This document shows positions 1 to 64,000 of a stretch of DNA of 64,000 nucleotides, in pieces. The notes under the pieces are model-generated. The model had not been told where the DNA came from. It made no database searches and was given only the letters and a program-made list of their open reading frames with translations. A program made the position numbers and the translations under genes. Source of the DNA: Zopfochytrium polystomum (taxonomy: Eukaryota > Chytridiomycota > Chytridiomycetes > Chytridiales > Chytridiaceae). The number at the start of each line of letters is the position of its first letter. Position 1 is the stretch's first letter. The stretch spans positions 62,001 through 126,000 of the forward strand of contig JAIVFJ010000061.1 of assembly GCA_025765615.1 (NCBI GenBank), given 5' to 3'.

Positions 1-557
1 GCATCTGTGGACACCTCATTTGTTTGAATCCGTTCACTGATCAGCTAACGCCAATCTGCCATGGAACAAAACTTCAGAAAAAGATGGCTGATGAAAACAC
101 ACCCCCAGCTACACCAAAACTGGCAAAGAAGCCCGGAAGAAACACAAAGGCATATTGGGAGACCCATTTAATCAACTCTGGACACTCCAAGAAATCGCTG
201 GCTGGTCTTACTTTGAAAGAATTGAAATCTCAGGCTGGTGATATCTGTTCTTAATCCAAAAACTTGCAACTGACAAAATCTAGGTGATCGTGCGGCTCAA
301 AGTGGCTCTCTTATGCACCTTCAAGCAGGAACAGATATTTATAACATACGCAGAGAGCCCACACAAACCTTTGGTGCTGGATGTGGAAGTTTGGAGCCCT
401 CCACACTGTCTGGTGCTCATGAAAATTTGGATGCTTCTGGATCTGCTGCAAGTGCTGAAAACAGAACTTTGATGCGTGGACAAGTGGTTGCTTTTCCATT
501 GGAATCTGCTGTTGGGGAGGTGATGGGTTCTGCTGAAAGTGACAGATTTCTTCAGCA

Positions 558-2348
558 TTGATTCATCCGGCAAATTCTGAGGCACAAGTTGGCTCCACTG
601 GTGCTTCTTGCTCTGGAAGTGCTCTCTTGGCTGATGAGAGCTCTGATGGACCTCATCCTCTTGAGATGATTGATGACATTGTGATTGTCAACGCTGAGCA
701 GTTTGAAAGAGACATAGGTGTGCTCCTTGCAGAGGGTGAGCAGTCTACAACCAACCCAGCTGAGTGGGTTGAATCGGTGACAAAAGCACAGACATTGCAT
801 CCATGCTGTCATCCACATGAGACTGGAACACTGTCAAAAACTGTTCAGATCTCAGCCAAACAAGCTGCACAGTTTACTCCAAAGGATGCATTTGATTTTG
901 TTTGGAACGAAGAAGTTCAGAATTTGATTGTACTTCATACAAACATGAACTGCATCACCCAAAGAATGGAATGTCTGAAGAGAAAGGAGAATGAGCTTTG
1001 GATTGTGCTCAACTGTCTGCAGAAGAAGCACCCATCCTCTTCTCAATCGAAATACCAGAGAAATTTCAGGCATCTCCAAATCTCGTTTCAAGGCCATTCT
1101 GCGGTACTTGCACTTCTGTGATGAGAGCAAATATCCAGCCTCTCCCACCCGCAGCAAGACCTACAAAGTGGATGAGGTTCTCGATGCTGTTGGGAAGAGT
1201 TTTCAAAGTCTCTATGAACTTGGCCCAAATGTTTCTATTGATGAGATTATGATCTCGTTCAAGGGACGTCTTGGAATCAAGCAGTACTCTCCAAATAAGC
1301 CAGTCAAGTGGGGCATCAAGATTTGGGCCTTGGCTGATCCGGAAAGTGGATACATTTACAAATTTGAGGTTAATTCTGGAAAGACTTTGGATGCAGGCTC
1401 CCAGTCAGGAGGGGTTAGTGCTGGAGGACTTGGAGGAAACATCATCCTGCGACTGATGGCTGGACCGGGGAGTTTATCAAACAGTTCATGCAGACAATTA
1501 CTTTACAAGCATTGAGCTTGCAAAAGAGTTGCTTGATCGGAAAACCTATTTGCGTGGAACAACTCAAATTCATTGAAAAAGCTTTCCTGATAGGGCAAAA
1601 GTTGCAAAAAATGCAAAGCAGGGAACTCACCAATGGGGATTCTTCCATATGGTGATGCTCTTATCACTGCGATTGGATTCTCTGATAAGAAGGTCTTCCA
1701 CATGATCTCCACCTGTGATAGTCACAATCTCTCCTCAGTTGTTCGATGGAATGAAGAGACAAAGGCAAAAGACTCAGAGGCGTTTGTCCCAAAAGCCTCA
1801 CTGTTGTATAACAAGTTCATGGGTGGTGTGGACAGAGCTGATCAGATGATTGCAACCTGCAGTGTTGCTCATAAAACAAATACGTGGTACCACAGGCTTT
1901 TTTACTTTGCATTGGATGCCTGTCTGGTCAATGCACGTGTTGTTTACCAAAGGTGCAGAAATCTGCTGGGCTGTCAGGTGACATTTCCAAAAAGGATTTT
2001 CGTCTTCAGCTTGCATTGCAACTGTTTGGAAGGGACCAGTCTGCTGTGAATGCTCAAGTAGCTACTGGTGGTATTGGTGCACTGGCCCCTTGTACCACAC
2101 AGGCTCAAGCAGGCAAAATCACCCTGGGCTATCACATTCCAGTTCACTACTATGGGCGTGAATTTTATCCATTTACATTGGAGGATGCACCTCCTGGAAC
2201 ATTGTTGGAGCGTGTTCGATGCCAAGGTTGCCCTGCAAATCCAGGACAAAGGACTTCAACTATCTGTGCACAATCCCGCATCGGATTTTGTGTTGGAAAG
2301 TGTTTCTCTGATCATATTTTTGGCAGCGGAACTTTTGATATGATCTAA
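558..2348 (+). pseudogene. Degenerate piggyBac transposase (DDE_Tnp_1_7 type)
   Basis: Several overlapping reading frames together spell a piggyBac transposase, so this is a broken copy. The frame at about 1060-1470 carries the family block LRYLHFCDE, then the first catalytic Asp region NVSIDEIMISFKGR and the block PNKPVKWGIK. The frame then shifts by one near 1465-1472 into HADNYFTSIELAKELL (second Asp), meets a TGA stop at 1574-1576, and shifts again near 1630 into a segment ending in KFMGGVDRADQM (third Asp). A last shift near 1960-2000 leads to the Cys-rich tail (RVRCQGCP, RTSTIC, CFSDH) typical of the C-terminal zinc-binding domain. At least three frameshifts plus a stop exclude a functional protein. 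The reading frames at 24-554 may be its N-terminus, but I see no diagnostic motif there. Terminal repeats were not identified. Confidence 0.85.
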
Positions 2349-3217
2349 AGAAAGGCGTTTGACAATGCTGAGGGGCAACCTGTCAAAAAAGGAAAGTAAA
2401 GGGTATCTTTGTAGCGGTTTTTGCATCCAATTAATTCTTTCAAAATTTTTTGTGGCCAGATTTATCAATAAAAAATTCAAACAAAAAGCAAGATTTTGAA
2501 GCTTAGTCATTTTGCTATGTGCTGTGTAAATTTGGTCTCATTTGGAGAATGCTGGGATTGCTATTCAAATATGGACCAAATCTTCATCAAAACTCAATTA
2601 AAAGAGCAAACAGCCAGCATCATCAGAGAGCCCTTATCCAAAACAGTCTTTGTTACTAAGTTAGTAGTTGTGTATCTTTGTTTTTGCAAGTGTGGTGCAA
2701 GTTGCAAAACATCCAAATGTGTCACATTTCGAAATTCAGTTATCGCTGACCTTTTTTCTTCGTTTTTCAACTTTTGCTCAACAGAATCATCATAGAAAAA
2801 AAAATTGGAGCCATAGTCACTTAAGTCATTTTATTTCATGTCCATTTCCGGAGTAGTACGCAAATTTTGAAAGACTTTGGTGCAGTTTTACATCAGTCCA
2901 CCAATAGGAGAAAAGGCGTGCTGCCATCAGCACAGCTGCAGTTTTGTTGCAATTACTATTTGTCTAGATTGGGTAAAACAAGGTGAAAAGGTACCAACAG
3001 AAAGCCCTTTTAATTCTGAACATGCTGGTTCTGATTTCATCACAAAAGTCGCATCAGTGCAGAAGTTAGGTATGGACAACTTTGAGGGTCATTGTGCCGC
3101 ATGTGGCACGGTGGCACCGACCCTTAAAGGGTTAAAAGAGGCACCAGTTCAAACCCATTCACACTTTCCAAAAAAAAAAGTTGGAACAGTAAAATGTGTG
3201 TAAGGGGCAGCTTCCTC
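2349..3217. other. Spacer between two dead transposons
   Basis: This is AT-rich sequence with no coding exon that I can support. It probably includes the 3' flank of the piggyBac copy and other decayed repeats. Confidence 0.4.
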
Positions 3218-3870
3218 AATATTTGGTAGAACCACTTTTGTTTTTGATAACAGCCTTGATTCTCCTTGGCATACTTTCAACTAAACGTTGAAGGAACAAT
3301 GGGGAGATTTTGCTCCATCCACTTGCAACTGATTTTTTCAATGTTGGACTTGCTGAGGGGCGATCCTTTTGCACTGTTAGTCACGAACCTTGCCCTGTTT
3401 CCAGTTTCAAAAGTTGCCTCATCAGTCCAGATAACTTTGGCCCAATCCTTGACAGTCCAGTCCTTACGCTTGCAAGCAAATGCCAGGCATCTTGCTCGCT
3501 GCTTCAGAAACAAAAAAGCCCTCTTCTTTGAACTTACGGCTGTAAATTCCAATCTGGTGCAAGTACTTCTGAATGGTTCTGGTTGAAACTGGAGAAGATC
3601 GGGCTGAATTCATGATGTTTGAGATGTCCTGTAACAAACGGCGACGATTCTGGAGAGCCTTTTGTTGCCTGAGCCAGATATCGTAGATTGTAGACTGAGA
3701 GCTTAGAAATTCGGCATATCGCGACAACAAATGTCGCCGTCGCGGCGAATTTGAAAATTGTAATGAAGTAATATCCGGCACATTTTGTTCCCGCAAGTTA
3801 CTAGGAAGGGGTTCATGTGGCGAAAGGAGAGCATATGGGCTCCGCTTTCGCGAGTTTCTTCTCCATGAGG
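3218..3870 (-). pseudogene. Internally deleted Tc1/mariner transposase
   Basis: Read on the minus strand, the segment from about 3870 to 3277 encodes a helix-turn-helix-like N-terminal part (STRTIQKYLHQIGIYSRK), then CLAFACKRKDWTVKDW and VIWTDEATFETGN. The last is the first catalytic Asp block of Tc1 transposases (normally followed by E and FE). After a frame change, the piece near 3218-3300 gives SMPRRIKAVIKNKSGSTKY, the characteristic Tc1/mariner C-terminus. The central catalytic part, including the second and third acidic residues (roughly 150 residues), is missing, so the copy cannot encode an active enzyme. The upstream limit is set only by loss of similarity. Confidence 0.75.
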
Positions 3871-4513
3871 AATCGAGGTACGTGTACTTTGTGCTGTGCA
3901 CCCCTTGCTCCCCTTCGCTTCCTTGCTCACACGCACGCTCACTCTTGTCTCTTTCTCTGTCTCTCACTCTCTCCGTCTCTCCTACTTCTCCGCCTCGGTC
4001 TGGACACGTCACAGATCCTCCCGTTACGCTGTTACGATAGCGATCGAGATGATTTGAGGGGGGTGGGGGTTGGGTGGTGTTGAGACAGGGATTGTTGGGC
4101 AGAGAAGTCTCGTTATTACTGGATTCAATCACGCACAGAAACATTGACCCCATGTTCCGGACGCTACGCCCGGTTCTCTCCATTTCCCCCTGCCTCATTC
4201 TACTCTGCGTCGGGTAATCCCAGTGGAACGTGGAGAGGTGGTAGTAAGGAGGGGGCAGGGGGAGGGGGGAAGGAAGGAAAGGCAAACGATTTGTTAAGCT
4301 ACACGGACGCATAGAGGAGTGATTAATTTTTTTGTTGTGGTAGTGGTGGTGGTGGAAGGGGGGAGATGAAATGCTTTTTTTAAAAAAAAAAAATGAAAAA
4401 AAAAAAAAAAACCGGAGCGCACCCACCCTCTCGCTGATACAAAAAGAAAAAAAAAGAAGGGAGGTGGCGGCAGCGAGAAAAGAAGCAAAGAGCCAATCAC
4501 ACTCACTCACCAT

Positions 4514-5152
4514 CGCTCAAATCCCATCCGACCAGCATCGCCTGTCGCAGGCTCCAGTCGGCCATGAACGCGGCGGCGCGGGCGGCGGGGACGGCGCCCG
4601 TCAGCGGCTGGGAAGCAGACGCCGTTGACGACGGCGACGACAACGATGACGGCAAGGACGAGAAGGGCGCGGGTTGCTGCTGTCCACACACACACGTCAC
4701 GCGTTTGGCGAAGCGAGTTTTTTTTTTTTTTGTTTTTTTTAGTTTGGTAGGAAAACGAATGGTTGAGTATGAGCCACGCGCGTTTTGAACTGTGGGGAGC
4801 CGAACATAGCGGGGGAGTGTGTTGCAATCTTCATTTTCTTTGGGGGGGGGTGAAGAAGGCCTCTCACCTGGTGCGGGAGCGAGGATGCGAAGGATGGGAA
4901 GGAGGAGGAGGAAGCGGACGAGGCGAAGGCGGCGGCGGTGGCGCCGACGATCGCGGTGGTCGCAAACACGGTAGGTGGTGTTGGTGGTGGAGGTGGCAGT
5001 GGTCGCACGAACGTTGTCGCAGGGGCGGTGCGTTGGGCGGTGGTGGTTGTAAGAAGGCTACGGGGAACAGACGCCCTGCAGCCGCCGAGAGCGGCCGCTA
5101 CGAGACTGCTGCTGACAAGGACGGAAGCGGCCTTTGACGTAAGGAAGCCCAT
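4514..5152 (-). CDS. Possible small Ser/Ala-rich protein, incomplete model
   Basis: I do not recognise this gene. A minus-strand ATG at 5152 opens a frame with a basic, hydroxylated N-terminus (MGFLTSKAASVLVSSSLVAA) that could be a mitochondrial presequence, then a proline run and a short hydrophobic Ala-rich stretch. A donor (CAG|GTGAGAG) lies near 4868. An acceptor (GTGGACAG|CAG) near 4680 joins in the same frame to a second exon ending at DWSLRQAMLVGWDLSD, followed by a GTGAGT donor near 4513. Any third exon was not found before the Tc1 copy. Splice consensus and frame continuity support it, but there is no family match. It could be chance open sequence in GC-rich DNA. Confidence 0.3.
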
Positions 5153-5309
5153 AGTTTTCTTTTTTTTTCTTCTTTGCCAAACTTCTCAATTTCTCTGTGG
5201 TGGACTCCCATTCGCAGCACGTCAACTCGCGCACAACGAGGTGTGATAGTAATTTCAGAAAGAAGCTTTCCAAAGCTTATGTGTGTGTGTGCGCACGCTT
5301 AACACATTA

Positions 5310-5317
5310 GCGAGCGA

Positions 5318-5351
<34 letters not shown>
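5310..5351. repeat. (GA)n microsatellite
   Basis: Nearly uninterrupted AG/GA dinucleotides in the 5' flank of the doubtful gene on the minus strand. A longer A tract follows at about 5709-5747. Confidence 0.9.
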
Positions 5352-5354
<3 letters not shown>

Positions 5355-5706
5355 TGATATGGCTAACTTTGGCTTCATCGATGGGCTTCCCCGCGGCTAG
5401 CGTAATATTCTGCACGTTCTCGTTCGCCCGTTCCTTTTTGTGTTTTTTTTTATGTTGCTTTGTAGTTATTCCGGGCAAACGACTGGCGTGGGGGAGAAAC
5501 AGGCACAACGAAAAACGAAAACAAAGAGCTTGTGAGAAGTTTGAGAAACAAAAAGAAAAATCAACAATTGAATGAGAGAGGAGGAGGGCGAGGACGAGGA
5601 GAAGAGGACAACAACATGGGATGCCGACGCTGCAGAGAAAGAAACAAAGGAAAGAACAGAAAGAGGGGGCAGGGCGAAAAAAGGACGGCGAAACAAAAGA
5701 GGGGAA

Positions 5707-5708
<2 letters not shown>

Positions 5709-5747
<39 letters not shown>
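5709..5747. repeat. Poly(A) tract of about 39 nt
   Basis: A homopolymer A run in the spacer downstream of the UBAP2-like gene. Runs of this kind recur throughout the window. Confidence 0.9.
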
Positions 5748-5749
<2 letters not shown>

Positions 5750-5985
5750 AAAGAAAAAGGCTGCGAAGGCGTGTGTGTTGCGTCATAAGTCGGCAGGCAA
5801 AACTGGAACAAGCGGCGTGAAAAAAAAAAAATGGTACAGAGAACAAAATGCCGTGAGATACTGTTATGAGCTCCTCCCTCCCCCAACCCAAATAATCATC
5901 ACGCAACCTTCATCGGGGGCGAATATGATTGTCCGTCCCATCCCTCCTCTCCGTCTCGAAAACGCCCTCATCCACTACCGTGGAT

Positions 5986-6600
5986 TCAAGACTGTCCGCC
6001 GCTCCAGTATTGGCCTTGCTGCCGCCCGTACCCCATGTTGGGGTTCTGGTAGCCTTGGTTCATCTGGTAGGGATACCCTTGATATTGTGGGTGCATGCCT
6101 TGAATGTGGTGCTGGTTGTAGTAGGAAGAGCTCAGCCCGGGGTTGTTTGCTGCCACACCGCCGCCGACCGCGGCGCCAACGCCTCCGCCCGTTCCCTGTA
6201 AGCTGCCGGCCGTCGCGCTGCTTGCCTGGGACTGCATCACGCCGAGCGACTGCCCTTGGCCCTGGCTCTGCTGCACAGGGCCGCCTCCACTGCTGCCTTG
6301 GTACTTGCTATGCGATTCGTAACCGCGGGGGCCACGGCCATTCTGATGGAGTGAACGGAAGGAGCGGATAAAGCGTGGTTAAAAACAGGGCCGTTCTTGC
6401 GCCAAAGGACGTCTCCGCACACCTGGACGCTCTGGTTGCCCTTGGGCACGCCCGGGCCTCCATGGTGACCACCAACCTGAGGACCCTGCGAGAGGCCAAA
6501 GGAGGAAAAGCCTTGGGTCTGGGGCTGCCCTTGCTGCTGGTTGCCGGCACCTTGGCCTTGACCTTGCTGCTGCTGTTGTTGCTGCTGCTGCTGTTGCTGT

Positions 6601-6632
<32 letters not shown>

Positions 6633-9418
6633 CTGGAGGCCAAACGAACCAGGGCCGCCGGCGGTGATGCCGGTCTTGTTTCCTGAGCTGTAATCCATCA
6701 CACCGACGCCACCGCCACCGATTCCCATCGCGGCTAGGCCGCTTCCAAGATCATCGTACGACATGCTTTGTTGGTACAGCTGCGGTTGACCACCGTATCC
6801 GTATCCTTGGTGGCCACCAACCATTCCTGAGGAGCCGAGGCCAGCGTTACCTTTAGGAACGCCAGCACCGATGCCAGTGGCCCCGCCAATCGCATTGTTG
6901 CCGGCCCCGGCTCCGGTCGAGCCGAGGCCAACGCCGAGGTTTGGTTGCAATTGCTGCTGGCCTTGCTGACCCTGTTGGCCAGCTGAACCAGCAGAGGCAT
7001 ACGCGGGGTAGAGAGACTTTCCAACAAATGGTTGACCATAGCCGGGTGAGGAGTATCCCATATTCTGATAGTAATATGGATGGTAGAACCCGTACGGAAC
7101 CGCATATCCCTGCTGCTGTGCTGCGACAGGAACAGTTGGCTGTTGGCTCTGCTGGACACCGATGGCCTGTTGAGGAGGAGTCTGGCCGCCCGCTTGTTGG
7201 GCTGGTTGACTCTGTTGGACCGCCTGCGGTGGGTTTGCCTGATGAGGATGTGACTGAATCGTCGTATTTCCGTAGTCTACGCCGTACTTCGGCACAAGAC
7301 CAGCTTGCGACTGGCCAAACTGGGAAGGGTCAGCGCCACCGAAGTAACCCATTCCGCGGACTTGGGCCTGCTGTGGGTCTCCACCGTAGAAGCTGCCGTA
7401 CTCCGAGGGAAGACCTCCCAAGTGACCGACTATCTGAGGCGCCTAAAAGTGCAAAGGATAAACTATCTTTAGCCCGAATACAGCTGGATTCCATTTCCTC
7501 ACTTGAATGACAGGAGGAGCCTGGGGGATCGCTGTCGGTATGCGTTGGTTGACTTGCTGCAGACCAGGGGCCGCCTGCTGGACCGCCGCCGATTGACCCA
7601 GTTGACCAGTCGGGCCTGCCGGTGGTAGTTGCGGAGTGTGCTGCTGCTGCTGAAGCTGCTGCTGCTGGGCCGGCGGCTGAACAGGCCTGGCATTGAAGAA
7701 GTTGAGTACAAGCTTGCGAAATGAAAAATAGATAAAACCTCTGGCTCTGAACAGGTTGCTGCACGGGGCTTGGCGCCGCTGGACTGGCAACGTGCGTCGT
7801 GTTCTGAGACGCAGCAGCGGCAGCAGAAGTCGGGGCCGGTGCTGGGGCTGTTACGGAGGGGGGAACGACACTTTTCTCCTCAGCCTCAACAGCCTGTAAA
7901 CCAAATTGGCCAAATCGAAGAGTTGACTGAATTGGGGTCATTGAAGTTGGCATAATAACGGGTGCGTCCTGATTGAGTTTGCGAACGGCAGGTGTTCGTG
8001 GTTTCTGCTGCAAAAGGCCAGGAGGAGCCGATCCAGAAGTAAACGAAGGCTTTGGCGCGACATCTGCAGCTGCAGGAGGTGCTATTGGGGCTGGAGACGC
8101 TGCGGTTACCTCCTTCAAAGCCGGCTCGGCAGCTTTTGGTGCTGGTATCGGTGATGGTTCTGGCTTCGGCTTTGGCGAAATTGCCGCTGCGATAGGTGGG
8201 GCTGGAGCGGGAACGGGTGAAACCGGTGCAGGAGGTAAGGGCGCAATCTTTGGAGATTCGATACTCTTCTTTGCAGGACTGGGCGACCGTGATGGCGACT
8301 TCTGGCGAGGAGCGGGAGCGGGAGATGGGGCGGCAGCGGGGGCGGCAGCGGGAGAAGAAGCGGGCGCAAGGGCGGCGGCTGGGGCAGGAGTTGCTGTTGG
8401 AGCGGATTCTTTCGACGTTGGTTTCGTTTGGGCAGATTCTTCGGGCTTGGGTGGTTGGGCCACAGGCTTTGGAGGGTCCGGCCTGCACGAATGTTCAGTC
8501 AACCACACTTATGCATCAAGGGCACCCACGTTTTGAATAGCTGAGCCCAGGACGTGGCTGGTTTACTGGCCGGGGTGGAAGGAACACTCGAAGACGCTGG
8601 TGCGGCCTTGGCCTTTGAGTTGAAGGTTGACAAAGCCTTGGTTGCCGAAGATTGGCGAGAGCTCGGTCGAGGGGGTGAGGGTTCTGGCGACTTTGCGGGG
8701 GGCGGGGCAATTGATTCCGCTGCAGGGACTGGATCAGTTGTTGCGGCGGGACTGCCCAACTCGTCGGCAGGAGCTGCATTGGTTTCGGGGGAGCCATCAG
8801 CACCTCCGGTTCCAGACGCAGCAGCCGCCGCCCTGGCTTCGGCCGTTTCAAAACCGTTTTGTGGACGGGGAGGGCGTGGGTACACGTTGGAACCACCGCC
8901 CGTCCGACCGCCACGACCTCCGCGACCACCTCCTCGACCTCCTCTTCCCGCTGTTTGTTACAAGTTCGTGAGACAAGTGTTCAGCAAGGCGATGCAAACA
9001 TACTTCCACGAGCTGGTCGTTCGTACGAATCGCTGTTGAGGCGCTGGGCGCGCGGCTCTCGTAAGGCTGGAGATGCGTCAAACGACGTATTCGAAGGCTT
9101 CGCATCCTTTTTCTTTCCCTTTTTCCCGCTAGTGTTCCACCTGGCCGCAGTTCCTGCATCAAGGCGGGGTCTGTTCAACGCGCTGCAAGGTCAAAAGATA
9201 GGAAGCGAAGAACAATTACCTTCAGAAATTCGAGTGATAGCATCGTCCAGATCGCCTTGTACTTCTTCTAGCGCTGCAATGAGATCCATTTCCGACCATT
9301 CCGGACTAAATAGTTCTGTCAGCCTGGCCAGCTGGGAGGGGTATTGCGTGCTTTGGTCAAAGCCGTCGCCATTCGCGTCATTGAGGCCCCCTTTTCGGTG
9401 AGCCGCTTTCGTTGCCAT
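5986..9418 (-). CDS. CUE-domain, RGG-box, Gln-rich protein of the UBAP2/UBAP2L-DEF1 family
   Basis: My seven-exon model gives 1024 residues: 9418-9220, 9153-9004, 8950-8530, 8482-7739, 7686-7503, 7442-6423, 6342-5986. All junctions are GT-AG and the total is in frame. Residues 20-70 form a CUE/UBA-like ubiquitin-binding helix bundle (SQLARLTELFSPEW, DLDDAITRISEG). The next exon continues with TAARWNTSGKKGKKKD, as in this family. A Gly-Arg RGG box follows, then a long Pro/Ala-rich region. The block DAPVIMPTSMTP with FGQFGL matches the UBAP2L signature. The last third is Gln/Gly/Tyr-rich, with a run of about 25-30 Gln encoded at 6560-6640. Fungal Def1 directs RNA polymerase II degradation after damage; animal UBAP2L acts in RNP granules and polymerase II ubiquitination. 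Which role applies here is not settled by sequence. The Q/Y/G-rich tail is prion-like. Confidence 0.8.
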
Positions 9419-10149
9419 TTCGGTTTCTCTGCGTTTCTTTGTGCTCTGCTCTCGCTGCGCAAAAGATCACAATACGGACCAGTTCTGAGCAGAAAAGAAA
9501 GGTGGGATATCCCTAGGAGTTAGAGCCCGAAAGATCTGGCCATAGGCACAGTCAAAAATACTATCGAGGAGGAGTGGCCGGCGCGAAAGAGGAGTAGGGT
9601 GCGATCCTTGGCCCTCCCGCGCGTTGATGCAAAGGGAGGCCGACGTTCCAATGAAGACAATGAACAGACGACCGGGTGGGATTGAGAGAGATGGTGAGGA
9701 TGATGATGAATGGGGCAGGACATGTTGTTGACTGCGTGTTGCAACCGCTCTACGTCGCTTATTTTCATTCGATCTGACGAGGGCGGCCGTGGATTTGGCT
9801 GTCGCGCGTACTGTTTGTTGTGTTGATGTTGTTGTTGCAGTTGTTGTTCTTGTTGTTGTTATGAGGGGGGAGGGGGGGCAATCCGCACGTACTGATACTG
9901 CTACTGCTACTGCTACTGGCACTGCTACTGCGCGGAGTCATTCGTCGCGGGCTGCTCGCCCCCAGCACCACCACCACAACGAACACCCACGCTGCCCACC
10001 CACCCACCCACCAGTTGCTGTTCTTGGACCAGAGGAAAAAAAAGTGTGACGGCAATGATTGATGCTGATGATGGTGATACAACAGGCCGTCTGTCTATGT
10101 GTCTGTCTGCATGTCTGACTGCCTGTTGTTGTTAGCCCCACCCGTGTTT

Positions 10150-10215
<66 letters not shown>

Positions 10216-11103
10216 CCTCTCTCTCTCCCTATCTCCCTCTCTCTCTCTCTCTGTCTGACTCTTTCGCTCTCTTTCTCTATTGATCAACTGATATCACCTT
10301 CCGGACAAGCCGCAGCACGTGACTCGGAGGATTTTCAGCAACACGTATCCATCCTGCAGACCGCAGCTCTCACGGTCCGTCCCCTCGTCTCGTCGGCCAC
10401 CCTCGACTTGCACACCATGCGCACCTTGTATAGAATCCACTACCCCCTCCCTTCCGCTCCCTTCCCGCGGGAACGAACCTGCCGCCGCCCCGCCGCCCCC
10501 CCCGCCGACAACGTCTCGAACAACCGCTCCTACATCAGTTTGACGCGCAGCACGAAAGGAGCTGGTCAAAGCAAAAACTAGTAGCAGGCAATGGGGTGTC
10601 CCACGTGCATGCAAGTCGCATTCCAGAAAGACAAGACCGCGAGCGGAAATTACCAGGCCAAAGTGCCAGCCATGGGGATCCTGCATCAGCGTGAATGGGA
10701 AATGTAATGCTTTTTCTTGCCCCAAGCAACTCACGATGTATACAAAGTAGTGTACATGTACTTGGGCAGGTCACCAGCTGCCGTTAGCTGCTGGTGCGGT
10801 GGACGGCGCTACCACGGCAAGCACAGTATCTGGGCATCACGCTCTTTCGGCAGGCCGGGGCCGAGTGGCAAAAGCTCGTCTCCGGCACCGTGCGACGATC
10901 GGAACAGTGGGTAAGCCAGAACACGCCGTGCAGTGAAGAAGCAAACAATAGGGCCAGTTTGGACTCAGTCCATATCCAATACCTGCTAAAAACGCGCAAC
11001 GACCAAAACACACGAAATTTTTTTCCCCCTACATTCACCAAACACACACACACAGGGTCGCGTGCTAAATATCGAGACCAACGCCTTCGCCGCCGCTGCC
11101 CAC
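9419..11103. other. Intergenic region with promoters and a CT microsatellite
   Basis: This separates the divergent UBAP2-like (-) and Ala-rich (+) genes and so should hold both promoters. It contains a (CT)n run at about 10151-10260. I see no supported coding exon. A CA-rich stretch ending in CAG at about 11043-11055 could be a splice acceptor for an upstream 5' exon of the plus-strand gene. Confidence 0.5.
10151..10260. repeat. (CT)n microsatellite
   Basis: About 110 nt of CT/TC dinucleotides with few interruptions. Confidence 0.9.
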
Positions 11104-13779
11104 ATGGCCAAGAAAAAGGGCGGTAAGTCTCAAAAAGCCCCAAAGGGCCGTAAGGGGCGCGCAGCCGCCGCCGCCGCCGCCGCCGCTAGTTCGGTGGCCG
11201 CCTCCGCGCAGCCCAAACACGACGCGTACACCTTCCGGGGTCTGCTCGGCGCAGAAGCCCGTGCTCTCTTTGCGGCCGTCGCGGAGGAAACGCGCCGCGC
11301 CGCTGCCGCGCGCGCCCAGGTCACTACCATCGCGCTGCTGGTCTCGCAACGGTCTTGCGCGCCGCGGGACCTGGACGACGACGGGCTCGACTACGCCTAC
11401 GAGGACGACGACAAGGGCGGCGGCGAGGCGTGCGGAGACCGGGACGCCGTGGGGAGGGGCTGGCTGGGACGACACGCGCCCCGGAGTCTTGGCGGCGGCG
11501 GCGGGGGATGGGGCGAATCGCGGCACGGATCTGTCGGTGTGGGCGCGGCAAGTCAAGCGGCGCCCCAAACGGCGCGGCTTGACTTGCTGTCGCCGGCGCA
11601 CCGCGCGTCGATCCTCCCCACGCACCAACCGCAGCCGCAGGTGGCGCCTGGGAGCGGCAGGCTCTCTGTCGCCGCCGCGTTCGGCGCGTACGCCGGAGGA
11701 CGGCTAGGCGGGCAGGTGCAGCCGGTGGCGGCGACGGCAGCGGAAGGAAGCAGCGAGGCCATCTTCAGGATCGAGGTGCCCGTCGACGCGACGGTGTACC
11801 GAGTGCAGCGGGAGATCGCGGCGCGACTCCACAACGGAGGGGTGGGTCCGGAGGACGTCGGGATCTACTTGCACCGAACCAAGCCACCCGCAGTCGTCCA
11901 GCCCATTGCGACCACAGGCGAAAAGAAAGGACACGCGGGCGCCGTCTCCCCCACGTCGGACGATGCGAACGCACTTCATTCAAACTCAAAGGGCCAACCC
12001 GCCACCACCAGCAACACCAACGGCCACACCGCAACCGCAACGGCAACCGCCATACAGCCACCGCCGCCGCACATGCGCCAACTCAGCGTCACCACACCTG
12101 CACCGTACGCGGTTCCCGTTAAGCCCAAGCCCGCCGCGACGAGCCCCGAGACAACCCCCTCGGCCACGTTCGCCGACCCCGCGGACCGGCTCCTCGACGC
12201 GTTCCCAGCCCTCGCCGGCGACCTCGCGCAGCTGGGAGCGCAAAGCCACCAACCGCCTCATTCGGAGCCGTCGGCCTCGCCAGTCTTTGGCAGCGGCACG
12301 CACCCGCAGCCGCCGCCACCGACGGCGGCAACGTCGACAGCAGCCGCCGCAACAACGACAACAGCAGCGCCGACCGCATCAGCCACAGCGCACGACCCCG
12401 GCACGACCACGGCGCTCCTCGACGACGGCACTCACGTTACCATAGTCCGCCCACGCGCTGCGGTCGCAGCTGCCGCCGCCGCCGCAGCCGCCGCCGTTGC
12501 GGCCCAGCCACATTCGGCGGCCGCTCTACCGCCGCCGCCGCCTCTCCTGACCCTCCGTCTCACCTACGACATTCTTTCCCACGTGAATCCGGCGGCGGCG
12601 AGTGCGGTGGTGGCGCAGCCGGGCGTCGGCGCGGCGAGGCCGGCGGCGGCGGCGGCGCAAAAGAGCAACATTGGCGGTGGCGCGATCAGCACGCAGCGAC
12701 GCAGGACGGCGGCGGCGGCGACGGCTTCCGCGGCGCCTCTCGCGGGGAGCTCGGGCGGGACGGCGACGGCGGCGACGGCCGCGGCGAGGCGGCACTTTGT
12801 TCTGCCAGCGCAGGCGACGATGGGGCCGTGGCCTGCGTGGGTGCTGCGGCCGGCCGCGCCGGGGGCCGCGGCGGCGGCAGCTGTGGCGGCGGCGGCGGCG
12901 GCGGCAGCGCCATCGCCGGGGCGGAGCAAGTCCGGGAGGGTCGCCGGCGGCGGCGGGGTGGACGCGCGTTGCGCGCTTCTGGGGATGGAGATGCCAGAGC
13001 TTGGGCGGCGGTGGATCGCGGCGGTTGCGCGGCGGGCGGTGGCCGCGGCCGCGGGGCGCAGCGCGGGCAGCGGTAGCGGCAAGGATGGCGAGCGCGGTGG
13101 CCGGCGGCGGCGGGGCGGGAGGCGGCGGCAAGTTGGCGCGGGTGCGGATGGGGTAAACGGCGGCGGTGAAGACGGGGAGGAAGACGGAGATGAGGGGGAA
13201 GTGGAGGGGGAAGGGGACGACGGGGAGGGGAGCGAGGCGGGTTCAGAGTACGAGGAGGCGGTGCACGGAGTCGGGGCGGGCCCAGGGCGGTGGATCCCTG
13301 CGTGGGGCGGCGGCGGCGGGGTTTTTGGGAAAATGCGGACGGGCACGCCGCTCGTGCATCCGTTCGCGGGCGAGGGCGTTGGCGGCAAGCAGCAGCAGCA
13401 GCCGCCGGCGGGCGGGGCGGCGCGGCGAACGGGACTCGTGGCGGCGGCGTGGATGCCAGACTTTGCGGACGTCGGCGGCGGCAGCGGCGGCAGTGGAGCC
13501 GGCGGGGTGTTTTCGCGGTGGGCGGGGTGTGCGACGACGACGACGATGCGCAAGGGCGGGTCGGCGGCGGACTCTGCTCTGGACTTGGAGCTCGAGCTGA
13601 ACTCGGAGGAGGAGGAGAGCCGGCGCGGGTGGGTTGCCAAGGAGGAGGACTTTGTCAACCGACCGGCGCGGGTGGCGGGCAAGGAGGGCGAAGGCGGGGC
13701 GGCGGGGGGCGCGGGAAAGAAGAAGAAGGGGGGGAAGAAGGGCGGCGGAGGCGGGGTGAAGGCGAAAAAGAAGCGGTAG
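11104..13779 (+). CDS. Large Ala/Gly-rich protein with lysine-rich ends, function unknown
   Basis: A single open frame of 891 residues starts at the first ATG (11104, MAKKKGGKSQKAPKGRKGR) and ends at 13779. The frame stays open upstream to about 11062 but has no ATG there; a spliced upstream exon is possible because CACACACAG precedes it. Visible features: a strongly basic N-terminus, a short predicted helical block (YTFRGLLGAEARALF), an acidic stretch (DLDDDGLDYAYEDDD), a beta-type segment (AIFRIEVPVDATVYRVQRE), several Ala runs, a Glu/Asp-rich region near residues 690-720 and a Lys-rich C-terminus (GKKKKGGKKGG). Basic tails at both ends suggest nucleic acid or ribosome contact, but this is only inference. 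I recognise no family. GC content is extreme and the length of the open frame partly reflects that, yet codon usage is consistent along it. Confidence 0.6.
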   Translation: MAKKKGGKSQKAPKGRKGRAAAAAAAAASSVAASAQPKHDAYTFRGLLGAEARALFAAVAEETRRAAAARAQVTTIALLVSQRSCAPRDLDDDGLDYAYEDDDKGGGEACGDRDAVGRGWLGRHAPRSLGGGGGGWGESRHGSVGVGAASQAAPQTARLDLLSPAHRASILPTHQPQPQVAPGSGRLSVAAAFGAYAGGRLGGQVQPVAATAAEGSSEAIFRIEVPVDATVYRVQREIAARLHNGGVGPEDVGIYLHRTKPPAVVQPIATTGEKKGHAGAVSPTSDDANALHSNSKGQPATTSNTNGHTATATATAIQPPPPHMRQLSVTTPAPYAVPVKPKPAATSPETTPSATFADPADRLLDAFPALAGDLAQLGAQSHQPPHSEPSASPVFGSGTHPQPPPPTAATSTAAAATTTTAAPTASATAHDPGTTTALLDDGTHVTIVRPRAAVAAAAAAAAAAVAAQPHSAAALPPPPPLLTLRLTYDILSHVNPAAASAVVAQPGVGAARPAAAAAQKSNIGGGAISTQRRRTAAAATASAAPLAGSSGGTATAATAAARRHFVLPAQATMGPWPAWVLRPAAPGAAAAAAVAAAAAAAAPSPGRSKSGRVAGGGGVDARCALLGMEMPELGRRWIAAVARRAVAAAAGRSAGSGSGKDGERGGRRRRGGRRRQVGAGADGVNGGGEDGEEDGDEGEVEGEGDDGEGSEAGSEYEEAVHGVGAGPGRWIPAWGGGGGVFGKMRTGTPLVHPFAGEGVGGKQQQQPPAGGAARRTGLVAAAWMPDFADVGGGSGGSGAGGVFSRWAGCATTTTMRKGGSAADSALDLELELNSEEEESRRGWVAKEEDFVNRPARVAGKEGEGGAAGGAGKKKKGGKKGGGGGVKAKKKR

Positions 13780-14122
13780 TCAGGGGCGTGGCAAGCGGAG
13801 AGCAAGCCGGCGGGTCCAATCTGGGGGACAAACAGGGCGTTTGTGCTGTGGGGGACCCCTTTTTTTTTTCCACCTCGAGAGCTTCCTTCATTGCTCTTTT
13901 ACACGAAGCCACGACTCCAATTACAAATCCACGTCTCCGCCGATTGATTGATTGATCGTACCCCACGCGGGCAAAGCGCAAGCGAAAAACGGCCAACTAA
14001 ACTGAAGGGTCTAATAAATCGCACTTGCCTGCTCCCCCTTGGCACCACCCCCGCGCCAAGAAACAAGAGAAGTCACTGAAAAGATCACAGCAAAGGCAGA
14101 AAACGAAAAACGAAAAAGAAGA

Positions 14123-14163
<41 letters not shown>

Positions 14164-14292
14164 GCAAAGGCGTCTCTAAAAAGTGGACCTAGACGCACGG
14201 CAGCGGTGGAGAGAAAAACCTGACGTGACAGCGGGACACACCCCCGCTGACGGAGTGGGGAAAGGCGACCTGTCGACTTAACCAAGCAGAGA

Positions 14293-14325
<33 letters not shown>

Positions 14326-14949
14326 CCTACAAAAAAAAAACGCCAGCGGGGCGCTTTTACAACGGGGGAGGCAGGGGGCCCAAAAGAGGCGAGAAACACG
14401 GAGTAGCAGAACGAAAAGCGAGTGAAGGGTGTGTGGGGTGAAATAAACAGGCGAACGGGAAGGGGGTCTGTTCAGAACGAAGCTGAACGGTGGGGGGTGG
14501 AGGAGCAGCGCGGTGGCATTACAAAAAAGGAACGCAGTCAAGTCGAAAAGGAAAAAAGAGAGAAAAAAAAATCAACTAGCAGAGAACAAGGAGACAGAGA
14601 AAACGCGTGAAACAGAGAGAAAACAAAAAGGGGGTGTTTCACGGGGGGATGCAATACGTTAACGGGCAACCGACAAGAAAGTAGGCATGAGGAGAGCTCC
14701 TGCCTTGGCCCCACAAGAAGCGCCCTTCCCCCGACCAACAAGCGAAAAAACGACGGGTACCCACGTACGCCCCTCAAACCAGCTGTCTCGTCCTCGTTTC
14801 GTCATTTTGAGGACCGAGAGGTGCTGGATGTGGCGCTTGCCACGTCGCTCACGGAGCGGGGTGACAGGCGTGCATCAATTCTGGGTGCCGCCTGAAAGTT
14901 TTTTTGGGGGGGCTTAGGAGGGGTTGAATCAAAAGAACACGAAAAAAGA
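13780..14949. other. Intergenic region between convergent genes, with CA and A tracts
   Basis: 3' flanks of the Ala-rich gene (+) and the tau-like gene (-). It contains a (CA)n run at about 14127-14161 and A tracts at 14293-14323 and 14331-14340. I see no supported gene. Confidence 0.6.
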
Positions 14950-16327
14950 TTAAACCTTGTCCTTAAAATCGAGCTTCTCCGACTTGATGGCAACGCTGCC
15001 GCCGCCGGGAATGTGCGTGATGTTCTGGGGTAGGCCAATGGGTGAAAGAAGTAAAATAAATAAATCAGCGACGAGGTCGGAAAAGAGCAACAGCGAATAA
15101 CACAACTCAAACCGAAAAACCATCCTACCTCCAGCGAGCCAACCTTCGGCTCCGCCTTCACCACGACCTTTTCCGAAAAGATCCTGACATCCCCGCCTCC
15201 GGGCACGTGGTCGCTGCGGGCGTCGATCCTCGGCTCGGCCTTGACGACGACCTTTTCGGAAAAGATCTTGACGTCGCCACCGCCGGGCACGTGGTCGCTG
15301 CGGGCGTCGACCTTGGGCTGGGCCTGGACGACGACCTTTTCGGAAAAGATTTTGACGTCGCCGCCGCCGGGCACGTGGTTGCTCTTGGCGTCGACGCGCG
15401 GGCGCGCCTTCTCGTTGAAGGCTAGCTTTTCGGAAAAGATGCGCACGTCGCCGCCTTTTGGCGTGTGGTCGCTGCGGGCGTCGATCTGCGGGGGGCGGTG
15501 TAAGGGAAGTTGGGGGTGTAAATAAAGGAGTTTACGTGAGCGGGTTTTAGAGGTGAGCTGTGTGGGGGTGGGGAAGTCGGGGGAGGAAATGTGTGTTGCA
15601 CGGGTAACGTATAGTTCGGGCGGGATGGTCTGTCGCATTAGCGGTATTGGCCTTACCCTTGGAGCTGCGTTGGACACGTCAATCTTCTGGCTCTTAATCT
15701 TGAGATTCCCGCCTCCGGGGACGTGGTCGATATTCTGAACAGGGGGACAACGGGGGGGCGTTAGCGAGCCGACCTGCCGAAGACACGATCCCCCATCCCA
15801 CATCCGCCTTCCTCCCCCCGGTCGTCTGCAAACTCCGCCGCCAGCCAGCCAGCCAGGAAAAAGTTTCCGCTCTTCCTCCTCCCCCTCCCATGCATTTTTC
15901 GAAGGTAAACCCCTCGCACCTCCAACGACCCGATCTTGGACTTGACGTGGGCAAACTTTTTGCTGCCGGGCGAGACAAACGACGGTGTGGCGGGGGAGGA
16001 GGCCGGGGAGGCGGAGGAGGAGGCGGCGGACGAGGTGGAGCCGGAGCGGCTGCCGGCGGATGCGGTGGACGCCGATCGCGGGGTGCGCGGGCTGCTCGCG
16101 GCGGAGGCGGAGGAGCCGTTGGCCGTGCGCGGCAGTGCGGATCGGGGGGCGGAGTAGACGGCGGCGGTTGTGGTTGATCGGGCGGTGGGTGTCGTGGGCG
16201 ACGGCGTGGTGGTGGTGTTGGTGTTGGCGGGGGAGCCCGCCGCCGATGGAGCTTTCGCCTTGAGTGGCCGGGAGGCGGGGGTAGCGGCGGGTGCCGACGG
16301 GCGAGACGACGGGGACGACGTCAGCAT
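14950..16327 (-). CDS. Tau/MAP2/MAP4-type microtubule-binding repeat protein
   Basis: Four exons, each a multiple of three (16327-15920, 15734-15657, 15485-15129, 15024-14950), give 305 residues if translation starts at the ATG at 16327. The frame remains open to an acceptor near 16385, so an upstream exon is possible. The N-terminal 120 residues are Ser/Thr/Ala/Pro-rich and basic, as in tau projection and proline-rich regions. The rest is six tubulin-binding repeats with the hallmark PGGG: SKIGSLE-NIDHVPGGGN, then RSDHTPKGGD, KSNHVPGGGD, RSDHVPGGGD twice, and KVGSLE-NITHIPGGGS. The last 12 residues, IKSEKLDFKDKV, are almost the end of a human tau repeat (KSEKLDFKDRV). In the known family these repeats bind and stabilise microtubules. 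Repeats 2-5 replace the KIGS part with a shorter VDAR linker. Family identity is clear; cellular role is inferred. Confidence 0.88.
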
Positions 16328-17506
16328 CGGTGGTTGCAAGCTGCTCCGGTTGTTGTTGTTGTCGTCGTCGTCAGGCTCACTGCAAGTATGTTGTTATTGG
16401 ACAAGTTTTCTGTCTCTGTCCTCCGTCCCGTTCTGTCTTCGTTCTTTCTTTCGATGCCCTTCCATGAGTGCGAGCCGCGATTAACAATAACCGGAAAGGG
16501 TATGTCCATGTACACTGTAAATAGAGTGTACAATACATACACAAGATGTTTCTCAGCGGAGTAATAAATACATAAAATCCAAGCACCCCCTCAACGCCAC
16601 GCGTGCATAAATGAGAAGAGAAGCACGTATGGGCCTTGTCCGCAGCGGCCACGACGACGAAGTTGTAGACACCATCCTCCGCCGGTTGAGAGCGGCTGGG
16701 CAAAGCGCGAGAGTGTCGAATGACGGCACCACGGAACCGGGGCGTTTTCCCTTGTTTGTCAGGTGGGGGGGGGGCGACCCAAACCGAGAAAAGCGCCATG
16801 GAGGAGGGAGGAGATGGCGTCGCGGCCCATGGCGTTCAGAGGGATGCCGTTCACAAAGATGGAGGAGGCTGCCTCGAAGGAAGGGATTGGGGCTGGAGGG
16901 ACGTGGCCACATTGATCCCAAGGGAGAGCAAGAATACTTGAGTGAACAGGGAGAGAGAGAGCAAGTGCTGCACTGTTTTTGGTTGTTTTTTTGTTTTTTT
17001 TTTTTTTTGCTTCCTTCCTCTCTTCCCCTTTTATACACGCTACTGCTTTGCTCCACCAGCACGGTGCTTGGCTGCAGTCGCCACGCGGTGGGTGCTTGGA
17101 TTTTGAGAGAAGGTGGTGCTGGTGCGGGTGCCACCACAGCGGGCGTTTGTACCCACCGAACGAACGCGGCTCCAGTTCTATCCCCAAAGGCGGCCGTCGC
17201 CAGGTCGTCTTGTTCTCGGTGAGTTTATAGGGGTAGGAGCCTCCTCCCTGTTACCCGAGACTGACTGACTGAGGGTCTCTTCCGAACACTAACCATATCA
17301 ATAATGGTGATAACCTTCTTGGGTCAACAACGCTGACGAACGCCAAAATTTCCAACCCCGATGCCACCGCCATTCGCTGACAAGGTGGGACAAGTTTGGG
17401 TTTGGCCATCCTCCATTGGCTGCTGATCATTCAATCACATCACCATCCCCATAACGCCCCGCGGCAGCGATCAAGCGCCAGCGCAAACGCGCCCGGAGCC
17501 CACACC
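16328..17506. other. Divergent promoter region, tau-like gene and INTS7
   Basis: Spacer between head-to-head genes. It may contain untranslated or short 5' coding exons of the tau-like gene (a CAG acceptor lies at about 16386-16388 on the minus strand), but no ATG exon could be assigned. A T tract lies at about 16988-17010. Confidence 0.5.
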
Positions 17507-17526
17507 ATGGACGCTACGGTTGTTGC

Positions 17527-17557
<31 letters not shown>

Positions 17558-17845
17558 AGCGGGCCCGACGGCGGCAGCAGCGTCGGCGGCGACTTTGGGT
17601 GGTCGTGGACGACCGACGGCGAGCGGCTGGACGGGCTCGTGCGGCTGTTCGAGTCGGCGCGGTTCGAGGACAAGGACCGCGCGATCCTCGAGTACGCCGA
17701 CTTTTTCGCCGAGGTGCAGTCGGAAGCGCTCGTGTCGCGGGGTGAGCGAGTGTGTCGACTGTATCTTTCTTTTTATTATTACTTTGGTTGTTCTCATACG
17801 CCATGCGCTTGTATGACTGACTGACTGACCGACCGGCGGTGGCGG

Positions 17846-17909
<64 letters not shown>

Positions 17910-20900
17910 TAGCGGCGCTGACGCTCGCCGAGTATTGGCGCGACAGCAACAACATCCTGCGCCAATCCATCTACAAGGTCTTCAAGCTGGCCGCCCACCA
18001 CCTGTACGGCCTGAACCCGGCCGAGTTCACCGCGCGCGTCAAAGTCGCCATGGCCAGCAACGACCCCGTCGCGAGAGCGTTGACGCTGAGGTTGATTGAT
18101 TGGAAAGGACTCGTTCGGCTCTGCGGTTCCCTCGACTGAACGCTTTGAACCACCTCATCCCCACAGGCTGTACGGGCACCTATCCAGCATACTGTACGAT
18201 GTCGTCGACGTGCAGCATAGGTACAAGTCAATTTCCGACAAAGAAGAATATTTGCCCCAGAAACCGCGCCTCTCACCCGCGATTTGTCGTACTACATTTT
18301 TGAAAGCGTTCTGAACGGACTTTCTTCGGCGGATCGGATCGAATTCGAGGCGGCGCTGTTTGCGGCCTATAAAGTCGCGCCTTTTTCGGCGAGTTTCGCA
18401 GAGGGAATTCCGTCAAAAGTGCATATTCTCCTCAAAGGTGATTGTGGGTCTTTTTCCATTAATTTTTTTTTTTTTTGAATGTACCCACGGGCCGATATTG
18501 AGATGTCTTTGGTGTCAGACGGTACGGACAGGAGGCTGGTGAAGCTCCTTGGCCAAACGTATCAAAGCCGAAAAGCTGGTTTGGAAGTAAAGCAATCTTA
18601 AAATTTCCAACATATCTACTGACAGCCTTTGTTTAATCCGTGATGATAAGGCCTTTTCCGTTTGCAAGGGCATCGTGAGAACCGGATCCCAGATGGATAT
18701 GTCGCGGCTCGAGGCGCTTCGAACCATGACCATGCTCGCAAGCAAACTTCCAGAGGTCCTGCCTGAGCAGATTGCACTGTTGACGCACACTCTGCAGAGG
18801 CTCAGCAGCGACGAATCCGTCGCGCGGGTGTGCTTGACGTCCCTGAATGTGCTGGCATCGAGAAGCAGCCACGCGTTTTCGCAAGACCACGCCATGGTAA
18901 AAAAAACGATTCATCAAACAAGCTCTTCCTTTGTGCTGTCAAAGGTACCAATATCCTCCGTTCCCCATTCAGGTGTTAGCTAGCATGACTAGCCCTAGCA
19001 GCCCGCCCTACGTTCAGTCAATGTGCAGCAGAGTCATGCGCCATCTTTCGGGACATTACGCGATCAGGAGTTCCGTTCCGTTGTCGCACGTGGACATGGG
19101 TTTGGCGACTCTGAACTCGTTGGGAGACGCGCACGTGTACTTGGCCCAAATGAATTGGTCTCGGTCAGGTATTGTCATCTGTCGTCGTGGCAAACGACGC
19201 CAATCAGTTTAATTGATCTAACGAGGCTCCACTCTTTCGTTTCAGCGGAACGAGCAGTGTGCTCGTCCCTTCGAAACAAACTTGTCTCTTCGCAAGGGCT
19301 GAAAAGCCTTCTCGGAGACTGCAGAAACCTCTCAAACGTAAGTGCTTTTGGCAATCCACACAAAGGCAAGATCTCTTCAGCCGTTGACGCAAAAACCACC
19401 CAGAGCTACGCGACTGTCTTGGAGATCGTGTCTGTTCCAAACTGCATTCCAGAGGAACGACTCGACAGCATCGAAGAGGTTCTTGGCCCCGTGCAAGGGA
19501 TCCACGCGTCACCGGACAAGAACTGGAGACTCTACAAGCTTGCCACAGCACTCTTGAGCGGCGGTCACTTTCAATCGTTCAAAGCTGTAGTCGCAGATCT
19601 TCGCCCACTGGTAACGAACGCTTTCTTTTGCGCCTTGGATGGCTCATTCTCCTGTCTTTTCTGATTGAACAGACGGTATCGGACGAGACGCTCGGATGGA
19701 TGGAAACACTAAACTGCTTGGGTGAAGCGGGAAACATACTAGACTCACAATCGCTTGCTACATCCAAAAAGCTCACGAGATGCGCATTGTTTTGCCACCA
19801 CGCCGAGACCACTTTAAAGGTAGAACGAAGTTGCGTGATTTTTTTTAATTTTTTTTTATTCCGACTTTTGACTCGCACGCCCACAAACCTAAAAAAAAAA
19901 CACACACACACACACGCAAGTCAATATCCTCCTTTTCCCGACGCCGACTCTTCCAAAACGCCTACCTGCAAATCCTGACTCAGACGATGGAGTGCATCTG
20001 CTTCATGGCGGCGCAGCGATCCGGGTTCCAGGGGATGATGGCGAAGCGGAGAGCAGAGTTTTCGGCGCGGTCGGTGGCGCTGTCGAAAGACGTTCGCGAC
20101 CTCTCGAAAGGGTTTTTGGATATGGATACGCGCAGCTTTCGGATGTTGAAGTAAGGTTATTTTTTGCTTTTTTATTTATCTCTTTATGTTTCGTTCATTT
20201 TATTTGGCGCTCATCGGAATTAATCAAACCGGCAGTGTCAAGGCGTCAATGTGCTCGATGCTCGGGGAAGTTCTCAAGGGAGACGAAAACGCCGGGCCTC
20301 TCTTGTTCGAGAAGCTGCCTCTGAAATCTGCCGAAGCGCAGCTGCTGCGGTTTCTGGGCAGCGCAGGCTCCGACGAGGTAAGGGGAAAAAAAAAGAAAGA
20401 AGAAAGAAAAACCGGGACTCTGATTCAAAGAATTTTTTTTTTTTTTGAAATCCACCAACGAACGACCTCCCCCACCCACAGCAGCAAACATTCCTCGAGT
20501 CGGCGGCGCGCCTAGCGCTCATACCTGTGCCGTACTTTTTCCGGTCGGAGCCGTCGGCGGCGTTCCAGCTCAAAGTCAAAGTTTCGGCGGACGCGGTTGG
20601 GACGGCCGCGGCGGCGCCGGCTGCGGGGTCGACGACGGGATTGGCGGGGACGGCGTACCAAAAGTTTATGGTGGCGATCGAGGGCAAGATGCAGCGGCGC
20701 GGGGCGGGGGCGGCGACTGCGGGCCGGGTCGCAGTCGGGCGGCAGTGCGAGCGGGTGGCGTCGTGCGAGATTACGATGCGGGTTGTGAGGCGGTACGGGA
20801 CGAGCGAGGTTTGTTCGCTCGTTTTTTAGTTGACTTCTTCTAATCCCTTTTTTTTACCGTGACTCACACACACACTCTCTCTCAACTGCTCTCTGCCCCC

Positions 20901-21133
20901 CACGCGCGCCGCCACAAAAGACGCTCGTCGAGGAGGTGTGCGTCCGGCGGGTCTTGCATTCAGACTATATCGAGGCGCAGGTCCCGCTGTGCCTGCCTCC
21001 AACGGGCGGGCAGGAGGACTCGGCGGTAGGCGTGGCAGCAGGCGTGGGCGTGTTGTTCGTGGGCGGGGTGCTTTTAGACCGCGGCGGGCTCGTGGTTGCG
21101 CTGCTGCCGTCGCAAGAATACCGGCTGGGATGA
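17507..21133 (+). CDS. INTS7: Integrator complex subunit 7
   Basis: Fourteen exons sum to 821 residues in frame: 17507-17741, 17913-18090, 18167-18220, 18307-18437, 18519-18586, 18651-18896, 18973-19168, 19246-19337, 19404-19610, 19673-19819, 19921-20150, 20236-20377, 20482-20808, 20921-21133. The human protein has 962 residues. Diagnostic block: RVKVAMASNDPVARALTLR followed by LYGHLSSI, against the animal consensus SNDPVARAITLRMLGSLASI. This is followed by HSVLNGLSSADRIEFEAALFAA, a run of ARM/HEAT-like helices, and a beta-rich C-terminal domain beginning LIPVPYFFRS. INTS7 is a scaffold subunit of the nuclear Integrator complex, which cleaves nascent snRNA and other polymerase II transcripts and attenuates transcription. 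The intron after exon 1 holds a CT microsatellite; exon 1 carries a Gly run. The exon 8/9 junction could instead be read through. Confidence 0.88.
17850..17905. repeat. (CT)n microsatellite in INTS7 intron 1
   Basis: Uninterrupted CT dinucleotides just upstream of the acceptor CACACTAG. They act as the pyrimidine tract of this intron. Confidence 0.9.
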
Positions 21134-21679
21134 TTTTTGATTTGATTGATTGATTTCTTTCCGTGTATTTTTTTTTTTTTTTTTTCTTCTTCTTTCTTTT
21201 GGGTTTGGGCAAAATCTAATAGCGGGGGAGGCGGAGTCGGAGTAGGAGTGAAGAGGAGCGAAGGGTTAACGGATGATCGAACGGAGTCCACCACGGCACG
21301 GCATGGGCTGCGGCGGACAAGGCGAGAGGCGAGTTCGGAGTTCCGAAGAGTGCGGTCTCGTGCGAAAGTGCAGGAGAGGGTGTGTGGTGCGAGTGTGTTT
21401 GCTCATTGCCGCTGCTATTGCACCACTGTGACGGAATATTTATAATGCTGTTTTTTTTTTGGTTTTTTTTTTTTTTTTTTTTTTTTTTGCTTTTCTTTCC
21501 ACTTCTTTCCTTTCCCTTTTCCGCCTACCTTCTTAGCAAAAACGATTTGAAATCGACCATTTCCCTCCGGAGTTTTTCTTTTTTTTTTCTTCCGCTGATA
21601 TGCTTTCTCTCGTTTTCAACAAAAAAAAAAAAACAGGAAAAAAACAACTGCAAGAAACGATCGAAAAAAGCGATTTGCG
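21134..21679. other. Intergenic region, INTS7 to CYB5R
   Basis: Short spacer between two same-strand genes, with several T tracts (about 21169-21186 and 21451-21489). It should contain the INTS7 3' end and the reductase promoter. No other gene seen. Confidence 0.6.
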
Positions 21680-23919
21680 ATGCTTGTTGCCACCGCCACC
21701 ACCACAGCTCGCCCTCTCCTCGCCGCCGCCGCCGCCGCCGCGCGCCCACGCGCTTTCTCGGCCGCCGCGGCTGGAGCTAACCCCAGTTGAGTCAGTCAGT
21801 CACGCCTTCTCCCGCTGCAACCCACCCACCCCCTTTCGGAACAAAGAAGCGTAGAGGCAACAAGAAGAGAAAGAAGGAGAAGAAAGGAAACGCGAGACGA
21901 GAAGGCTGGCTGGGGACGAGGACACGGGACGAACGCGATGAAGCGGAGGTTGGGCCGTATGGACGCGGAGGATGGATGCAAGATTGGAGTGGAGCTGGAT
22001 GGAGAGAGAGAGAGAGAGAGAGGATGGACGAGCGGGTGGCGATGCGAAACCTCCCGTTGCCTGTACCCTTTTGTATTTCGCATTTCTGACCTGATGTCCG
22101 CCCACGCGCTCTCCGTGGACCCTCTCCCCGTGGTTTCTGTTCTTCCGCCCGCCCCCCCACCTTTCCTCAGAATCAGGCGGAGGAAACACTTGGCTGTACG
22201 GGGCTGTCGGCCTCGTCGTCGCCGGAGGAGGTCAGTGCCGGGCCTCCACACCACTCTCCCCCCGCGTTCGTTGTTGTTGGCAATCGTTGTTTGACATGGC
22301 CATGCACACCCCTTTTCCAACGCTGCCAACGCCCCAACGCCCAACACACACGCGTCTCGATCTCCCCAGCGTACTACGCGTGGGACAAGTCCGCCGCAAA
22401 GGCCAAGGAGAATGGGCTCGCCATCAAGTACCAGGTCAACCCGAGCCCGGCGCTGAAGGGCGACGACAAGTGGGTCTCGTTCAAGCTCGAAGACACGACG
22501 GACATCTCGCCCAACACGAAGAAGTTCAAGTAATTTTGGGCGGGGGGCTGCCATTTTCAAGTTCCTTTTCCTTCTTGCCGTTCCGGTCATCGCTGATAGT
22601 CCCGATTGCTAGGTTTGTCCTTCCCGACGACACAACACACCTCGGCCTCTCGACCGCGTCCATGGTCCTGGCAAAGTTCACCGGACCGGACGGGAAGCCC
22701 GTGATCCGTCCTTACACCCCGGTGGAGGAACCCGACAAGTACACGGGCAACTTTGACCTTATCGTCAAGAAGTACCCCAGTATGACCTGTTTCTTTTTGT
22801 TTTTGTTTTCTTTGGGATCGTCGAGGGGAAAGGGTGGCACACTGACCGGGAGCTTATCAAACGCGCAGACGGACCAATGTCGACTCACATCCACGAGCTG
22901 AAGAAGGGTGACACCTTGGAGCTGCAAGGTCGGTGAAACTTTTTTGGGGGGGAAACGCGCGTCTTCCCCAGGTTTTTTGATTTCATGCATGTGGGGGGGG
23001 AAACAACAGGCCCGATTCCAAAGTACCCGTACGTTCCAAACAAGGACGGCCACATTGGCATGGTTGCCGGTGGCACTGGCATCACCCCTATGCTTCAAGT
23101 CATCCGGAAAATCTTTTCTAACCCAAGCGACAAAACCAAGGTTTGTTGTTTAGTTTCCCTTCCCACGGGCAGTGTTGGTTCGCCCCCTTTTGTTATAGCT
23201 CCCAGTCATTTAAATCGAATGCATCCCTCTTCCAGGTCACTTTGGTCTTTGCGAACGTTACCGAGCAGGACATTCTCTTGAAGGAGTACTTTGACGGCTT
23301 GGCGAAGAAGCACCCGGAACAATTCTCCGTCGTTTACACTCTGGACAAGTGAGTTTTGCCAGGGACTTGACCTTTCCAAAGCTCATCCTCGTAACGTCTC
23401 GTTTCCTTCAATCTTTAGGCCGCCCGCGGGTTGGACTGGGTACACTGGCTTTGTGAACGAGACCATCGTGAAGAATCACCTTCCAAAGCCAGGACAGGGC
23501 AAGGTTGGGCGGCTGATTTACAGTTGCTACAGTTCCATTTTTTTTTTCTGTTTAACGGTCGTCCACCCCCTAACCCCCAGGTGTTTGTCTGCGGCCCAAA
23601 CCCAATGCTTGCGAGCCGTAAGTAGAAAGTCATTTTTTCCCCTGGCCTCCACGCAAACTGATCGCCGTCGGAACAAATATTTCCCTCTCCTCATTTTCTT
23701 GTGCCATAGTTGCCGGCATGAAGGCGCCAGACTTCTCGCAGGGCGAGCTTTCAGGGCTTTTCAAGAAGCTCGGGTCAGTAGATTTTTTTTTTTTGTTTTT
23801 TTTTAAGCTGTTATTGTTTCGCTTCCTATTTTTATTCTTTGGCTTGCGTGACGGGACACTTGCTGACAATAATCGTTTGGGACACCAGCTACACGAGCAA
23901 CGACGTGTACAAGTTCTGA
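21680..23919 (+). CDS. NADH-cytochrome b5 reductase, mitochondrial (CYB5R/Mcr1 type)
   Basis: Eleven exons sum exactly to 337 residues: 21680-21785, 22171-22230, 22370-22529, 22613-22779, 22869-22928, 23010-23140, 23236-23348, 23419-23503, 23581-23617, 23710-23773, 23889-23919. The N-terminus is an Ala/Arg-rich presequence ([19 protein letters not shown]) followed by one membrane segment ([14 protein letters not shown]), the arrangement of Mcr1-type outer-membrane/intermembrane-space enzymes. The catalytic part has the FAD-binding RPYTPV, the flavin block [16 protein letters not shown], the NADH-binding motif [12 protein letters not shown] and the nicotinamide-side VFVCGPNPM. It ends in KF. 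The enzyme passes electrons from NADH through FAD to cytochrome b5 or other acceptors. All key motifs are present, so it is probably functional. Confidence 0.93.
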
Positions 23920-24309
23920 TGGATGGGATGATGGGACGGACGTGTTGAGGTGGGATTGGAAGTGGTTGATGTGGGGTGAGCGAGCGCTTGAACCACTTCT
24001 AGTGGACTCGTGCACCGGACTGGCCTGGACGCGAAAGGGGGGAAGGCTTTATGTAATAACAAAACTACACGTTTCTTGTCATTCACTTTGGGCGAACCGC
24101 CGAAGCGTCCTTTTGCAAGAGATGTATCGATTCACAGCCCCGCAGGCTTGATTCCCGTGCACGCAGTGTTAAATATTGGAAACGAACGCCCACTTTTTCC
24201 GTCTTGCGCTCAGCGCTTGCTGCGGTTTCTTTTCTTCCTGTTTTTAGTGTGGTGCACGTAGCCAAATATGACCAGTGGCTCCACCTGGCTGAGTGGCCCC
24301 GCTTCCAAG

Positions 24310-24340
<31 letters not shown>

Positions 24341-24414
24341 TGGCCGTTACAATATCCTCCAAGACTCGCGCGCAGGAAAGACGCGCCAATTTTACTTGCA
24401 ATCTACTCCCATTT
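23920..24414. other. Convergent 3' ends, poly(A) tract
   Basis: Spacer between the tail-to-tail CYB5R and MePCE genes. It contains an A tract at about 24310-24337. No gene seen. Confidence 0.6.
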
Positions 24415-25905
24415 TCACTTTACAAACGCCAACATCTCCCTCTTGAACCCTCCTCCTCCGCCTCCTCCAGCCACCACCCCCGGCGTTTGCCCGAGCCGCC
24501 GCACGGACCGAAAGCCGACCTTTGCGACGAGGAAATCGGCAAAGTCCTCGGGCCGCATCTCCATCTTGACCTGCGGCGGCGGCGCGGCGCCCCCAGCCGC
24601 CGCCGCCGCCGCCGCCGCCGCCTTCTTCCTCGCGCGGGCGTACCCGTCGCCCCCTCCTCCCCACGGCTGCGGCTCCAGCAAGAGCACGCCGTCCCTCCTG
24701 AGCGCGGCGTGGCATTTCCTGAAAAACAGCGCGAGCCCGGCGTCGCCTGCGTGGACGTGGACCCACTTTGTGACGCTGAGGGCCAGCACGGCGTCGAAGC
24801 GGTCGGCGTCGCGCACGGGGGCGGGCGCCGTGACAAAGTCAGCGCAGCGGAAGGCCACGTTGTGCGGGAAGGGCCGCGGGGTTCTTCGGTTGTCGTCGTG
24901 GTCGTCGTCGTCGTCCTCGCCGTCCCACACGGCCGGGAGGGAGCCCAACGCGGCGGGGGCCGACAGCGGAAAGTACTCCAAGTCGCCCCCCTCGCCTCCG
25001 CCGCCGTCGGTACAGGTACCCCTTGGGTGCTTGAGGCTAGCGCGGACGCCCGCGTGGGCCCTCGCGCGGCGGACCATTTCGGGGTCAATGTCGAGGCCGA
25101 GGACGAAGCGCGGGGCGCAGAGGGCGGCGAGGGCGACGGCGACGACGCCGGCGTTGCAGCCGACGTCGAGGACGCGCTTGTCGCGGAACCAGAGCGGGTC
25201 GAGGAGCGCGAGGCGCGGGTCGAGGCGGCCGGCGGCGAGCAGGGGCGACGGGATCGAAGAAGGCGCCGTTGCCGCTGTCGCGCCGGACGACGCGTCGAGG
25301 AGGAGGGCTTGTTGCCGCCGGCCGTGGTAGGCGGGGTAATTTCCATAGGGCGCTGCGGGTTGTTTTGGGTGTCGAGGTTGTTGTTGTTGTTGTTGGTGTT
25401 GGGTCGTCGTCGGGTGCTGCGCGGGGGGACCTGCGGTGGTGGTGTTCGACGCGGCGGGCTCGGGCTCGTCATGCAGTCTGCGGCGGCGCTTGGTCGAGTC
25501 TGGATCTGGATCGCTCGCCTCGTCGCTGGGTCGCTTCGTCGGAGGTGCGGCACCATTGGCCGGGCGGGTAGCGGTGGAGGGCGTCGAAGCGGGCGACGGG
25601 GTTTGCGGCGTTGAAGCCACCGCGTGGGCGGCGGCGGAGGCGGACACGGTCCTCGCGGGGATTGTCCCCGTCGCCTTTCCGGCTGCGCCGGCGGCGGAGG
25701 CTGCTGCAGCAGCCTTCTTTTTCAAAGCGGCGGCGCGTGGAACAAAGTGCGGGGTGGGAAGGGCGGGCCTCGCCACCTGCTTCTGCTGCTGCTGTGCAGG
25801 TTTCACGGTCGCGGAACTGTCGGCGGCCTGTCTGACGCCGGCGTCGGCGTCGGCGTCAGGTTTTGGTGCGCTGCCAACAGCATCGGGTGCCGTTTCTTTG
25901 CGCAT
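24415..25905 (-). CDS. 7SK/snRNA methylphosphate capping enzyme-type methyltransferase (MePCE/Bin3)
   Basis: A single exon of 496 residues from the ATG at 25905. The frame also contains an ATG at 26055, but the stretch between is AT-rich and looks like 5' leader. The first half is low-complexity (Ala/Pro/Gln-rich) with a basic KRRRR segment that may be a nuclear signal. The second half is a class I SAM methyltransferase of the Bin3 family: YGNYPAYHGRR; LWFRDKRVLDVGCNAGVV (motif I); LGLDIDPEMVRRAR (acidic loop); ALSVTKWVHVHAGDAGL; then LLLEPQPWGGG. The C-terminal block continues to RPEDFADFLVAKVGF. In animals the enzyme caps 7SK RNA, in fission yeast it binds telomerase or U6 RNA. The substrate here is unknown. 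It is divergent from the hydrolase gene, sharing about 330 bp. Confidence 0.92.
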   Translation of the reverse strand: MRKETAPDAVGSAPKPDADADAGVRQAADSSATVKPAQQQQKQVARPALPTPHFVPRAAALKKKAAAAASAAGAAGKATGTIPARTVSASAAAHAVASTPQTPSPASTPSTATRPANGAAPPTKRPSDEASDPDPDSTKRRRRLHDEPEPAASNTTTAGPPAQHPTTTQHQQQQQQPRHPKQPAAPYGNYPAYHGRRQQALLLDASSGATAATAPSSIPSPLLAAGRLDPRLALLDPLWFRDKRVLDVGCNAGVVAVALAALCAPRFVLGLDIDPEMVRRARAHAGVRASLKHPRGTCTDGGGGEGGDLEYFPLSAPAALGSLPAVWDGEDDDDDHDDNRRTPRPFPHNVAFRCADFVTAPAPVRDADRFDAVLALSVTKWVHVHAGDAGLALFFRKCHAALRRDGVLLLEPQPWGGGGDGYARARKKAAAAAAAAAGGAAPPPQVKMEMRPEDFADFLVAKVGFRSVRRLGQTPGVVAGGGGGGGFKREMLAFVK

Positions 25906-26237
25906 TTTTTTTGACAAGTTCAAAAGTGTGTGCCACGGTTTTTGTCGAATATGAAATATTGTGGAATCGCCTTCAGAATTTTTTTCAAAACCGTCGTTTT
26001 TGTTTTTGAATAAATACACTAATGTTTCTTGTTGTTTGGCCTGTTGATCCGTCATCGATTGGGTGGTCACTCTCAATCTTTCTTAAAAATAGTCGGAAAA
26101 AAGGCAAAACCCGACACCAAAAAGCAAAGCAAAGCAAAAAAAAAAAAAAAAAACAACAAAAAAACAAACAAACAAACAAACAAACCAAAATCGCTCGCTC
26201 GCTCTCCACAGGTGATCGTAGCAACAATCGTGTTATC
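25906..26237. promoter_or_regulatory. Probable bidirectional promoter (MePCE / SERHL-type gene)
   Basis: About 330 bp between two divergent start codons. It is AT-rich with an A tract at about 26138-26153 and (AAAC)n repeats. No TATA box stands out. The role is inferred from gene orientation only. Confidence 0.45.
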
Positions 26238-26874
26238 ATGACGACAACTACGACGACGACGTCGCCCGAGGACTCCGCCGCCGCCGCCGCCGCCGCCCGT
26301 CCGCCCTCCTCGCCCGCTCCTCCCACAACGGCAGCAGCGGAAGCTGCTCCCACCACCGCATCCGCAGCTGCTGCATCCTTCCCCGCCTGCGCCCCCGCCA
26401 CCCCCGCGGCCCACACCGCCGTCACTAGCACCGACGTCGTCTACACGCTCTCGAACGGCATCCGCATTGCCGCAAAGACTTGGGGCGCCGTGCCAGAACC
26501 GCCCGCCAGCGACAGTAACAACAGCGACAAGAGCGGCAGCAGCGGCGGCAGCGACTACCGGCGCCGCCCTGTCTACGTCGCCGTCCACGGCTGGGTGCGT
26601 TTGGTTTGGGTTTTGTGAGGGTCACCGTCAACGCTTATGTTTTGACAAAAACAAGCGCAGCTCGACAACGCAAACACGTGGGACCTCGTCGCGCCGGCGC
26701 TCGTAGCCGAGCTGGACGCGTACGTCGTCTGCGTCGATCTCGCGTACGTCAGTCCTTCCTTTCTTATTGACCGCCCCGCACCACCCCACAAATCAAAAAA
26801 AGCGACCATCTAATCTCCCCCCCGAAATTCTTCACTCTTGTTTCCCTTTCTCCAATCCCTTCCCCGATGGAAAA

Positions 26875-26907
<33 letters not shown>

Positions 26908-27996
26908 CTCAGCGGCCACGGTCGCTCGGACCCCCTCCCGCCCATGGCCTCGTACAGCCCGTGGGACCACGCGTCGACGCTGCTGGACCTGCTCGACACG
27001 CACCTGCCCGCGCTCACGACGCCGACGGTGCGGCTGCTGGGCCACAGCATGGGCGGCCACGTGTGCTTCCTGTTCGCCGGCGCGTTCCCGGCGCGCGTCG
27101 AGGAGCTGGTGGTGTGCGAGAGCCTCGGGTACGTGAACCGCATCGCGGACGACGCGCAGGCGATGGCCGCGTTCTTGCGGAAGCGGCGCGAGTACGACGC
27201 CGCGATCGCAGCAGCGTCGGCCGCGGCCTCCGCCGGATCACGCGATGCGGTGCCGGTGCCGCCAAAGCCAAAGGTCGAGGTGGTCGACGGCGGCCGCCGC
27301 GTCGCCGTCAACGGCAAGACGGCGTACCGGTCGGTGGCGGAGGCCGCGCGGTCGCGGCGGCACGGGGTGACGCGGGTGAGCGAGCGCGCGGCGCTGCGGC
27401 TGTGCGAGCGCGGGCTGGAGCGGGTCTCGGGCGGCGAGGTTGCGGCGGCGCTGCGGGCGGTGGCAGCGACGGCTTCGAGCGGCGACGGCGACGGCGTCGG
27501 CGACGGCGTCGGCGAGGCGGTGCCGGAGGAGGAGGGGGAGGAGGAGGAGGAGGCGGCGGCGGCGGCGGTGTACACGTGGACGACCGACAAGCGGCTGATG
27601 CTGCGGCACTTTGCGCGGTGGGATCACGGCGCCGTGGTCGCCATGATGCGCGCGGTGACGGCGCGCGTGCTGGTCGTGCTGGGTACCGAGTCGGTGCTGT
27701 TCGGGGCGGCGCGCGCGTTGGTCGACGCGTGCGTCGGAGGCGGCGGCGGGGAAGGCGAGGGCGGCCTCGTCCACGACGCCGGCGATAAATCGGCGCAGTC
27801 GGCGGTGGAGCAGACGCTCGTGGAGCGGCTCCAAGCTTTGCAGCGCGGGCGCGGGCCGGCGGCGGCGGGCGAGTTCCGGGTGGGGTGGGTCGAAGGGGGC
27901 AGCCACCACGCGCACCTGGAGGAGGAGACCGCGCCCGAGTTTGTGCGTCAGGTGCTCGCGTTTACGCGGTCTTCTCGGGTTGTTGTGGAGGCGTAG
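26238..27996 (+). CDS. Alpha/beta hydrolase, serine hydrolase-like (SERHL) type
   Basis: Three exons (26238-26594, 26661-26743, 26913-27996) give 507 residues. After an Ala/Thr/Pro-rich leader, the hydrolase core reads VYVAVHGW-LDNANTWDLVAPAL (oxyanion region), VCVDLAGHGRSDPLP, and LLGHSMGGHVCFLFAGAFP with the nucleophile Ser in GHSMGG. A long charged insertion with a Glu run separates this from the C-terminal VTARVLVVLGTESVL (acid region) and VEGGSHHAHLEEE with the likely catalytic His. The HGWLDN and WDH blocks match SERHL rather than other hydrolases; the substrate is unknown. Intron 2 is odd: its acceptor is preceded by an A tract of about 28 nt instead of pyrimidines. Confidence 0.85.
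26877..26906. repeat. Poly(A) tract beside a 3' splice site
   Basis: A homopolymer in the sense strand of intron 2 of the hydrolase gene, ending 6 nt before the acceptor AG. Confidence 0.85.
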
Positions 27997-28159
27997 AAGG
28001 GGGGTTTGGACTTGACGCCAATAAAGTGAATCAAACGCTCACAGACACACACAGCAAACATGCACAAGCGATCAGTTAAGAGCAACGACGCGATCAAACG
28101 GCTTGTTCTCCGATAATCATCTTTATTTTTTTTTTTATTTTTATTTTTTTTGCATCCTT

Positions 28160-28838
28160 TTATTTACTCATTAAGGACCGCGACAAAAGATCACTGTACG
28201 TCGCCGTGAGTCGCTGGAACTCGCGTTTTGTTCCTGGTGGGTGGGATGCGTGTGTTGTTGACGTTAGAGGTAAAAGGGTTTGGGGAAGGTGGGGGTTGGG
28301 GTTATGTAGGTGAGTGAGTTAGAGAAAGAGTGTCTGCTTGTGTGTCCGTGCGAGTCCGCCTCCTCACCGATGATCCCGACCATTTCTTTCAAAAGCTCCC
28401 TGTAGTCCAGGCCCTGTTTGGAACGACAGAAGTGGGGGGAATGAGTGAGTGAGTGGTCATTAAGAAACCGCGCTAAACAGTTACTCACCTCGAGCCGCGG
28501 GTTCTCAGCCGATGACCCGTCCCTACCGAGACAAAATTTTTCCTTGTAAGCCAACCAAAATGCCCCACCCTTCCCCACTCCCGCCTCTCCCCCCCCCCTC
28601 TCACCTGAAAAGTGCCGTCCCAACCTCGTCGCAGAGGTCCTTGACCTTGCCGACGGCGCCTTCGTCGACAAGCTTCTGCACGTATACCATCAACCAGTCT
28701 CGGTAGTCGTCTCTCGCTCCGAGGGCCGATGCGGTCGCCACCGCTCGCTGGAAAAAAAGGGGGTGGTGTGGCGGGAAGTCGTAGGAAGAGTTAAAAAAAA
28801 CAAAAAGGGAAACATTGTCCTCCGCGACAACAAGCAAC

Positions 28839-28871
<33 letters not shown>

Positions 28872-31800
28872 GTATTCAAACCTCCATGTAATCCACCAAG
28901 TCCGCATGGCGCCCGGCAATCGTCGGCGGCGGCAGCGGCAGCGGCTTCTTTCTCGTCGAATCCACCCCGGTGCCACCACCTCCGCCACCTCCACCACCAC
29001 CACCACCACCAGCCCGCTGCTGCCACGGCGCCTCGCCCATCGCGACGACCATGCCTTCAAAGTCGGTGACCTCGATCCAGGCGCTCAGGGCCGCGTCGTA
29101 CGTGAAGCTGCCGCGGTGCGAGGTCCTGACGAGCGGGGCGCCGGCGGAGGTCAGGGACGCGTGCAGGAGGAGGCCCGAGGCTGTTTTGGCGGTAGCGGCG
29201 GCGGATGAGGAAGAGGAGGACGAGGAGGACGAGGCGGCCGACGCGGCGGCGGCGGGGTCGGCGGCGGCGGAGGCCGTCCGGTCGGCTCGGGCGCCCGGGT
29301 CGGTCAGGAGTGTGGGGAGGGTGGACGCGTCGGAGAGTGTGCTGCGGCGTTCGGCTACGTTCCTGGGAGGAGGCACAACCGGCGAAACCGGTGGGGGGAA
29401 GGAGGGTGTGGGCGCATTTGAGCGGGCGAAAGTTTCTCGTGGTGGAATTAGGGGGCGAAGGGGACGGTACCAGATTCGGACGTCGCAAGTTGCCGTTATC
29501 ACCATAAGAAAGTCTTTCCGGGCGTCTATCGTGGAGATGATGGAGGGCAACGCAATCGCTGGGAGCAATCTAGTTCCGAAACAAGGGAGTGCGCATTTCA
29601 AAAGTCAGACTCTGGTGATCCGCCGCGCAAAGGAAGGAACAGAGAGGTGGAAACACAAAAACCTTCTGCCGCTCAGGGAGAAAACGTGCAAGCTCGTGTC
29701 GACGCAAGCCACGGCAAGAAACGTCGCCGTTCCCTTGGCGTGAACCACGGCGCTTTGCAAAGAAATGGCAAACTGCAGGTCCTGGCCTTTCAAACCGACG
29801 ACGCGTGATTTTCCCGATCCTGCGAGACGAATGAGCGGGGGAAAAAATAAGATAATATAGGTAGAATTAGCACACATTATAAAGTGCTCGGGGCAGATAC
29901 CGTTTTTCAGGTCTGAGTTCCGCACTTCTACTTTCAGCTCGTCTGCAAGTACGATCAGCAGCTTCTCCGGCACCTTTGGCACGCCCAGAAGCTTTGGAGT
30001 GGCCGAGGCGGCGACGATGGTTGGCAGAATAAACTCTTGCGGTGCTGACTATTTTTTTTTTGGGGGGGGGGGGGAAATGGAGAGTTGGTTTGGATTTTTT
30101 TCTATCAGGGGGAGGGAGGGGGAAGGTGGGGGGAAGAAAAATCGGTGGGGTCCTCACCAGCTCTGTCCGCGCCTTCTTCGAAACGTCCTGAGGAAACGTT
30201 TCTCCGGCTCGCTTCTTTCCGTCGAGGTTTCCCGTTGCCGCTGGAATCGCAAAAGGCGCCGGAGGAAGTCGGTCTGGCGGGGCAGCCGCTTTCGGGGGAG
30301 GAGTGGATGGGGCCTCTCCCGTCAGGCTGGCAAGTGGGCTTATGAGTCAGGCGGAACCACCAGAGCAAATCGATGCAAGCCATACGGCGCGCGGCTAACA
30401 CACCTTCTTATAAAGACAGGCTGTATCCGCTTCTTCCCGTCCGCCCTCCGCGTCTCCAGCTGGCTCGGCGACCTTAACAGCCCAGGAAACTGCGATGGCG
30501 GGGCCAGTCCGGCCGGCAGCGGAGTGTTGGGCGGCTGCAGGCTAGCCGCTGACGTGGACGTTCTCCGCGCAGCGCCTTCTTGCTCAAATGTCAGCTGCTG
30601 GTCGCTTTCTACCACGGGCACTTTTTTGAGCTTGTAGCCGTACCGCTCCATTTTCTGGACCTTAAAGATAGTTAATGGCGAACCAAACGGTGAGAAACAG
30701 GGGGAAAAAGTATGCAGGTCGCCTCCCGGGTCAACCTACCCGGTCCTTGGAAGGCAACGGCCGTCCAAACTCTTTCCTGTCAAACATCATCGCAGCAACA
30801 GTTCCGTCATACGAACAAGCAAATAAAGTGAACCCATCGGAAGACCTACAGTCGATCGCGAGGAAACTGAGTCAGGGGAAGCACACACGATACACAAAAT
30901 AGTATGGGCGAGAAATACCAAGATAAATCCAAGACGCTGTGTGAGAACAGATTCTGTGCGCTCGCAGCACTGTAGGGTCGCGCCGTCCACCAAACCGACA
31001 CCCCGCGGTCCTGGCCGCCAATGGCGCAGACCGAGGACGTGGACTTGGACTCTGGCTTGTCGTCTTTGAGCTGAATCTCAAAGGTGATCGGGCTGAATGA
31101 CTGGTGGTGGGAAAAGAAAAGAGTTTCGCAAGCACTTTCTCAGCATAATTCCCTTTACATTCGCCAGTTTGCCCCCCACTTACGGCGACTTCTATCGGTG
31201 CCTGGTGGCCGACAAGCGAAACCTCCGACGACCAGTCGTCCCTATTGATGATGGGGGCCACAGGGATATTTCCGTTCTCGCCGTTCGCGGTGGCGATGCA
31301 GCTTCCGTCTGGAGACCAGCTGCACGAGTGCGGCCGAAAAATGCGAAACAGGATCAGGGTTTCGCCCAAAGAGGAAAGACGCGTTTGTTGGTAAGGAAAC
31401 GGAAAAGGAAAGAGAAAGCCCACCTCAACCTCCGAAAAAACGTCGTCGACGCCGCGCTGCTGTACGGCTCGCGGATGTCGTGCTCTACCACCCAGTCGGA
31501 CACGCGCCACACCTTGACGGACTTGTCGTCCGACTTTCCTACGGCTGTCAGCAAAAAGACGATTTTGCAACGCACAAAACCCACGCACGCACACACACGC
31601 GTGCTCGCACACACACGGCTGCAAAACCCCAAAGACACGCGTTGGCATTACCTGCGTGGCCAAAAACTTTCCGACAGGGTCCCACGTGATTCCCTTGACG
31701 AAGCCGTCGTGCGCCTCCAGCTTTCGAATCTTTTCTGTGTGCGCGAGGAAGGAGAAATGCCCAGTTTGGTGAGACCCAACTCCTCTGTCATAAAAGACTG

Positions 31801-32911
31801 CGCTCAGGCCCAAAAAACGAAGGGGTGGGAAACAAAACGAGTGGTCGCCATTATAAACACCAGGACGGTCACATACCGAATGACCCGACGGCATCCCAAA
31901 TGATGACGTGGCGATCGAGGCCGCACGACGCGAGCAAGGTGTCGTCGGGCGACCAGGCAAGGTGCGCGACGTCTGACTCGTGGCCAAAGAGGACCTTGAT
32001 GGCGCGCCACGTCTCGTGGTTGACGGTGCCGGTTTCGCCAAACGGGGTCGCGGCCGCGGCGGATCTGAGTAGGAAAGAGCGAGAACGGGGCGAAAATCAA
32101 TGGGAAAGGAGGTTTTTTCGCGGCCAGGAACGCGCATGGCGAAGATTTGCCAAGCCCCAACGTTTCATGGATGAAGGGGGTTGCAAGGGCCCCACTCACC
32201 TGTCCTGACTCCAAATGACAATCTTATTGTCGTCGGACCCCGACGCGAGGAGCCTGCCGTCGGCGCAGCTCCACCGGACGCACAGGACGGCGCCTAACCC
32301 GCAACGAACCAAGCGAAAAAAAAGAAAAAAAAAAAAAAAAAAAGAGATTTGTGAGAAAGCAAACCCCCCTGAAGCAACAACCAACAACAATTTACCGGTG
32401 TGCAGCACGAGCGTCGACAGCAGCTTGGGCACCGTCGCGTCGGACTCAGCGTCCTCGTCGAGGATGGGCAGGGTGTTCCAGAGCTTGATTTTGCCGTCTG
32501 GTTCCTCATTTCGCCGCGGTGAGGGGGTTCGTTTTTTCGTGAGAGTTGGGGCTAATTGTGAGTGGCTGCGTAGCAAGTCCCTCCTCCCCATGGCATCGAA
32601 AACGCACAAAGGAGAACCAGAGGGGGAAAAAAGCTCTCACAAAACAAAGAAGAAAAAAAAACGGATTAGATTAGCTCACCCTGCCCGCCCGTCGCCAAGC
32701 GACCGAACGCCGGCGGCGGCGGCGCGTCGGGCGCTCCCGCTGCCGCTGCTGCTGCAGTCGCGGCTGCAGCCGCTGCAGCCGCCGGCGATCCAGGACGCGG
32801 CGAAGCAGCGAGGTCGACAGTGGCGGGGGTGGGCTGGACGTGGATCGAGTAGATCGGCTGGCGCTTGCCCTTCTCGTCAATGTGCGAGACCCAGTCGGGG
32901 CACAGGATGAA
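28160..32911 (-). CDS. HIRA: Histone H3.3 chaperone HIRA (Hir1/Hir2-type), multi-exon
   Basis: About 15 or more exons on the minus strand. The first recognised one (32911-32680) begins after an acceptor and contains PDWVSHIDEKGKRQPIYSIH, equal to the HIRA N-terminus (TWVNHNGKPIFSVDIH). A short 5' exon with the start codon lies upstream and was not found. WD40 blades follow: RLATGGQ-DGKIKLW, CVRWSCADGRLLASGSDDNKIVIW, VAHLAWSPDDTLLASCGLD, FVKGITWDPVGKFLATQ, SCSWSPDGSCIATANG. After a spacer the C-terminal Hir domain includes LDYRELLKEMVGIIG and, in the last exon (28219-28160), FQRLTATYSDLL, as in HIRA (RELLKELLPVIG ... FQRLFTECQEQL). HIRA deposits H3.3 independently of replication. Introns hold a G tract (about 32991-33017, upstream) and A/T tracts. 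Confidence 0.85.
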
Positions 32912-33730
32912 CTGTTGCGTGTGTTTGTGTGTGTGTTTGTGGTTTCGATGCGAACACAGCAGAGGTTGAAGAAGAAGAAGATGGGGCGCCGGGGGGGGGG
33001 GGGGGGGGGGGGGGGGGTTAGATGGATATCGTTTTTGGCGCTGTGGAGCCGGTCGAATCGCGCGCGCGAGTTGTGCGTGGTGTGTGGGGCAGATCGCGCG
33101 GCCGTCGTCGTCGTCGTCATCGACTGACAAGGCACCAGCGGGGCTCCCTCCGCCTCACCATTCGGTGTCCGCGCCCCGCGAAACAAATGCGCTTGGTGGC
33201 ACCCTCTCACCCTCTCGTGCCTAAACAAGGAGAAAAAAAAACAAAAACGTGCAGGAATACTCACTCGCACGCAGTCAAAGCAACTGGGGGGGTTTCATCA
33301 ATCATTCGACAAAAACTGCAGCGAGACACGGGGGAAAAAGCAAAGAAAAAGAAAAGAAAAACAAAAAAAAGACGAAGCAATAACTCAGGAGAGAGAGCGA
33401 GAAGAGACTTTCCGACTGAAAACTGTTCCAAGCCAACGAATAATATCAGCGAAGAGAGGGTTTGGGAGTGATCAAAGGAGGCGGAGGCAAAAAAAAAAAA
33501 AAAAAAAGACAACGAAAACTACCGCAACTACATTCGAATCTGCAAACAACAACATATGAAGCATGTCTCTGGGTGTGTGAGGCAGAGTTTTTCTGACAGT
33601 GGCTTTGGGTAGCGAGTGGCTATGCAACAAGTAAGAAAAAAAGAAGAACAAGGCATGGGAGAGAGAGCGGCGCAACGGAAACAGAAAAAAAAGCCAGAGG
33701 AGAAATACCCAAAAACAATGCGCATGTCGT
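32912..33730. other. HIRA 5' region and TOM1-like 3' flank
   Basis: Should contain the missing first exon of HIRA and its promoter. It holds a G tract at 32991-33017 and A tracts at about 33489-33507. I could not choose a start codon. Confidence 0.5.
32991..33017. repeat. Poly(G) tract
   Basis: An almost pure G run of about 27 nt, probably in the first HIRA intron; in the transcript it is a C run. Confidence 0.85.
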
Positions 33731-35738
33731 TCAATACCGCCCACTGCTGCTCTTTGGTGTCAACGGCATTGCGTTGCTTCCGCTGCCGCCCGCCTCGTCG
33801 TCCGCCCTCGCCTTCCCATGCGATTTGGCTGACAATTGTTCTTTCGCGCCTCCGGCGCCTTCGTCGTCGGAATCCATAAATTGGTGCAGACTCGGACCAC
33901 CGACCGCCGCCTTGTCGTCACCGAACGGGTCATCGCTCGTCAGGATTTCAGGGAGGCGGTACGCTTGATTGCGGGAATCTGCCGTCGAGGAGATGATGGC
34001 GGCCGCGAGGGCCATGTCTTCGTCTTCGTTCGACCGGTTGGTGGTAGGAGCGGACGAGTCGTTGTTGCTCGTGTGATACTTTGTGCTCGCCTCGAAGCCA
34101 GGCACGAGAATTTGGTACCTTTCCAATGAAGCGTTTCACGTCAGTCTTTCGAGGAAACCGCGAGGAAAAAAACAAAAGAAAACCCTAATCACTTACTCTG
34201 GGTCAACAAGCGCCATGTCGTATTGGTCAAGAGCCGAGGCCAGGCTGGTGTGAGTTTTAAGGAGCCGCTCTGCGAAGGTGCGTTCGAGCGGATCAGAATG
34301 AATAAATGGGCCAACGGCATCAGTCGTCCAAAGTTACCCAAGAGCTCCTCCTCTGTAACCTGTTCGATAAGGCGCGCAAGCCGACGAAGCATGTCTTGGC
34401 ATTTTGCCTTAAACTCCTATGGTGGGCAATAACGCGAACACAATTAGGCACACTGGCACGTTTTGCTGTGAACAGGAGCCAAGCTCTGCTCGAACCTGCA
34501 CGATCGTGTTCGTCGCCAACGAGGTTCTGTCCCCCAAGTTGACCGCTTCCACAAACATCTGAATGTTGTTGTCCGCAAGGTTGCAGTCGAAATTGACCCA
34601 GTTCTTCCGCTCTTGCGGGCTGACAGAGGATATAGGAGGCTGAGACGGTTGGCGCATCGCTGGAGGAGGAGCCTGAATCATCGTGGGGTAGCCAGGGGTG
34701 ACCATAATTGGAGTAGCTCCGACGATCATGGGCTGCTGGATGACGGTCGTGGCGACCGGAATCCCCGTAGTGTATCCAATGGGGACGATGGGGGCGGGGT
34801 ATGCGACGGGGGCGCCAATGCGGACGTGGGGCGGGAAGCGGAAGCCCTCGCCGACGAGCTGGTGGAAGAAGCGACGGATCTCTGGTGGGTCCGTGACGCG
34901 CTCGGCCCACTCCGCAATGTGCTGCAAAAGACGGCCGCGGTTCTCGGGCGCGAGACTCTGGAAGCATTTGAGGTTTGCAGCGATTTGTGGGGTGTTGTTT
35001 TGAAAAGTGTCCGGAAGGTTTGGTGTTAGAAGGAGGTCACGTGCGGTCCACTGCCCACAAAGGAAAAGGGGCGGTCGGGAGACAGACCGTGGACAAAAGA
35101 AGCTTGTGCAGGAACGAGATGTTGTCCTTTGACGAGAGCTCGGCGGCAAACGGCCGGCCACAGTCCCGAACGCAGGCGTTGAGCACAGAGATGGCATAGT
35201 TGGCGACCACTTGGGAAGGGTGTTTTTTTTTGGGGGGGGGGGCAAGAGGGGGGTGGCAAGGCGTGAGCCGAGATCACAGCGACGAAAGTTGCAATATCGC
35301 GCGCCACCTGGACTCTTGGCCTTCAGCTTTGGCTTGAGGCATTTAATGGCTTGCGCACTCCTGGCAAAACGGTAGGGAGGTTGTGCGATCCATCAGATCT
35401 CTGTCCATATGAAGGGAGCACTCGCAGCAGGCGATATATATCCTCACCCCTCTGTCGGATTTGCGTTGATCAGCTGCGTGGTGGCGACGACGAACGACCA
35501 GTCCAGGTCCTGCAAAGTCTCGGACGTGGCGGCATCTGAGGAAATGGGCGATTGTGTGAATGATGATGAGTTGTGCGTGCACGAGTAGTAGTAGTATGTT
35601 GCCGCTGCATCGTGTGCACGAAGTGCCCGCCCCTGTGCGGCAGGCAGCAGCACCATGCATGTGATGATACCTACCAATGTTGTCGGCGATCTCGCCCGTC
35701 GGCTTTGCCTGGAAGAGGTTCTTGAATGCTCCTGACAT
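33731..35738 (-). CDS. VHS-GAT endosomal sorting adaptor (TOM1-like)
   Basis: Starts at ATG 35738 (MSGAFKNLFQAKPTGEIADN) and stops at 33731; roughly 450 residues in about nine exons. The VHS domain is spread over four or five exons: DLDWSFVVATTQLINANPTE, SAQAIKCLKPKLK, KVVANYAISVLNACVRDCG, then ENRGRLLQHIAEWAER and the closing FHQLVGEGFRFPP. A Pro/Met/Ile-rich linker follows. The GAT helices come next: WVNFDCNLADNNIQMFVEAV, CQDMLRRLARLIEQVTEEEL, and, after an intron at 34333-34275, RLLKTHTSLASALDQYDM. The acidic tail is disordered. No gamma-adaptin ear is present, so TOM1/TOM1L or plant TOL-type is closer than GGA. Such proteins bind ubiquitin and clathrin on endosomes. The exon border within the VHS domain near 35050 is uncertain. 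Confidence 0.82.
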
Positions 35739-36203
35739 GGTGGGAACAATGATGGATAATTGTTTGTTTGAAATGAAATTTTTTTGGTTCTTTTTTTCTT
35801 TCTTTTTCACTTGTTTATTTACGATTTGGATGATGAATGGTTCCATCGAAAACCGAAATTCCCTAAAAAGGGTTGGGGGGAGTTCTTGGCCCTCTCGCTG
35901 TCTCTGTCTCTGTCTGTCTCTGTCACTCTCTGTCTCTCTCTCCCTCTTTCTCTCTCCCTCTCCGTCTCTCCTTTCTCTCTCAGCAGTTCTGGGCAAACAC
36001 TCAGCCTCGATTTCGAGACAATGGACGGGAGAGACTAAGAGAGAGAGAGAGAGACAGGGAGAGAGAGAGAGACAGAGGCAGAGACAGAGACAGAGACCGA
36101 GTGAAACACGAGAGGAGAGACACCCACGTCTGGTATCTGGCCCAATGTCATTTATTCATTGATCTGTGCCTCCAATGATTGAGGGACCCCACCCAACACG
36201 CAA
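35739..36203. other. Spacer with CT/GA repeats
   Basis: Promoter side of the TOM1-like gene and 3' flank of the F-BAR gene. CT-rich run at about 35893-35985 and GA-rich run at 36038-36095. No gene seen. Confidence 0.6.
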
Positions 36204-36354
36204 TCAAAGGAAAAAGGTCGAAGGGACGATCCCCACCGCGCCAGTCCCAACGCTGCGCACTCTCCACCACCTGCTTGATTTTGATTGCGATTGGATTGGA
36301 TTGGATTGGATTGATTGTTTGAATAAATGAATGAATGAATAAGAGAGAGAGAGA

Positions 36355-36391
<37 letters not shown>

Positions 36392-38077
36392 TGTGTGTGT
36401 GTGTGTGTGCGTGCGTGCATGCGTGGGTGTACGTGTGCGTAGGAGTGTGCAGTTTGTTAGTGTTTGTGCCAGGAGAAGAAAGGAAAGAAAGGGAAGAAAG
36501 GCAACACCAAAAAAAAACACGTCATCACCCTTCATCCATCTCCTCGAGGACTTCCACCTCCTCCCCCGCGGCAACGTCTAGCTCCAGCGACCGCGGCGCC
36601 GCCGAAAAGTCGTACCGCGCTCGTTGCACCGTGCCCCGCCGCCCCGCCAAAGTCGACGAAGACGTCGTCGTCGTCGATTGCCCCGGCGGCGGCGACATGC
36701 CCGTCGCTGTCGCTGCCGCCGCCGACGACAACGACGACGGCAGGAGCGACGGCCATTGGGGCTGCAGAAAAGCAGGACAAGGAGAAGAAGAACTTGAAGA
36801 AGGAGACTCTGAGGGAGGATGTTGACTAGGAAGCAGCAGCGCAGCGCCTGCCGGTACTTCGTCGTCATCGTTGCAGCCGGACGCGCGCACGACCGGGCTC
36901 GCCTGCATCGGGCCCCAGTCCACGTCGTCGGCCGCCGGCGCCGCAGCCGTCGATGGCTGCGGCGGTGTTGCAGTCGGCAGAGTCGGCGGAGTCGTCTCAC
37001 CAGAGATCGCGCGGAAACAGTCGTCCGGACGGCTGGCGGCTGAACGGGGGCCGCCGAACGGCCGCGGTAGCGGTGCCGGGTCGTCGTCCAGCAAAAAGAG
37101 CAGGTCTGCACCACCGCCGCCGCCGCCGCCGACCGCAGGCCACTGCTGCGACGTGGTCGTCGTCGTCGTCGGCAGCGGGTCGAGACCGGTGGTTGTCGAC
37201 GACGACGATGCGGCGGCGGGACCGGCACGTGGTGGGCCCCAGGCGTCGACGTCGACGACCGCCCCTGCCGTCATTGTCTGCGGCGGCGCCACGACCACCC
37301 ACTCAGACGCCGGTGCCGTCACCGTCATCGACTCCGGCGGCTGCGACGACCCGGTCGCGGCCGCGGCCACCAGGTCGTCCGCCGACGCGGCGATCAGCGA
37401 ATCGTCGATGGACGGCGACGCGATGGTCCTGCCGCGGAGGTGCGCGGGCAGCGGCGGCGGCGGCTGGTTGTCGATCGACGCGACGAACGCCAGGAGGCGG
37501 TGCCGGCGCAGCGCCGCGTTGGTTGCACGCACGTCGAGGCTCTGCCGCTGCATGCGGAGGCGCTGGACGTGGCGCGGGTCTTTGGCCGACTGTTTAGTGT
37601 GTGTGTGTATGTTTCATTGTTGGAGGAGGGTTGGGGTGAGCACGAGTGAGCAGGAGGGATTAAGCGATGTGTGGGCAGGGAGTTCCCCGTCCGCAAAGAA
37701 AAGCGAAGCACACCTTTTGCTCGTACACGGCCAGCAGCGAATCCAAGGCCTGGATGCGCCGCTCGGCGTCCTGCCCCTCGCGCTCCAGGACTTTGATCCT
37801 GTCGACAGCCAGCTTACGCCCCTTCTTGCCGCCCAGCCGAACGATGCTCTCGTCCTCGTCGTCATCGGCCTGTGTTTTGTTTTGGACATTTAGAGAGCTT
37901 CAAAGGAGAAGAGCAGATACGAGAAGAAAAAGGAAAGTAGTTTCTACCTCGAAGGCTTTTGTCGGACTACTGCTCGCAGCATTCCGTTTTGAACCCAAAA
38001 AGTCGGAAAGATCCTATCAAAACGACGCACACACGATCAGAGAAGCGGTGCAGAGCCTCTATTCGCTCTCCTTCTCT

Positions 38078-38108
<31 letters not shown>

Positions 38109-38521
38109 CCACCCTCACTCACAGACTCAGACTCAACCTCACTCTCACAATCTCTCCCCCCTCTCCATCCCCGCCTCCCCCAACCGCAAACACCACGCAA
38201 AACGCACGCACCAAAAAAAAAAAAAAAAGCACACTTCAACAGCTCCTCACCGCCTTCTCTTCAAAGCGAAAGTCTGCCGGCACCGCCGCTCCGACGGCAT
38301 CGCCAACGCCGCCGCCGCCGCCTGCGGCCGGCGAGCGCAGCAGCCGAACGGTGTGCTCCGAGTCCGCGGCGGCCGAGACCGCGGCGAACACGGCGTTGGT
38401 GGCTTCGAGGGCCTGCGCTGTGCTGCGGCCGGCGCCTGCGACCAGGTCGTAGTACTTTGCGAGCGCGGCGCGGACTGGCTCGGTGCGGAGCGACTCGTCG
38501 TCGGTTTGGATGTTCTGAGGT

Positions 38522-38560
<39 letters not shown>

Positions 38561-39741
38561 GATGGGAGGAATGAACGTAGTATGTCAAAGAAGTCGCTCA
38601 TTGGCTCGCACACACCAGTTGAAACAAACCTCGAGAATGCTTGGAAGAGTAGTTTTGAAGAACTTGTTTTTGCTCTTGTTGGTCGCCGCTTTGAGGTTTT
38701 GTTGAGGCGAGGCCCCACAGTCAGCCAGTCAGTCAGCCAGTCATTCGAGTGAGGCAGGGGAAACGAATAAAGAGTAAATTCATCGAGGCCAACCCCACCC
38801 ATCGCCTTTTGGTACTCCTCCATCGACTCGGCAGCGGCAAGCGCCTTCTTGTCGGCCTCCAGTCTCTATAGAATTTTTTGAGGCGTTGTTGTTGCACCCG
38901 ACGACACACCACCACCACACCCGAATCGTTAGCATTTGCTTGTTCCGCCCAACCGCCTCCCACCCCCTCACCGCATCCGCCGCGTCTTCAATCTTCTTTG
39001 CCGCCTTCACAGCCCTGTCGACCGCCGCCTTCGCCTGCTCCATCGACCGCTTATCCGCCTCGTACTTTTCACGAAGCTATTTTGTTTGTTGTTTGTGTGT
39101 TGATATTTGCATTGCAATCAGACGAGTCACGTGGTTTCCGAGAAACATAAACAACAAGCCAGTCACAAGCAACAATCAACAAGCAACAGCAACACGTTTA
39201 GTACCTTTTCCAAGTTCGCAACGTCCTTCTGCAGCTCCGCGCCGGCCCTCCTGATCTCGTCAAAGCGCTGCTTCAGCCTGGCCTCGGCCTCTTGCGCGCG
39301 CACCCGCACCGGCCGGCGGACCTCGGCCTCCAGCTTGTCGGACAGCGACTGGTGCACGGACGAGACGTGCTCGGCCTCGTTGACGAGCTGGTGCCACGCC
39401 TGGAAGACCGTGCTGCGCCGCGCGTCGGAGAGGTGTCAGCCAGCCCCCCGAACGTTTGTCGCTGCCTCCTCCCCCCCAAACAACGAAAAAAAAAAAAAAA
39501 AAAAAAAAAAGAACCAAACCTTCCAATAATCGCCTTCTGCCTCGCGGCCGCGGTCTTTCTGTCGGCGACGCGGCGCTGGATCTCCTCTTTCAGCGGGCGG
39601 TACAGGCGCTGCAGGCTGCGCGCGTACTCGGCCTCGATCTCGCCGCGGCGCCGCACAAAGTCGCCGAGGCGGTCCATCAGCTGGACGCTTTCGCCGCACG
39701 TGTGTTCGAGCTCGCGCCATTGGTCCTGTATGTGTGGTTTT

Positions 39742-39779
<38 letters not shown>

Positions 39780-39891
39780 GTTGGTTAGTTTTGCAAGTGG
39801 TGGGCGCGACGGGTAAGCTATTTGGAGTGCGGTCGCGGCTTTTTTGAGGGGGAGGGGTAGAGATCTCCACCCAGAGCTCTGTGAAGGGCAT
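36204..39891 (-). CDS. F-BAR / HR1 / SH3 protein of the CIP4-TOCA family
   Basis: Eleven exons (39891-39871, 39725-39520, 39412-39205, 39076-38972, 38865-38799, 38688-38630, 38514-38251, 38013-37948, 37869-37714, 37589-36529, 36270-36204) sum to 759 residues. The first exon encodes only MPFTELW; joined to DQWRELEHTCGESV it matches the TOCA start (GTELWDQFDNLEKH). The F-BAR coiled coil covers residues 1-310 (RRRGEIEAEYARSLQRLY, NKFFKTTLPSILE, IQTDDESLRTEPV). An HR1-like antiparallel coiled coil follows (ERRIQALDSLLAVYEQK-SAKDPRHVQRLR), then a long Ser/Thr/Pro/Ala linker with acidic WGP motifs. The C-terminal SH3 is split by an intron: QRARYDFSAAPRSLELDVAA, then WWRVRSVGTGAVGIVPSTFF. Known relatives bend membranes and link Cdc42 to N-WASP/Arp2/3. 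Confidence 0.88.
36335..36413. repeat. (GA)n(GT)n compound microsatellite
   Basis: GA dinucleotides pass directly into GT dinucleotides inside the last intron of the F-BAR gene. On the sense strand this is (AC)n(TC)n. Confidence 0.9.
39739..39776. repeat. Poly(T) tract (poly(A) in the sense strand of the F-BAR gene)
   Basis: A run of about 38 T in intron 1 of the minus-strand F-BAR gene. In the transcript an A run ends about 14 nt before the acceptor. Confidence 0.9.
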
Positions 39892-41198
39892 TAGCAGGCC
39901 CGTTTCGTGTGTCAACTGGAAGCAGGCACTTGGTGGTGGTGGTGGTGGTGGTGGTAGTGGTGGTGGTGGTGGTCGTGCGCAGCAAGAATCAGCAGCAGCA
40001 GCAGCAGCAGCAGCAGCGGCGGGCAGTGACACCACTAGGCGCAAAAATGGCGAAAAAAGTTTCACTGGGAGAATAATAAAAATGTCATTTGGACGCGGCT
40101 TCTGGAAGGAAGACCACATTGCTCAGTGTGAGCGTGATTTTTATTTATTTATTTTATTTTAAATTATTTTTTTTTTTCACAACATGTTGGAAAAGCTCTC
40201 AGAAGCCGACTCTGGCTTATCTCTTTCGACAAAAGAAACGATGCGTCGTGGACCTATGCTTAAGCTTGTGCTGCATCTAGCCCACACATGCAACTATCCA
40301 GAATCGAACATACATATCTATTGTCTGTTTGTTACCATGAAGTAAAAAGGGCCTTGCATTTGATCCTTCCCTTATTTCGACACAAACAGGAATTTCGAAC
40401 TCCGCCCTGCGGGCTGTCGCCTCCTCGTCGTGATCCTAAAATCCACAGCCCCGGAGTCATCACAAGGCGGAAAAGCAAATAAGCGCCAGTCGCCGAGCCC
40501 ACCACTTGACGTCGCGTTTTGCCAAGATCTCCAGCACCAGCTTCAAACTTCGATATCTTCCGCTCCTGCGAAACGTTTCACTGTCGTGCGCGACTGATCC
40601 GGAATTGACCCGACAAGGCCTCCGACCCGACACGCAACGGATCCATACAAGATTCGTTGCAATCGAGTCGCTGACGCCCGTTTCCGTTCGTTTCGCCGTG
40701 CAGATATCTGCACGTTCGAGCTATCAATATTCAAGTCAAACTAGCTTTCTTACTTGAACCAAACCCCTGTTGCTATTCTCTCGTCTTCGAGACCTGTTTC
40801 AATTCGTCACCGGCAGCCGCTGCCGTCGTCGAATTGGACGATTTTTTTTTCATTCCGTCATCAGTCGATTCGCTCCCATCCTTGGAACTCGAATCATCAA
40901 TATAATTTTTCGTAGCGGGTCGCTTCGCATCTGTCGTCGAAACGTTTACTGCCCACTGTCGACGGTTCAGTTTTCGCCGTCAACAACCATTATTAACAAC
41001 ATTGTTTTGATTTCGTCGTCGGTCGCTTCACACCCAACGTTGAAATCGACGATACCAATAACAACTTGATTTCATTTGTCGTTCGTCCGCTGCGCCGCTG
41101 CCGACACGAAGTTTGCTTGTCACCCACCTTGTTGTTGACGAAAATTTATTTTTTTTCACTATTGATCAGGAGACCTGACGAGTCCACGAGAACCAGGC
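39892..41198. other. Start of AT-richer island, no gene identified
   Basis: Promoter side of the F-BAR gene, then AT-richer DNA. It includes CAC/CAG trinucleotide runs at 39930-40020 and a perfect 18-nt palindrome at 40697-40714. The segment before 41199 may be the leader or LTR of the gag relic that follows, but no paired repeat was found. Confidence 0.45.
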
Positions 41199-41840
41199 AT
41201 GGGTCCTAACCAAATACTTGAGCGCTATAAACTCGAGCTTGAATACCATGACCAGTATTCTTCGGCGATGGTGCTATGCAACAAAATTATTTGCCGGGAG
41301 GATGACAAAATACAATTGCAGGAAATGACCTTGCACTTTAATCTTCCTTGTGGATCTCAAATGAAGGATGCTCTTTCGGTCTCGCCGGAAAGAAACTCTT
41401 CCAGATGAAAAAATCTTCTCTTCACTCCATTGAGCTCCAAAAGGGGACTAAATGCAACTTCCATTCGGTTGATGAAATTATGGATGCTCTCCGGAACGCC
41501 AACGCCAACTACCAAAAGGCCCACAGCAGCATATCCTTGACAAATGCAGCAAATGCAGCAATTGCAGCTCAGCGTTCTGCTGGCAAGTCCAAACTGGTGA
41601 AGACAAATAATAATGGTCACAGCACTCATTCTCGTCCCAAGAACCGTGTATGCGCCATGGTGAACCTGCCTATCACTCGGCTTACAAATGTCGTGATCGA
41701 TTGAAGGACAACAATGCAGACGCGCTGGCCCAATTCACGAGAGGCGCAAACCCTCCCTGCCAGTCTCGCTAAAATGCTAGTACTGCAGTGCTTATGGACA
41801 CACTGCGATTGATTGTTCACAGATCAAACGGATCATATCT
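41199..41840 (+). pseudogene. Retroelement gag relic with degenerate zinc knuckles
   Basis: Broken reading frames contain a gag-like helical region (LERYKLELEYHDQYSSAM) and a second part with DEIMDALRNANANYQK. In a third frame there is a Cys-His motif, CMRHGEPAYHSAYKC, as in the gag of several LTR elements. It is followed after about 30 residues by a CCHC knuckle reading C-stop-YCSAYGHTAIDC, where a TAG stop replaces what was probably Trp. The spacing C-x2-C-x4-H-x4-C is exact. Frameshifts and stops show it is dead. No pol domain was recognised downstream. Confidence 0.55.
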
Positions 41841-44822
41841 TAATTTGAACGAGCTCAATTGCCGAAACAGACATTTGATATGCCATATCTCACCAATCAT
41901 GGTCTTTGCTGGGGTCTCCCTAAACACTCTCAACACCTCTCCCCCCAGTTCTGACTATGCTGTTTTTTTCATTATTTGTTACCATCGATCACATCCACTA
42001 ACAGGCACCAGTGTTTATCACTGTAAAAGAGCATCCCCTGTTCCTTGTGCTGAGTGAACCTACACATGAGGGGCACACCCTTCTTCATTCTTATCATTTT
42101 TATTTTTACTTTTTTTTTGTTTTACTTCATTTTCACACCCTTCATTCCACTGTTACTGACAAATTCTGTTCAGTGTTCAAACAAATTTTTGGAAGCAGGA
42201 GAGGGTGGAGGGAGTGTAATTCATCCTTCGAAATTGTTCCTTTTCTGTTGTCTCGTTTTGTTACAGCTTTTCACCTTTTTCTCTTTCGTATCTTCCTTCT
42301 TTCTTTTCTTCGCTCCTTTCTCCCCTTTCCCATAAATGGTCCCTCTCTGCTCTCTTTCTTCATTACTATTCTACTGTCTCTCTCAATAAATCCTACCTCA
42401 GTACCAGCCAATATTTTTCTTTCCAGTTTGGTAAGGCCGGAAGCTGGATATTTGACCTCCGCTGGATTTGGCCAGACCCAGACACGGAGATTCCATTATC
42501 CGAGCAATGTCTGTTGCTTAATAATGTTGTCTTTGTTTCAAGGGTTTTCTCTTTGCACCAGTGTTTTTCTTTCTCATTTTGCTAATCTTTGTCTGCCCTC
42601 TTCTCCTAAGAAGGAGTCGACCAGTAAAACTCTTCGGTGGAACTGATTGGTTAGTAACAAGAGGCACAAGACAGACACCATCTGATTGTGACTGCCAGTT
42701 ATCATGGTGCACCATGCCAATGAGGAAAGCAAGCCATTTCTTATGCACACCAGGGTGTCTCCTTGTGCTGTTGACCAATACTACGAGTATTTAGTGGAAT
42801 GGAACCCCTGGGTAAACAATTTTTCTCCTCCTCTGCCAAGCAGATAAATACAGGAGAGGTTTTTTAACCTGCGCCAGCCATACTTGCTGACTGACTAGGA
42901 TTGTGAGCAAATCATCAACATTCATCAGTTGTTCAAAGAGTTTTTCTTCTCTTCCTCCAAGTTTTGGAGACGGACGAGCGCACACCTCCACTCCTTCAAT
43001 CCCTCCCTCACTCAATGAAGATTATTTACCGAAACAACAATGGCTCCTTGATACTGAGAAAAAAAAAACATGCCAAATCAAATTTCGGCATTGCGCTATG
43101 GTCAATGGAGACGCAACGCCATGTTGACTAATCAGACATTTAGGTCAAAATATTTTTTATCAGGCCGAATGGGTTGTGCGTGAGCCGCAGCGATGAACTG
43201 TTTTGGGGGCTGAGGGCTCAATTCTCTGGCTGCAGTATATGATTTTCCGGTTTTACTGAGGTTTTGGGTGTCTGCACAAGCCTTGTAGTAAGACAGCAAA
43301 GGGGCTTTAGCTTCCATACTCTAACAGCAATCATATATCTTGTTTGTTGTCCGACTCCTCTCATGTGGGCCAACACACAACATGCTTGAGTCACACGAGT
43401 CCAAAAACACATGTGAGGACGACAGGCTGTTGAGCCTGCGACCTCAAATAAAAAGAGTATACCCCGCTTTTTTAACTGATAACTTGTGAGGATTATCAAT
43501 TTGACTTGACCAAACAACGTTTCACAAAGTGACGTAACACAGCTGGACCCCATTTCCTATTATTTTCATGGGTTATTATTGTCCCTGCAAGCCGAACCAC
43601 TGAGATTTGGACTGTCTCTTAGCCGCGGCCATGTATATTATTCATGTTATTATTACGCACTAAGTTGCAGGCCGAATGGCTCAGGCCGCTCTGCACTACT
43701 GGCCAGAGGCCCTCTAGCTCAGTGGTGTAGAGCGCTCCCTTCAATGGGAAAGGTGCTAAGTTTGAGACATGCTGGCAGTCACTGACTGAATGATGCAGAA
43801 ATGCTAAGTTCTGCACAATGACTAAGCCTTGCCCCCTCACTTTTGGAAATGGATTAGGATGATGTGCTTAAGTGGGTAGAAGTACAGAGTCCAGGTGTAC
43901 ACAGAGCTAACACAGAGCTGCTACATAAGCTACCATGATGAAAGGCCTCATGAAAGGGTATGAGATCATAGGGTTTTTTCTCCTTTCTTTATTGATGATT
44001 TTTACTTATTTTTTCAATTAGTAGTTTATCCTGTTTTTCCTGTTTTTACTGTTTTATCTTTTATTTATTTGTTTGTTTATTGTCTCTGTGTGTGTCTCTC
44101 TTTTCTTTTGTGGCTGTGAGTGACTGTCTTCCTCTTTGCACCAACCAGCTCTCTCCATCTCCTCCATCTTTCTTGGCAGCTGATGCCAAGAAATGCTCCA
44201 TGATTTTCTGAGCTGTCTTCCTTGTTTGATGGCTCAGCCCCATTGTTTGGTGACTCACTCCTCCTCTCTCTTCTTTGTTGTTTTATTTATTGTTTTGTTC
44301 TTTTGTATATGTTTTCCCCTTTTTTCCCTTCCTTCTTCCTTCACCCTGCTGATTCCAACCCTCTCCTATTTAAGCAGCCCACCCCCCATTCTTGTTGCCC
44401 CTTAGAACCTGTACCTGAAGTCTTCTTGCCTGCCCTTATTCCTTCTCTGACTGTGTGTATGAGCTGGGGGTGGCAGTCCCCTGGTGTGTGACAGGAGAAA
44501 TGGTTCTCTTGGCCATTTATGGCAGTGTGCTGGGTTCAAGTCCCAGTGCACCTCACCATTCTGCACATACTGTTTAGGCTGGTCTGGGGTAGGAGCTACT
44601 TGATGATGGACGGTGGGAGGGTAAAACTGTGGTAGTGCCTCGCCGGTTCCTGTCAATACATCACTTCAAATCCAGGTCTCTCAAGGTGATATGAATGAGT
44701 TGGCTGGTCAGGTATTATGTGGTGGTATGGTCTCTCTGGTATTCCTCCCTGTCCCTGGTGATGGTTCCTTTGGCCTTTGGTGGGCCTGGTTCACTGGGTT
44801 CAGACCCTCTTCCTTTCATGCT
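41841..44822. other. AT-rich repeat debris
   Basis: No supportable gene. Short fragments look like decayed mobile elements. A tRNA-like segment lies at about 43709-43785, and a second B-box-like motif (GGGTTCAAGTCCC) occurs near 44532. Low-complexity T/C-rich stretches occur at 42090-42420 and 44260-44350. Confidence 0.5.
43709..43785 (+). other. tRNA-like sequence, possible SINE head or tRNA pseudogene
   Basis: The segment begins GGCCCTCTAGCTCAGTGG, a good internal A box. GCTC/GAGC pair as a D stem, and a 4-bp TCCC/GGGA stem encloses TTCAATG, which would give anticodon CAA. The T arm (AAGTTTGAGAC) is a poor B box and the acceptor stem has no 3' partner, so this is not a working tRNA gene. 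Confidence 0.35.
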
Positions 44823-44851
44823 TGTTATGAATCACCCTCTGGAAACCTCTG

Positions 44852-44904
44852 GAACCTTCTAGAACATTCCTTCATGGAACCTTCTGGAACCTTCTGGAAC
44901 CTTC
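44852..44904 (+). promoter_or_regulatory. Heat-shock-element array in the 5' LTR
   Basis: Inverted pentamers at exact 5-bp spacing: GAA at 44852, TTC 44857, GAA 44862, TTC 44867; then GAA 44877, TTC 44882, GAA 44887, TTC 44892, GAA 44897, TTC 44902. The core reads GAAccTTCtgGAAccTTC. This is the textbook binding pattern of heat-shock factor. The same array lies at 49759-49811 in the 3' LTR. Function is inferred. Confidence 0.7.
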
Positions 44905-45014
44905 TTTGCTTTCCTGACTTGTCTTGTTGTCATTGGTATCATTGGTATCATTGTATTACTAATTGCTCTTTCTGGAACTTTCTTGGAGTCTTGACAAGGA
45001 ACACTCTCAAAAGG

Positions 45015-45021
45015 TATAAAA
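45015..45021 (+). promoter_or_regulatory. LTR TATA box
   Basis: TATAAAA followed by GGGGG. It is 35 bp upstream of AAGTGAATTAT (45050-45060), the presumed transcript 5' end. An identical box is in the 3' LTR. Confidence 0.75.
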
Positions 45022-45132
45022 GGGGGATGGGGGACCTGTCCCATCCCTCAAGTGAATTATTGTTTCCAATACAATCATCACTCCTCTCAGTTCCTTGTCT
45101 GCCTTGTCCTGTCCTGCCCTGTTCCTGACATC

Positions 45133-45143
45133 ATAATTCACTT
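45133..45143 (+). other. Self-complementary primer-binding site
   Basis: ATAATTCACTT starts 2 nt after the 5' LTR and is the exact reverse complement of AAGTGAATTAT at 45050-45060. This matches the self-priming of Tf1-type elements, in which the first 11 nt of the RNA prime reverse transcription, and no tRNA 3' end match is evident. Confidence 0.7.
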
Positions 45144-45170
45144 CACCCTCTCCCACTACTCTCTGCCATC

Positions 45171-46094
45171 ATGTCTGACCCAAACAACACCTTCCCTGAT
45201 GCAACTGCCTTCCAAGCCTTGATGGACCAATTACAAGCCCTTTCAAGACAGACACACCAACTTCAAGAACAAGTCCTTCACCAGCAGCACCAGCTTCAAC
45301 AACAACTTCACCAACAAGAACATCAAGCTCTTCCCCTGCCTCAAGCCAACCAAGCAAGAGAGCCCAAGGTTCCCAGCCCTGACAAGTTCACTGGGCTGGC
45401 CAAAGACCTTAGGAACTTCATGGCCACTGTGGAGAATGTCATCCTTCTCCAACCTTCAAGATTTCCCAGTGAGCAAGTCAAGGTTCTTTTCACAAGCACC
45501 CTCCTGTCTGGTCAAGCTCAATCATGGTACAGATCTCTCCCAAGCACACCCACCACCCTGCAAGAGCTCTGGGAGGGGCTGGAAGCTACCTTTGGTGACC
45601 CCTACGCATCTTGGACAGCAAGATCCAAGCTCAAGCATATCAAGCAAGGAAAGCAATCTTGTGTGGCCTACACCAACCAATTCAAGCAACTAGCCAGAGA
45701 CTCTGGATACAATGATGCAGCTCTGATGGAGCTGTACCATGATGGTCTCCATGAGTCTATCCAAGACATGCTCTCCCAGTCTCTGCACATCCCTGAGACC
45801 TTGGAAGAGTACATTCTCCTTGCCATCAAGATTGACAACAGACTCTACTCCAAGAGGCTGAAGCAAAGACAAGTAGGAACTACATCAAGACCTACCCCAG
45901 TTCCTCAAGCTCTTACAGTTCCTGAACCCATGCAAGTGGATGCAGTTGAGACACTTCCTAAGGGTCCTCTGAGCCAAGAGGAGAAAACAAGGAGGGCCCA
46001 GCAGGGACTGTGTTTTTACTGTGGCTCCAAGGAGCATGCTGTCAAGGACTGCCCAAGGAAGAAGCACCCAAACTCCCAGGTCCAGGCTCACTGA
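45171..46094 (+). CDS. Chromovirus Gag
   Basis: 307 residues. The N-terminus has a Gln-rich coiled coil (residues 18-55), then the Ty3-type capsid domain (PDKFTGLAKDLRNFMATVE, QAQSWYRSLPSTPTTLQELW, SCVAYTNQFKQLARDSGY). Near the end there is one CCHC zinc knuckle, CFYCGSKEHAVKDC (C-x2-C-x4-H-x4-C), and a basic tail. The frame ends 85 nt past the start of the open pol frame. Pol lies in the -1 frame, so Gag-Pol should be made by frameshifting. It forms the particle that packages element RNA. Confidence 0.93.
   Translation: MSDPNNTFPDATAFQALMDQLQALSRQTHQLQEQVLHQQHQLQQQLHQQEHQALPLPQANQAREPKVPSPDKFTGLAKDLRNFMATVENVILLQPSRFPSEQVKVLFTSTLLSGQAQSWYRSLPSTPTTLQELWEGLEATFGDPYASWTARSKLKHIKQGKQSCVAYTNQFKQLARDSGYNDAALMELYHDGLHESIQDMLSQSLHIPETLEEYILLAIKIDNRLYSKRLKQRQVGTTSRPTPVPQALTVPEPMQVDAVETLPKGPLSQEEKTRRAQQGLCFYCGSKEHAVKDCPRKKHPNSQVQAH
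46067..46073 (+). other. Probable -1 ribosomal frameshift site
   Basis: CCCAAAC is read in the gag frame as C CCA AAC, fitting the X XXY YYZ rule. It sits in the gag/pol overlap, 19 nt before the gag stop codon (46092-46094), and slipping here enters the pol frame directly. No stimulatory structure was modelled. Confidence 0.55.
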
Positions 46095-49000
46095 GGGGCA
46101 ATTCCCTGGACCCTCCTCCAAGCTGGCCCTGTTTCATCACCACCACCAGCACCACAAACACCTCAGATTCCAAGCCCCACCAACTCACCATGGATGTCAA
46201 GATTCAACTCTCACCCAAGTCAACCATCACAACCAAGGCCCTTATAGACTCTGGATCATCCTGCAACATCATTGATGCCACCCTTGCCAAGTCTTGTGCC
46301 ATTCCTACGATCAAGAAATCCACACCCCTCAAGGTCCACTTTGCCAATCATGCTCTGTTCAAGGAAATCAGCCATGAAACCAAGCTAAACCTCCACATCC
46401 AAGACTTTCCACCATCCATGGTCAATCTGGAAGTATTGGATCTTGGCTCACCCACATTCTCTGTCATCCTGGGATTACCATGGCTGCAAGCCCAGAACCC
46501 TGCCATTGATTGGGTCACTGGTCAAGTCCAACCTCCACCAATTGGAACAGTCACCCAAAACTCAAGTCAAGCCCCCAAGTCTCATGCTCTCAAGCCCTTG
46601 ATTCAAGATTCACAGCCAGCCAAGACTCCAGTTCCACAGTTCACAGTTCACAGTCAAGATTCAAGTAGAGCTCATAGAGCTCACAGTCATGGCCATGACT
46701 CTTGTTCACAGAACCCACAGTCAAAGATTCAAGTACCACAGTTCACAGTCCACATTCAAGATTCAAGTTCCACAGCTCACAGTCTTTGCCAAGAACAGAA
46801 CTCTCAGTCAAAGATTCAAGAATCACAGTTCCCAGTCAAGAATTCAAGCCCCACTGCTGAGGAGCACAACAACCTGGACCCATCAGACCTTTTGCTGGCA
46901 TCCAAGCTACCAAAAGAATATCTCCCTTATGCTGATGTGTTTTCCAAGACCAAGGCAGACCTGCTACCAGCTCAGAGGCCTTATGACTGTGAAATCCCAC
47001 TCAAGGATGAAACTTGCAGCCCACCTTTCAAGCCACTGTACCACCTCTCTCCACCAGAAGCCAAGGCCCTCCAAGAATACATTGAAGAAATGCTGAACAA
47101 GGGATTCATCCAACCTTCCAAGTCACCAGCTGGAGCTCCCATCTTTTTTGTCAAGAAGAAGGATGGGGGACTGAGACCCTGTGTGGACTACAGAGATCTC
47201 AATGAGATGACAGTCAAGAACCGCTATCCACTGCCTCTCATCTCTGAATTACTGGACAAACTGAGCCATGCAAGGATATTTTCCAAGATTGACCTCAGAG
47301 GTGCCTACAATTTGGTCAGAATTAAGCCCCAGGATCAATGGAAGACTGCCTTCAGATGCAAATACGGTCACTTTGAGTACTTGGTTATGCCCTTTGGACT
47401 TACCAATGCTCCAGCTATTTTCCAAGGCATGATGAATGACATCTTCAGGGATATTCTGGACCTTTTTGTCATTGTCTACCTGGATGATATCCTGGTATTT
47501 TCATCTGACACTGCAAGCCATATGGGACATGTCAAGACTGTCTTGGAGAGACTCAGACAGCATCACCTCTATGCAAAGCTGGAGAAGTGTGAATTCCACA
47601 AGACCTCCATTGAGTTTTTGGGGTTCATTGTGTCTGACAAAGGGATCTCCATGGCACCAGACAAGATCCAAACTATTCTTGAATGGAAGGCTCCAAATTC
47701 CATCAAGGATGTTCAAAGCTTCCTTGGGTTTTGCAACTTCTACAGAACCTTCATTGCCAACTATTCTGCCATAGCCAAGCCTCTCACTGATCTCACCAAG
47801 AAGACCACCAAGTTTGAATGGACCCCAGCAGCAGAGCAAGCCTGGCTAGCTCTTAAGACAGCAACCACAAGTGCACCACTCCTTAAGCATGTGGATCCCT
47901 TGCTTCCCTTCACCTTGGAAACTGATGCCTCAGACTATGCCCTTGGCGCTGTTCTGTCCCAGCCAAGCTCTCAGGACCCCTCTGCTCCTCTGCATCCAGT
48001 GGCATATTACTCCAGGAAGCTGAACAGTGCTGAGTGTAACTACACAGTCCATGACAAGGAGTTGCTTGCAATTGTGGAAGCATTCAAATTCTGGAGACAC
48101 TACTTGGCTGGTTCTAAAGGCATCTCTGTCTATTCTGATCACAAGAACCTCACCTTCTTCAGGGCAAGGAGGTTGCTCAAGCAGAGGCATGCCAGGTGGG
48201 CTGAACTGCTCTCTGAGTATGACTTTAAGCTGTGCTATTCTCCTGGCCACCTTAACACTGTGGCTGATGCCCTGTCAAGAAGAACAGACCTTGCACCTGA
48301 AGGGGGAGATGGTTTCACCCCACCATCCAAGACACACCTTTCATTGCTTCCTGACAGTGTGTGGGCCCATGCTATTTCCAAGGACCCCAAGCCTCACAAG
48401 ATTCAAATCAGCCAAGAAGAGGAAAAACTTGAGATACTCAAGACAAGGCATGATGCAGCAACAGCTGGACACCCAGGAGAGCACAAGACATATGAGCTTG
48501 TTTCCAGAGACTTCTACTGGCCAGGCATGAGGAAGTACATCAAGAACTATGTCAGCAGCTGTGAAACCTGTCAAAGAAACAAATCCAGCAGACACAAACC
48601 CTATGGACTTCTGGAGCCCCTCCCAATTGCCATCAGCCCTTGGTCATCAATATCCATGGACTTCATTGTGAAACTGCCCCCATCCCATGGATTTGACTCT
48701 ATCCTTGTTGTCATCTGCAGAAGGACAAAGTTGGCCCATTTCATCCCCTGCACTGAGAATATAGATGCACAAGGAACAGCAGACCTGTTTTTGCAGCACA
48801 TATTCAGGCTCCATGGGCTGCCTCAGTCAATCGTCAGTGACAGAGGACCACAGTTCAGATCTCAATTTTGGAAAGCACTCACAGCAGCCCTTGGAATCAA
48901 GTCTCAACTGTCAACTGCTTATCACCCTCAGACTGATGGACAAACAGAAAGAACAAACCAGACTCTGGAGCAGTATTTGAGGTGCTATGTCAGCTATCAA

Positions 49001-49729
49001 CAGGATGATTGGCCCACCCTCCTTCCACTGGCAGAATTTGCTCTCAACAATTCTCTCCACTCAAGCACCCAGCTGTCTCCTTTCTTTGCAACCTATGGCT
49101 TCAATCCAAGAGGAGATCTTCTGGGACAAGAGACCCTATCCAATGTCCAAGCTCCTGCTGCGGCTTCACACTTACATAAGCTCAAGATCATCAACTCCTT
49201 CCTGGACTCCACCCTGAAGCAAGCCCAAGAAGATGCCTCAAGATTTGCCAACACTCACAGAATGGACCATGACCTTGCTGTGGGTCAGCAAGTTTGGCTT
49301 CTGAGGAAGAACTTGCAGACCAAAAGACCAAGTCCCAAGCTAGACAACCTCAAGTTGGGACCTTTCAAGATCTTGGAGCAAATCAATCCAGTCACCTTCA
49401 AGCTGGATCTCCCTGCATCCATGAAGATCCACCCAGTTTTCCATGTCAGCCTTTTAGAGAAGTTTGTGGCCAATTCCATTCCAGGCAGAGTTGTTCCTCC
49501 TCCTCCTCCAGTTGAGGTAGAAGGTGAAGAGGAATTTGAGGTTGAACAAATCTTGGATGCCAAGTGGTTTGGAAGAACACTCAAGTTCCTTGTTAAGTGG
49601 AAAGGTTACTCAGATGCTGACAACACCTGGGAGCCTGAGTCAAACCTCACTCACTGCCAAGACCTTCTGCTCGAGTTCAAGACCAGGTACCCCACCAAGT
49701 TGCAGAAGAGGCCTAAAAGGGGGAGATGA
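46073..49729 (+). CDS. Chromovirus Pol (PR-RT-RH-IN-chromodomain)
   Basis: About 1218 residues after frameshifting; the open frame itself begins at 46010. Aspartic protease: ALIDSGSSCNIIDA. Reverse transcriptase: VKKKDGGLRPCVDYRDLN, MPFGLTNAPAIFQ and the catalytic YLDDILVF. RNase H: TLETDASDYALGAVLSQ and YTVHDKELLAIVEA. Integrase zinc finger: HPGEHKTYELV with CETCQRNKS. Integrase core: SMDFIVKLPP (D), VSDRGPQFRSQFW (D), TDGQTERTNQTLEQYLR (E). The C-terminal chromodomain reads EVEQILDAKW ... LKFLVKWKGYSDADNTWEPE and probably guides insertion to marked chromatin. No stop or frameshift interrupts it. The stop (49727-49729) lies in the polypurine tract, next to the 3' LTR. Confidence 0.95.
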   Translation, partial: LPGPGSLRGNSLDPPPSWPCFITTTSTTNTSDSKPHQLTMDVKIQLSPKSTITTKALIDSGSSCNIIDATLAKSCAIPTIKKSTPLKVHFANHALFKEISHETKLNLHIQDFPPSMVNLEVLDLGSPTFSVILGLPWLQAQNPAIDWVTGQVQPPPIGTVTQNSSQAPKSHALKPLIQDSQPAKTPVPQFTVHSQDSSRAHRAHSHGHDSCSQNPQSKIQVPQFTVHIQDSSSTAHSLCQEQNSQSKIQESQFPVKNSSPTAEEHNNLDPSDLLLASKLPKEYLPYADVFSKTKADLLPAQRPYDCEIPLKDETCSPPFKPLYHLSPPEAKALQEYIEEMLNKGFIQPSKSPAGAPIFFVKKKDGGLRPCVDYRDLNEMTVKNRYPLPLISELLDKLSHARIFSKIDLRGAYNLVRIKPQDQWKTAFRCKYGHFEYLVMPFGLTNAPAIFQGMMNDIFRDILDLFVIVYLDDILVFSSDTASHMGHVKTVLERLRQHHLYAKLEKCEFHKTSIEFLGFIVSDKGISMAPDKIQTILEWKAPNSIKDVQSFLGFCNFYRTFIANYSAIAKPLTDLTKKTTKFEWTPAAEQAWLALKTATTSAPLLKHVDPLLPFTLETDASDYALGAVLSQPSSQDPSAPLHPVAYYSRKLNSAECNYTVHDKELLAIVEAFKFWRHYLAGSKGISVYSDHKNLTFFRARRLLKQRHARWAELLSEYDFKLCYSPGHLNTVADALSRRTDLAPEGGDGFTPPSKTHLSLLPDSVWAHAISKDPKPHKIQISQEEEKLEILKTRHDAATAGHPGEHKTYELVSRDFYWPGMRKYIKNYVSSCETCQRNKSSRHKPYGLLEPLPIAISPWSSISMDFIVKLPPSHGFDSILVVICRRTKLAHFIPCTENIDAQGTADLFLQHIFRLHGLPQSIVSDRGPQFRSQFWKALTAALGIKSQLSTAYHPQTDGQTERTNQTLEQYLRCYVSYQQDDWPTLLPLAEFALNNSLHSSTQLSPFFATYGFNPRGDLLGQETLSNVQAPAAASHLHKLKIINSFLDSTLKQAQEDASRFANTHRMDHDLAVGQQVWLLRKNLQTKRPSPKLDNLKLGPFKILEQINPVTFKLDLPASMKIHPVFHVSLLEKFVANSIPGRVVPPPPPVEVEGEEEFEVEQILDAKWFGRTLKFLVKWKGYSDADNTWEPESNLTHCQDLLLEFKTRYPTKLQKRPKRGR
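49715..49727 (+). other. Polypurine tract
   Basis: AAAAGGGGGAGA directly before the 3' LTR, overlapping the end of pol. It would prime plus-strand DNA synthesis. Confidence 0.75.
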
Positions 49730-50037
49730 TGTTATGAATCACCCTCTGGAAACCTCTGGAACCTTCTAGAACATTCCTTCATGGAACCTTCTGGAACCTT
49801 CTGGAACCTTCTTTGCTTTCCTGACTTGTCTTGTTGTCATTGGTATCATTGGTATCATTGTATTACTAATTGCTCTTTCTGGAACTTTCTTGGAGTCTTG
49901 ACAAGGAACACTCTCAAAAGGTATAAAAGGGGGATGGGGGACCTGTCCCATCCCTCAAGTGAATTATTGTTTCCAATACAATCATCACTCCTCTCAGTTC
50001 CTTGTCTGCCTTGTCCTGTCCTGCCCTGTTCCTGACA
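49730..50037 (+). repeat. 3' LTR, 308 bp
   Basis: Same length as, and by eye identical to, the 5' LTR. It is followed by the target duplication ATGCT. Confidence 0.95.
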
Positions 50038-51126
50038 ATGCTAATACCTGTGGTTGTCTTTGGTGTCTTCCTTGTGTGTGGGAGTGGGTATTGACCTTCC
50101 TTGCTTCTAAGACAGGTTATTCTCTCTGGCCTGGTGAGGCAGAGGTCTGTCTCCTGGTCGGATGGAGCAAGAAGAGTCCCACTGTCTCCCACCCTGGTTG
50201 CACCCTCTTCCTTGGATTGAGTTGGAACACTCTCCTTGGAGTGAGACAAGTTGTGTCTGGTTCTGTTAAGTGGAAAACAGTTCTGATTTGGTTCAACAGG
50301 CACCTCTGCACACTAACTGTTCCTTGTGTCTGCCCTTTGTCTCTCCAACCCCCTCCAACTCAGGGTTTGACTTGTTGTTTATTTCTTTTGTTGTTTCTTT
50401 TGATGGGTTGTAGTGGCTTGTCACTCCCCTTACCGATTCAGTCGGTCTTACCGATCAAGTCGGTTCTGTCTCTGGTCTAACTTGGCTTTGGCCTTGTGCC
50501 CCAGATGAAACCATTCTGTGTCTTGCACCAGAGGATTATGCTTTCTTTTGTGATTGTGTCTGTTTCATGCTTTGGTGTGAGAAACCCCTCTTTTGTGTTA
50601 GAGATTTATTTGTGTTTTTCTTGGGCTTTTTAAGACTCCAAATACACTTTCCTGTCTAGTGCCCCTAGACACCCTCCTTTTGCCCCTTTTCATTAGTCAG
50701 GATTGGTATTTAGGTCCATGCTCTAGTTTCCACCTATAGCCCTAGGTGAGGAGTTAGAGAGCACAGTCTCACACACAGTCCAGCAGGACGAAATTGGAAG
50801 AAGAAAGAACTAATGGAAAATTTAGAAATCAGGAAGATAGATGGGGATAGTAGAATAGAAGCATAGAAAATGAAAGACAAAGGGCTTTTAATAGAATGAA
50901 ATATTCGAAATGATCTAAACAGTAAGTTGACAGATCTTGTAAGTGATCGACCTCATCATACCTTCTACCCAACACCTATACCAAGCAACCAGCTGAAAAA
51001 ATAGAATTCCCATCAGTAGGTTGAGAGAAAAATGCAACAGATGAGCGATCGCTGGAAACCAAAAACAAAAACATAGGAGCATGGTTAGGGGAAAGCCAGA
51101 TGGGAAGTTTGCTTTGCTTAGAAAGA
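50038..51126. other. AT-rich spacer with tandem hairpins
   Basis: The right flank of the insertion. It contains two near-identical 15-nt hairpins (50432-50446 and 50450-50464) of the form ACCGA-n5-TCGGT. No gene seen. Confidence 0.5.
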
Positions 51127-54100
51127 TCAGAACTGAATCAAGCAACATACTCCATTTCCCAGAACAAGAATAGATTTTTTAAAAAGAAGGTGAATATTTC
51201 CCCTCAAGTCGATTGGAAGCCAACAAGAGGCCCCACTGTCAGTGTCTAAGAACCAAACTGCCTTGCTTGCAGTAACCAATGAGTGAAGGACTGTTCCAGA
51301 TTGCAGTTTCTCTCCAAAAATGTTTCTGCCGCAAAAATGGTGTTGCAGCACAAGTCTGTCTGATTCTGATGATTCCATCACCGCCTCACTCTCCAAAGTT
51401 GCAAGATTCCAGAGTTCTCTTTTGCCGTTGGTCTCATTTAAAACCAAGAATCGACCATCAGGAGAAAATGCTGAAGTGGTGCTGAAGGAGCAGTCTTTCA
51501 TAACGTGAACCAGTTGGCCTAATGATGTACTCCAAATGCATACTGTTGTGTCGGCACTTCCAGACACAACAAAGCTTTCATCAGGACTGAATGCAACAGA
51601 TTCAACCATGCTGATGTGTTTGGCCACTAGCTTGTGCAGCAGCTCGCCAGAGGTAGTACTCCAAATCTGGACAGTCATGTCCCAGCTTCCAGTAGCAATA
51701 AGCTGCCCACTTGGGCTGAAAGCTACAGACTTCACCCAGTCAGAGTATCCTTCCAGCCGGTGTTTCACTTCGCCAGTAGATGCATTCCATATCTGTACAG
51801 TCCTGTCAGCTCCTCCAGACGCAATCATCTGGCCATCAGGGCTAAACGCAACACAGATGACCCAATCAGTGTGACCTTCAAGATTTCGAATTTCCTGACC
51901 AGTGAGCGCATGCCAAGTCCTGACAGTCTTGTCCCAACTTCCAGAAACAATATATTGCCCATCAAGACTAAATGCAACAGTTTCAATCGTGTCCGAGTGT
52001 CCCTGGAGCTTGTGCAGCTCATCACCATTGATTGAATCCCAAATCCTCACGGTCCTATCCGTGCTTCCAGTCGCAACCAATTTTCCATCAGGACTGACAA
52101 CTGCAGACTTCACTTCACCAGAGTGTCCATCCAAGTCATGGAGGTCCTTGTCAGCAGATGCATTCCAAATCCGTACAGTCCTGTCGGAACTTCCAGACAC
52201 TACAAACTGGCCATCATGACTGAATGTCACAGAATGAACTCTATCAGAATGTCCAATAAGACTGTATTCAGGTGCTCCTGCACTTCCAGACACGGCTATC
52301 TCCATATTCGGGCTGAATGCTGCAAAATTTACTCTGCCAGAGTGTCCCTCTAGTACCTTTGCCTCCTTGCCATTGGACGCATTCCAAATCCTGATTGTCT
52401 TGTCCCAGCTTCCAGAAACAATAAATTGGCCATCTAGGCTGAATGAGACAGAGTTTACTCTGTCAGAGTGTCCTTGAAGTGTCTGCAGGTTGTCGCAAGT
52501 GACTGCATTCCAAATCCTGACAGTCTTGTCAGAACCTCCAGAGACAACAAACTGCCCATCAGGGCTGAATGCAACTGAAGTGACTTCATCAGAGTGCCCA
52601 CTCAGCAAGCGCTGCTGTTCACCTGTAGCCGCATTCCATATTCTCACGGTTGTGTCCACACTTCCAGATACAACAAACTTTCCATCAGGGCTAAATTTTG
52701 CAGAGTTGACCCAGCCTGAATGTCCCTTCAATTCACGCAGCTTCTCTCCGGAACGGGCATTCCAAATTATGACAAAACAATCGTTACTACTTGACACAAC
52801 CAGCTCAGCATTAGGACTGATTGCTGCAGAGTTAACCCTTTCAAGGTGACCAGTAAGCACACGAAGCTCCCGGCCAGTGGTAGCACTCCAAATCCGAACT
52901 GTTTTATCGGTACTTCCAGATACAATGTGCACTCCATCAGGGCTGAATGCTGCAGATGTGACTTCAAAAGTGTGGCCTTCCAGCTTGTGCAGCTCCTGCC
53001 CTGTGGATGCATTCCAAATCCTGATTGTCTTGTCAACACCTCCAGACACAACTAGGAGTCCATCTGGACTAAATGATGTGGAATTGACTCGATCAGTGTG
53101 CCCCTCCAGAACACTGATGCAAGAAGGCCAGAATCTGGGCTGTCCCTTTGCCAGGCGAGGAACCAAAATACTGGGTGGAACCTTTCCAGCAAAGTTCCTG
53201 TAAAACTCAGAGTTGCTGGGCGAGAAAGGGATGGCTGTAAAGTAAACCTGCAAAGCTGATAGATTCAGCGGAACAATGAACTTTTGCAGAACTCTTTTCA
53301 TGTCTTCCATTAGGCAATGCACACTGCTTCGCCCCTCTTCTTCCAAAGGAAGTATTTGTTGGAGCTTAGACATAGCAGGGATCACCATATCTAGACTATG
53401 AATTAAACTGCAGGCTTCCAAATAGTGATCACCGTGTGTTTGCAGAAGACTTTTCACATCAGAGAATAGACTCAACTCCATGGCAAAAGTTGATGATCTG
53501 TTATTGATAGCAGCAGGTTCAAGAAGAGAAGGTGATAGTTCACTTGAAGTGGGTGTCTCTTTCAAATATTGTGCATCATCTCTTCTATTTTTAAGTTGTG
53601 GTATCTTGGAACTCTTCAAACCAAGTGCAGAGATCCGCTTCACATTCACATTGGTCTCCTTCACATCATCCATATTGTTGTCAAGTGATCCAGCTTGAAC
53701 TGACGAATCAAAGCAGTGCTCCCAAAAGTGCTTGACTGCATACTTGATATGCTCAGGAATGTGCCGACCCACAATATCTTCGAAGTTGGGAATCTCAGAG
53801 TGAAAGTCTGACAATGGGAGGTTGCACATATTGAACTTCAAGTTCTTTTCCATTGCGCTGATACAGAGGCTTGCAAATCTCATATGGCATGCCTTTGGAT
53901 CGATCTGCAGCTGAGTAATCAAGCACCTTGATCGACTTGTGAGGAAGTCTTTCACAGATTTGTGAAAAAACCTGATCTTCATTGTGGATCCATCAAGCAC
54001 AAGAATGGGATCAAGGATGCGGATACATCTTTTCACATTTTCCTCGTTCCACATGTCAAGCAAAGACACAATTGCCGATGCAGTCAGCGGCTCATATGCA

Positions 54101-56497
54101 AGGCCAATGATTGACAAGACGATTTGAAGCAACATCTTCATCTTTTCCAGCACAACAGATTGAAGAATTCCGGAAAATATTCTGCTGTACATCTTATCAA
54201 TGCTTCCATCCATTTTGTCACCCTCCGGAAGGGCTTTGATCTCATCCAAAGTGATTGTCTCGGTTTCTGACTTTTTCAGGTAGTTGCAAGCAGTCACCAG
54301 CCAAACAAAAATCCCAGATGACTTTGAGACAAGAATCCTTGATCCTTCATCAACCACAGAGGATGGAGCGTATGTGGATCGAAGGAAGTGCTCGGTGAAA
54401 TTAATTTGGTCTTGCAAGTTTTCTTCGGCGGCAGGCTCAATCTCTTCAAATGGGATTTCCTCAAAAGCGTTCACAATGTCTTGTTCAGGGCGTCCTGTCA
54501 CTAGCATCTTCAGATTTGCAGGAAGCAATCTGTTCAGCTCCTTGAACACAGATAAGAATTCCTCCCTTTTGCGTATGGTTCCACATTCATCCAGGGCATC
54601 CACAACTAGCACAACAGGCACCAAAAGCAGATTGCTGTCAGCCAACTGGCTCAATGGCTGCACAATCAAAAGTTTCATCATTTCAAATATTGATCTGGAC
54701 AGAATATCTGGATTGCTTTGCTTGACTTGGAGGAGCATCTTTCCAAAATGAATACTAAACTTAGCGAGGCCAAACACCAGAGTTAAGACCAGGTTTCGTG
54801 CACTGCTCCGTCGCTCATCATCATGCTTGCAGAAGAACAAGCCACCAAGCATGCCCTGGGCTTGAAGCTCCCTGGATACCATGGCAGCCATCACAGACTT
54901 GCCAACTCCTGCTACACCTTTTAACCACATCACCCTGTTGGCACTGGCTGAAGAGGGATCGTCTGGAGACAGGAACTGGAACACTTTTTTGAGCAGCCAC
55001 TGTCGGGAGCCTGAGAGCACATTCTTCAGAAGATCTTGAGTCTCGGCATCCATCTGCTCGGAAAGAGGCGAGAGCCATTTTTCCAGTTCAGTCAAGCTGG
55101 ATCTGGAAAGTGATAAATCAAATCTTGATTCTGCAGTCTGACTCTGACGGTAAGCCCTGCGGCGACTGTGGACTTCTCTTGCTGCGGTTACAATCCTTTA
55201 ACGTCAAGTCAGAAGAGAACGGAGCAGATTTATTAAGCACTCACTTCAAAATATCAGTGTCTGGATTTGCGAATGGACCATTCAGGTCCAAAATTGTTTT
55301 GACAGTCTGAGACACCGTTCGACTGCCAGGACTCAAGGGATGCATGTGAACGTGGTTGGGAAACTTGTTGTAATCAAAGGTGTCGAATTTCTTGGTTACT
55401 AATGATCTCCTCCCATCGTCAATGGTGGCCATGACATCCCTGGAGAGAAGAACAGGCAAGATGTCATGGCCCATTTCTTCCTTCAACTGAAGAGCAAGCT
55501 CCCACTGGAAGTTTATTAGTTCACACGTAAATTGGAAAATAGACTTACTTCCAGCAGGCAATTATCTGGCTTTGTGTCAGCCTGAAGCATTCGCTCCATT
55601 CCTTTGTCAGAGCAAAGCAAAATGATGACAGAAGAGTGATATAGTCCAGACATGAAATTTATGTCCCACTTTTTTGCAAACGGGAGGCACTCCACATCCC
55701 AGAACGGATGCTGGCCGCTCAAACGGGATTCTTTGGGCAAGTACGATCCCCTGTAATCTTCAAGCAAAGCTAACTTAATTTTGTTGAAGAGGATTGTTGC
55801 CACTTGGGTCTCTGATGCCTTGCGGTAACTTTCAACTGAGTCAGTACTTTAACATTCTGGATGAAATGAAATGCACCTTATGAAGAAAGGATGTTTTTGA
55901 ACCTGGCCTTTACACTCCCAAGAATCTGGAATGAACCCAATCCACTCGTCTGTTGCACAAATTCCACACAAAAAATGTCAGTCACTGGTAGAAACAAATG
56001 ACCTGGCCTCACCCTTCTTCCCTCCCATACTCTCATCATGAGCGTCATCCTCTCCAGTAAATACGTTGGCAAATGCTTCAGAGGGAGTAGAACCTGCTTT
56101 GGGGGGCGGAGCTGAACCAATATGAGGGACTTGGGCACCGGAAGCAGCACCAGGAGCAACAGCTCGCGGCTCATCAGTAAGAACCTTTTTTAATGTGAAA
56201 CAATTTGTATTGTTAGTGTTGTGTGGACAGAGACATCGCCGGTTGAGTAACTGAAAATCTCACAATCCATGTATAATTCTGCGTAATCAGAGAAGGCAAG
56301 TCATCATCAACATCCAGCATGGTTTTCTTGCCACTGCTGGAGTCCAAGTATACAAGACTGATGGGAACGACAATATTCCACCGCCGCGCAACAAGCTTAA
56401 GGAGATTTTCGAGGCTGATTGAGTCATCGACTCGAATATTCCTGTGTACGTCGTTGTACTTGAAAGACAGAACTGGCCCTTTGGGTTGGTTGGCCAT
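51127..56497 (-). CDS. NLR-like receptor: PB1-TIR-NACHT-14xWD40
   Basis: Six exons (56497-56264, 56184-56013, 55949-55877, 55828-55549, 55504-55245, 55177-51127) sum to 1689 residues. Residues 1-78 resemble a PB1 domain (VLSFKYNDVHRNIRVDD, ISLVYLDSSSGKKTMLDVDD). Residues 155-320 are a TIR domain: HPFFISYRKASE at its start (split by an intron), YHSSVIILLCSDKGM, then DNCLLEWELALQL with a Glu placed as in NAD-cleaving TIRs, and DILPVLLSRD. NACHT ATPase: Walker A GVAGVGKS (427-434) and Walker B VVLVVDALDE (528-537). About residues 1028-1610 hold 14 WD40 repeats (GHSDRVNSVSFS, DKTIRIWNAS). Known TIR-NACHT proteins sense invaders and trigger cell death or NAD loss; that role is inferred here. Base composition is AT-richer than flanking genes. 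The exon 1/2 acceptor has a weak pyrimidine tract. Confidence 0.85.
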
Positions 56498-57147
56498 CTC
56501 CTCTGCCACCGACAACAAAAAGGAAAATATTAGAAGTGTTGATAATCACGAGCCAACAGTCTTTCGAGACGCAAGGATCGTTGAATCTGTCCTATACGGC
56601 CATCAATCGAGGAGTTTGAGTCCTTGAGGCAGGCGACAAAGTGCTGGGCAGGCGCGTGACTCGGAGCGAGAAGATAGCACATCGCACGACAAACTATCTA
56701 AGGTTGCCGATGCGGGGACGGTCGATCATCGCGAATTGTTTCGAAGCGTGGGAGAAAACGGAGGGTGGAGAGGGGGTGTTTGGGGCATGGGGGGTGTCGC
56801 GTCGTGCGGCGCAGTTGAGCTCACCCTGAACCGTCTCCAGGATTTTCTTCTCTCGGCCACAGAGCCTCAAATGCTGTTTCCGTCGCAGCGGACCGACTTC
56901 GATTGGCGTGCTCTTTTTTTTTTTTTTCAACGCCGGAGGCGTTCAGGCCGATTTATCATACTAATTCAGTGGGAAGGCGCCTGCTGGGTGGTCTGATTCA
57001 ATCGTCGACCCCACAAGTTGGTCCCCACGCGACGTATGTTTGATCCGTTACACTTTGCATAAATACTATAATTGCATCTGGGAGTCAACCCTCTCGAAAA
57101 ACATGAAGGGAGGATTGCGCTGAGGTGGCAGGCTGAACCATCCTTTT
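56498..57147. other. Spacer between NLR-like gene and RRP43
   Basis: Promoter side of the receptor gene and 3' flank of RRP43. A T tract lies at about 56912-56926. No gene or RNA seen. Confidence 0.55.
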
Positions 57148-58576
57148 CTACATAATGGACTTCATGTTTTCTGAATGGGCGAGGGCGAGCTCCATGCAAC
57201 GGTCCAGAGCATCCTTTGAGAGGGCGGCCCCGCCCGGTTTGAACACGCCGCACATATCACCCGAATCTGCGTCGAACACAACAGTCACTTGACCAGAGAG
57301 GACAACCTCCTCTTCTTCAGTCGGATCGGCGAGGAGCTCCTCACTAGAAGGGAATTGGGAGGTGAATCATGCAACGCCTCTGCCATATCGTTGACGACTT
57401 ACTCTTCGATAATGCCAAACGTCGAAGATATCGGCTTCCCGTTCAGCTTGAGAGGGATGGTTCTTTCAGCCTCAACCTTGACCGTTGAGTCGAGCTCAGA
57501 GTAGGTGCTCTTTGGTAGTTTTACTGCCAAGCATCAAGCGGGGGAAACCGCATATCAGCTGATTTCAGCACGCAAAATATGGAAAAAGCATCGTCGCAAG
57601 GTACCTGAATTCAAGGCACTGACCAAGGCGGTCATTGCAACATCGACAGCGTTTCCCTCGTAATTGAGAAAGACAATGTCCGCGTAAATGACCCACACGG
57701 CTTCCCCGGGAGAAATGCATAACGCCTCAAGGTCCACTAGGTTGGTTCTGCATACCACGGGAAAATAGTGTCGAACGGACGGCGTTAATTTAACGGGGGG
57801 TGACCGAGTCACGCACGTACGTGCTGGCACTTACGCTGAGGTGATTTGGTGGATGAGCTCGCTGACGGATTGGGTGAATTCGCTCGGCGCCCCTGGCTTG
57901 AACTGCGAAGAGCATATTGGGGGAAAGTCCACATTCGGAACTGAACGAGCAGCGTAAGCATTATGTGTTTCCTATTGTCGAGGCAGATTGGTAAGGGAAA
58001 AGTGGTTTACCAAAGTATCCCGAGTCGGGTTTGTCTGGAAGTGGGACGGCCACTTCGGCCTTGATTCCGCAAAGAGCAGTCGTTTCGCCGAATCGGACCA
58101 ACGCTGATCCGTATGGAGACGACAGTGATCCTGCGGCCGGTGTTAGGACAAGGTGATGGTGGAAAGTTTCACGGGGATGTGAGGCGGCGACGCGCGTTGC
58201 AGAGGCACAAGTTATCATGGGCGCTGAATTCACTCAAGCACAAAGCGGGCACGCACGCGCAGGCATACGCACACCCATCACGCAGGTACCTTCTTGGTCT
58301 TTGCGAAGGACACACACACACTCTCTCTCTCCCCGTCCACCCACCCTGCGAGATCTTGACCTTGCGGAACGCTTCGAGCGTTCGGCCGTCCGGCCGCAGT
58401 CCCTTTGCGAGGAATCTGCGCATGTACTCTGCGGGATGCAGCTTTTGGAACGTGGATGCCTGTAGCGTGAAGGCGGCGGCCGCGGCGGCGGAGGCGGCGG
58501 CTGCATCTGCATCTGCATTGGCGGCGGCGGCGGCAGGCGCGGTCCTCGTCGGAGTTGCGGAGGACCTCGACGCCAT
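57148..58576 (-). CDS. RRP43: Exosome core subunit RRP43 (EXOSC8)
   Basis: Six exons (58576-58345, 58130-58011, 57940-57835, 57747-57605, 57523-57403, 57343-57148) give about 305 residues. An in-frame ATG at 58639 would add 21. After an Ala-rich leader, HPAEYMRRFLAKGLRPDGRT matches [20 protein letters not shown] of human EXOSC8. RNase PH fold blocks follow: GSALVRFGETTALCGIKAEV, VPNVDFPPICSSQFKPGAPS, LEALCISPGEAVWVIYADI, and FKPGGAALSKDALDRCMELA. Catalytic residues are absent, as expected for a structural subunit of the six-member ring. The exosome degrades and trims RNA 3'-5' in nucleus and cytoplasm. The start codon lies only 144 bp from that of the divergent neighbour. One border (58011/58012) is uncertain by one base. 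Confidence 0.9.
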
Positions 58577-58720
58577 GACTTCGACTGTGTGGGGTTGTTG
58601 GTTTTCTCTCTCTCTCGATCGCTCTCTCACGGTCGCCATGACATGTCAACCACGTGACAGGCTCATATTCAGAAAATTGTCGCATTGTTTGGGTAAGAGG
58701 AAGCAGGGCACCCAAAGTAT

Positions 58721-61548
58721 GTCCTCGCGTCGGGCCACGTCCTTCGATGCCGGCACCGGCGGCGGCGGCGGCGGCGGCGCCAGCGGCAGCATAATCGCCG
58801 CCGCTGCTGCGGCAAGCTCAACCTCGGGGCCTGGGGCGGCAGCAGCAGCAGCAGCTACAACCGCAAAATCGGCCACGAGAGGAAGCTTCAGCGGCGCGCG
58901 CGCCGGATCGCCAGTCAAGGCTGGCGGCGGTGGCGCCAAGACGCCCCGCGGTGGGAGCATCGGCCCCGACGCGGCGGCTCCCGCAAAGAACCGCGTCGCC
59001 GAGGCGCGGAAGGCCGCCATGAACCGGCGGTTCCGGCCCGGCTCCTCCGGCGACGACGGCGACGACAGCAGCGGCGGCTCGGATCCTGAGGCCGAAGGAG
59101 CCGACGCGGACGTCGACGGCAACGGCGGCGACGACGACGACGACGATGACGACGACGACGACAGCAAAAGGAGGCGGCGGCGCGCGCGCCGGCGACTCGC
59201 TGAAAGAGGTGGACTCAAGGCGTCCGCGAACGCGTCGCGTCGGCCGTCGATGCGAGGGCAGAGCCGCAAGCAAGGCGCCGGGTCTCGTGCGGCGTCGGTG
59301 CTGTCCGACTCTGCAGGGGCCGCGGCTCCTCGCCAACCCTCGATCGCCGGGGCGGACGGCGGCAGCAGCCGACGCAAATCACAGCAGCCCAGCGGCTCGA
59401 AGCCCGACCTATCCAGCCAGCCGTCGCCGTCCGTCACGACACCCGGTGCGCCGCCGTCGCCACACGAGCCCCGGGCACCCCGACAGCCCTCCGCGGCGGC
59501 GGCGCCGGCGACCAAGGCGCGGCGCAAAATCGACCTCGGCGGCGCGACGCCGGGCGAGCTGACGGTCGGGCGGCGCGGCTCGATCCGGGTGGTTCCCGCG
59601 GCGATGCGGCTGACGGGGTCGGAGCTGGACTTGCTGTCTGCCGCGACGGGGTCGTTCCGCGGCGGCAACACGGACCCGACGTGGAAGTTTCTCGCGCGCG
59701 AGCGCACCGTCAAGCTGACGGGCCCGGGCGGCATCCTGCCGGCGCCGCTCAACGCCCAGCTGAACGCGGACATGGCGGCTGCGGCCGCCGCCGCCGCTGC
59801 GAGTGGGACCGGGAGATCAAAGTACGAGCTGAGGCGGACGACGCGATCCAGAGCGGCTGGCGGCGCGGGCGCACGCGACGTGGGGTCGCCGATGAAGCAC
59901 CGCGTGACGCTGCAGGGGCTGGTGGACGAGTTTACGGTCGGGAAAGGGCCCAATGGCGGGTATGCCAGTCGATGGCACGAGAAGGAGCCTTCGAGTTTTT
60001 CTCCGCGCGGCAAACCCTGGAAAGTACCGTCGACAAAAGGTCAAGGAGCAGGCCCGGGACTTCCTCCTGTCAAAGTGGGAACGCCTGGAGGAGAGGCGAA
60101 TACAGTTAAGTTGTGCAAACAGTCTTGTATCTATTGTCGCAATAATTCTTGTTTGCACTAACGAGATTGTTGTTCAGAATCATTGGTCGCATGGCCTCCC
60201 TAAAGCACTATCACGCTCATGTGGAAGACTTGTAGGAAAAGCTTCGATGAATTTCAGCCCCCCAACGCACCTTCCAACACTAAATGGGCACGCCATATCG
60301 TTGCGTTGATTGCTCCCTCTCCCCAGGAAACGCACAAACACTGCGCTCAAGTCTGAGTACAAGGCGCTGATGGACGACATGGTCGGTCAGCCAACCGGTG
60401 CCCTCTTTTCTGAGCCGCGGGACCGAGCTAAATTCCTCTCCACTCGCCTGAAATACCCCTTGCCTTTTTTCCCGCCTCCTGTTCGCTCAAACAGAATGGG
60501 AAAATAACCCAAGTTCAGACGTCCAACGAGAAGCTCCAATCGCAAATCATCAAAATAGAGCGCCAGTTCTACGCCGAGCGCCAGAGCCTCCGGTTGGAGT
60601 TCAAAGCGTTCGAAATGCAGGCGGCGGCCGATATTGGGCGTGGGTAATTTGATGACGATGTCGATCTTCCTCTTTTTGTGGGCGTCCTTGCGTGTACACA
60701 CTGCCACCCCCCTCCCCCCTATCTTTCTTACAATCTCCAACATCCGAGGGTGCAGTGGCTAAGCAGTGTCATAGGTTTGGAACAGCGAACATCGGTGCTG
60801 AACCGTACCTTGAACGACATTGAGGATGAAGTGAAGAGACTAGAAACTTTTCGGGTAAGACAAGAAGCAGAGTCATGAAATGCTCAAACGAATCGCTTGT
60901 GTCGGGTTCTCGCTTCAGGATATGCTCGAAAGGGACCCGCTGGCCATGGAGAAGTTGGTCCAGCAGGAAGAGCTCCGGAAGCTTGAGGTCATTGGGCGCC
61001 AAGACGGCGAGCTCGGCGAAGTGAAGCGGCGCTGGGAGGCGGAGCAAGCAGAGATCGAGCACTCTTGGATGCAGAGGGTGAAAGCCCTTATTGATGGAAT
61101 GAACAACGTACGTAGCCTTTTCACCGTTTTGGCGGCTCCGCCCACGCTTCCCAACCTTATTGCATTATTGGCCTCCTCCTCCTGAAAACTCGTTGCACTC
61201 ATCACTCTGTTTTCAACTACTTCTCTCCTGCAGCAAGTACTGGACTCGGTGGACCTTTCGCCCAACGGTGCGCACCAGAAAAACAAGCGCCTCCACCACG
61301 AGCTGCGCCTTCACAGCGAGCAGCAACGCCTGGTCCGCAACGAGATTCGCCGGATTCAGCAGCTGCGGATACAGTTCAAGGACGAAGAGAACGCGTTGCG
61401 CGACCCTCGGAGAGATGTGCTGTCGTTAAAGGACAAGATGACGTGCTCGCCAGAGACCTGGTTCGAGTGCAGCAAAACTGGGGTTTTCGAGCACAGCCTT
61501 CGGGATGAAGTGCAGAGCGTAATGAATGCAGAGGTCCGTGAATTGTGA
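58721..61548 (+). CDS. Coiled-coil protein, possibly DUF4515 (BBOF1/CCDC166-like)
   Basis: The first exon from ATG 58721 encodes a disordered Ala/Ser/Gly-rich region with an Asp run and a basic RRRRRARRR stretch. From about 60020 on, the better-supported frame carries KYRRQKVKEQARDFLLSKW; this needs a frame change relative to the first part. Later exons are helical: KRTNTALKSEYKALMDDM (from 60329), NEKLQSQIIKIERQFYAER (60495-60641), GLEQRTSVLNRTLNDIEDE, ERDPLAMEKLVQQEELRKL, and the last (61234-61548) with NKRLHHELRLHSEQQRLV. The VKRRW ... NKRLHHEL layout resembles DUF4515 proteins, some of which act at basal bodies. Family assignment is weak; coiled coil is certain. See the finding on the frame break near 60000. 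Confidence 0.6.
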
Positions 61549-61615
61549 AAGGCTTGTATGAGACGAGGAGGGGAAGCGTTTATTTTTGCCGTTGCAGTAG
61601 TTGCGCAACAAACAC

Positions 61616-62754
61616 TCAGCGGTACAAGTGGTCAGCCTTGAGGTTGCGGGCGATTTCGGGCTAGTTTTTTTTTTTTTTTTTTTGTTTTTTGGTTTTGTCC
61701 GGAAGGGATCGCTGTGTGAACAACAAGAACCAACACCATTACATTCTCATCATCCTTCCTACCTCCCACTTGTCTCCGTTGTCCAGCAGCTTCTCCTTGT
61801 TGTATAAAAGCTCCTCGTGTGTTTCGGTGACGTACTCAAAGTTCGGGCCCTAGTGAGGCGTCGAAGCGCGATCAATACATTCTTGTGCTTGCTATCCCCA
61901 TGACACGTACCTCAACAATGGCGTCGACTGGGCAGGCCTCCTGGCACATGCCGCAGAAAATGCACTGCAGGCTCAGGGTTAACGATGAAAAATTACAGGC
62001 GAAGCAACAAGGAGACTTGCCTTCGTCATGTCAATATCGTACCGCGTAGTTCGACGCGCTCCGTCCTCCCGGGGTTCGCTTTCGATGGTGATTGCCTGCG
62101 CAGGGCAGATCGCCTCGCAGAGCTTGCACGAGATGCACCGCTCCTCACCTAATCCGCAAGAGTTGGCCAAGTGGTCACACCCGCGGGATCTACACGCTCA
62201 TCCGAAAGAGAGAAGAAACGCACCGGTCGGGTATCTTCGGAGGGCGTGCTCTCCGCGGAAACGCGGACTGAGCGGGCCCTTTTCGAACGGGTACATGATG
62301 GTGTAGGGCGTCTTGAACAGGTTTTCCAGCACGACCCACATCGTCCGCGCGATCTCCGTCATGAACATTTCCTCCGCGGCGCGATCCAGGACCTTCTGCT
62401 TCGGCTCGTTCTCGGCTTCATACTTTTGGTTCATTTTGCGCTGGGCGATCACATTCTCGGTCCATCGCACCGTCGGGTTGACGTAAGGTCGGACTTGCTG
62501 GATGGCGGCTGAGGGTTCGGAGTGGGATCGTGGTTAGATTCGAAAGGGGAAAAAAAGGCCAATGCCATCCAATCGCTCAGGATAGATAAGGCGGCGGCCA
62601 AAGACATGGAGGGAGGTTATGGAGTGGGTTGATGGGGATTGACTGGAGTGCCGGAAGGGGGCGGCGAGGGGACGGGGAGGTGTGCGGGGTCGAGCGATTT
62701 ACTTAGTGACGATGCCGGGGACCGACGGGGGAGGATGGCGATTGGGCGGAACAT
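61616..62754 (-). CDS. NDUFS8: Complex I 8-iron ferredoxin subunit NDUFS8 (TYKY)
   Basis: Starts at ATG 62754 ([17 protein letters not shown], a mitochondrial presequence; exon 62754-62703). The second exon (62508-62224) contains [20 protein letters not shown] and [17 protein letters not shown]. The third exon (from 62148) has the first 4Fe-4S motif, [12 protein letters not shown]. The next has the second, [12 protein letters not shown]. The end, [23 protein letters not shown] plus [11 protein letters not shown], matches the family's C-terminus. Both CxxCxxCxxxCP clusters (N6a/N6b) are intact. The protein passes electrons toward quinone in the matrix arm of complex I. Intron 3 uses a GC donor (AAG|GCAAGT). 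The last intron has a T tract on the plus strand at about 61665-61683. Confidence 0.93.
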
Positions 62755-62784
62755 ATGGGCAAGACGTCCACACGCTTCCTTGCT

Positions 62785-62824
<40 letters not shown>

Positions 62825-63154
62825 GTTTCCTTGTTTGTTTTCGTTTTCCATTTCCTTTTTCTCCAACTGCGTTCTCCCACCCGCCAAAACTTGAAACCAA
62901 CGTAGCAATGCCCAAAGTTCGAGCTGAGCACACGAGATACTCGTGTGGTTTTGCTCGTATTAAATATGGAGACTGTTTGAGTAGCAGTGAAAACATCTTT
63001 AACAGCAGTGCAAAGGGTTGAACTGCGGCGATAGGATCTATTATGTAGCTGAGGACGCAATATCGTGAACCGGCTTCTGGCGCTTTCGGGTATTCCTGCG
63101 CAAAGTGTAAAGCAATTACGATTACATCAATGGTTGGCCGGGATTCCTGGATCT
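62755..63154. other. Spacer with poly(T) tract
   Basis: Between NDUFS8 and NAD kinase, both on the minus strand. T tract at about 62788-62823. No gene seen. Confidence 0.6.
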
Positions 63155-64000
63155 CACCACCCCAGCGATTCTACGAGAGACCGGAACCAATCTGTTCGTA
63201 CCACCTGTCAGCTTGTGTCGATTTTGCGCTGGCGATTACCTCTCGACGAGTCCTCTCTGCACACCGTCATTACTGGGTATGGAGACGATTTGACTACAAC
63301 AAAATCGCCAGCATCCAACTGAACTCGACTGCGACCGTCCAAAGACACCTTGGACCCAGCAGTGAGTTGAAGCCACTCTCTCGCAATATTACTAAGAGAC
63401 TCACCCATGCCATGCTTCGTGTCTCATCTGAAACGCGGACATGCAGTTCCAAGCCCCCAGGAAGGACCATGGGGCGCGCGGTTAGTGAGTGTGGGCAAAT
63501 TGGAGTCACTTCGCCAGCAAGATTAGCTGGTGGCGGTGCGAAATACAGAATACTTACCCAGCATTGACGCCTTGTCAGGGTGAACAAGAGAGCCCCCCCG
63601 CACTCAGAGAGTAGGCTGTACTGCCCGTGGGAGTGCCGACAACAACTCCGTCGGCCAAAACGTCGGCAGCGTGGGCATCCCCTACACTTCGCTGGTTGTC
63701 AGACAGACTCGACGCACCCTTAAACCGCTTAACTAGAGCTCCAACGCTAACACGGTAGGATTCGCTCCCCTGTCGACCACCAACTAATAGGTACAGCAAT
63801 AAGGAGCTCGTTTCCCGCAAAGTGTAAACGATCACCTACGTCGTTCAAGATGTGGGTCGTGAAACTTGGAACAATCATATCATCATTCCCCAAAGGCTTT
63901 TCCGGAGGGATAGACTTTGAGAAAACTGACGCCTCCAGTCGATTTCGAAGATTAATGTTGTGTGGAACACCCCTGAGTATGTCATCCAGCACCGACTGGT
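63155..64000 (-). CDS. NAD kinase, 5' part outside the window, one frame break
   Basis: Partial gene running off the right edge. In transcript order: LDDILRGVPHNINLRNRLEA, HILNDV-VVDRGANP (family: VLNEVVIDRG), ALELY and, after a short intron, LADGVVVGTPTGSTAYSLSAGG, which is the substrate-binding TPTGSTAY motif. Then LVHPDKASML, TPICPHSLTARPMVLPGG, VSLDGRSRVQLDAGDFVVV and the final DWFRSLVESLGW followed by TGA. Going from SAGG to LVHP needs a frame change inside a run of seven G (63592-63598); six would restore it. The enzyme phosphorylates NAD to NADP. The family identity is certain; whether this copy is intact depends on that base. Confidence 0.88.

Follow-up and report, generated by a model that had tools for sequence, protein, structure and literature searches.

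A minus-strand gene in the 64,000-nucleotide window of the Zopfochytrium polystomum genome analysed here joins a PB1-like domain, a TIR domain, a NACHT-type NTPase and a series of WD40 repeats in one reading frame. We think it probable that this gene encodes an intracellular NLR-type (STAND) receptor from a Z. polystomum multigene family, and that signalling would run from a WD40 sensor through NACHT to TIR and PB1. The family is best read as a set of TIR-type NLR receptors for non-self, specific to this lineage, in which PB1 would serve as a docking module. The domain order, the scale of the family, the constraint on each domain and the hypervariable WD40 positions of the pooled family can all be read from the DNA and its predicted translations. 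The features of the gene are as follows.

51127..56497, minus strand: whole focal gene, PB1-TIR-NACHT-WD40, 1695 aa (model rebuild, domain search, paralogues with the same structure)
56264..56497, minus strand: exon 1, PB1, aa 1-78 (Pfam PB1 and paralogues)
56013..56184, minus strand: exon 2, low-complexity linker (rebuilt model; dN/dS 0.65)
55877..55949, minus strand: exon 3 (rebuilt model)
55549..55828, minus strand: exon 4 (rebuilt model)
55505..55548, minus strand: intron 4 (rebuilt model)
55245..55504, minus strand: exon 5 (rebuilt model)
55196..55244, minus strand: intron 5 (rebuilt model)
51127..55195, minus strand: exon 6 (rebuilt model)
55364..55893, minus strand: TIR domain, aa about 155-300, exons 3, 4 and 5 (TIR_2 in 8 of 8 members, dN/dS 0.17)
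55549..55551, minus strand: codon of E253, putative NAD-cleaving Glu, last codon of exon 4 (DNCLLE/WELAL)
54490..55011, minus strand: NACHT-type NTPase, NPHP3_N (PF24883, 93 bits)
54895..54918, minus strand: Walker A, GVAGVGKS (focal-gene sequence; Walker B, VVLVVDALDE, further on)
51370..53115, minus strand: WD40 repeats, 42-aa unit, 13-14 copies (13 Pfam stretches)

Rebuilding the minus-strand model from the sequence reproduced exactly the six in-frame exons proposed in the first-pass annotation. Five introns of 79, 63, 48, 44 and 49 nt, all GT-AG, interrupt one ATG-to-stop reading frame of 1695 aa, with the same ends as claimed earlier, and Pfam domain positions on this model recovered the proposed order of PB1, TIR, NACHT and WD40. 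The Walker A and B motifs, described as intact, are both present, and a P-loop GKS or GKT is found in all 17 genes compared. The best profile for the NTPase is NPHP3_N (93 bits against a cut-off of 24.8), and NACHT PF05729 scores 26.0 bits against 26.7. The earlier count of 14 WD40 repeats holds by eye, with one repeat truncated and one degenerate, and Pfam returns 13 stretches. The predicted protein thus has both the STAND NTPase and the C-terminal repeat sensor of NLR/STAND receptors, and this architecture in a chytrid host is in line with the suggestion that a unicellular opisthokont here carries a candidate gene for NLR-type defence or cell death.

Profile searches bore out the N-terminal assignments only in part when the focal gene was searched by itself: NPHP3_N exceeded its cut-off, and PB1, TIR_2 and PF05729 fell slightly short. 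PB1 (PF00564) reached 20.7 bits (E 4e-4; 18.2 bits in a second search) with a cut-off of 23.6, and TIR_2 (PF13676) reached 27.6 bits (E 4.5e-6) with a cut-off of 28. Both assignments are firmer because relatives match the two profiles better. Across the focal gene and seven paralogues, PB1 (best E 4.1e-6) and TIR_2 (best E 4.6e-9) were each matched in 8/8 aligned members, and PB1 matches in paralogues exceed the Pfam cut-off, with 27.7 bits for L025 alone. The genome as a whole gave 46 Pfam PB1 matches, some of them in members of this family. The PB1-like pieces of L051 and L055 scored under the cut-off, and that of the divergent member L053 had no Pfam match at E 0.1. The best PDB match of the eight-member PB1 profile was the PB1 of NBR1 (E 0.009). 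PDB searches by sequence returned no match for the TIR; the results with the single TIR or PB1, RecF (E 0.12) and a WW domain of NEDD4 (E 0.87), were taken as chance. Structure prediction with AlphaFold2 for exon 1 alone (single sequence) gave a strand-strand-helix-strand-strand-helix order that suits PB1, at a pLDDT of 57.9; Foldseek with this model found nothing significant, the PB1 domains of MEKK3 and MAP2K5 standing at ranks 2, 5, 9 and 10 with E > 0.7. The exon 1 model, a poor one, is compatible with the putative PB1 fold in its order of elements.

We take an acidic OPCA motif to mark type I PB1 domains and a conserved basic Lys to mark type II. The first Asp of the OPCA region (D52) is kept in 17/17 genes and a DDD run in 8/17, the focal gene included; the Asp at the OPCA "GD" place is found in 15/17 and is absent from the focal gene (GKK) and L040. 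The beta-1 Lys (K13) occurs, among the 17, in the focal gene only. The acidic OPCA region thus appears to be kept only in part, and PB1 might link the focal protein to p62/Bem1-like partners. In the TIR domain, the FFISYR strand is created by the exon 3/4 splice, and the Glu that had been placed at the NAD-cleaving position is E253, conserved in 17/17 genes with the focal gene counted. Judged by known TIR motifs, E253 would correspond to the catalytic Glu of TIR helix C. The surrounding DNxLLEWE motif is also present, by eye, in the chytrid proteins P0001, P0131 and P0128; an AlphaFold2 model of P0128, from Nowakowskiella, had a pLDDT of 50.3 overall and near 30 in its TIR, too low for a structural search to be of use.

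The same arrangement recurs across the genome. We scored 99 of 252 candidate NACHT loci (101 pieces, with two second pieces dropped) and used the best 150 of 202 TIR matches. At least 74 of the 99 loci listed have PB1 and TIR exons upstream, on the same strand and in the same order; 11 have PB1 only, 5 TIR only and 9 neither, and the TIR share is understated because the counts rest on the best 150 of 202 matches. Among five loci read closely (L051-L055), two that had been scored incomplete, L053 (C344) and L055 (C11), proved to hold both modules. L051 has PB1 followed by NACHT with no TIR, L052 retains no more of the TIR region than a 3' remnant, and no PB1 or TIR was found in the locus of L054 (C28). 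In 6 of the 11 PB1-only loci the gap between PB1 and NACHT is under 400 nt, one of them, C144, having an incomplete NACHT match. All 20 paralogues fetched (19 distinct), which are the nearest relatives of the focal NACHT and not a random sample, are collinear with the focal gene; the phases of introns 2-5 are conserved in 19/20 and the start ATG in 18/20, and the predicted protein is shorter than 1400 aa in 6/20. L026 and L027 are 100% identical across 7924 nt, and L025 matches both at 97.6% identity and in its flanks at 96-97%, so some loci must be alleles or assembly duplicates; L025 and L026 differ by a WD40 stretch of 542 nt. This recurrence across the genome rules out chance.

Median dN/dS in 17 genes (L027, L033, L034 and L039 left out) was 0.30 for PB1 (117/136 pairs), 0.17 for TIR (82/136) and 0.135 for NACHT (135/136), and 0.65 for the exon 2 linker. 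These values indicate purifying selection on PB1, TIR and NACHT. A one-off fusion or an artefact of splicing is ruled out by the collinear paralogues, the 99-locus counts, the intron phases and dN/dS.

In 151 pooled family WD40 repeats, positions 17, 19, 35 and 37 vary more than any others of the 42, and by spacing they are positions 7, 9, 25 and 27 of the Podospora HET-D/HET-E repeats, whose codons are under strong positive selection according to the available text of PMC1805685. Pooled pN/pS at the four positions was 1.31 (gene bootstrap 1.06-1.74) versus 0.36 at 37 framework positions, with L027 and repeats with insertions left out of the codon-level statistics, and 146 pooled repeats carried 141 distinct residue combinations at the variable positions. 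A fifth hypervariable position (16) was picked post hoc; for the other four, the published positions provided the test. For the focal gene alone, pN/pS at the four positions was 0.64 (10 codon-aligned repeats), and they rank 5th, 6th, 8th and 9th for variability (11 repeats). The HET-D/E-like hypervariable positions appear as a property of the pooled family and not of the focal gene taken alone. The pooled signature is also seen in NLRs of Nowakowskiella and Dikarya and in a bacterial-looking protein, within a comparison set consisting of NLRs only.

These repeats invite comparison with the HNWD family of Podospora anserina (HET-E, HET-D, HET-R), which shares the NACHT-WD40 core, internally similar repeats and, by spacing, the same four variable positions as the pooled chytrid repeats (PMC1805685, available text); the repeat-number difference between near-identical copies, seen here in L025 and L026, is a further likeness. 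The chytrid receptors could accordingly be allorecognition proteins triggered by fusion between genetically distinct thalli or cells, a reading that the 42-aa unit, the high repeat similarity and the variable positions common to Podospora and the pooled family would suit, and that we nevertheless consider unlikely. HNWD proteins carry HET where the chytrid family has TIR_2, they lack PB1, and they number five paralogues in Podospora (PMC12881547, available text) against dozens here; the same paper holds that allorecognition is not the role of most fungal NLRs. No HET (PF06985) match was found in aa 1-340 of the focal gene and seven paralogues, where Pfam at E 0.01 gave TIR_2 and PB1 only. As a main task, detecting parasites or viruses seems more likely than heterokaryon incompatibility, because routine hyphal fusion is not known in chytrids.

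Receptors combining TIR with an NLR core, and NACHT-WD40 NLRs, are already known. Plant TIR-NB-LRR receptors share the TIR NADase signalling logic proposed here, with NB-ARC and LRR and no PB1. The bacterial-looking P0143 combines TIR_2, an NPHP3_N-type NTPase and WD40 repeats with the same variable positions as the chytrid family but, unlike the focal gene, has no PB1 among its listed domains. Fungal NLRs with an N-terminal TIR like that of the focal family have been reported from Chytridiomycota and, beyond these, from a small set of fungi, and the term PB1 is absent from the available texts describing them (PMC9815663, PMC10197012). Crinkler, another ubiquitin-clan domain, is reported at fungal NLR N-termini (PMC9815663, available text), so having a ubiquitin-like domain in this place is no novelty in itself. 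A PB1-TIR front end or a PB1 NLR was not found in the open-licence literature searched, where PB1 papers concern autophagy and p62. Proteins of Nowakowskiella sp. JEL0407 (P0001, P0127-P0130) and Z. polystomum P0131 have TIR, NACHT and WD40 with extra modules before the TIR; the three N-termini tested (P0001, P0127, P0131) had no Pfam PB1 match, and identity of such modules with the present PB1 found no support at hhalign probabilities of 3.2% or less, a weak comparison since those alignments contained only 1 to 4 sequences each.

Could the TIR be a scaffold without enzyme activity, with PB1 as the true output and the receptor as an assembly platform? The TIR-less L051, the remnant in L052 and the short PB1-NACHT gaps in 6/11 PB1-only loci would suit this idea, but the stronger constraint on TIR (0.17) than on PB1 (0.30) and the invariant TIR glutamate (17/17) make it improbable. 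That the locus consists of two neighbouring genes, the upstream one a PB1-TIR adaptor and the other a NACHT-WD40 receptor with the first exon 6 Met as its start, is very improbable: the deposited P0124 (C344) and P0126 (C11) do start at that Met, leaving PB1-like and TIR exons of L053 and L055 outside the models, but introns 2-5 join in frame with the same phases in 19/20 paralogues, the part of exon 6 ahead of this Met (aa 341-387) shows protein-level conservation (median dN/dS 0.22, mean identity 82%), and P0131, P0001 and P0127, as well as P0128 and P0130 by eye, are single TIR-NACHT-WD40 proteins. The conserved in-frame phases, together with low dN/dS to either side of the joins, argue against separate transcripts. 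Total RNA of Z. polystomum strain WB228 has been sequenced according to PMC7482067.

For a one-gene TIR-type NLR, we propose that the WD40 sensor, with two propellers' worth of repeats, would use its variable residues to bind a protein that is non-self or modified self, and that binding would free the NACHT NTPase, which would oligomerise. The clustered TIR domains would then cleave NAD+, and through NAD+ depletion or a nucleotide signal the cell would be stopped or killed. PB1 would dock the receptor complex to a PB1 partner or aid the building of the oligomer; given the TIR-less PB1-NACHT copies, it may also allow effectors to be shared between receptors. More tentatively, Z. polystomum may possess a repertoire of about a hundred NLR loci with the undescribed PB1-TIR-NACHT-WD40 order and HET-D/E-type sensors, acting outside hyphal-fusion allorecognition, in which PB1 would be a family-wide plug joining sensor-only (TIR-less) and effector-bearing receptors.

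NLRs were not found in chytrids and were linked to filamentous multicellular fungi in one study (PMC4986451, available text), and NLR numbers in Chytridiomycota species range from one upwards in another (PMC12258605, available text). The deposited models discussed above indicate that PB1-TIR N-termini can be concealed by gene annotation. If our reading is true, dozens of TIR receptors whose sensor positions are under selection, in a zoosporic chytrid, would challenge the tie of NLRs to filamentous multicellularity. What PB1 contributes to a TIR receptor, and whether parasite recognition came earlier than allorecognition in fungi, become testable questions, and the family may help to show how self is discriminated from non-self in simple fungi.

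We rebuilt the focal gene from the sequence as a six-exon model running from an ATG at 56497 to a stop at 51127, the span proposed in the first-pass annotation. Its five GT-AG introns measure 44-79 nt, and the 1,695-aa frame is free of stops. The features of this part of the window, the two neighbors being read by eye, are as follows.

45129-49729, plus strand: LTR retrotransposon with two overlapping open frames, directly downstream of the focal gene
51127-56497, minus strand: focal receptor gene
57148-58465, minus strand, upstream of the focal gene: exons resembling an RNase PH-type exosome subunit

By eye, one retrotransposon frame is gag-like with a zinc knuckle, and the other is a pol frame that encodes reverse transcriptase and integrase and ends in a chromodomain-like segment. 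Of the domains that the annotation had assigned to the receptor, Pfam profiles recovered the WD40 repeats strongly and left PB1 (20.7 bits versus a cut-off of 23.6) and TIR (TIR_2, 27.6 versus 28) under their cut-offs. The NTPase is of the NPHP3_N type (93 bits), with PF05729 (NACHT) at 26.0 bits against 26.7. Considered in isolation, the PB1 and TIR domains of this gene are suggestive but not secure.

The window lies on contig C61 of the genome of Zopfochytrium polystomum (Chytridiomycota, Chytridiales). The mitochondrial HSP70 of this genome (L045) is 99% identical to P0002 of that species; next in the match list comes a bird record with 71% identity across 79% of the query, followed by chytrids, led by Cladochytrium tenue at 88%. 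The focal gene belongs to a large collinear family. Its NACHT piece gave at least 101 matches, its TIR piece 202, and its PB1 piece 123 in the genome carrying its contig (80.16 Mb, 761 contigs); the counts derived from them are rough, as the NACHT search scored 99 of 252 candidates and the TIR tallies rest on the best 150 of the 202 matches. Setting aside two second pieces, the 101 NACHT matches represent 99 loci, the focal gene included. PB1 and TIR lie upstream on the same strand in at least 74 of these 99 listed loci; among the matches listed, 11 others have PB1 only, 5 have TIR only, and 9 have neither. The median PB1-NACHT distance among the NACHT loci listed is 1,079 nt. All 20 fetched loci (19 distinct) keep the order PB1, TIR, NACHT by tblastn. 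In a spliced alignment written for the purpose, introns 2 to 5 fall at phases 1, 2, 0, and 2 in 19 of the 20 paralogues (the exception is L034), the calls for intron 1 divide between phase 0 (14 loci) and phase 2 (6 loci), and one additional intron is called in each of L039, L040, and L041. The start ATG is present in 18 (absent in L039 and in L033, which also contains stops), and the predicted protein reaches at least 1,400 aa in 14, the shorter ones being L026, L027, L033, L034, L041, and L044.

Some of the family loci are alleles or duplicates. L025 (contig C171) and L026 (C66) are 97.6% identical but differ by a 542-nt WD40-repeat stretch, and the frame is truncated in the shorter copy. 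On each of C66, C171, C191, and C285, a family NLR lies ~13-15 kb from a mitochondrial-type HSP70, a recurrence suggestive of uncollapsed haplotypes or segmental duplication. Among 100 of 261 matches listed, TTAGGG repeats occur at contig ends ~11-29 kb from family NACHT loci (C20, C42, and C63) and ~11 kb from a PB1 exon (C76), a hint of subtelomeric placement.

Over 17 genes, the focal gene among them, median dN/dS was 0.30 in PB1, 0.65 in the linker, 0.17 in TIR, and 0.135 in NACHT. The low values in PB1 and TIR make it very likely that these exons are translated, and conservation of exon 6 ahead of its first Met (median 0.22) favors a single protein. The deposited Z. polystomum NLR proteins P0124 and P0126 start at that Met, yet PB1-like and TIR exons lie upstream at their loci (L053 on C344 and L055 on C11). 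Deposited models that start inside exon 6 miss their N termini, which can explain why a protein search with aa 1-345 returned one match, from Nowakowskiella (E up to 0.01, lengths 932-2966, 2,789 candidates). The divergent members L053 and L055 keep the family order; the PB1 of L055 scores 18.3 bits in Pfam, and the PB1-like part of L053 has no Pfam match at E 0.1. Some members have lost the TIR, since NACHT directly follows PB1 in L051 (C9) and the TIR region of L052 (C257) is reduced to a 3' remnant. L054 (C28), as read, has neither PB1 nor TIR. Elsewhere in the genome, TIR_2 scores at least 66 bits at 23 places, possibly a second TIR family; in L021 (C415), the one read among them, a protein-kinase-like frame comes after the TIR_2 match, so that it is perhaps a TIR-kinase. 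TIR and NACHT matches also form a second set on C18, C57, C67, C98, C428, and C436, where the frames are close to 405 aa long.

Variation in the WD40 repeats is concentrated at a few sites. Among the 42 positions of the repeat unit, variability over 151 repeats in 16 proteins was highest at 17, 35, 19, and 37 (3.89, 3.64, 3.13, and 2.94 bits), followed by position 16 (2.91 bits); 31 of the 38 positions outside these four were under 1 bit. PMC1805685 describes strong selection in Podospora repeats at codons 7, 9, 25, and 27, paired around conserved codons 8 and 26, and the spacing in this family is identical, with 17/19 around V18 and 35/37 around D36. Across pooled repeats, pN/pS at the four positions was 1.31 (gene bootstrap, 1.06-1.74) versus 0.36 in the framework, with 141 distinct residue combinations in 146 repeats. 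The focal gene's own repeats showed no pN/pS excess at these positions (0.64, 10 repeats), which rank 5, 6, 8, and 9 in variability among its 11 repeats. These variable positions are also seen in other NLRs, one of them bacterial-looking, and therefore mark a mode of action rather than this family.

The closest solved relative of the PB1 by profile is that of NBR1 (E 0.009). The acidic OPCA region of the family's PB1 is partly conserved: D52 is found in 17 of 17 genes and a DDD run in 8. At the "GD" position, 15 genes have Asp but the focal gene does not; the focal gene alone has the beta-1 Lys. A type I-like PB1 across the family is therefore only a guess, and that of the focal gene may be mixed. 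Given what is known of NLRs and TIR enzymes, the likely path is that the WD40 domain would sense a trigger, the NTPase would then drive assembly, and TIR domains would cluster and cleave NAD+ at E253, leading to arrest or death of the cell. Viruses are a possible target, given that strain WB228 of Z. polystomum is listed in PMC7482067 among strains yielding purified dsRNA after a virus screen.

PMC4986451 reports that NLRs were not found in chytrids, nor LRRs in fungal NLRs; P0136 of Obelidium mucronatum, a chytrid TIR-NACHT protein, differs in having leucine-rich-repeat domains among its listed Pfam domains. For species of Chytridiomycota, PMC12258605 gives NLR numbers from one upwards. The word PB1 was absent from the four NLR papers searched for it, and a search of an open-license library for "PB1 domain," NACHT, TIR, and WD40 together found no paper. 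Since the modules ahead of TIR also differ in other chytrid NLRs, we regard the PB1-TIR family as a variation on known NLRs, in which the scale, the lineage, and the predicted PB1 front end would be the notable features.
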